From NCBI GenBank assembly GCA_945921515.1, contig CAMEKR010000005.1, positions 1-38,466 of the forward strand: a DNA stretch of 38,466 bases. The letters are read 5' to 3'. Both the position numbers and the translations under genes were made by a program. Below are positions 1-38,466 of this stretch, one piece after another. Every line of letters begins with the position of its first letter. Position 1 is the first letter of the stretch. The notes below the pieces were generated by a model. It worked only from the letters and a program-made list of their open reading frames with translations, was not told where the DNA came from and ran no database searches. The DNA is from an uncultured Clostridia bacterium. GTDB lineage: Bacteria > Bacillota > Clostridia > Oscillospirales > Ruminococcaceae.

Positions 1-210
1 GACCTTGAAAGATTCCCCGATCGTAATGACTTTAAGTCTTTCATCGAAGCTTGCGGCGGAAAGCTTGTTGGCTCGGTATCCTCAAAAACAAACTACCTTA
101 TTACGAACGATCCCGACTCCGGAACCGTAAAGAACCGAAAGGCAAAAGAGCTTGGAGTGAAGGTTATTTCAGAAGATGAATTCTTCAAAATGCTGGAAGA
201 ATCCAAGTGA
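1..210 (+). CDS. C-terminal fragment of a BRCT-domain protein (NAD-dependent DNA ligase-like or other BRCT protein); 5' end outside window
   Basis: Frame 1 is open from base 1 to TGA at 208-210: DLERFPDRNDFKSFIEACGGKLVGSVSSKTNYLITND...KAKELGVKVISEDEFFKMLEESK. BRCT signature (GGK..GSVS.KT.YLI, LGV.VISEDEF). Confidence 0.75.
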   Translation, partial: DLERFPDRNDFKSFIEACGGKLVGSVSSKTNYLITNDPDSGTVKNRKAKELGVKVISEDEFFKMLEESK

Positions 211-247
211 ATAAAAGTTTGTTAAGATTTTAGATAAGGAGTATCCC

Positions 248-1030
248 ATGCAGGAGTTTCAGCTAACCGATATACAGTCCACCGATATAACCGAGTGGAA
301 CTTTGAGCAGATACGTTCATACTTAACACAGGTGCTTGACAGTGGTAAAGAGACGGTTTACACCGATGAAGCCTCAGCAAAGGCGGACAAGAGCGAGCTT
401 ACCCGTGCAAAGAAACTTCTTGAGGACAAGCGTAAGGAGTACAAGGCAAAGTGCCTTGCTCCTTATGAGATTGTCGAGAAGCAGATAAAGACGCTGACCT
501 CGATGCTTGACGAACGAGCTGCGGAGATAACCGCCTCGGTCAATGCATTCGCCGAACAACGCAAACGAGAAAAAGAGCAGGAACTTTATTCGTATTATAT
601 GAAAAAAGCTGCTGACTTGGGAGCTTTCGCCGAGCCGCTATGGAAGCGCATACTCTCTGCGAAATGGCTCAACGCAAGTGCTTCTCAGAAGAAAACGGAG
701 GAAGCAATATTGCTTGCAATAAGCAATGCAAGCGGCGAGTTGGAGCGGATAAGAGCGTTGAAATCACCTTATGTTGACACGCTAATTGAGAACTACATAG
801 GCGGAGCAACTATCGAGGATTGTTTCAAGAAGAATGAGGAACTAACTGCGGCATATGAAAAAGCCGGTTTCGAGGACATTGGCACAGCGAAAAGCGTTGT
901 CCGCAGCGAGATAGCACAGAACGCCTCATCGGACGCGGGAATCACGCTTACGATAAAGGGCGACAAACTACAGTTGGAACAGGTCTTTGACTTCATGCGG
1001 GCTATCGGTGTGGAGTTTGAGATAAAGTAA
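248..1030 (+). CDS. DUF1351-like (phage-associated) protein
   Basis: 260 aa ORF; 'ELTRAKKLLEDKRKEYKAKCLAPYEIVEKQIKTLTSMLDE' resembles DUF1351 proteins found near phage recombination genes. Confidence 0.6.
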   Translation: MQEFQLTDIQSTDITEWNFEQIRSYLTQVLDSGKETVYTDEASAKADKSELTRAKKLLEDKRKEYKAKCLAPYEIVEKQIKTLTSMLDERAAEITASVNAFAEQRKREKEQELYSYYMKKAADLGAFAEPLWKRILSAKWLNASASQKKTEEAILLAISNASGELERIRALKSPYVDTLIENYIGGATIEDCFKKNEELTAAYEKAGFEDIGTAKSVVRSEIAQNASSDAGITLTIKGDKLQLEQVFDFMRAIGVEFEIK

Positions 1031-1050
1031 TTCTTAAGGAAAATAAAATT

Positions 1051-1566
1051 ATGTCATATAGTAGTTATTCAAATGTTGGTTTGTTTTTTCATCCAAAACA
1101 AAACGATCAGAAGCTTATTCGACAGGTAATGGAGTGTTATGAATTGGAAGAAAGCGACTTTTTGTATCGTGATGATTCGCCGGGAACATTAGGACCTCAA
1201 TTTCACGATATCTATGAATCTGAACTGTACTATAATTGCGATTCATTTGACGCTGATTTTTTATTTGATATACTTAATACGCTGTTCGATAATATAGCTG
1301 TTTACGCTGTTATGGATGAATATTGTTACGGTACAGAAGATAGTTATGATCCGGTTAGTCGCAAGCAATATGGCAGTTCTTTCACCTATTTTGATTTTGG
1401 ATCAGATGAGGCTGAAATAGATGATTCTGAAGAAACTATTGATTTTGAATACTGTGATGTTGATTGTTTGAATAGTTTGCTTAGCATAGCTAAAGAACGC
1501 AATTTTCATGAGCTTTGTGATTTAATTACCATAAAAAGAAAGCCTTTTCTTGACAACAATGCATAA
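1051..1566 (+). CDS. hypothetical, highly acidic protein
   Basis: 171 aa ORF; about 37 D/E versus about 11 K/R counted by eye; no recognised domain. Confidence 0.6.
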   Translation: MSYSSYSNVGLFFHPKQNDQKLIRQVMECYELEESDFLYRDDSPGTLGPQFHDIYESELYYNCDSFDADFLFDILNTLFDNIAVYAVMDEYCYGTEDSYDPVSRKQYGSSFTYFDFGSDEAEIDDSEETIDFEYCDVDCLNSLLSIAKERNFHELCDLITIKRKPFLDNNA

Positions 1567-1705
1567 TAAAGCCCTTTATAAAGCCAGACGATGAAATTTC
1601 AATAGAAGAATCAGGAAAGATGTTTGATGAACTCAACAAGAGGATTGAGTTGCAGTTAAAAGAAATGCAAGAAGACGAATAATTATTAAGCAGGAGGCAT
1701 ACCCT

Positions 1706-4501
1706 ATGCTCACACCCTCACAACACAAAGCCATAACCACAACCGAGGGCGCAGTGCTGCTTATTGCAGGTCCCGGTACCGGCAAAACATATACTCTTGT
1801 AAAACGCATTGTACATCTTGTTGTTGACAAAGGTATCGGACTCGGTGAGATTGTGGTGGTGACTTTCACACAAAAAGCCGCAAATGAGCTGCTCACGAGA
1901 ATTTCCGATGAGTTTGCTTCACTTGGTCTTGATGTAAACCTTAGTGAAATGTACATAGGAACCTTCCATGCAATTTGCCTTCGGTTACTTAGAGAGAATG
2001 CGGAGCTTTGTCCTGATGGCGTACCGGGCATTTTAGACGCTTTTGAGGCGACCTATATGGTTTGCCGTAACATAGACCTATTTGAAAATCTCGGTGGTTT
2101 TGCAAAGCACTTTCCCGCTACTATGGGCGCTTGGAAACAAGCGGAAGAAATATGCAGATATGTCAGCCGGCTTCGTGAGGAGCTGGCTGATATTCGTGCT
2201 ATGGAGCAATCACCTGACGAGGATATACGCCTGCTTGCGAAGCTCACCAACCGTTACAACGAGCTTTTAGGTAAAAGAAAAGCTATGGATTTTTCCATGA
2301 TACAGACCATGACCTATGACCTGCTGAAAGCAAATCCGCAGGTGCTGGAGCGTATTCAGAACAGCGTGAAATACATAATGGTTGACGAGTATCAGGATAC
2401 CAACTGTATACAGGAAAAACTTATGTTTATGCTTGCCGAAAAGCACGGTAACATCTGCGTTGTGGGCGATGATGATCAGGGAATGTACCGCTTTCGTGGC
2501 GCAACTATCCGCAATATACTGGAGTTTCCGAAAAAATTTCCCGAGGGAAAATGCGAGAAGATTTACCTTGACATAAATTTCCGCTCACAACCCGATATAA
2601 TCCGCTTCTACAGCGATTATATGGAGCATCCGCCGTTTGATTGGGAGAATTATCGCTTTGAAAAACACATTACCGCAGGTCGTTCGGACATAAAAATCGG
2701 CTCTTCGGTGTTCCACTGCAACGGTGAAGAAGAGATATTCCGACTGCTGCAACAAATGAAATCGGATGGCAGGATAACCGACTATAATCAGACGGCATTC
2801 CTGTTCCGTTCGGTTAAGAGCAACGAAGCGTTGGAACTTATGCAGTATCTTGAGGAAAACGGTATTCCGGTATATTCGCCACGCTCAGAGCTTTTCTTTA
2901 TGCGAGATGAAGTGAAACAGCTTATAGGTCTGCTTATCCTGTGCTTTGCAGACTACTTTTCCGACCTCAGAAAGAACAGCTTTATTCACGGTATTTACGA
3001 CATTTTGAGGAATTATTATAAGGAATGTGTCGGTGCGGCTTCGATTTTGGTAAAGGCTGATATGACTCTGCACGATTACATTTGTGAAGAAAGCAAAGCG
3101 ATAAAATCGGCAGACGATAAAACGCTGCTTGATGTGTTCTACAAAATTATATCCTTTGAGCCGTTCAGAACACTTCTTTCTGCTGATTTGAACGATACTG
3201 CGGTAAATGTCCGTGCTGCAAGAAATATTGCTGAAGTCAGTCGAATTATCTCCCGTTTCAGCCGCTTGCATGATATGTACAGGATAACCGAAGCACTACC
3301 CGAACAATTCTTCAATGTATATATGAAATTTCTTTTCATTGATGGTATCGGCGAATACGAGGATAACGCCGAATATGCGCCGCACGGCTGTGTTTCTTTT
3401 ATGACTATACATCAGTCAAAGGGACTGGAATTTCCAATTGTGATTGTCGGTTCGCTTGGAAATTCGCCACGGGCGCAGACCGATCCTCTTATGCTTTCTG
3501 CAGAACTAAAATATTTCAGCAGAGGGCAGTTTGAACCGTACGAGTGCATAAAGCTGTTTGATTTCAGGCGGTTGTATTATACTGCATTTTCCCGTGCAAA
3601 GGATATGCTTATTCTGAATTCAAAAGGAGATTGTCATTACTTTGAAAGAGAGATTGACATACTTCCGGATGCTCGAGATATTCCGTGTAACATTTCTGTA
3701 TCTGCTGTAAAAAAGAATAACTTCAAGCGTGTGTATTCATTTACCTCACACATATCCATTTATGACAGCTGCCCACAGCAATACAAGTATTATAAGGAGC
3801 TTGGCATGGCACAGCATAAAATGCTCCACACATCCATAGGCTCTATTGTCCACGAAACGCTGGAAAGCATGAATAAATATATCATCGGTGGCGGTAATGA
3901 TGTTGATGAGCAGCTTCTGCGGGAATGGTTCAGTATCTGTTGCGGAGAAATTGAAGCCTCAACAGGTTATTCGCTTGATGTGGAGCAAAAAGAAAACGCC
4001 CTGAGTCATGTTCTGTGCTATTACAGGAACAGGGGTGAGGACATTCTTAGCGTTTGGAAAAGCGAAGAGGAAATCAACCTCATCCTACCCGAGTTCATTT
4101 TGCAGGGAATAATCGACCTTATCGAGTACGATAAAGATACGGATACCCTTGAAATAATCGACTTCAAGACCGGACCGAAGCCCGATGTAGAGCACTATCC
4201 CGAAAGTATCGACCATTACCGTAGGCAGCTTGAAATATACGCATATCTCGCCGAAAAGCGTTTTCACAAACCTGTTTCCCGAATGAAGTTGTATTATACA
4301 AGTGTTTTTGAGGGTAATCCCTGGATAGTGTTTGAATATAACAAAGACAATATTGATGGCGCAATTGCAGAACTTACCAAAACGATAAAGAATATTGAAA
4401 GCAGGAACTTTACTGAAAGCTGCCGGAACACATACAGCTGTCACTACTGTGATATGAAGTATTTCTGCAACAAAAAAGAAATCCCGGAGGAATTTAAATG
4501 A
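1706..4501 (+). CDS. UvrD/Rep-type SF1 helicase with C-terminal Cas4/AddB-like PD-(D/E)XK nuclease domain
   Basis: Walker A 'LLIAGPGTGKTYT', motif II 'VDEYQDTN', motif III 'VVGDDDQGMYRFRGA', motif VI 'RRLYYTAFSRAKD'. C-terminus has 'IVHETLES', 'IIDFKTGP', 'RRQLEIYAYLAEK', a Cys in 'YDSCPQQYKYYKEL' and 'CRNTYSCHYCDMKYFC', consistent with an Fe-S nuclease. RBS aggagg upstream. Confidence 0.9.
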   Translation: MLTPSQHKAITTTEGAVLLIAGPGTGKTYTLVKRIVHLVVDKGIGLGEIVVVTFTQKAANELLTRISDEFASLGLDVNLSEMYIGTFHAICLRLLRENAELCPDGVPGILDAFEATYMVCRNIDLFENLGGFAKHFPATMGAWKQAEEICRYVSRLREELADIRAMEQSPDEDIRLLAKLTNRYNELLGKRKAMDFSMIQTMTYDLLKANPQVLERIQNSVKYIMVDEYQDTNCIQEKLMFMLAEKHGNICVVGDDDQGMYRFRGATIRNILEFPKKFPEGKCEKIYLDINFRSQPDIIRFYSDYMEHPPFDWENYRFEKHITAGRSDIKIGSSVFHCNGEEEIFRLLQQMKSDGRITDYNQTAFLFRSVKSNEALELMQYLEENGIPVYSPRSELFFMRDEVKQLIGLLILCFADYFSDLRKNSFIHGIYDILRNYYKECVGAASILVKADMTLHDYICEESKAIKSADDKTLLDVFYKIISFEPFRTLLSADLNDTAVNVRAARNIAEVSRIISRFSRLHDMYRITEALPEQFFNVYMKFLFIDGIGEYEDNAEYAPHGCVSFMTIHQSKGLEFPIVIVGSLGNSPRAQTDPLMLSAELKYFSRGQFEPYECIKLFDFRRLYYTAFSRAKDMLILNSKGDCHYFEREIDILPDARDIPCNISVSAVKKNNFKRVYSFTSHISIYDSCPQQYKYYKELGMAQHKMLHTSIGSIVHETLESMNKYIIGGGNDVDEQLLREWFSICCGEIEASTGYSLDVEQKENALSHVLCYYRNRGEDILSVWKSEEEINLILPEFILQGIIDLIEYDKDTDTLEIIDFKTGPKPDVEHYPESIDHYRRQLEIYAYLAEKRFHKPVSRMKLYYTSVFEGNPWIVFEYNKDNIDGAIAELTKTIKNIESRNFTESCRNTYSCHYCDMKYFCNKKEIPEEFK

Positions 4502-5823
4502 GAAACTGCCTGAACTGTGGAAAAGAATGCGACTTTCTGCTGTGTGATAAATGCAAAGAAGTTGTTGATGTGGAGAATCTTTGTCTGGAGATAAGTCGTT
4601 ATGATACACAAACAGGAGAAAACAAGCTGTGGAATAGTTTTGCCGCCAAGCTACAGAACAAGCGCAATTTTAAGAATGTGTCCTTTGCGTTGGCGGCTGA
4701 TATTCCATCGCCGAGAAGAGAATATGTTCGTCTGAAATGCCTGCTTGGCGGAATATATCTTGGCAAAAGAAGTCACAGCTGGTTGTTTGAGAATGCACCG
4801 AAAATGCTGGGAAGCGACGCACTTTCGCAAGACGAAAAGGAAACTGTGCGCGCAGTTATGCTGTATGCTTATTCGGCTGCTCACGAATACGAAAAAGCCG
4901 AAAATATTGCAAACGAAATAGGCATACCGAAGCAGGACTTTACCGCTGTTCATTTAGCGGAATATCTTATAAAAACCCGTCGATATGTAAAGGCGGAGGA
5001 TATCATCGGAAAAGCTATTACCGAAGGCGTTTCCGATGAAATAACCGATGAGTTGAAAAAGTTGATTGAAAGAATCGCTTACTACAGTAACGGCCAAGAC
5101 TACCTTCCTGCAAGCAGAGAGGACAAGAAAAAGTATATTGAGTTTATAAACACTCTGGGCTTTGCCGTTCAAATGCCTGTATACAAAAAAGACAGTGTGC
5201 CGGAAAAGCTGACGAGAGCGGAGTATCCCGAGTTTACGATCGAAAGAAACGCAGGCTTTAACAGCTTTGTTGCTTATGATGTCGAAACAACCGGCTTGAG
5301 TCATTTCATAGATGAAATAATCGAAATAGGTGCAGTAAGGGTTGTGAACGGAGAAATAACCGAAAGGTTCAGCACATTTGTACAGACATATAAAAAAGGT
5401 ATTTCCGAGCAAACGACCGAGCTTACCGGAATAACAAAGGATATGATCAAGTCTGCACCGATGATGTGGGATGCTTTCAACTATTTCGCGGATTTTATCG
5501 GTGAGGATATCGTTATCGGCTATAACAACACTGCGTTTGATAATAAGTTTCTGATGCGAGCCGGAAGATATGCAAGGCGTACGCTCCAAAACAGGTTTTT
5601 TGATGTGAAAACCTATGCGAAAGAAAACGCCGGTAAACTTCAATGTGCGGGGTTTAGTCTTAGTGGGCTTTCCGAGTATCTTGATATAGAAAATCCTTCG
5701 GCACACAGGGCACTTGCCGATGCGGAAACTACCGCAAAGGTATATCTTGCTTTACTGGATCGCTTTGGCACAGAAAAAACACATACCGGATTTGATGAAC
5801 AGCTTGAAGAGGAGTGGGTATAA
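4498..5823 (+). CDS. N-terminal zinc-ribbon-like motif plus DEDDh 3'-5' exonuclease (DnaQ/PolC-epsilon family)
   Basis: 'FVAYDVETTGLSHFIDEIIEIGAVRVVNGEI' (ExoI), 'VIGYNNTAFDNKFL' (ExoII), 'HRALADAETTAKV' (ExoIII). N-terminal 'CLNCGKECDFLLCDKCK'. ATGA overlap with upstream helicase. Confidence 0.88.
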   Translation: MRNCLNCGKECDFLLCDKCKEVVDVENLCLEISRYDTQTGENKLWNSFAAKLQNKRNFKNVSFALAADIPSPRREYVRLKCLLGGIYLGKRSHSWLFENAPKMLGSDALSQDEKETVRAVMLYAYSAAHEYEKAENIANEIGIPKQDFTAVHLAEYLIKTRRYVKAEDIIGKAITEGVSDEITDELKKLIERIAYYSNGQDYLPASREDKKKYIEFINTLGFAVQMPVYKKDSVPEKLTRAEYPEFTIERNAGFNSFVAYDVETTGLSHFIDEIIEIGAVRVVNGEITERFSTFVQTYKKGISEQTTELTGITKDMIKSAPMMWDAFNYFADFIGEDIVIGYNNTAFDNKFLMRAGRYARRTLQNRFFDVKTYAKENAGKLQCAGFSLSGLSEYLDIENPSAHRALADAETTAKVYLALLDRFGTEKTHTGFDEQLEEEWV

Positions 5824-6776
5824 TGGATAAGAAAACAGAACGCATTATTGATATACATAATCGTCTTCGGGATGGTAAGGTAATATCAAAGACGGAGGAA
5901 GCACTGAGCCACAATGTAAATGAACGCACTATCCAGCGCGATCTTGACGATATACGGTCATATTATTGCGATAAGTCCGAGCTTGGCGTAGAATTGGTTT
6001 ATGACAGAAGAAAAAAAGGCTATTTGCTTACCGAAAAAAAGAGAATCTCTCTGACAAACAGCGAGATTTTTTCCGTCTGCAAGATATTGTTGGAAAGTCG
6101 GTCAATGGTTAAGGACGAAATGTTCCCTATAATTGACAAACTGCTTGAGAATTGTGTTCCGCACGAGGAGGGTAAAAAGGTTGCTTCGCTTATTGCAAAC
6201 GAAAAATTTCACTATCTTGAGCCGCACCATGGTAAGAAATATGTGAATATGATGTGGGACATAAGCAGAGCAGTTTACGAGCACAGGCTTATGCGGATAC
6301 GCTACCGGAAGCTTAAAGAGCCGGACAAAGTAATGCGCCTTATTCAGCCTGTCGGAATAATGTTTTCTGAGTATTATTTTTACCTGACAGCTTATATATG
6401 TGAAAGTGAAGAAATGCCTGATGTCCCCAAAAGACCGTTTCCTACAATATATCGTATTGACCGTATTGCCGAGTATCAGACTCTGGACGAGCATTTTAAT
6501 ATTCCTTATGCCGAGCGATTTGAGGAGGGCGAGTTCAGAAAGCGTATACAATTTATGTTCGGCGGAGATTTGCGGAGGATAAAATTCCTGTACAAGGGAC
6601 TGAGTATCGAGGCGGTGCTTGACAGGTTCCCGACAGCACAGGTACTGAAGCACGATGAAAACGGCTGGCTGATTACAGCTGAGGTATACGGCGACGGCGT
6701 GGATATCTGGCTCAGAGGTCAGGGAGATATTATCGATGTTGTTGATGATGGGAAAATGCATAATAATGGAAAATAA
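5823..6776 (+). CDS. WYL-domain transcriptional regulator
   Basis: N-terminal HTH 'NERTIQRDLDDIRSYY'; WYL-type core 'MRIRYRKLKEPDKVMRLIQPVGIMFSEYYFYLTAYI' and C-terminal 'GWLITAEVYGDGVDIWLRGQGDIIDVV'. ATG overlaps upstream stop (TAATG, 5821-5825). Confidence 0.9.
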   Translation: MDKKTERIIDIHNRLRDGKVISKTEEALSHNVNERTIQRDLDDIRSYYCDKSELGVELVYDRRKKGYLLTEKKRISLTNSEIFSVCKILLESRSMVKDEMFPIIDKLLENCVPHEEGKKVASLIANEKFHYLEPHHGKKYVNMMWDISRAVYEHRLMRIRYRKLKEPDKVMRLIQPVGIMFSEYYFYLTAYICESEEMPDVPKRPFPTIYRIDRIAEYQTLDEHFNIPYAERFEEGEFRKRIQFMFGGDLRRIKFLYKGLSIEAVLDRFPTAQVLKHDENGWLITAEVYGDGVDIWLRGQGDIIDVVDDGKMHNNGK

Positions 6777-6808
6777 CGACTAAGGTTAAAATAGAAAGAG
6801 GTTGACTT

Positions 6809-8938
6809 ATGAGTAATTTAGATATAGAGTCATTATTAAAATCCACATTAGAAAATTTTTCAAATACAAGGCATAATTTAGACGCTTCATCAAAGAAATA
6901 TTTGTTGGAAAAAGATGATACAAAATTTGATCCTAAAGCAGACTCGATTCTGAATTGGACGTTTACCAAGGGAAGAAGAATAAAATGCGATGATTGGTCT
7001 GTAGAGATACCTGACGGTTTTATTGCAAGAAATCCAACGGAAAGCTGGAGGGGATTTGAACTTGTACCGAAAGGGTGTAAGAAAAACAGTATTTCTGATG
7101 AAGTGACTATTTATCCAAGTGCAAGAAACGATAAATATAGCGAATCGAATAGTGAATTTTTAAGAAATACATATCTTCCGGAATCCAGAAAAAGCTTGGC
7201 TGATTTGAGGTGTAACATACCATTTGTTGCTTCGAATTCATATGATTGCTTTTCTGCTGCATGGGATGATATTTATGGCGTTGTTATTGTTAATAAAATA
7301 TCTACAAGTTACTACACTCATATTATTTCAATATTTAACGATAAATGCAGTGTGAATTTTTGTATTGATGCAGGTAACATCACCAAAGCCAAACAAGAAA
7401 TATTATATGATTCAATTACCCGATTTATGAAGACATTTAAATTTGATAAGCCTAATTCTTTGGTTAAGAAAAATATTCTGTTTGATAAGCTGTCATGTTA
7501 TAATTCTATAAAAAATGGGAATATGAACCAACTGGAAGAGGCCGTACAAGAGGGAAACAGAGAAATGGTCTTTTCGTATGAAATCGGATTTAAAGCATTA
7601 GAAATATTAAGCAGTAAAGTAACATATAATGATAAATTTAATAAAAAAATAAAAGATTTGTTAATCAGAACTCATAGTATAGCGCAGTTCTACTATTTGA
7701 AGGCTCATGAACTTGTTAAAAAATTGCAAGCTGATGGTGTGTCCGAGAAAATAATGAAAAATGTGTATAAGGTGCTGTCGGATCTTGCTGTGCCACCGGA
7801 AAAACTGAAAGTCGATGGCAACACTACTATTACTGTAAAGCTCCCCGAAATAATCAATTCGTCAAATAAAGCTTGGAAAAATGGGTATAGCATAAACATT
7901 TCATCTGAATCAGCAACTACAAAAAATTCGACCAAATCTAAAACTACGACAGTATCATCTAAAGCAGACAATGAAAAACCTTCAATCGGCAAAGTCTTTC
8001 CCGAGTACTTAAAAGATAGAGAAGAGCAAAAGAAATATTTACTTAATAATTTGAAAAAAGAAGTTTCTCCGCTTAGCGTTAAAGAAATCAGAGAGAAATT
8101 CCCTTATTGTAAAAATGCGGAATATATGAGTTCGGCAAAAATCACAAGTTTATTGATTGAACTGACCAATAATGGCAAAGTTAATAGAGAAAAGTACGGT
8201 GATGTATATCGATATAGTATTAATAATAAGAAAAATAAAGATCGTGAATTAGCTCCGCCGAAAAAAGCGACGCCTAAGTTGGATAGCCAAAATGTTTCAT
8301 CACCTACCGGTTCGTCAGAAGACGAAAAATCAAAAGTACAAAACAAGACTGCGGAAATAACTATAAAGAAACGTGAAAAAACACCGGAGGAAAAAGCTAA
8401 AATAATACAACTGACAGAAAGAATTGAAATGCTGAAAATTGATATCGCGAGAATTGAGATGAAAATCCAGCATGATATTTTATCTTATGCGAAAAAGAAA
8501 GAAGTAAAGAAAAAGCAGTTAAAAGAAAAACTGTTAAATGATATCGCAACTGAACTTGATACAAGTATACGCAATGCCGAGATGGAAATGAGAAAAATAT
8601 TAGCTCAAATTCAAGCCAATGAAGCTGCAAAGAGAAGTCTCGGACAACAGTTGTACGAACATTCTGCCTCTAAAAGTAAAACAAAGAAAGCTATTAAAGA
8701 AAGAAATGCAGAAACCGACAGCCTTAACAAACGGTATTGTGTAATAAAGAACGAGGTTGACGAACTTACAGAGGAGAAAAGAATTAAAATCGCCATTCTT
8801 CAGTCCGAGATAAATCGTATAAATATTGCTATAACTAATATAGACAGTGAATCCGCTGATATAAAATCACAGCTTAAAAATATGCAAAAAATGCTTAGTG
8901 ACGCAGAGCAGCAGCTTAACAAATTGCAAATTGAATAA
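6809..8938 (+). CDS. hypothetical protein with internal winged-helix-like motif and long C-terminal coiled coil
   Basis: 709 aa ORF; 'SPLSVKEIREKFPYCKNAEYMSSAKITSLLIELTNNGKVNREKYGDVYRYSI' then K/E-rich heptad-like segment; RBS agaaagagg upstream. Confidence 0.75.
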   Translation: MSNLDIESLLKSTLENFSNTRHNLDASSKKYLLEKDDTKFDPKADSILNWTFTKGRRIKCDDWSVEIPDGFIARNPTESWRGFELVPKGCKKNSISDEVTIYPSARNDKYSESNSEFLRNTYLPESRKSLADLRCNIPFVASNSYDCFSAAWDDIYGVVIVNKISTSYYTHIISIFNDKCSVNFCIDAGNITKAKQEILYDSITRFMKTFKFDKPNSLVKKNILFDKLSCYNSIKNGNMNQLEEAVQEGNREMVFSYEIGFKALEILSSKVTYNDKFNKKIKDLLIRTHSIAQFYYLKAHELVKKLQADGVSEKIMKNVYKVLSDLAVPPEKLKVDGNTTITVKLPEIINSSNKAWKNGYSINISSESATTKNSTKSKTTTVSSKADNEKPSIGKVFPEYLKDREEQKKYLLNNLKKEVSPLSVKEIREKFPYCKNAEYMSSAKITSLLIELTNNGKVNREKYGDVYRYSINNKKNKDRELAPPKKATPKLDSQNVSSPTGSSEDEKSKVQNKTAEITIKKREKTPEEKAKIIQLTERIEMLKIDIARIEMKIQHDILSYAKKKEVKKKQLKEKLLNDIATELDTSIRNAEMEMRKILAQIQANEAAKRSLGQQLYEHSASKSKTKKAIKERNAETDSLNKRYCVIKNEVDELTEEKRIKIAILQSEINRINIAITNIDSESADIKSQLKNMQKMLSDAEQQLNKLQIE

Positions 8939-8964
8939 CGACGTTCCGACAAGGAGGTAACAAT

Positions 8965-9792
8965 ATGGCATATTATTCAAGCGATACAAAAAAAATAAAA
9001 AGACGTGTGTACCATTTACTGATAGGTATGGGATATGAAGCTTCTGTCCAGGAAATAAAAGATGCGTATGGTCTTGATCCGTTTGATTGGTCTTCTGCGA
9101 AGATTACTCACTGTTTAGAAGAACTGATAGAAGAAGGCATAGTAAAAAAAGAAAAATATAAAGGTCGGTATATTTATTCTTCTGCTTATCAAGAACATCT
9201 GGAAAAACGTAAAAGCTTAGAAGAGCAAGTATCATACTTAAAACACGAGCATGTCAATCTGATTAATAACTTTAGACAATCGGAAAAACGATTCCTTGAT
9301 TTATTGGGAAAAATAGAACAGACGCATAATGAAAATGATAGGGTTTTATTTGACATATATGCCGAATATGACGCGAAAATACAACTGGCAGAAATAGAAA
9401 AGCAATATCTATGTGAAAAGGCAAACAGGGTATTAAAATATAAAAAAGAGCTTGAAATGAAGCTTGCTGAGGAATCATTCTTTTCATCAAAAAAGAAGGA
9501 AATCAGAGAAAATATTAAGAACGCAGTCTCTACTTATAACACGATTTCGCTTCAGCGCAATAACAAAGAGGTGGAACTTGATAACCTCATAAAAGAAAAG
9601 AATAGTCGGACAAGAAGAGCAGAAGATCAGATACTACAGGCGGAATGTGCATTAAAAGATTTTGAAAAAGAAATGGAATATACAGAAACCGAAATCATAG
9701 AGAAAAGAACATTATTGATCAATTTGGAAACCGAGTTAAGGAGAATCGGTAATCTTTTTGAGAAATGGAAGATTGAAGGATATATAAACTAA
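8965..9792 (+). CDS. hypothetical protein, N-terminal winged-helix-like motif plus coiled coil
   Basis: 275 aa ORF; 'SVQEIKDAYGLDPFDWSSAKITHCLEELIEEGIVKKEKYKGRYIYSSAY' parallels the upstream 709 aa protein; RBS aaggagg. Confidence 0.75.
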   Translation: MAYYSSDTKKIKRRVYHLLIGMGYEASVQEIKDAYGLDPFDWSSAKITHCLEELIEEGIVKKEKYKGRYIYSSAYQEHLEKRKSLEEQVSYLKHEHVNLINNFRQSEKRFLDLLGKIEQTHNENDRVLFDIYAEYDAKIQLAEIEKQYLCEKANRVLKYKKELEMKLAEESFFSSKKKEIRENIKNAVSTYNTISLQRNNKEVELDNLIKEKNSRTRRAEDQILQAECALKDFEKEMEYTETEIIEKRTLLINLETELRRIGNLFEKWKIEGYIN

Positions 9793-9976
9793 TGAGATCA
9801 AGCGAGAAATGTATATATCGTTCAATGAAATACCTCGCCTTACACAAAGTTTCATTACTTGTTGTATAACCTTTATTCATGTGGGCTTAAGGCGATATCA
9901 TTTTTTCTGTTTGCTGTAAGATTAATTAATAGCTTTTTCGGGCAAACAGTGGGCAAGATTTATATGACACACTCGC

Positions 9977-10014
9977 AAAAAAGGAACCGTTCGGTTATGA
10001 TCGGTTCCTTTTTG
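9977..10014. terminator. bidirectional Rho-independent terminator
   Basis: aaaaaggaaccg / cggttccttttt stem with A-tract and T-tract between convergent genes. Confidence 0.8.
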
Positions 10015-10049
10015 TGAACTTGGATATATTTCCAAACAAAGAATACCTT

Positions 10050-10553
10050 TTATACACTATTTGAGAGAAACGCAACAAAAAAATGCGGCTGATAGCCTTT
10101 TGAAAAGTGTGCACAAACGCTGAATAACGGTTTCCATATAGCTTCAACCGCAAATATTACCGCAGGCTGTATTACTTTAAGAATAAGCACGCAAGCCGCA
10201 CCCCATATTACCGAGAACTGCGGGCAGATATATCCTTTTATATTGAATTTTTTGTTGCTGTAATCCCACCATCTCCTGTGAAATATTTTGTCCAGAACAA
10301 ATCCTGTGATAAATTCAAGCAGGGTAGTAAGAACTGCCGATGCCACAAATAGCACTACCCACGATTCCTTGATCGGTGTGAGGCATATTATGACGATAAT
10401 TAGCCCGAATCCGTATATAGGACAGTACGCACCGTGAAGCATACCTCTGTTCACGAATTTTCCGTGTCTTATTGTAGCAAAAATAACCTCTGTGCACCAG
10501 CCTGCGACAGAGTATATCATAAAACAGTATAAAAGATCGTATATGTATTCCAT
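10050..10553 (-). CDS. small membrane protein, putative ABC-transporter type IV family (PF06541-like)
   Basis: 'MEYIYDLLYCFMIYSVAGWCTEVIFATIRHGKFVNRGMLHGAYCPIYGFG...WWDYSNKKFNIKGYICPQFSVIWG' typical of this family. Confidence 0.75.
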   Translation of the reverse strand: MEYIYDLLYCFMIYSVAGWCTEVIFATIRHGKFVNRGMLHGAYCPIYGFGLIIVIICLTPIKESWVVLFVASAVLTTLLEFITGFVLDKIFHRRWWDYSNKKFNIKGYICPQFSVIWGAACVLILKVIQPAVIFAVEAIWKPLFSVCAHFSKGYQPHFFVAFLSNSV

Positions 10554-10681
10554 TTTCTCACCTTGATATTATGGCGCAGATCTGCCGTTATCCGAAACTG
10601 TATAATAATTTATATTATACCGCACACCGCCGTATTGGTCAACTCTGTCCGATTTATCTACTGAAAATTTTACAAAACCTA

Positions 10682-10710
10682 TTGATTTTGTAGATAATAA
10701 GGTGTATAAT
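10682..10710 (+). promoter_or_regulatory. predicted sigma-A promoter of nifS-nifU
   Basis: TTGATT-17 nt-TATAAT upstream of nifS. Confidence 0.65.
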
Positions 10711-10803
10711 ATAAAAAGGGCAAAAACGGTTGCGGTTTAAGTGAAAATTACCTTTTCCGCACTATATTCCCATATCAGATAAAGAAAGGAAAAGTAGATA
10801 TAT

Positions 10804-12000
10804 ATGTTAAAAACGACTGTCTATCTTGATAATGCGGCTACGACAAAAGTAAGCGACAACGTCTTAAACGCTATGCTGCCTTATCTGAAAGATGAGTACG
10901 GCAACCCCTCTTCTATATATACTCTCGGAAGAAATTCGGCAATAGCCGTTAATAAAGCCAGAAAGCAGGTCGCCGATGCTTTGGGATGCGAAGACGGCGA
11001 GGTATACTTCACCGGCTGTGGAAGCGAGAGCGATAACTGGGCGATAAAAAGCACTGCAAGGATGATGGCTCAGAAAGGAAAGAAGCACATTATTACTTCT
11101 GTCTTTGAGCATCACGCTGTACTTCACTCGCTTGCTTCTCTTGAAAAAGAAGGCTTTGAGGTAACTTATCTTCCCGTTTATTCAAACGGAATAGTGAAGG
11201 TCGAAGATGTAGCGGCAGCTATCAGACCGGATACTGCGCTTGTAACGATTATGTACGCAAATAATGAGATAGGCACTATTCAGCCTATTCCCGAAATAGG
11301 AGCGCTTTGCAAGGAAAAGGGCGTTATTTTCCATACCGATGCGGTTCAGGCAGTAGGAAACGTTCATATAAATGTAAAAGAGCAGAATATTGATATGCTC
11401 TCTTTAAGCGGACATAAGATACACGCTCAGAAGGGCTGCGGAGTGCTTTATGTCAATAAGAAATACCGTCTGACGCCTTTTATGGACGGCGGAGCGCAGG
11501 AGAGAGGCAGAAGAGCCGGAACGGAAAATGTCCCTGCAATAGTAGGTCTCGGCGTAGCGATTACCGACGCTGTTAACGGTATAGATGAGAAAAATGCCAA
11601 GCTTAAAAAATTCAGCGATAGGATATGCGACGAGATACTGAAGATAGACCGTGTTCATCTGAACGGCGACAGGGAAAAGCGTATGCCGTGTAATCTTAAC
11701 TTCTCGTTTGAAGGAATAGAGGGCGAGAGCCTGCTGTTACAGCTTGACCTCCAGGGAATAGCGGCTTCAAGCGGTTCTGCCTGCACATCGGGTTCGCTCG
11801 ATCCGTCTCATGTACTGCTCAGCATAGGACTTCCGCACGAAATCGCACACGGTTCACTGCGTATCTCTATGTCGGATTATACGACAGAGGAGGATATCGA
11901 CAGACTGCTCGAGGTACTGCCTGTTATCGTAGAAAAGCTGAGAAATATGTCTCCGCTGTGGGATCATATAATAAAAGGCGAAACATTCAAGATAAAATAA
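10804..12000 (+). CDS. nifS: cysteine desulfurase (NifS/IscS family)
   Basis: '[33 protein letters not shown]', PLP Lys '[18 protein letters not shown]', '[17 protein letters not shown]'. Confidence 0.95.
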
Positions 12001-12029
12001 TATGATTTTTCTGAAAGGAAGTATTTATA

Positions 12030-12464
12030 ATGATTTATTCCGAAAAAGTGATGGATCACTACGCAAATCCGAGAAATGTCGGTGAAATTGAGGACGCTAA
12101 CGGCGTCGGTGAAGTCGGCAACGCAAAATGCGGCGATATTATGAAGATGTATCTGAAGATCGAAGATAATATGATAAAAGATGTAAAGTTCAAGACCTTC
12201 GGATGCGGCGCCGCTGTTGCTACAAGCTCTATAGCTACAGAGATGATAAAAGGAAAGCCTTTGGATGAGGCGCTAAAACTCACAAACAAGGCAGTAGTTG
12301 AGGCTCTTGACGGACTTCCTCCCGCAAAGCTGCATTGTTCTGTTCTTGCCGAGCAAGCTATCAAAGCCGCAATCGCAGATTACTATACAAGGCAGGGAAT
12401 AGATCCCACACCCTTTGTAGGTGAGATAAAAGACGATCATTGCGATAGCTGCTGCGGAATATGA
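12030..12464 (+). CDS. nifU: Fe-S cluster assembly scaffold NifU/IscU family
   Basis: 'MIYSEKVMDHYANPRNVGEI', 'GNAKCGDIMKMYLKI', 'FKTFGCGAAVATSS', 'LPPAKLHCSVLAEQAIKAAI'. Confidence 0.95.
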   Translation: MIYSEKVMDHYANPRNVGEIEDANGVGEVGNAKCGDIMKMYLKIEDNMIKDVKFKTFGCGAAVATSSIATEMIKGKPLDEALKLTNKAVVEALDGLPPAKLHCSVLAEQAIKAAIADYYTRQGIDPTPFVGEIKDDHCDSCCGI

Positions 12465-12480
12465 TTACCGAATAAACAAG

Positions 12481-12513
12481 CCCTCCCGATTTGATAATCG
12501 GGAGGGCGTTTTC
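12481..12513. terminator. Rho-independent terminator downstream of nifU
   Basis: ccctcccgat-ttgata-atcgggaggg followed by cgttttc. Confidence 0.85.
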
Positions 12514-13607
12514 ATCTGTATCTATCAAGAATTGCAATTATGTCATTGCCGTATTTATTAATCTTATCCTCGCTAAAACCACCAATAAAATAAAGCTGTT
12601 CCGGTGTTTGCGGCATAAAATTGATTATCTCGACGAGTTCGTCATTTTTAAATATTATATATGGTTTTATATTTTCTGCTTTGCTTTTCTCGTATCTGTA
12701 TTGCCTCAGTGCTTTATAAATTGGGCTTTCTTCGATTCCATTATTACTGCTTCTTTTGATAGACGCTGAAGCGTTTCCCGAAGAAGTATTATTATAGCTT
12801 TTATATTCTATTTTTTGGATGTTTTTTTGCGATTTCTCTTCCTCATTTTTTGATGCGATGTTGATTTTTTCTTGATATTTGGCGGTATAATCAACAGGAT
12901 TTTGTCTATGTAGCGATAAAAAGAATTTTGCAAGCCCCATCATCTGATTGTCTGACATATCAAACATCGTGCTTTGCGAAATAAGAGTATTTATCTTTCT
13001 TGTTAACCCGTCTACTTTTACAATTTGTTCTTTTATATCCCTTGGTGCATAACGGTAATCAATAACTGTTTTTGGATTCGCCATAACAACAAGACTTTTA
13101 TAGTTTTTATTGAAGTTATTCTCAAACGCTATTTTAGAAATAAAATCCAATGATGCTTTACGCATATCCTTTATTAGTGCAAGATGCCTTTCATTTTGTG
13201 TAATAGGGCTATATATACCCTCTTGAGAAAATGTTTTTCCGCTACCAGATTTGCGTACAAAATTACCGCTTGAATCGACGGATATATTCCCGTAAAGATT
13301 CTTGCTTTCCAATACTATTATTAGCTTTCTTGTGATAAGAAGATAGTCAATTTGTGCTTTAAGACCATTATATTCAAAAAAGATGTCATGAATGATATAC
13401 ATAGGTATATGACTGTTTATTAATTCGTACATAATGGCTTCTTCGCCGTTAATGCCATATTTAATTAGCGCTTTGTCTCGTTCTATTAACGGTATAACAC
13501 TTTTAGGTGCGAGAATCTGGTAATATTCAAGTTGTTGAAGCTGTTCTTGAGCAGAACTGGATTCTTTAAGTACCACCGGTTCACACATTTTATTTAATAT
13601 ACCCATA
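12512..13607 (-). CDS. NERD-domain (nuclease-related) protein with C-terminal HRDC-like domain
   Basis: 'GINGEEAIMYELINSHIPMYIIHDIFFEYNGLKAQIDYLLITRKLIIVLESKNLYGNISVD' (NERD); C-terminal 'ESPIYKALRQYRYEKSKAENIKPYIIFKNDELVEIINFMPQTPEQLYFIGGFSEDKINKYGNDIIAILDRY' (HRDC). Start reassigned from 13717 to the ATG preceded by GAGAGG. Confidence 0.85.
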
Positions 13608-13636
13608 ATAAACCTCTCATATTTCAATATGACTAT

Positions 13637-13665
13637 ATTATACCTCTTAGTATAATCTTTGTCAA
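13637..13665 (-). promoter_or_regulatory. consensus sigma-A promoter overlapped by a dyad (putative operator)
   Basis: Reverse strand TTGACA-17 nt-TATAAT; embedded dyad attatac-ctctta-gtataat at 13637-13656. Confidence 0.75.
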
Positions 13666-13670
13666 TATAA

Positions 13671-13711
13671 AGAAAATCATACTCGATATGATTATCAGAG
13701 TATGATTTTCT
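13671..13711. repeat. perfect 14-bp inverted repeat (possible murC terminator or operator)
   Basis: agaaaatcatactc (13671-13684) / gagtatgattttct (13698-13711), between murC 3' end and the NERD promoter. Confidence 0.7.
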
Positions 13712-13738
13712 TGACAATTATTTTATTTCGTTTTTTGC

Positions 13739-15124
13739 TCATTCCCCGTACTTCTCTTTAAGCAAATCCTCTATCATAAAAGCAACTTTATATACATCTC
13801 CGCAGCCCAGCGTGATGATCATATCACCGCTTTCGGCATTATCTGCGACATAACGGGCTACCTCTTCAAAAGTAGGGAACCATCTGCATCCGGGAATCTT
13901 TGCCGCAAGGTCGGCAGAATAGACATTATAGGTATTCTTTTCTCTGCTGCCCATTATTTCTGTCAGAACAACATTGTCGGCTATCATAAGCGCATTTGCA
14001 AAGTCATCCATAAGAGTATAGGTTCTTGAATAGGTGAACGGCTGATGCACCGCCCATACACGCCTGAAGTCTTTCATCGACTTTGCCGTTTTAAGCGTTG
14101 CCGCAACTTCTGCCGGATGATGTGCATAATCGTCTACAACGGTTATGCCGCCTATCGTTGCAAGCCTTTCAAAGCGCCTTCCTGCGCCCCAGAAGGTTGA
14201 CAGTCCCTTGTTGATGTTTTCGGGAGTAACTCCCGTTGCAAGTGCGGCGGCACAGGCGGCTACCGCATTAAGAACATTATGTGCGCCGGGAACATGGATA
14301 GATATGCGTTCTATCTTTCTGCCGTTTTCCATAAGGTCAAAGTCGGTCTGAAAATCCGATATGCGCTCAATGTTTTCGGGATAGTATCTGTTCTTGTCTG
14401 TTTTACCGAAGGTGATTATCTGCTTGTCAAAGCCCGACGCCTTTACGGCTTTCAGCGTATTTTCATCATCGCCGTTTATTACAAGAATATCGGTAGTATT
14501 ATCGCAGAACTTAGTAAACGATGCTCTCAGATTATCCATCGTTTTGAAAAAGTCGAGGTGATCTGCGTCGATATTAAGTATTACCGAAATATTCGGAAAC
14601 AGGTGCAAGAATGTGTTGGAAAACTCACACGCTTCGCATACCATGACATCGCTTGTACCTGCTCTGCCGCTGCCGCCGATAGCTTTCAGCTTGCCGCCAA
14701 TCACCGTTGACAGATCGATATCCTGAGCGAGATACATATGCGTGAGCATTGACGATGTGGTGGTTTTTCCGTGAGTGCCCGAAACGCATACCGCCTTATT
14801 GTACCAGCTTGTAACAAGTCCGAGCAGTTCACAGCGCTCGACAGTCTTGACGCCGCTTGACTTTGCCGCAATAAGCTCCGGATTGTCGCTCATTATAGCG
14901 GCGGTATACACTATGAGGTCTGCGCCCTGAATGTTTTCCGCCCTCTGCCCCATATATACGGTTATGCCCATATTACGCACGGCTTTGAGCGTTTCGGTTT
15001 CGTTGTTGTCAGAGCCGGTAAGATAGTATCCTTTGCTGTGCAGTATCTGAGCCAGAGGATACATTCCGCTTCCGCCTATGCCTATAAAATGAATATGCTT
15101 CTTTCCGGTGAGGAAATCTTCCAT
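13739..15124 (-). CDS. murC: UDP-N-acetylmuramate--L-alanine ligase
   Basis: 'HFIGIGGSGMYPLAQILHSKGYYLTGSDNNET', 'VCVSGTHGKTTTSSML', 'VVDDYAHHPAEVAATL'. Confidence 0.97.
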   Translation of the reverse strand: MEDFLTGKKHIHFIGIGGSGMYPLAQILHSKGYYLTGSDNNETETLKAVRNMGITVYMGQRAENIQGADLIVYTAAIMSDNPELIAAKSSGVKTVERCELLGLVTSWYNKAVCVSGTHGKTTTSSMLTHMYLAQDIDLSTVIGGKLKAIGGSGRAGTSDVMVCEACEFSNTFLHLFPNISVILNIDADHLDFFKTMDNLRASFTKFCDNTTDILVINGDDENTLKAVKASGFDKQIITFGKTDKNRYYPENIERISDFQTDFDLMENGRKIERISIHVPGAHNVLNAVAACAAALATGVTPENINKGLSTFWGAGRRFERLATIGGITVVDDYAHHPAEVAATLKTAKSMKDFRRVWAVHQPFTYSRTYTLMDDFANALMIADNVVLTEIMGSREKNTYNVYSADLAAKIPGCRWFPTFEEVARYVADNAESGDMIITLGCGDVYKVAFMIEDLLKEKYGE

Positions 15125-15178
15125 TTTGCTTACGATCCTTTCAACCGATTATGCTACGGTAATATTCTATGATAGTTT

Positions 15179-15712
15179 TCAGCCTAATATCATCTTTGCC
15201 TTAAGCAGAGCAAGCTGAGTCTTTCCGTCTTCGATCTCGCCGTTCATAACCATTTCTACTGCTTTATCAAGCGGAATCTTTACTACTTCAAGAAATTCAT
15301 CATCGTCAAGATTCTGCTTGCCGCCTTCAAGACCGGTAGCAAGATACATATGCGTTATCTCCTGGCAGTATGCAGGCGTAGGTATCATATATCCCATATA
15401 TCTGAACTGCTTGCAGGTACAGCCGGTTTCTTCCTGAAGCTCTCTTCTGCCTGCCTTTGCGTGATCCTCTCCGGGATTGAGCTTGCCTGCGGGAATTTCC
15501 ATAAGTACCTTCTGAAAAGGATATCTGAACTGCCTTACAAAAAGCACTTGTCCGTCATCGGTAACAGGTACTACGCCGACTCCGCCGCTGTGTCTTATAA
15601 CATCACGGGATACTACCGCCCCGTTTTCAAGCTCTGCCTTGTCACAGCATACGGTAAGAATCTTACCCTCGTATTTTACCTCGCTGTCTACGGTTTTCTC
15701 AAATAAATGCAT
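15179..15712 (-). CDS. NUDIX hydrolase (ADP-ribose pyrophosphatase-like)
   Basis: Nudix box 'GEDHAKAGRRELQEETGC' with 'MEIPAGKLNPGE'; start reassigned to ATG at 15712 (MHLFEKTVDSEVKYEGKILTV) with aggaagat upstream. Confidence 0.92.
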   Translation of the reverse strand: MHLFEKTVDSEVKYEGKILTVCCDKAELENGAVVSRDVIRHSGGVGVVPVTDDGQVLFVRQFRYPFQKVLMEIPAGKLNPGEDHAKAGRRELQEETGCTCKQFRYMGYMIPTPAYCQEITHMYLATGLEGGKQNLDDDEFLEVVKIPLDKAVEMVMNGEIEDGKTQLALLKAKMILG

Positions 15713-15731
15713 ATCTTCCTCTTTTCTGCGA

Positions 15732-18281
15732 TTATTTCGCTTCGCCGCTTTGATTGTCCTGTTCGGTGCTTTGCGGCTCGCTGTTCTCTGCGTCATCGCT
15801 GTATGTTTCTTTATTTTCTAAAAGCAGTTTTTCAGTCTGCTTTTTGATTGTTTTAATATAAGCGTTGTGGTTATTTACCTTTTCAAGCTGTTCTTCTGCG
15901 TAGAGATGAACATTCGGATTAGGCTTATATCCGAAGACCTTCTTCAGCACGATATAATAGATTATAAGTATTACAGCCGCCGCTATCGTGCAGACTATTC
16001 CGGCTTTAAGTCCAGGCGTAACATAGCTGAATTCTATATTACATTCTCCCGACGGCACTTTAATGCCCATAACTCCACGGTTCACCTTTTCAATATCAAC
16101 AGGCTCGCCGTTAATTGCGGCGCTCCAGCCACTTTCCCAAGGAACCGTAAATACCACAAATCTGTCCTCGGTAAATGAAGAAGTAGCGGTAAATCCGTTT
16201 GCCGTAGGAGTAAATGTGTCAACGCAGGTCTTTGCAAGCTCTTCGGCGTCTTTTACAAATGTGTCGTAGCTGAAGCCGGAAGCATTATCGGGACTCAGCT
16301 CATCAATAATATCGCCGTATTTTTCTATCTGTTCATCGGTGAATACTACCGCACGCACAAGCATATTGTCACGGTGGCTCTTTGCAACCTTTTCGTATTC
16401 GTCATCCGTTACATAGAAGCTGTTGGAATAACCCATCGGTACGAATGCTTTGTTTTCAAAAATAGTGAAACCGTCCTGCTCGTCTATCTGAACAAAATTC
16501 TTCATATTATCAAGCAGAGTCTTGGTGTCTTTATATTCAAGCTTGTAGCTTTGGATTATGAGATATTTTGTAGAGTTTACCGATCTCATAGCATAATAGG
16601 TTCCGTCGGGATCGGTATTTACCGAACGGTTAAAGCCCATTCCTTCATAGTATTCAAAAGCAGAACCCGGCAGGATACTGTGGAAGCTTCTGAAACCGTA
16701 CATATCCCATAGCATATTTGCGTTGTTGGTAACGCCGTAAGTTTCGACTCTGTAGAAGCCGTCGCCCTCAAGCTCAATAGTTGCGTCAACAATGTTGTTG
16801 TAGTCACCGACCTTGGGACCGAGAGACCTGCCGTAGATAAGCGTATAGTACGAACAGCAAAGGCACGCAACCATAGTAAAGCAGTAAGCTTTGTGCAGGA
16901 ATCTGTTAGTGTTTGCTTTGTTCTTTCTGCGGACAAGGATATAGCATACAGCTACCGAAGCCACCGCAACCGCTACCGATATCCAGAACGGAATCTTCTC
17001 ATTGGGAAGCTGGAACAGCTCGGTTACCTTAACGGTCGATTCTTCTCCGGTGGCTATATCAAGAACATCCTTGCTTACTTCCGACGGAAGAACTCCGACG
17101 AGTGATATAAGAATGACCGCAAAGCCGCACCACTTCAGACCGTAACGGATGTCTATCTCCTTGCTTTCAAGCGCATAAGCGGTCATGAAGCAGCCGACCA
17201 GTATCGGCATATAGTACCATCTTGTATAATAGTTGTTGTTGAAAAGCACAAAGCTGGAGTTAAGCACAGGGATAAGCGCAAACAAAAGCATTATCGGCAT
17301 AAGCCACTTTGCCCAGTGCTTTTTCTTGTATCTGATAAACGAGATAACTCCCGCCATAGAGAACAACGGCAGATAAGCAGATACGCTCGACCATTTTGCA
17401 GAAGAGTCGGGGAAGAAGTTCTGCCTTGCAGGAACATCGGCAGGGAAGAACAGACTCTGGAAAATAAGTCCGTATCTCTGCGACGGGTTATGGAACACAA
17501 GATTCCATCCGTTTAATGTATTGCCTGATCTCGGAGTATCTATACAAGTGATTATCGCAGGAACAAACATTGCTCCTGCAAGCGCCACACCGATAACCGA
17601 TTCAAACGCAAGCGCCATAAAGGTTTTAAGCGTAACTTTGAACTTCGGATCGGTACAGCGGCAGGCAAAGTATATTACGAGGAAAACACATTCTCCGATA
17701 AAGAAGAAGTAGTTCACAAAGGCATTAAGCGCAACGGTCAGCGCAAAGAATACTCTTCTCTTGTTTATTACCGCTTCTTCAAGCGCAATAAGCATCAGCG
17801 GGAATACTACCATCGCCTCGTGGAAGTGGTTGAAGAAGACGTTATACATTGAAAATCCCGAAAAGGCATAGAGCAGACCGCCGATAAGCGCTGATACGGG
17901 CTTTTTTACAAAGCGTCTTATATATGCAAAAGCAAAGGTCGAACAGCACGACAGCTTAAGCACCATAAGCGGTGCCATCAGATATTTGGATACTTCGGCG
18001 GGAAAGGGCATTGTAAGCCAGAAGAACGGACTTCCGATGGTATAGAAAGAGTATGACCCTATAAAGTTAGCACCGAGATCTGTCTGCCAGTCCCACATAA
18101 AGCTGCCGCTTTTTATAGCCTGGTTGCACAGCGTATAGAAGGGTATCTGCTGAGCGTTGTAATCACCGTAGTAGATGAAATAGCCGCCGTCAATAAGGAC
18201 AAACGGCAGGAAAAGTATAACGCCCATTATAGCCGCCATTAAGAAAGCCTTGCGGTAATATTGCAATTCCGATTTGTACAT
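15732..18281 (-). CDS. YfhO-family polytopic membrane protein (putative glycosyltransferase-like)
   Basis: 849 aa, many TM segments; 'YYGDYNAQQIPFYTLCNQAIKSGSFMWDWQTDLGANFIGSYSFYTIGSPFFWLT' and C-terminal 'FVVFTVPWESGWSAAINGEPVDIEKVNRGVMGIKVPSGECNIEFSYVTPGL'. Confidence 0.9.
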   Translation of the reverse strand: MYKSELQYYRKAFLMAAIMGVILFLPFVLIDGGYFIYYGDYNAQQIPFYTLCNQAIKSGSFMWDWQTDLGANFIGSYSFYTIGSPFFWLTMPFPAEVSKYLMAPLMVLKLSCCSTFAFAYIRRFVKKPVSALIGGLLYAFSGFSMYNVFFNHFHEAMVVFPLMLIALEEAVINKRRVFFALTVALNAFVNYFFFIGECVFLVIYFACRCTDPKFKVTLKTFMALAFESVIGVALAGAMFVPAIITCIDTPRSGNTLNGWNLVFHNPSQRYGLIFQSLFFPADVPARQNFFPDSSAKWSSVSAYLPLFSMAGVISFIRYKKKHWAKWLMPIMLLFALIPVLNSSFVLFNNNYYTRWYYMPILVGCFMTAYALESKEIDIRYGLKWCGFAVILISLVGVLPSEVSKDVLDIATGEESTVKVTELFQLPNEKIPFWISVAVAVASVAVCYILVRRKNKANTNRFLHKAYCFTMVACLCCSYYTLIYGRSLGPKVGDYNNIVDATIELEGDGFYRVETYGVTNNANMLWDMYGFRSFHSILPGSAFEYYEGMGFNRSVNTDPDGTYYAMRSVNSTKYLIIQSYKLEYKDTKTLLDNMKNFVQIDEQDGFTIFENKAFVPMGYSNSFYVTDDEYEKVAKSHRDNMLVRAVVFTDEQIEKYGDIIDELSPDNASGFSYDTFVKDAEELAKTCVDTFTPTANGFTATSSFTEDRFVVFTVPWESGWSAAINGEPVDIEKVNRGVMGIKVPSGECNIEFSYVTPGLKAGIVCTIAAAVILIIYYIVLKKVFGYKPNPNVHLYAEEQLEKVNNHNAYIKTIKKQTEKLLLENKETYSDDAENSEPQSTEQDNQSGEAK

Positions 18282-18314
18282 TTTTTATTCCTTCCGGGTG
18301 TTATTGTGATAATA

Positions 18315-19559
18315 TCAATAAAGAACGGCGCCGTATTTTTCAGCCATTGCGCTGAGTTTTTCGGGTTCTATCAATGAGTTGGAATCTATTATGGCTCTGC
18401 CCTGATATAGCATAAGCGCCATTTTGAGAGAGATCTCGTCGTCTGACAGAAACGCAACGGGCAGAGTAGCCATGTGCATATTTCTTCCGAAGTCTATAGC
18501 GTCATCGGGCGAGTTTATGCTTACTGTCAGCACATCGTAGCTTTGAGAACACATCTCGGCTATATCGTCTTCCATATACGGACCGCATTCGACAGCAGGA
18601 GAAAACTCCGTAGTGTCGGGATCGAGGAAAAACATCTGATTCTCCGTAGCCAAAGCAAGCGTGGTATCCTGCTTTTCTATGGCAGGGAGCTTGTCATAAT
18701 CAATTTCACCGAGCATATTCCGAAGTGCCGCAATATGCTCTTTTCCTGCACCGCAACAGCCGCCGACTATCCTTGCGCCGTTAGTCACCGACTTTTTTAC
18801 TGCACAGGCAAATTCTTCGGGAGAAACTAAAACTCTATCTCCGTCCTTTTCGTATACCGCACTCGGCTTTACTATAAGCGGAATTTTTGCATACGGAGCT
18901 ATCTCGGAAATAATATCGGGGCATAGATTTGCAGAAGTGCAGTTAAGACCGAATGCCGATATACCCATCTCCTGAAGCACAAGAAGTGCACACAGCACAT
19001 TTGTTCCTATATCGGTGTCTCCGTCTTCGTCTACCTTCATAGTAGCAATTATGGGCTTGTTCTCCTTTTTGCAGGCAAGCACAGCCGCACGCATATTCCA
19101 CAGCGTAGGCACGGTTTCTATAACAAACATATCGCAGTAAGGCGATAATGCCGATACCTGCTGTCTGTACACAGACATTATCTCGGTAAATGTATAGTCG
19201 CCGTACGGCTCTATGTAGAGTCCTGTAGATGACAGACAGCCTGCGATGAGCGCCTTATCGTGAAAGTTATCATAGGTTATTTTTGCGGCAGAAGCATTGA
19301 GCTGTTCTGTCATATCTTCACAGCCGAAAGCCTTCAGATTCTCACGGTTTGCGCCGTGAGTAGCAGTATACAGCACCTGTGCGCCGCTGTCTGTAAAGCC
19401 CTGCTGGAGCTTTATCAGCGCATCGGGATGCAGGCAGACAAACTGCGCCGCAGATACCGAGCGGTCATAGCCGTATGCAAAAAGTCCGGTGCCGGTACCG
19501 CCGTCAAGCAGTATCGGCAAAGGTATAGGTATTTCCTGACTGACGGGAATACTGTCCAT
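18315..19559 (-). CDS. homocysteine S-methyltransferase family protein with truncated MetH pterin-domain-like C-terminus
   Basis: 'LLDGGTGTGLFAYGYD', zinc ligands in 'FGLNCTSANL' and 'RIVGGCCGAG'. Confidence 0.85.
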   Translation of the reverse strand: MDSIPVSQEIPIPLPILLDGGTGTGLFAYGYDRSVSAAQFVCLHPDALIKLQQGFTDSGAQVLYTATHGANRENLKAFGCEDMTEQLNASAAKITYDNFHDKALIAGCLSSTGLYIEPYGDYTFTEIMSVYRQQVSALSPYCDMFVIETVPTLWNMRAAVLACKKENKPIIATMKVDEDGDTDIGTNVLCALLVLQEMGISAFGLNCTSANLCPDIISEIAPYAKIPLIVKPSAVYEKDGDRVLVSPEEFACAVKKSVTNGARIVGGCCGAGKEHIAALRNMLGEIDYDKLPAIEKQDTTLALATENQMFFLDPDTTEFSPAVECGPYMEDDIAEMCSQSYDVLTVSINSPDDAIDFGRNMHMATLPVAFLSDDEISLKMALMLYQGRAIIDSNSLIEPEKLSAMAEKYGAVLY

Positions 19560-19577
19560 ATAGTTTCCTTTCTGAAG

Positions 19578-21329
19578 TTACATTTTTTCGGGTGCGTCGA
19601 CCTTGAGCAGATCGAGCAGATTCTTGAACACGGTTTTTGTGGCAACACAGAGCGAAAGCCTTGACTGAAGCGTGTTGTCTTCTTCGCCCTTTATCTTGCA
19701 GTTGTCGTAGAACTTGTGGAACAGCTGTGCAAGGTCGCACAGATATTTAGTGATCTTTGAGGGATTATAGTCCTTTGCCGCTTCGTTTATGCAGTCGGGC
19801 AGTGCGGCAATATGACGGATAAGCGCAAGCTCTGCAGGATGTGAGTAGTTAAGCTCACTTACCGGTATGTTCCTGTATCCTGTTCCTTCTTCTTCCATTC
19901 TGCGAATAATACTGCATATTCTTGCGTGTGCATACTGAACATAGAATACGGGGTTGCTTGAGCTTTCTTCTATAGCAAGCTCAAGGTCGAACTCAAGATG
20001 AGTGTTGGGATCCCTCAGGTTGAAGAAGAATCTTGCGGCGTCTATCGGTACTTCGTCAAGCAGAGTAGATAGCGTTATTGCCTTACCTGAACGCTTTGAC
20101 AGCTTTACGGTCTCGCCGTTTCTCACCAGCATTACCATTTGCATAATAACAATATCGAGCTTGTTTGCGTCAACGCCGAGTGCTGTCAGCGCCGCCTTCA
20201 TTCTTGCTATATATCCGTGGTGGTCTGCGCCGAGTATATCCACAGCCTTGTCAAAGCCTCTTGTGACGAGCTTGTTGTAGTGATATGCTATATCCGGCAC
20301 AAAGTAGGTGGGGATGCCGTTTGCACGGACAAGCACTCTGTCCTGATCGTCACCGAAGTCCGATGCCTTGAACCATATAGCTCCGTCCTTTTCGTAGGTC
20401 TGACCTTTTTCGGTGAGCATATCCACTATCTGCTTTACCGCACCGTTAGCGTGCAGGGTGCTTTCTCTGAACCATGTATCATATACTATGCGGTATTTCT
20501 TGAGGTCTCTTTCAAGCCCGTCGATATTAAGCGGAAGAGCATACTCTACAAGAGCAGACTTTCTTGTTTCTTCGTCTGCGTCTGCAAAGCTGTCTTTGTG
20601 CATCTTATAGAAATTATATGCGTGCTCTATTATATCTACGCCTTTGTAAACATCCTCGGGCATAGGGAAATGCTCTTCATCGGCAAAAATGCCTGCACAC
20701 ACATCATCGCCGAATGAAGCGATTATATCGGCATTATTCTTGTCTGCTATCTGTAAATATCTTATCGACAGCGATTTGCCGAACTTTTCTATCTGGTTGC
20801 CTGCGTCGTTTACATAGAACTCACGCTCGACTTCATAGCCTGCGTACTGCAGTACCGAAGATAAGCTGTCGCCCAGAGCGCCGCCTCTTGCGTTACCTAT
20901 ATGCATAGGTCCGGTGGGATTTGCGGAAACGAACTCAACGAGAACACGCTTGCCTTTGCCAAGCTCGGTCTTGCCGTAGTCGCTGCCGCTGCTTATTACT
21001 TCTCCTACCGTTTCATTAAACCAAGCAGGGCTTATGAAGAAATTAAGAAATCCGGGGCCTGCGACTTCTATCTTTTCAAATGCCGTTCCGTCTAAGATTG
21101 CGGCTTCGGCTATCATCTGACCTATTGCTCTCGGATTTGATTTCAGCGCCTTTGCGCTTGCCATTGCGGCATTGCAGGAGAAATCTCCGTGCGATACGTC
21201 TGCAGGGCGCTCAACATTGAAAGCAGGAAGCGGAACAGCTTCTATCTTTCCCTCTGCCACCAGTCTGCCCAGCGCATTCATTACCGTTTCTTTTACCTGC
21301 TGTTTAGCAAGCTCTATCATATTAGTCAT
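19578..21329 (-). CDS. argS: arginine--tRNA ligase
   Basis: 'VEFVSANPTGPMHIGNARGGALGDSLSSVLQYAGYEVEREFYVNDAGNQIEKFGKSL', 'ILGADHHGYIARMKAAL', 'VKLSKRSGKAITL'. Confidence 0.97.
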   Translation of the reverse strand: MTNMIELAKQQVKETVMNALGRLVAEGKIEAVPLPAFNVERPADVSHGDFSCNAAMASAKALKSNPRAIGQMIAEAAILDGTAFEKIEVAGPGFLNFFISPAWFNETVGEVISSGSDYGKTELGKGKRVLVEFVSANPTGPMHIGNARGGALGDSLSSVLQYAGYEVEREFYVNDAGNQIEKFGKSLSIRYLQIADKNNADIIASFGDDVCAGIFADEEHFPMPEDVYKGVDIIEHAYNFYKMHKDSFADADEETRKSALVEYALPLNIDGLERDLKKYRIVYDTWFRESTLHANGAVKQIVDMLTEKGQTYEKDGAIWFKASDFGDDQDRVLVRANGIPTYFVPDIAYHYNKLVTRGFDKAVDILGADHHGYIARMKAALTALGVDANKLDIVIMQMVMLVRNGETVKLSKRSGKAITLSTLLDEVPIDAARFFFNLRDPNTHLEFDLELAIEESSSNPVFYVQYAHARICSIIRRMEEEGTGYRNIPVSELNYSHPAELALIRHIAALPDCINEAAKDYNPSKITKYLCDLAQLFHKFYDNCKIKGEEDNTLQSRLSLCVATKTVFKNLLDLLKVDAPEKM

Positions 21330-21751
21330 CAGTTACACTCCTTAACATTTATATGCATTTCATTTTCGGACATATAGCTTGAATTGATATCAAGCGTATA
21401 TCTGAGATACACATCTCCGCCCGTGCTTTTAAGCTCGTTTTTTATCTCGTCGGTGCATACGCCTATCATAAAATCACCGAACTCCGTGCCGTAATGGCAG
21501 TGGTGCTTTTTGCCCTTTTCTATGAAAAGCGAGCTTATCACCTTTCCGCTTCTTGTCATGGTCACCATATTGTCCGATACTTCAAGCGTTACCGAGCTTC
21601 CTTCAAAGCCGGTCGCCTCGCTCTCGTCATAATGAAGCCTGAAGCCTCCGTCAAACTGCTCCATTGCGCCAAAGGTGAAAAGCTCGGTGGTATCCTTTTC
21701 TTCATCGACCGTCTGCGTGCTCTTTATTGTTATACATACATTCTTTTTCAT
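21329..21751 (-). CDS. DUF1934 domain protein (beta-barrel)
   Basis: 140 aa; 'ELFTFGAMEQFDGGFRLHYDESEATGFEGSSVTLEVSDNMVTMTRSGKVISSLFIEKGKKHHCHYGT'; located immediately upstream of argS. Confidence 0.85.
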   Translation of the reverse strand: MKKNVCITIKSTQTVDEEKDTTELFTFGAMEQFDGGFRLHYDESEATGFEGSSVTLEVSDNMVTMTRSGKVISSLFIEKGKKHHCHYGTEFGDFMIGVCTDEIKNELKSTGGDVYLRYTLDINSSYMSENEMHINVKECN

Positions 21752-21772
21752 TGTTATTCCTTCCGCCTTTTT

Positions 21773-22837
21773 TCAGTCGAGTTCCACAACAGAGCCGATA
21801 AGCAGACGGATCATATCTTCATAAGTGAAGCCGTTGTCCGTAACAAGCCGTGTGAATATACTCTGCCTGTCAAGTCCCGGTATGCTTCTTACTCGTCTGA
21901 CATACACCCTGCCGTCATTACCGAGTACCATATCGACTCTTGCAAAGCATTTGCAGGAGAGTGCGGAGAATGCGGCTCTTGCCGTCTGTCTTATGCTGTC
22001 AAGCTCGGAGCCGTCGAGCTGAGCCGGTACGACAAGCTCGGAGGTCGAAGCTATATTTGCACTGCGCTTATCTGTTTCGTCGCTCAGCTTTACAAGCTCG
22101 CCGACTGTGACTTCTTCATCGTGAAGCTTCTTTTCGAGTACGGCACAGGTTATCTCTCTGCCGCTGAGTGCGCTCTCTGCAATTATATACGGATGGTGCG
22201 AAAAGCTTGCCTTTATTGCTTCTTCAAGCTCGCTTTCGTTATCGGCTCTGCAGGCACCCACAGATGCGGAACAGCTCGTAGGAGCGGTATATATCGGGAA
22301 AGCCAGCTTGTCTGTTATCTTCTTTACAGCGGAATTTATATCGTTTATTTCGCTTCTGTGAAGTGTAACATTGTCAATAACATCAAGTCCGCTGTCACAG
22401 AGGATAAGATTCATTATCCGTCTGTCGTTGGACAGCGCCGCCGCCTGAAAATCATTTCCGATTATCGGCAGACCGGCAAGCTTGCACAGTCCCTGCACTC
22501 TTCCGTCTTCTCCGTATTTACCGTGAAGAACGGGGAAAACTGCGTCTACTCTGTATATCGTGCTTTCTCCGTCGGAAATAATCTTGATTACACCCTTGTT
22601 TGTCATATCGGGGCTTATCACGCATGAACAGCAGTCGCTGTCCTGCTCCCAGCTTCCGTCCTTGATATTTTCATAGCTGCCCGGATAAAAAAGCCATCTG
22701 CCTGCTCTGGTTATGCCTATCGCAAGCGGCTCTATCTCCTTTGGCATTGCGCTGAGTACGCTGTATGCAGTATGAAGCGACGCCGCATGATCTGCCGACG
22801 CACCGCCGAACAGTACGGCTATTCGTTTTTTCGCCAT
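21773..22837 (-). CDS. D-alanine--D-alanine ligase-like ATP-grasp protein, probably catalytically degenerate
   Basis: 'AVLFGGASADHAASLHTAYSVL', 'VFPVLHGKYGEDGRVQGLCKLAGLPIIG', 'AESALSGREITCAVLE', 'CFARVDMVLGNDGRVYVRRVRSIPG'. Start reassigned from 22912 to ATG at 22837 with agaggaac upstream. Confidence 0.85.
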   Translation of the reverse strand: MAKKRIAVLFGGASADHAASLHTAYSVLSAMPKEIEPLAIGITRAGRWLFYPGSYENIKDGSWEQDSDCCSCVISPDMTNKGVIKIISDGESTIYRVDAVFPVLHGKYGEDGRVQGLCKLAGLPIIGNDFQAAALSNDRRIMNLILCDSGLDVIDNVTLHRSEINDINSAVKKITDKLAFPIYTAPTSCSASVGACRADNESELEEAIKASFSHHPYIIAESALSGREITCAVLEKKLHDEEVTVGELVKLSDETDKRSANIASTSELVVPAQLDGSELDSIRQTARAAFSALSCKCFARVDMVLGNDGRVYVRRVRSIPGLDRQSIFTRLVTDNGFTYEDMIRLLIGSVVELD

Positions 22838-23056
22838 ATCGGTTCCTCTTCTTTCGTTCTGTCTTATATGCAATAATAAAATAAGTATATCACATTTACG
22901 CCTTAAGTTCAAGGGTAAAAAGGGAAATTATATATAAATAGTATCAGGCACTTACCTTCGCCTCATTTATCGTGGGTTACAACGGTAAGGATATTGCAAA
23001 GTAAAAGCATCGATTGTGCAAAATAATATAGAACAGTCGAAAAATGTTAAAATGTA

Positions 23057-23085
23057 TTGACAAATAAAAAAAACTTTGATATAAT
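23057..23085 (+). promoter_or_regulatory. consensus sigma-A promoter
   Basis: TTGACA-17 nt-TATAAT, about 115 bp upstream of the lipoprotein start codon. Confidence 0.75.
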
Positions 23086-23199
23086 TATAAAAAACGAACT
23101 ACTTTATTTTTCAAAACATCTGCAATATATTATCACCGTATAAAAGCTCTTTTAAAGGGGCTGTTTATAATTTTTAACAAGTTGAAAGGAGCTAATTCT

Positions 23200-24351
23200 A
23201 TGAAAATAAGATCAATACCATTAATCATTGCAACGATAACCTGTGTTACTGCGCTTTGTGCATGCCAAAGCAACGCATCAAGCAGAATAAATGACGATTC
23301 TTTGTTTGCAAGAAACTTTATAAAAGTGCAGCAGGATATGGCTTCGGCGGGACTTGGGGCTTTTGGTGACGAGGCTAACAGATACACAGTAGAAGATCTC
23401 TCCTCGGTAACCCGGCTTGATACATATCGCTTTGATGAAAGCAAGAAGAACGAGCTTTATAGCGAGGACGGTATAAAGCAGGTTGACAAAGCGTTTTTTA
23501 CAAACAAGGATTATCCCGACTATGAGTATTTTTACGGCGAAAAAGTATTATACGATATAAAGAACAATACATATAATATCGCATACGGCGGCGAGCTTTC
23601 ATTCCCGGATATCAGCCTGGCCGTAAAAGACAACGGCAGTCTTTATATGCGGATTCAGCCTTTTAATACTGAGAATAACTCTGTAGCAGAAATTAACGGA
23701 ATATATCCCTCGGATACTCTGTATGAACTGGCGCTTGAACACAGAAAAAACAGAGACGCTTCACTTTATGTAACCGATGAACAGCTTGAGAAGATAAAGA
23801 GCGAGTTTGCACAGTATATCAAGAATCACTCGTCTGTTTTCGGTGAAGGCTATACCGAAAGCTCTTTTGAAACATACGAGCTGAATGAAGAAAACGCTTA
23901 TTATCCGACTATACGCTATACGGCAAAGACAAAAACACCGTCAACTGCCGAAGAGCAGATTCTTGATTACAACGATATGTTCTGCAACACCGTGACTATA
24001 TATTATAACGGAAGCGACACATTTATATCTATGGACGGTATAGCGCCGTATCTTAAGAAAACCGGAACGGTTGATATTCTGCCGTATGAAGAAGCCAAGA
24101 AGAAAATGGCGGCAAACGAGGGCGTTTACGCTATACAGCCGTTTATAACCGAGAAGGAGGAAGACAAGGCTTATTGCCCGACGCATAACGAGCTTCTGAA
24201 AGAAGAATATACAGCGGACGGCGATATGACGCTAACCTACGCATTGACTAAAGCCGGCTATATTATCCCTGTTTATGTCGAAAACAGAACCTATAAGCAA
24301 GCCGATTCGGCAACTAACAATTATTATGCAGTAATGCCTGCGGCAAAATAA
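23200..24351 (+). CDS. predicted secreted lipoprotein of unknown function
   Basis: Signal peptide with lipobox 'MKIRSIPLIIATITCVTALCACQSNASS'; RBS gaaaggagc; start reassigned to 23200. Confidence 0.8.
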   Translation: MKIRSIPLIIATITCVTALCACQSNASSRINDDSLFARNFIKVQQDMASAGLGAFGDEANRYTVEDLSSVTRLDTYRFDESKKNELYSEDGIKQVDKAFFTNKDYPDYEYFYGEKVLYDIKNNTYNIAYGGELSFPDISLAVKDNGSLYMRIQPFNTENNSVAEINGIYPSDTLYELALEHRKNRDASLYVTDEQLEKIKSEFAQYIKNHSSVFGEGYTESSFETYELNEENAYYPTIRYTAKTKTPSTAEEQILDYNDMFCNTVTIYYNGSDTFISMDGIAPYLKKTGTVDILPYEEAKKKMAANEGVYAIQPFITEKEEDKAYCPTHNELLKEEYTADGDMTLTYALTKAGYIIPVYVENRTYKQADSATNNYYAVMPAAK

Positions 24352-24362
24352 CAGCAAAGCTT

Positions 24363-24401
24363 CAGCCTGAGGAACAACGTCCGTTTCTCAGGCTGTTTTT
24401 T
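24363..24401. terminator. Rho-independent terminator
   Basis: cagcctgag ... ctcaggctg followed by tttttt. Confidence 0.8.
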
Positions 24402-24412
24402 CAGCATTTGTA

Positions 24413-24856
24413 TCATGCTTGCTTTGCGCCTTTTGTGGTGATACGGTAGCGTGGCTTTTTCTCACCGAACATTTTCCATCTCAGTATGTCGTCCGTCACG
24501 ATCCCGATAAGAGATAAGAAGAACCATCCCACCGTGAATACGGGGCATATCTGCCCTAAGATATTGAACGGCAGCCTTTCGTAATTCCATACATTCCAGC
24601 CAAGCCCGATGTTTACTATGCATCCGCAGATAAATTCAAGCACGGTTATTATCACGGCGGATATCAGCATCTGGACAGGCAGGGAGTAATCTTTGCAGGA
24701 GTTGATACCTCCCACCAGCACAAAGCATATCCCTCCTAAAATGAACATACTCCAATGGCTGTTTGCTCTGAACAGAAGCTCAACTATCGTATAAGCACAG
24801 CCTCCGAAGCAAAACAGCATGAATAATTTCATAGGTACGCAGATTTCGGCTTTCAT
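24413..24856 (-). CDS. small membrane protein, putative ABC-transporter type IV family (PF06541-like)
   Basis: 'FCFGGCAYTIVELLFRANSHWSMFILGGICFVLVGGIN...LEFICGCIVNIGLGWNVWNYERLPFNILGQICPVFTVGWFFLSL'. Confidence 0.75.
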   Translation of the reverse strand: MKAEICVPMKLFMLFCFGGCAYTIVELLFRANSHWSMFILGGICFVLVGGINSCKDYSLPVQMLISAVIITVLEFICGCIVNIGLGWNVWNYERLPFNILGQICPVFTVGWFFLSLIGIVTDDILRWKMFGEKKPRYRITTKGAKQA

Positions 24857-24983
24857 TTTTTCTCACCTTTCATATTTATGTAAATATATTTTACGGATTT
24901 TCGGAGATTATGCAGTTTTTTCTATAGTGCGGCATATAATCGAATAAAGAATTTTGCTTATCCCCCTTACGAAAGGAAAAAAT

Positions 24984-26147
24984 ATGATCGCAACGCTGAA
25001 AAAATTAACAATTCTTCTTGTTCTTGCGGCAATTATAATTAGCTTTGCCGTGCCGGTTTTTGCCGAATCCGTAACAGATGATATCCCCGATATAACCTCC
25101 GCCGCAATCGTGACCGAAGCTACAACCGGTCAGGTGCTTTACGAATACAATTCTCATAAGCGGCTCCCTATGGCTTCGGTGACAAAGCTGATGTGCCTTC
25201 TTATCTGGGCGGAGGAAATGGAGAAGGGGAGCTTCGATTACGACACCGTCATAACAGCTACCGCCCGTGCAAACGCTATGGACGGCTCGGTCATATGGCT
25301 GAATGTCGGGGAGGAAATGTCGGCGTACGACCTTATAAGATCGGTTGTTATCGCCTCTGCAAATGACGCCTGCGTGGCGGTCTGCGAGCATATATCGGGT
25401 ACTGAGGAGGCTTTTGTGAGCCGTATGAATAAAAGGGCGCAGGAGCTGGGAATGACGGATACTCATTACGAAAACTGCGTAGGCTTTGATGCGGATAATC
25501 ATTATACCTCTGCCTATGATACCGCAATACTGAGCGCCGCAGTTGCCCGTTATGACTGCTACAACGAGTTTTACTCCACCCGACTTGATTATGTCCGTGA
25601 GGGAGAACGACAGACTCAGCTGCTTAATACCAACAAACTTATGCAAAGCTACAACGGCATAATCGGCGGAAAGACGGGAACGACCGACAAAGCCGGCTGC
25701 TGCCTCAGCGTTTGGGCAAAGCGAGGTGATATGACGCTTTGCGCAGTCGCTTTAGGCTGTAAAGAAAGCGAACAGCGTTTTGCCGCCTGCACCGCTTTGC
25801 TTGATTACGGCTTTGCGGGATTTGAAGTATTTCGCATTGCGGTAAGCGCCGATATGCTTTCGCCCATACCCGTCACCGAGGGACTCGGAAAACAGGTAGA
25901 TGTGCGTGTTAAGCGGCTTGCTACAATAGTTATCCCTAAAGGCAGTTCAAAAAGGATACAATATACAAGCAGTACGGTTGAAACTTTGACCGCACCGGTA
26001 GCCTACGGAATGAAGGTCGGAGAGCTCAGAGCCGCTCTTGACGGTGAAGAGCTATTTTACGGAGAAATAGTGACCACGAGCGAAATAGAAGAGCTCAACT
26101 TTTTTTCTTCGCTCAGGATAATGCTTGAGAGCCTGTTCAGCTTGTGA
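24984..26147 (+). CDS. dacF: D-alanyl-D-alanine carboxypeptidase (PBP5/DacF family)
   Basis: SxxK 'MASVTKLMCLL', SxN 'IASANDACVAV', KTG 'IIGGKTGTTDKAGCCLS'; signal peptide; start reassigned to 24984. Confidence 0.93.
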   Translation: MIATLKKLTILLVLAAIIISFAVPVFAESVTDDIPDITSAAIVTEATTGQVLYEYNSHKRLPMASVTKLMCLLIWAEEMEKGSFDYDTVITATARANAMDGSVIWLNVGEEMSAYDLIRSVVIASANDACVAVCEHISGTEEAFVSRMNKRAQELGMTDTHYENCVGFDADNHYTSAYDTAILSAAVARYDCYNEFYSTRLDYVREGERQTQLLNTNKLMQSYNGIIGGKTGTTDKAGCCLSVWAKRGDMTLCAVALGCKESEQRFAACTALLDYGFAGFEVFRIAVSADMLSPIPVTEGLGKQVDVRVKRLATIVIPKGSSKRIQYTSSTVETLTAPVAYGMKVGELRAALDGEELFYGEIVTTSEIEELNFFSSLRIMLESLFSL

Positions 26148-26377
26148 ATATTTTCGCCGTTGTGCGAAATGCGTCGAATATATATTAAATTTGCACAAAT
26201 ATCGGGAAATTATTTTGTTGATTTAGACAAAAGTGTCAGTTCTCTGTAAAACATCTTGAAAAACCTTCGGGATTTCGCTATAATAGAACTATATAAAGGG
26301 CGGAACTGCAGAAAGATAATTTTATGTGCGCCGCAATTTATAATTTGTGTGTGGAAAGTATAAAGGAGATAACAAGT

Positions 26378-27715
26378 ATGGCAGTAACACTTAACGATAA
26401 GTACCTTAAAGGCGCAGTAAACGCCGACGAGCTTAAGGGCATGGAGCCTATGGTAAAAGCGGCTCATGAGATGATTGTAAATAAGAACGGACTCGGCAAT
26501 GACTTTTTAGGTTGGGTAGACCTTCCCGTGAATTATGACAAGGAAGAGTTTGAAAGGATAAAGAAGGCCGCAGCCAAGATAAAATCCGACAGCGAGGTGC
26601 TGATTGTTATCGGTATCGGCGGTTCATATCTCGGCGCAAGAGCAGCTATAGAACTGCTCAGAAGTTCGCTTTACAATTCTCTTTGCAAGGATACTCCCAA
26701 GATATTCTTTGCAGGAAACAGCATCAGCCCTACATATCTTAACGAAGTTATCGAGCTTGTAAAAGACAAGGACTTTTCTGTAAATATTATTTCCAAGTCC
26801 GGTACAACAACCGAGCCTGCGCTTGCATTCAGAGTATTCAGAGAGATGCTCGAAGAAAAGTACGGCAAGGATGGCGCAAAGGGCAGAATATATGCAACTA
26901 CCGACAAGGCAAGAGGTACTCTTAAAGAGCTTGCCGACGCCGAAGGATATGAGACATTTGTCATACCCGATGATGTAGGCGGACGCTTCTCGGTGCTTAC
27001 TGCGGTAGGTCTGCTCCCGATTGCCTGTGCAGGTTGTGATATCGACGCACTTATGCAGGGTGCGGCAAAGGCAAGAGAAGACTTCTCTGTTTGCGATATT
27101 GAAAAGAACGATTGTTACAAGTACGCTGCACTTCGCAACATACTTTATAATAAGGGCTACAAGGTTGAGATGCTTGTGGCTTATGAAAATTCTTTTGCTA
27201 TGATGAACGAATGGTTCAAGCAGCTGTTCGGCGAGAGCGAGGGCAAGGACGGCAAGGGCTTATTCCCCTCATCCGCAACATTCTCTACCGACCTTCATTC
27301 TCTCGGTCAGTTCATACAGGATGGCTCGAATATACTGTTTGAAACGGTTGTTCACATTGCAAAGGCACAGAAGGATTTCTTCCTTAAGAATGACGCAACA
27401 AACGGCGACGGACTTAACTTCCTGTCAAATCAGAATATGTCGGTCGTAAATCAGAAGGCTTACGAAGGCACTATCATAGCGCACACAGAGGGCGGTACGC
27501 CCAATATGGTGCTTGAGATGCCCGAAGTAAACGAGAATGAGCTTGGCTACCTTATTTACTTCTTTGAAAAGGCTTGCGCAGTATCAGGCTATCTGCTCGG
27601 TGTTAATCCGTTCAACCAGCCCGGCGTTGAAAGCTACAAGAAGAATATGTTTGCTCTTCTGGGCAAGCCCGGCTACGAGGACGCAAAGGCAGCTCTCGAA
27701 GCAAAAATTGGCTAA
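26378..27715 (+). CDS. pgi: glucose-6-phosphate isomerase
   Basis: '[18 protein letters not shown]', '[20 protein letters not shown]'-type motif, '[25 protein letters not shown]'; RBS aaaggag; start reassigned to 26378. Confidence 0.97.
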
Positions 27716-27730
27716 GGATAATAAATCGTA

Positions 27731-27776
27731 TTGCATAAGCCGTTGCCGGCCGAAGCGAGTAACGGCTATACAGCAA
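27731..27776. repeat. imperfect hairpin in pgi downstream leader
   Basis: ttgc-ata(a)gccgtt ... aacggctat-aca-gcaa dyad. Confidence 0.45.
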
Positions 27777-27832
27777 TAGATTTTTATTATATTAAACGGC
27801 GACTCTGCCGTAAAAATACGGAGGACTTCACA

Positions 27833-28240
27833 ATGATTAAACTTATAGCAGGTAAAAAAGGAACCGGTAAAACAAAGTTACTTATAAGTGCTATCCACGA
27901 TGCAGAACAGGCAAGCAAGGGCAATGTTGTTGCAGTACAGCTTGGCTCTTCGCTCAACATAGACATCTATCATAAGGTTCGTCTTGTAAACATTGAAGAT
28001 TACAAGATTTCAAACTATGATGAGATGGCAGGCTTTGTAGCAGGTATTCTCGCATCCGACTACGATTGCACCGATATATTTGTTGACGGTATACTCAGAA
28101 TCTGCGGCAGAGATATGGAAAAGATCGGCGCTATGTTTGACAAGATTGCGGCAGTAAGCGGCGAGAACACAAATGTTACATTCACTATTTCGGCTGAAGT
28201 ATCCGATCTCACCGAAAATATTAAAAAATATCTCAAATAA
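27833..28240 (+). CDS. small P-loop NTPase-like protein
   Basis: Walker A 'IAGKKGTGKTKLL', Walker B-like 'CTDIFVDGIL'; RBS ggagga; start reassigned to 27833. Confidence 0.75.
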   Translation: MIKLIAGKKGTGKTKLLISAIHDAEQASKGNVVAVQLGSSLNIDIYHKVRLVNIEDYKISNYDEMAGFVAGILASDYDCTDIFVDGILRICGRDMEKIGAMFDKIAAVSGENTNVTFTISAEVSDLTENIKKYLK

Positions 28241-28243
28241 GTG

Positions 28244-28272
28244 TTGACAAATTTTGATTTTTGTAGTATAAT
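28244..28272 (+). promoter_or_regulatory. consensus sigma-A promoter of rpmF
   Basis: TTGACA-17 nt-TATAAT immediately after the P-loop gene stop codon. Confidence 0.8.
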
Positions 28273-28345
28273 ATCACTCGTGTTAACTTGAGCCTTATAA
28301 AAATGGCTGATTTTGAGATAATGAACATCAGAGGGGGGTGCTAAA

Positions 28346-28531
28346 ATGGCAGTTCCAAAGAGAAAAGTATCGAAGGCAAGAAGAGACAAGAGACGTTCAC
28401 AGGTATGGAAGCTATCCGCACCTGCATTCTCACGTTGCCCTCAGTGCGGCGAGTTAAAGCTCCCTCACAGAGTATGCGGCAATTGCGGATGTTACAAGGG
28501 TAAGGAAGTTATCGCTCGCAAAGAAGCGTAA
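28346..28531 (+). CDS. rpmF: 50S ribosomal protein L32 (zinc-binding form)
   Basis: '[55 protein letters not shown]'; two CxxC pairs. Confidence 0.97.
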
Positions 28532-28611
28532 TTGCTTGTAGACGCAAACATTGCGGCAGTAGGGTCTTATTGGCTCTGCTGCCTTTTTGTTTATAAAAAA
28601 ACGGAGGCATT

Positions 28612-30948
28612 ATGTCCGATAAAATTAAGAAGTTCCTTTCAAACGGAGGAACTATATCGTTTCTGATTGGTTTTTTTCTGTATATTGTTATTATATTGCC
28701 GATTTTAATCAATGACGGCGGTATTCTGACTTTTATGGGCGATTACAGCTCACAGTCAATACCGTTTACATATCATATAAGAGACTGCTTGTTATCGGGA
28801 AATGTCTGCTGGGACTGGTCAAGCGGACTCGGCTCGCAGTTTCTGGGCGATTATGCTTATTATAATCTTTTCAGTCCTTTTACTCTTTTTTATCTTATAA
28901 TCCCGAGAAACGCTATAATTTACGCAATGCCCTTTGTAACTGCGCTAAAATACGGCACAGGAAGCTGTCTTGCGTTTTTTTATGCAAAGCGCTTTGTAAA
29001 GAATAAACATTATGCCGTTATAGCAGGCATAATTTATATGTTTTCTTCCTTCACCGCATATAATCAGATATTTCATTTCAGTGATATAATTGCGCTTTTC
29101 CCTTTGCTTCTCATTGCTATGGAAGAGCTGTGCGAAAATAAGCGCAGATGTGTTTTTGCTCTGACTGTTTGCTTTATGGCGCTTCTGAATTACTATTTCT
29201 TTGCAGGTCAGGCAGTATTCTGCGTCATATATTTCTTTGTCCGCTTCTTTAATAAAAATCTTATCGTTCTGTTAAAAAAACTGTTATCGGTTGCAATTGA
29301 GGCTGTGATAGGCTTTGCAATGTCTTTTATATTCCTGCTGCCTGTATTGCTGTACCTTTCCGCAAGCTCAAAGGCTATGGGCATAATAGATTTTTCGGAT
29401 ATGCTCATATACAGCGACGGATTTAATTATCTGAAGCTTATTCAAAGCGCATTTATGGTACCCGATCCGTTCTATTTCACTTCATTGTTCCCGAGTGTCG
29501 ATAAAGCTTATCCGTTTGGCAATCTCGGTTCTTCGGTAGCGGCGTATCTTCCGCTTTTTTCGGCGGCAGGCGTTATATCTTTTGCTTGGGCAAAGAAAAA
29601 ATCATGGCAGACCGCATTGCTTGCAATATGCGTAGTAATGGCTTTTGTACCGGTTCTCAATCAACTGTTTTCGGCTCTTAACAGCGCATATTATGTAAGA
29701 TGGCTGTATATGCCTTTGCTTATAGCCGCAGTTATGTCGGTATCGGCGCTTGAAGAAAAGATAAGCTTCAAACCGGGAATAGTTACCTGTTCGGCAGTAG
29801 TAGCGGCTATGATGATATACCAGCTGTTTGTTGATACGGATTCGCTTATCAATTTTATATCCAACAGAGCCAGCTTCAGCGTATATCAGAATATCCTGCA
29901 TTTTGCCGTCACGATAGTGTCTATTATTCTGCTCGTTGTCATGGTAAAGTCAAAGCGTGACAAGGATTTTCTGCCCAAACTGTATATTTTTACGGTAATA
30001 TGTGTTTATATGTGCTTTGGTGTAATGACGCATTATCTTTACACGCAGATTCCGAGCGTTGAAGCCAACATTTCTTCTTATGCGTTAGGAGAAGAATTGC
30101 CCGAAGAGTGCAGGGAAGGTGATCCGAGAATAACTTTTTCCGCAAAAAACTCAAATCTTGTTTCGGGGGCAAGTTCGCCTACTCATTTCAACAGCCTTCA
30201 TGATGTCGGATTCTCACAATTCCTCAATGACAGCGGACTTGGATTTGACAGCGGTGTATATGCCAATATTACATTTGAAAACAGGGAACTGTGTGATGTT
30301 CTGTCTGTAAAATATTTTGCAGGACTCGGTGAAACAGGCGACAAATATGATGGATTTGAAACAGTCGGAAAGATGGGGAAATACACCATATATAAAAATC
30401 CCGAGTATATCCCCATGGGATTTACTTATGATAATATGATATCCCGTGACGCATTCTTAGCGGTTGAGGATAATAAGCTGAAAGAACGCCTTTATATGAA
30501 AGCGCTGATTGTCAGCGACACAAGCGAGTTTTCCGACATTCTGACAGATATAAGTGCTTCAGCCGGAGATACTATATCCGATGAAAGCTATAAACAGCTT
30601 GCAAGCCAAAGGAGAGAGTCAGCCGCTTATTATTGCGAAAAGGATACCGAAGGACTCACGGCAAAGATAAAGACAGACAAAGAAAATATAGTATTTTTCA
30701 GCGTATCTTATAACGAAAACTGGAGCGCTTATATTGACGGTACGCAAACAAAAGTGTATAATATAAATAATGGATGCGTAGGCGTCAGAGTGCCGTGCGG
30801 CGACCACGAAATAAAGCTTTGTTATAATGTAAGAGGCTTTAAAGAAGGCACTGTAATCACAGCAGTTGCTGTTATAGCGCTCGCTGTATACGCCTTTGTA
30901 TGCTACAGAAAGGAACACGGAAATGTCGGTAAAGATAATATCCGTTGA
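28612..30948 (+). CDS. YfhO-family polytopic membrane protein
   Basis: 'FMGDYSSQSIPFTYHIRDCLLSGNVCWDWSSGLGSQFLGDYAYYNLFSPFTLFYLI'; paralogous to 15732..18281. Confidence 0.9.
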   Translation: MSDKIKKFLSNGGTISFLIGFFLYIVIILPILINDGGILTFMGDYSSQSIPFTYHIRDCLLSGNVCWDWSSGLGSQFLGDYAYYNLFSPFTLFYLIIPRNAIIYAMPFVTALKYGTGSCLAFFYAKRFVKNKHYAVIAGIIYMFSSFTAYNQIFHFSDIIALFPLLLIAMEELCENKRRCVFALTVCFMALLNYYFFAGQAVFCVIYFFVRFFNKNLIVLLKKLLSVAIEAVIGFAMSFIFLLPVLLYLSASSKAMGIIDFSDMLIYSDGFNYLKLIQSAFMVPDPFYFTSLFPSVDKAYPFGNLGSSVAAYLPLFSAAGVISFAWAKKKSWQTALLAICVVMAFVPVLNQLFSALNSAYYVRWLYMPLLIAAVMSVSALEEKISFKPGIVTCSAVVAAMMIYQLFVDTDSLINFISNRASFSVYQNILHFAVTIVSIILLVVMVKSKRDKDFLPKLYIFTVICVYMCFGVMTHYLYTQIPSVEANISSYALGEELPEECREGDPRITFSAKNSNLVSGASSPTHFNSLHDVGFSQFLNDSGLGFDSGVYANITFENRELCDVLSVKYFAGLGETGDKYDGFETVGKMGKYTIYKNPEYIPMGFTYDNMISRDAFLAVEDNKLKERLYMKALIVSDTSEFSDILTDISASAGDTISDESYKQLASQRRESAAYYCEKDTEGLTAKIKTDKENIVFFSVSYNENWSAYIDGTQTKVYNINNGCVGVRVPCGDHEIKLCYNVRGFKEGTVITAVAVIALAVYAFVCYRKEHGNVGKDNIR

Positions 30949-32227
30949 TAGAGGCTCGCCTGCCGACAAGGCACATATAAAACCGGGTGACAGCCTTGTT
31001 TCAATAAATAAAAACGCAATTCACGATATACTTGACTATCAATTTTATTCATCGGAAGAAAAGCTGAAGGTTGAGCTTGAGGACAGAACTGTAACTGTAA
31101 AAAAGGGCGAATACGAAGATCTCGGGCTTAATTTCGAGACATATCTTATGGACTGCAAACAGCATTGCAAAAACAACTGCGTGTTCTGCTTTATAAATCA
31201 GCTTCCTAAGGGAATGAGGGATACGCTTTACTTCAAGGATGACGACTCCCGTCTCAGCTTTCTTCAGGGAAACTATATAACAATGACCAACCTCAGCGAT
31301 GAGGATGTTGACAGAATAATAAAAATGAAACTGCCGATGAATATATCGGTGCATACGACTAACCCCGAGCTTCGTGTTAAGCTCACGAAAAATCCCAATG
31401 CGGGAAAATGTCTCGATTATCTTTATAAAATGGCGGCGGCAGGAATTGAGCTTAATACACAGATAGTCCTTTGTCCGGGACTGAACGACGGCAAGGAGCT
31501 TGAAAAAACGCTTACCGATTTGTGCATGTTGTATCCGTCTGTAAAGAGCATAGCCTGTGTGCCTGTAGGGATAACGAAGTTTCGTGAAAAGCTTCCGAAG
31601 CTGGAGATGTTCAACAAGCAGACGGCGTCTGCGGTAGTAGATACTCTTGAGCTTTTCGGCAATATGATGTATGAAAAATACGGCGACAGAGTAGTTTACG
31701 CATCGGATGAATTTTATCTGACGGCAGAGCGCAAAATGCCCGATTACGATTTCTACGGCGATTTTGACCAGTTTGAAAACGGCGTAGGAATGTGTGCGAG
31801 TCTGCAAAAGGAGTTTATTGACGCACTTGCCGATAAGCGTGAGTATGGCGAAACCGATGATAAACAGCGTGTTGTTTCGATTGCTACAGGTGTGCTTGCA
31901 GCACCGCTTATCGACACGCTCGGAAAAATGCTGAAATCGGATTTTCCCAACACAAGAGTTGATGTATATACTATCCGCAACGAATTCTTCGGAGAGACAA
32001 TCACCGTTGCCGGACTTCTTACGGCAGGAGATATAATAGCACAGCTTGTGCCGTATAAAGAAAAGCTCGGCGGCAGACTGCTGATAACCGAGAATATGCT
32101 GAAAACGAACAGCGACCTTTTCCTTGACGATAAGACCGTGTCGGATGTCGAGCAGGCTCTCGGAGTAGCTGTAACTACCGTTGCTACAGACGGTTATGAG
32201 TTGCTTGACGCAATTCTCGGAGAATAG
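30923..32227 (+). CDS. DUF512 radical SAM-like protein with N-terminal PDZ domain
   Basis: PDZ-like 'DRGSPADKAHIKPGDSLVSINK'; 'DCKQHCKNNCVFCFINQLPKGMRDTLYFKDDDSRLSFLQGNYITMTN'; start reassigned to ATG 30923 overlapping yfhO 3' end. Confidence 0.92.
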   Translation: MSVKIISVDRGSPADKAHIKPGDSLVSINKNAIHDILDYQFYSSEEKLKVELEDRTVTVKKGEYEDLGLNFETYLMDCKQHCKNNCVFCFINQLPKGMRDTLYFKDDDSRLSFLQGNYITMTNLSDEDVDRIIKMKLPMNISVHTTNPELRVKLTKNPNAGKCLDYLYKMAAAGIELNTQIVLCPGLNDGKELEKTLTDLCMLYPSVKSIACVPVGITKFREKLPKLEMFNKQTASAVVDTLELFGNMMYEKYGDRVVYASDEFYLTAERKMPDYDFYGDFDQFENGVGMCASLQKEFIDALADKREYGETDDKQRVVSIATGVLAAPLIDTLGKMLKSDFPNTRVDVYTIRNEFFGETITVAGLLTAGDIIAQLVPYKEKLGGRLLITENMLKTNSDLFLDDKTVSDVEQALGVAVTTVATDGYELLDAILGE

Positions 32228-32293
32228 CACATATAGATTGAATTGTGATTTTTATATAAGTATCTTGGAAGACTACAGAAAGGAATGACATAA

Positions 32294-33613
32294 ATGGAAG
32301 GAATAGTAGCGGTAGTCGGCAGACCGAATGTAGGAAAGTCAACGCTTTTTAATCGTATAGTCGGAAAGAGAATGTCGATAGTTGACGATACTCCCGGTGT
32401 TACCCGAGACAGAATATATGCAAAGGCAGAGTGGCTCGGAAAGGAATTTATGCTGGTTGATACGGGCGGTATCGAGCCTGACAGCAAGGATATAATACTT
32501 TCGCAGATGAGAATGCAGGCACAGCTTGCAATAGATAAGGCAGATGTAATTATATTTGTTACAGATGTTACTTCGGGAGTAACCGCAAACGACGCCGATG
32601 TTGCTTCAATGCTTCAGAAAAGCGGCAAGCCTGTTGTACTTTGCGTAAATAAATGCGACGGGATAGGCGATGTGCCGCCGGAGTTCTACGAGTTCTACAA
32701 TTTAGGTCTCGGCGAGCCGATTGCGGTATCATCGGTACACGGACACGGCACGGGAGACCTGCTTGACGCAGTATTTGAGAATATGCCCGACACAAATCCT
32801 CAGCAGGAATACTCCGAGGACGCAATAAAAGTTGCCGTTATCGGTAAGCCCAACGCAGGAAAATCTTCGCTCGTAAACAAGATAGCAGGCGAACAGCGCA
32901 TGATAGTATCCGATATCGCAGGCACTACCCGTGACGCCGTAGATACTGTCATAGAGCGTGACGGTCAGGAATATGTGTTTATCGACACCGCAGGACTTCG
33001 CAGAAAGTCAAAGGTTAATGAACAGATAGAAAAGTACAGCGTGCTTCGTGCTTATATGGCGGTTGACAGAGCAGATGTCTGTGTTATAATGATTGACGCA
33101 ACCGAAGGCTTTACAGAGCAGGACAGCAAGGTTGCAGGCTACGCTCACGAGCAAGGAAAGGCAAGCGTAATTGCAATAAACAAGTGGGACGCTGTTGATA
33201 AAGATGGAAAGACTATGCAGGAGTTCACAAAAAAGCTCGAGGTCGATTTTTCGTTTATGTCTTATGCTCCGTTTGTGTTTATTTCGGCGCTTACAGGTCA
33301 GCGTATAGATAAGCTGTTTGAGCAGATAAAGTACACATATTCCCAGAATATAAGGCGTATTTCCACCGGCACGCTGAACGATATGCTGGGTTACGCTACG
33401 GCGAGAGTTCAACCTCCGTCGGATAAGGGCAAGAGACTGAAACTATACTATATGACTCAGGCTTCGGCAAAGCCTCCGACGTTTGTAATATTCTGCAATG
33501 ATAAAGAGCTTTTTCACTATTCTTACCAACGATATATCGAAAATCAGATAAGAGAGAGCTTCGGGCTTGACGGAACGCCTATAAGAATAATAGCAAGAGA
33601 AAGAGGAGAATAA
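32294..33613 (+). CDS. der: ribosome biogenesis GTPase Der (EngA)
   Basis: Two G domains: 'VGRPNVGKSTLFNRI' ... 'NKCD', and 'IGKPNAGKSSLVNKI' ... 'NKWD'; KH-like C-terminus. Confidence 0.98.
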   Translation: MEGIVAVVGRPNVGKSTLFNRIVGKRMSIVDDTPGVTRDRIYAKAEWLGKEFMLVDTGGIEPDSKDIILSQMRMQAQLAIDKADVIIFVTDVTSGVTANDADVASMLQKSGKPVVLCVNKCDGIGDVPPEFYEFYNLGLGEPIAVSSVHGHGTGDLLDAVFENMPDTNPQQEYSEDAIKVAVIGKPNAGKSSLVNKIAGEQRMIVSDIAGTTRDAVDTVIERDGQEYVFIDTAGLRRKSKVNEQIEKYSVLRAYMAVDRADVCVIMIDATEGFTEQDSKVAGYAHEQGKASVIAINKWDAVDKDGKTMQEFTKKLEVDFSFMSYAPFVFISALTGQRIDKLFEQIKYTYSQNIRRISTGTLNDMLGYATARVQPPSDKGKRLKLYYMTQASAKPPTFVIFCNDKELFHYSYQRYIENQIRESFGLDGTPIRIIARERGE

Positions 33614-33619
33614 CGGATA

Positions 33620-34276
33620 ATGATATATCTGTGCTATGCAATAATGCTGATAGTGCCGTATCTGCTGTGCGGTATAAACAGCGCAATAATTGTAACAAAA
33701 ATAAAGACGGGCGAGGATATAAGAACGCTCGGAAGCGGCAATGCAGGGCTTACAAATACACTTAGGACTCAAGGAAAGATAGCGGCACTTTTTGTGCTGC
33801 TTGGAGATGTGCTTAAGGGCGTTCTGTCGATACTTATTGTCAGATTCTCGTTTTTATGGCTTGCGGGAATAGATACTACCGATTTAGCAAACGGTATGAA
33901 TTATGTTGCGTTTGTTGCCGGATTATCTGCTATTCTCGGTCATGTATTCCCCGTATATTTCGGCTTTAAAGGCGGTAAGGGAATACTTGTTTCGGTTGCG
34001 GTGCTTATGACGATAGAATGGATTCCTGCCTGCGTTTTACTCGGAATATTCATCATCGTTGTAGCAATAACAAGATATGTTTCGCTCGGCTCGTGCATTG
34101 CCGCCGTTCTTTATCCGTTTACGATTCTCGGATACGGACTGCTGACTGGGGATCCTTGCGTATATATCAATATGATTTTGGCGGCACTTATCGGTATACT
34201 GATACTGTTTATGCACAGAGGCAATTTAGTAAGGCTTAAAAATCACACCGAGAAGAAGCTCGGGCAGAAGTCATAA
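33620..34276 (+). CDS. plsY: glycerol-3-phosphate acyltransferase PlsY
   Basis: 'YLLCGINSAIIVTKIKTGEDIRTLGSGNAGLTNTLRTQGK', 'GHVFPVYFGFKGGKGILV'. Confidence 0.95.
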   Translation: MIYLCYAIMLIVPYLLCGINSAIIVTKIKTGEDIRTLGSGNAGLTNTLRTQGKIAALFVLLGDVLKGVLSILIVRFSFLWLAGIDTTDLANGMNYVAFVAGLSAILGHVFPVYFGFKGGKGILVSVAVLMTIEWIPACVLLGIFIIVVAITRYVSLGSCIAAVLYPFTILGYGLLTGDPCVYINMILAALIGILILFMHRGNLVRLKNHTEKKLGQKS

Positions 34277-34293
34277 CGAAAAGAGGATGAAAT

Positions 34294-35286
34294 ATGGCTA
34301 AAATTACTATTCTCGGCTGCGGTTTTGGCACCGCGCTTGCAATAATGTGGGACAAGCAGGGACATCAGGTGACAGCCTGGTCAAAGTACAAGGAAGAAAT
34401 CGACGCAATACTTAACGACGGAGAGCATAAGAAACTGCTCCCCGGAGTTATCGTTCCGCCTTCCATCAGTCTCACAACGGATATTAAATGCGTCAGCGAT
34501 GCAGATATTCTTGTTTTCGCTATCCCGTCAAAGTTTGTCCGTGAGGTCGTTCTTAAGGTTAAGGAGCATATCAGAAAAGATACTATCGTAGTCAATGTAG
34601 GAAAGGGCTTTGAAGAAGGAACGGACAAGCGTCTGTCTCAGGTGCTTGCCGAAGAATTGCCCGAAAACCGCATTGCAGTGCTTACCGGTCCTTCGCACGC
34701 AGAGGAGATTGGCAGAAGTGTTCCTACTACCGTAGTATGCGCGTCAGAGGATGAAGCTTGTGTTATGTATCTGCAGGAAACGCTTCAAAACGACAGATTC
34801 AGAATATACCGCAACAGCGATCTTATAGGCTGTGAGCTGGGAGGCGCATTAAAAAACCCCATTGCCCTCTGCTGTGGAATAGTAGAAGGAATGGGGCTCG
34901 GTGACAATACGATCGCCGCGCTTATGACAAGAGGACTTGCCGAGATAACAAGACTCGGCGTGGCTATGGGAGGAAAAAGAGAGACTTTCAACGGTCTTTC
35001 GGGTGTAGGCGACCTTATTGTTACCTGCACATCGGCACATTCAAGAAATCATCGTGCCGGTCTGCTTATAGGTCAGGGTATGTCTGCGAAAGAGGCTGTA
35101 AGCCGTGTTGGAACGGTTGAAGGCTATCAGTGTGCAAAAATAGCATATGAGATAGCTTGCTCGCTCAATGTACAGGTACCGATCATCGAGCAGCTCTGCG
35201 AAGTATGCTATAACGGACAGAGCCCTCTTGACGCTGTATCAAAGCTGATGGGACGGCCGAGCAAAGCGGAAGAAGAAGTGTTCTGA
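34294..35286 (+). CDS. gpsA: NAD(P)H-dependent glycerol-3-phosphate dehydrogenase
   Basis: 'ILGCGFGTALAIMWDKQGHQVTAWSK', 'VLTGPSHAEEIGRSVPTTVVCAS', 'ELGGALKNPIALCCGIVEGMGLGDNTIAALMTRGLAEITRLG'. Confidence 0.97.
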   Translation: MAKITILGCGFGTALAIMWDKQGHQVTAWSKYKEEIDAILNDGEHKKLLPGVIVPPSISLTTDIKCVSDADILVFAIPSKFVREVVLKVKEHIRKDTIVVNVGKGFEEGTDKRLSQVLAEELPENRIAVLTGPSHAEEIGRSVPTTVVCASEDEACVMYLQETLQNDRFRIYRNSDLIGCELGGALKNPIALCCGIVEGMGLGDNTIAALMTRGLAEITRLGVAMGGKRETFNGLSGVGDLIVTCTSAHSRNHRAGLLIGQGMSAKEAVSRVGTVEGYQCAKIAYEIACSLNVQVPIIEQLCEVCYNGQSPLDAVSKLMGRPSKAEEEVF

Positions 35287-35472
35287 TCAGACTGCTGTGC
35301 GGTTATCGCTTTCAATATAGCTCAGCTTTTCAATTTTACATCTGTGATGCTCTGCGGTTTTTGCCTTGACGGCAAGAACCGCTTTTATCTTTTTTTCGGC
35401 AATCTGCATCAATAACGCCATGCCTGTGCATACAAAGGGTGCTGCAAAAATAGAAACTACTATAAATTCCAT
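35287..35472 (-). CDS. small hypothetical protein with one predicted TM segment
   Basis: ATG at 35472 with AAAGGA upstream; 'MEFIVVSIFAAPFVCTGMALLMQIAEKK...'; stop abuts gpsA stop. Confidence 0.45.
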   Translation of the reverse strand: MEFIVVSIFAAPFVCTGMALLMQIAEKKIKAVLAVKAKTAEHHRCKIEKLSYIESDNRTAV

Positions 35473-35587
35473 TGTTTTTTCCTTTCTCATGTGGGCTTTT
35501 ATCTTATGCTTAGATTATATCATCGTTGGTGTCCTATTAAACGGACAAACAAATTTCGATTTTAAATGATTTTTTATCATAAAAAAC

Positions 35588-35616
35588 TTGCAAAAACCGA
35601 ATAGATGTGATAGAAT
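35588..35616 (+). promoter_or_regulatory. predicted promoter of putP
   Basis: TTGCAA-17 nt-TAGAAT. Confidence 0.5.
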
Positions 35617-35660
35617 AAATAGCATAATGCAAAAACGCATAATCAGAAGGGAGTTATTAT

Positions 35661-36839
35661 ATGGAACTTAGTTCTCATCAGATAGTTATGCTGATAACTA
35701 TTGCGCTTTATCTCGTCGGAATGGTAGTGATAGGCGTATTATGTTCAAGAAAAACCGATAATGTCGGCGACTTTTATCTCGGCGGCAGAAAACTCGGACC
35801 GTTCGTAACCGCAATGAGCGCAGAAGCGTCGGATATGAGCGGATGGCTGCTTATGGGCTTGCCCGGTGTTGCATATGCATACGGTATTGCAGAGGCGAGC
35901 TGGACAGCTATAGGACTTGCGGTAGGTACATACATCAACTGGCTTGTTGTGTCAAAGAGACTCAGAAAGTATTCTCAGGCCTGCGGTGCAATAACTCTGC
36001 CCGAGTTTTTCACAAACAGACACAGAGATAAAAAGAAGATACTGACACTTATAGCGGCACTTATTATTATTGTCTTCTTCATTCCTTACACAGGTTCGGG
36101 CTTTGCGGCTTGCGGAAAGCTGTTTGAGAGTCTTTTCGGCGTTGATTATCATTTAGCTATGATAGTAAGTGCTATTGTAATCATTTCTTATACCACTATC
36201 GGTGGCTTCCTCGCCGCAAGTACAACAGACTTTATACAGAGTATTATCATGACTATAGCTCTTATAGTTGTTGTAATATTCGGTATAAATATGGCAGGCG
36301 GTATCGTAGAAGTAATGAACAACGCATACTCTATGCCAGGTTATTTCTCGGTAACACATTCGTTTGATGTTCTGAACAAAACAACGAGTGAGTACGGAAC
36401 GCTCAATATATTCTCAACTCTTGCATGGGGACTCGGTTATTTCGGTATGCCTCATGTTCTGCTAAGATTTATGGCAATAAGCGACAGCAAGAAGCTCAAG
36501 ACTTCAAGAAGAGTAGCAACCGTATGGGTAGTTATCTCTCTTGCAGTAGCAACATTTATAGGCGTTGTTGGTCTTGCTATGAGTCAGAAGGGCGTTATCG
36601 ATCCTCTGTATGACGGCGGCGACCCCGAGACTATAATTGTTGCGATAGCAAATCTGCTTGCTTCATTCGGTCCTCTTACCGCAATTGTCGGAGGCCTTAT
36701 CATTGCAGGTATTCTTGCTTCGACTATGTCAACTGCAGATTCTCAGCTGCTTGCGGCTTCCTCAGCAGTATCAGAAAACTTGTTCAGCCAGGTATTCAAA
36801 ATGGCACCTCGCTATTCTGAGTGGGTAAAGTGGGACTAA
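35661..36839 (+). pseudogene. putP: sodium/proline symporter PutP, N-terminal portion, interrupted by insertion element
   Basis: SSS-family protein 'NVGDFYLGGRKLGPFVTAMSAEASDMSGWLLMGLPGVAYAYG'; SSS homology stops at 'SENLFSQVFK', then MAPRYSEWVKWD* read from the element end. Remainder of putP at 37589-37996. Confidence 0.9.
36795..36802. repeat. left target-site duplication TTCAAAAT
   Basis: 7/8 match to TTCAAAAA at 37589-37596 flanking the TIR-bounded element. Confidence 0.7.
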
Positions 36840-37588
36840 TAAATAGTGTTAAATCTCAAATTACCTGTTTCAAGATATATCATTGAAATAAAATAATTGA
36901 TGTTGCGAAATTCTTTTGCACGGCGTTTAATCTCTTGGATGCGGCTATTAATTCCATCAGTTAATCCTGCTGTTAGTTTGCTTTTGAAGTATTGTAGCAC
37001 ACCGGTGTAATGAGATTTTATCATTTTGGCAAATTTCTTTATCGGTTCTAATCGAGAACGAACAGCCCAAGATAGCCATTTTCTAATAGCGGTTTCGGCA
37101 ACTTGCACATCAAAAATATTTCTGTATATATCTTGAAATGTCAGTTTCATTTGATATGCTTTTGCAAGATTCTTATTTTCTTTGGATACCAAATAATCAT
37201 AGGAAAGAAAAGAGGTATTTTAATGATTCAAATTAACAAGAGAAGTATAGGTATGTGTATATTGTTATCCATCATAACGTGCGGAATATACGGTATTTAT
37301 TGGATGTATTTGCTTGTGAAAAATACACGTTCCATACAGAAAAACACTGACAATTGTAAAGGTGAAATGCTTTGTTTGATTTTTGTTCCATTCTACTCTC
37401 TGTATTGGTGGTATACAAGAGGTGAAAAAGTTAGACAGGGATTTGCTGAACATGATTACAATGCAACAGGTGGCGGAGTGGCATATCTAGTGCTTGCAAT
37501 TTTTGGATTAAGTATTGTTTCTATGGCTATCATGCAAAGCGATTTTAATTCATTAAAATCAGAAACCCACTCAGAACAGCGAAGCACC
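36803..37588. mobile_element. 786 bp non-autonomous ISL3-type element carrying a transposase remnant and a DUF4234-like cargo gene
   Basis: Left TIR 36803-36826 GGCACCTCGCTATTCTGAGTGGGT; right TIR 37565-37588, reverse complement GGTGCTTCGCTGTTCTGAGTGGGT (20/24 identical). Flanked by near-identical 8 bp. Excision restores the putP reading frame. Confidence 0.88.
36836..37192 (-). pseudogene. C-terminal remnant of ISL3-family transposase
   Basis: 'NKNLAKAYQMKLTFQDIYR...AIRKWLSWAVRSRLEPIKKFAKMIKSHYTGVLQYFKSKLTAGLTDGINSRIQEIKRRAKEFRNINYFISMIYLETGNL' matches the C-terminal end of DDE ISL3 transposases; the catalytic N-terminal majority is absent. Confidence 0.88.
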
Positions 37589-37996
37589 TTCAAAAACAAG
37601 GTTAACGAAAAGACGGCTATGCTTATTGCAAGAATAACCGTTATAGTGATAGCTGTTGTAGGCGTTGTTATTGCCTGGGATAAGAACAGCTCGGTATTCC
37701 AGATAGTATCGTTTGCGTGGGCAGGCTTCGGTGCGGCATTCGGTCCTGTAATGCTGATGTCGCTGTTCTGGAAGCGTACAACAAAGTGGGGAGCGTTTGC
37801 AGGTATCCTTGCCGGCGGCGTTATGGTATTCGTATGGAAGTTCCTTGTAAGACCGCTCGGCGGACTTCTGGATATCTACGAGCTTTTGCCCGCATTTATA
37901 GTAGCTCTTGTTGCAATAATAGTTGTTTCGCTGCTTGACAAGAAGCCTTCCGCTGAAATATGCGATGAGTTTGATTCTATTAAGACAATGGAATAA
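37223..37996 (+). CDS. DUF4234-like membrane protein fused in frame to the C-terminal part of PutP
   Basis: ATG at 37223 with agaggt upstream; 'KRSIGMCILLSIITCGIYGIYWMYLLVKNTRSI' (DUF4234-like). After the element end: 'FKNKVNEKTAMLIARITVIVIAVVGVVIAWDKNSSVFQIVSFAWAGFGAAFGPVMLMSLFWKRTTKWGAFAGILAGG' (PutP C-terminus). Confidence 0.85.
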   Translation: MIQINKRSIGMCILLSIITCGIYGIYWMYLLVKNTRSIQKNTDNCKGEMLCLIFVPFYSLYWWYTRGEKVRQGFAEHDYNATGGGVAYLVLAIFGLSIVSMAIMQSDFNSLKSETHSEQRSTFKNKVNEKTAMLIARITVIVIAVVGVVIAWDKNSSVFQIVSFAWAGFGAAFGPVMLMSLFWKRTTKWGAFAGILAGGVMVFVWKFLVRPLGGLLDIYELLPAFIVALVAIIVVSLLDKKPSAEICDEFDSIKTME

Positions 37997-38012
37997 TACC
38001 GTATAAAAAATC

Positions 38013-38044
38013 AACAGCCCCTGTTTTTCAGGGGCTGTTTTCAT
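38013..38044. terminator. Rho-independent terminator downstream of putP
   Basis: aacagcccctg-ttttt-caggggctgtt followed by ttc. Confidence 0.85.
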
Positions 38045-38116
38045 CGTCTTGAATATCCGCTTTTTATGTGCTATAATCTATAAAAGACAGATATTGATAT
38101 TGCGAAGGAGGATCAT

Positions 38117-38466
38117 ATGAAAACTTTGCAGAATATAATAGATGAAAGCAATTCAATCGTATTTTTCGGCGGAGCAGGAGTGTCAACCGAAAGCGGAATA
38201 CCCGATTTCCGTTCACCCGACGGGCTTTACAATCAAAAATACGATGTTCCGCCCGAAGAGCTTCTTAGTCACGGATATTTCTTTTCCCATACCGAGAAGT
38301 TCTATGAGTTTTACAGAGAAAAGATGATATGCCTTGACGCAAAGCCGAATAAGGCACATATCAAGCTCGCAGAGCTTGAAAAAGCAGGCAAGCTTAAGGC
38401 TGTTATAACGCAGAATATAGACGGACTTCACTCGGCGGCAGGAAGCAAAAAGGTATATGAGCTTCA
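38117..38466 (+). CDS. Sir2-family NAD-dependent protein deacylase (N-terminal part; runs off window)
   Basis: 'SIVFFGGAGVSTESGIPDFRSPDGLY', 'KLKAVITQNIDGLHSAAG'; RBS aaggagg. Confidence 0.95.
   Translation, partial: MKTLQNIIDESNSIVFFGGAGVSTESGIPDFRSPDGLYNQKYDVPPEELLSHGYFFSHTEKFYEFYREKMICLDAKPNKAHIKLAELEKAGKLKAVITQNIDGLHSAAGSKKVYEL

Follow-up and report, generated by a model that had tools for sequence, protein, structure and literature searches.

Insertion sequences of the ISL3 family are about 1.4 kb long and carry an ISL3 transposase gene between 24-bp ends starting with GGCTCTTCGC, and they generate 8-bp duplications. ISArsp7, with the ends GGCTCTTCGCGGTTGGTGGTGAAT and an 8-bp duplication, is an example (PMC6305408). 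Some members carry passenger genes: ISPpu12 contains a lipoprotein signal peptidase-like gene and a heavy-metal antiporter gene (PMC4133298), and ISPst2, with a length of 2,985 bp, an ArsR regulator and a permease (PMC6305408). Mobile insertion cassettes (MICs) consist of IS ends and a passenger without a transposase (PMC3129680, PMC6542083, PMC5444012). They include MIC231 of Bacillus cereus, cited as such in PMC6542083, and the qnrS2 cassette of pAC3 (PMC5444012). MITEs are short (about 30–300 bp), multicopy and free of genes (PMC4133298).

We analyzed a 38,466-bp stretch of DNA from an uncultured Clostridia bacterium of the Ruminococcaceae (contig CAMEKR010000005.1), referred to as the window. 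Positions 36803–37588 form a 786-bp segment with an ISL3-type inverted repeat at each end. We interpret it as an internally deleted ISL3 insertion sequence with a passenger gene, either a mobile insertion cassette or the relic of a transporter IS, that was inserted into a putP-like gene, and assign this reading a probability of roughly 0.87. The terminal repeats, the 8-bp duplication and the type of transposase are those of ISL3 insertion sequences such as ISArsp7. The element differs from them in its smaller size, in a transposase reduced to its last 28%, a complete DDE transposase being absent, and in the DUF4234 gene aboard. As in ISPpu12 and ISPst2, ISL3 ends enclose genes unrelated to transposition, membrane proteins included; those two elements, however, keep their transposase gene and have passengers of other families. 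A transporter IS combines a complete transposase with a passenger, whereas the transposase is truncated here. With MIC231 and the qnrS2 cassette the element shares IS-type ends round a passenger and the lack of a functional transposase inside. Unlike them it retains a 3' remnant of the transposase gene, and its movement is putative. With one copy and no helper IS in an assembly of 213 contigs, where absence is weak evidence, it is MIC-like rather than a proven MIC. MIC231 itself goes with IS231, not with ISL3. A MITE is ruled out by the length of 786 bp, the single copy and the gene carried. The element is a fresh example of a known element type, not a new type.

Results

The coordinates of all features are given in Table 1.

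Table 1. Features of the element, of its target gene and of the related element L005. Positions refer to the window except for the last two lines, which refer to the L005 stretch.
Feature	Positions	Strand	Remarks
5' part of putP-like sodium:solute symporter gene	35661–36839	+	Pfam SSF PF00474, E 2.7e-67; from ORF list
Left 8-bp target-site duplication	36795–36802	.	TTCAAAAT; 7/8 match to right copy
IRR (terminal inverted repeat, transposase 3' end side)	36803–36826	+	GGCACCTCGCTATTCTGAGTGGGT; 20/24 to ISL3 consensus
Last 118 aa of ISL3 transposase	36839–37192	-	PF01610, NF033550; 73% to genome G409, 69% to a viral contig
DUF4234 passenger, part inside the element (122 codons)	37223–37588	+	PF14018, E 3e-22; 64% to G050 gene
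IRL (terminal inverted repeat, transposase 5' side)	37565–37588	-	GGTGCTTCGCTGTTCTGAGTGGGT; 19/24 to ISL3 consensus
Right 8-bp target-site duplication	37589–37596	.	TTCAAAAA; 7/8 match to left copy
3' part of putP	37589–37996	+	Joined to 5' part: 513 aa, gapless against L121
Possible chimeric ORF, 257 aa	37223–37996	+	DUF4234, repeat-encoded THSEQRST, PutP C-terminal 135 aa; both domains detected
L005 divergent zinc-ribbon membrane-protein gene, 115 aa	567–914	-	Between left end and transposase
L005 second zinc-ribbon frame	449–580	-	Overlaps stop of first gene; open through left repeat

Ends and target site

To judge from their sequences, both ends of the 786-bp element are ISL3 ends. The consensus used for comparison, GGCTCTTCGCTATTTTGTGTGGGT, was derived from 18 ends belonging to ISL3 elements that had been found independently. 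A scan of the window with it (~77,000 positions) returned the two element ends with 20 and 19 matches out of 24, and the runner-up with 15. The repeats are identical to each other at 20 of 24 positions, but this alone is within chance, as the best inverted pairs in the shuffled 38-kb window reach 19–20. The significance of the repeats therefore lies in the match of both ends to an independent consensus, far above background, and not in the identity of the pair. The GG....TCGC repeat type of the ISL3 family is present at both ends. For the flanking 8-mers, agreement at seven of eight positions is reached by local random 8-mers with a probability of 0.0018. An earlier sequence-only reading had proposed 24-bp imperfect inverted repeats bounding 786 bp and an 8-bp duplication with one mismatch, and both are borne out here. 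The G+C content of the element is 29–36%, compared to mostly 39–49% for putP.

Excision of the element together with one 8-mer in silico resulted in an open 513-aa frame of a PutP-type symporter. An alignment with the uninterrupted protein L121 from the same genus (genome G014) has no gap at the junction and 82% identity on each side. The joined protein is also in register with L128 and L129 from other families. Conservation does not differ between the two halves of PutP, and no stop codons interrupt the C-terminal one. Since the 3' part of putP is undecayed, the insertion is probably young. The insert is absent from the putP orthologues of G014, G046 and G051, so that the conserved presence in orthologues named by the sequence-only reading as a possible refutation is not observed. 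In the present arrangement the 5' ORF encodes 392 aa and terminates 12 codons into the element. Of the ten hydrophobic segments of the joined PutP (simple hydropathy), four are missing from its product. With the break lying after residue 378, PutP has very probably lost its function.

Transposase remnant

Homology to ISL3 transposases starts at about position 37203; the N-terminal two thirds are absent. The remnant matches positions 140–240 of 240 of the Pfam model DDE_Tnp_ISL3 (PF01610) with an E-value of 8e-26, above the cut-off, and positions 267–369 of 370 of NCBIfam NF033550, the first 266 model positions missing. The NF033550 score of 85 bits is below the cut-off of 180 bits because the protein is truncated. 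Such a remnant presumably cannot be an active transposase. As only the C-terminal 28% is present, the element is an ISL3 derivative and not an autonomous member of the family. The sequence-only reading had recognized the remnant on the minus strand correctly and had put its length slightly too low, at ~110 aa.

DUF4234 passenger

The DUF4234 gene occupies the place of the transposase 5' part of related elements, faces away from the transposase and ends at the repeat. It starts with an ATG at position 37223, preceded by a ribosome-binding-like site (AGAGGT), and scores 78.9 bits against PF14018 (cut-off 25.3). Among 396 genomes of the order the best relative is 64% identical; this relative forms the N-terminal portion of an ABC permease from another family (G050). 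The domain is kept up to the C-terminal DFN/ELN motif of its free-standing relatives. In most free-standing DUF4234 proteins of the order, the C-terminus lies a few residues beyond the point that corresponds to the gene-repeat junction in the window, so that nearly the whole passenger gene is present, minus its stop codon.

No stop codon closes the passenger frame inside the element. Reading goes on through the repeat and, still in frame, as far as position 37996; the ORF 37103–37996 holds both DUF4234 and SSF matches. Since none of the frames of the repeat contains a stop in this direction, the read-through is unsurprising. It may be simple chance, the odds of sharing the frame of putP being roughly one in three. 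The divergent, DUF4234-like small membrane-protein gene with its own ribosome-binding site noted in the sequence-only reading was recovered as DUF4234 with AGAGGT, but its read-through into putP had been missed.

The Ka/Ks ratio of the passenger is low, but with saturated synonymous sites it is uninformative on selection since capture. No relative of the passenger was detected among viral contigs at the sensitivity used. A promoter-like site, TTGAAA-16-TATGCT with a TG (37133–37160, plus strand; extended -10 TGATATGCT), lies in the remnant and points towards the passenger; in the promoter scan, the number of sites was not above that of shuffled sequence. The source genome holds a second, distant (27%) DUF4234-like stretch in a 330-aa frame (G000:C137:580–882). 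DUF4234 serves more than once as the N-terminal membrane module of proteins unrelated to each other: it is fused to a BPD_transp_2 ABC permease in G050 (L070:199–1839) and to a NAGPA phosphodiester glycosidase in G077 (L071:1333–2961). A search for repeat remnants at these two fusion joints found none. In the literature searched, DUF4234 is named only for an Enterococcus biofilm screen and not as an IS passenger.

Related ISL3 elements

Using a related transposase, we searched 399 genomes of the phylum and looked for inverted pairs around the matches. Ends such as the consensus given above were found. A listing of the catalytic-E motif across the relatives gave no matches. Several of the elements have exact 8-bp duplications: L042 (ACTTGAAA), L051 (AATAAGGA), L054 (ATAAACAA) and L066 (TAAGAAAT). 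Full-length ISL3 elements with matching ends, for which the sequence-only reading had proposed a search, thus do exist, these four and L057 among them. The ISL3 origin of the window element follows from the match of its ends to full-length ISL3 elements with 8-bp duplications and from the ISL3 remnant. Most full-length relatives with both ends defined span 1.33–1.45 kb and are too short for a passenger, which is therefore not general in the subfamily. Frame-by-frame reading of three longer relatives (L058, L060, L063) showed no convincing passenger.

The closest element, L005, was found in another species of the same genus (L005:449–1961, corresponding to G409:C20:6045–7557). It is bounded by GGTGCTTCGCTGATTTGAGTGGGT and AGCTCTTCGCTATTCTGACAGGGT. 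Its transposase is 73% identical to the window remnant. Both elements have similar ends and the order IRL, divergent small membrane-protein gene, transposase and IRR, and in both the last passenger frame is open through the repeat. L005 differs in its length of 1513 bp, in a transposase damaged internally rather than missing its N-terminal two thirds, and in its zinc-ribbon passengers. As the two sets of passengers come from different families, a passenger-bearing ISL3 lineage is not proven. A third zinc-ribbon frame of L005 (1862–1960, minus strand) enters from the right repeat.

The transposase on a viral contig (L030, 8.4 kb), 69% identical to the remnant, has an intact right end and no recognizable left end. 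Besides the ISL3 transposase, this contig contains phage-like genes and a group II intron-type reverse transcriptase (positions of note L030:1–1374 and 4407–5387). A further TIR-like match in G409, at C14:29003, falls within the coding sequence of an ABC permease and was taken as chance. Single TIR-like matches in other genomes of the genus had no partner end.

Copies and helper

The source assembly (213 contigs, 98.9% complete) contains one copy of the element. No complete or other ISL3 transposase was found in it, although assembly gaps at multicopy insertion sequences make this absence weak evidence. The further copies whose absence would, by the sequence-only reading, count against it did not turn up: 59 relative genomes gave nothing beyond one 43-base stretch, the element DNA had no match in phages and plasmids, and a scan of the viral collection for the terminal repeats returned nothing. 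Among 71 genomes of the genus, a pair of these ends was found only in G409. Movement in trans is a reasonable inference, but with a single copy and no helper in the assembly it stays a putative one.

Discussion

From the ends, the duplication and the target frame restored by excision we infer a transposition event and propose the following course. A near-complete chromosomal DUF4234 gene would have been captured between IRL and the transposase, losing only its stop codon. An ISL3 transposase, provided in trans or by the then-complete element, would have bound both 24-bp ends and moved them, with everything between, into putP, leaving the 8-bp duplication. As a by-product, the passenger frame would continue into the C-terminal membrane segments of PutP. 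A DUF4234-PutP chimera may be made, and any function of it would be hypothetical. The absence of a second copy and of a complete ISL3 transposase, and hence of a helper or a sign of movement, speaks against this course, as do the mismatch in the duplication and the different families of the passengers in the window element and L005. What we retain of the sequence-only reading is an element of ISL3 descent inside putP, its ends intact, its transposase gutted and a passenger aboard; that it can be mobilized in trans is kept as a possibility.

Two versions of the preferred reading differ in when the transposase was lost. The element may have lacked its transposase before insertion. It would then be a genuine mobile insertion cassette that an ISL3 transposase missing from the assembly moved in trans. 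The intact, ISL3-like ends, the loss of the catalytic part and the otherwise undecayed target bring this version close to an even chance, against which stand the missing helper and the lack of other copies. Alternatively, a complete DUF4234-bearing ISL3 element could have entered putP and lost the 5' part of its transposase in place, which would make it a decaying transporter IS and not a mobile cassette. L005, with its passengers and a more complete (also internally damaged) transposase between similar ends, makes a transporter-IS ancestor plausible, and the single copy and the mismatch in the duplication fit as well. The two PutP halves, each 82% identical and without stops, leave little time for decay, however, and we see this version as possible at somewhat less than even odds. 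Overall, in-place loss from a complete passenger-bearing element and mobilization in trans appear about equally possible.

Independent insertion of an ISL3 fragment and a DUF4234 gene into putP, with repeats arising by chance, is barely credible: a 20/24 inverted pair can well turn up in 38 kb of shuffled sequence, but both ends resemble ISL3 ends much more closely than does any other window position, coincide exactly with the breakpoints of putP and have matching 8-mers next to them. The element might also be a fusion device whose outward frame is kept stop-free, each insertion adding a small membrane domain to the protein that is cut and so giving chimeras such as DUF4234-PutP. The stop-free passage through the repeat in both the window passenger and the L005 zinc-ribbon frame would suit this idea, as would the natural fusions in G050 and G077. 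It is nevertheless very improbable, since the repeat, read that way, lacks stops in all frames, an in-frame junction with putP has a chance of one third, the two natural fusion joints bear no trace of the repeat and only two elements are known. We also consider it unlikely that an ISL3 lineage of this genus repeatedly captures small zinc-ribbon- or DUF4234-type membrane-protein genes between left end and transposase and, with the frame of the last gene extending outward across the repeat, creates chimeric membrane proteins in the genes it enters.

The chief use of the internally deleted, passenger-bearing ISL3 element lies in accounting for the split putP of the source genome and in setting right an annotation in which a strange DUF4234-symporter fusion would otherwise appear. 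With intact ends, a nearly undecayed target and the space of the transposase taken over, it represents a clean, probably young case of an insertion sequence turning into a gene carrier. If more elements of the type of L005 and the window element are found, they would reveal how genes for small membrane proteins spread among gut Clostridia.
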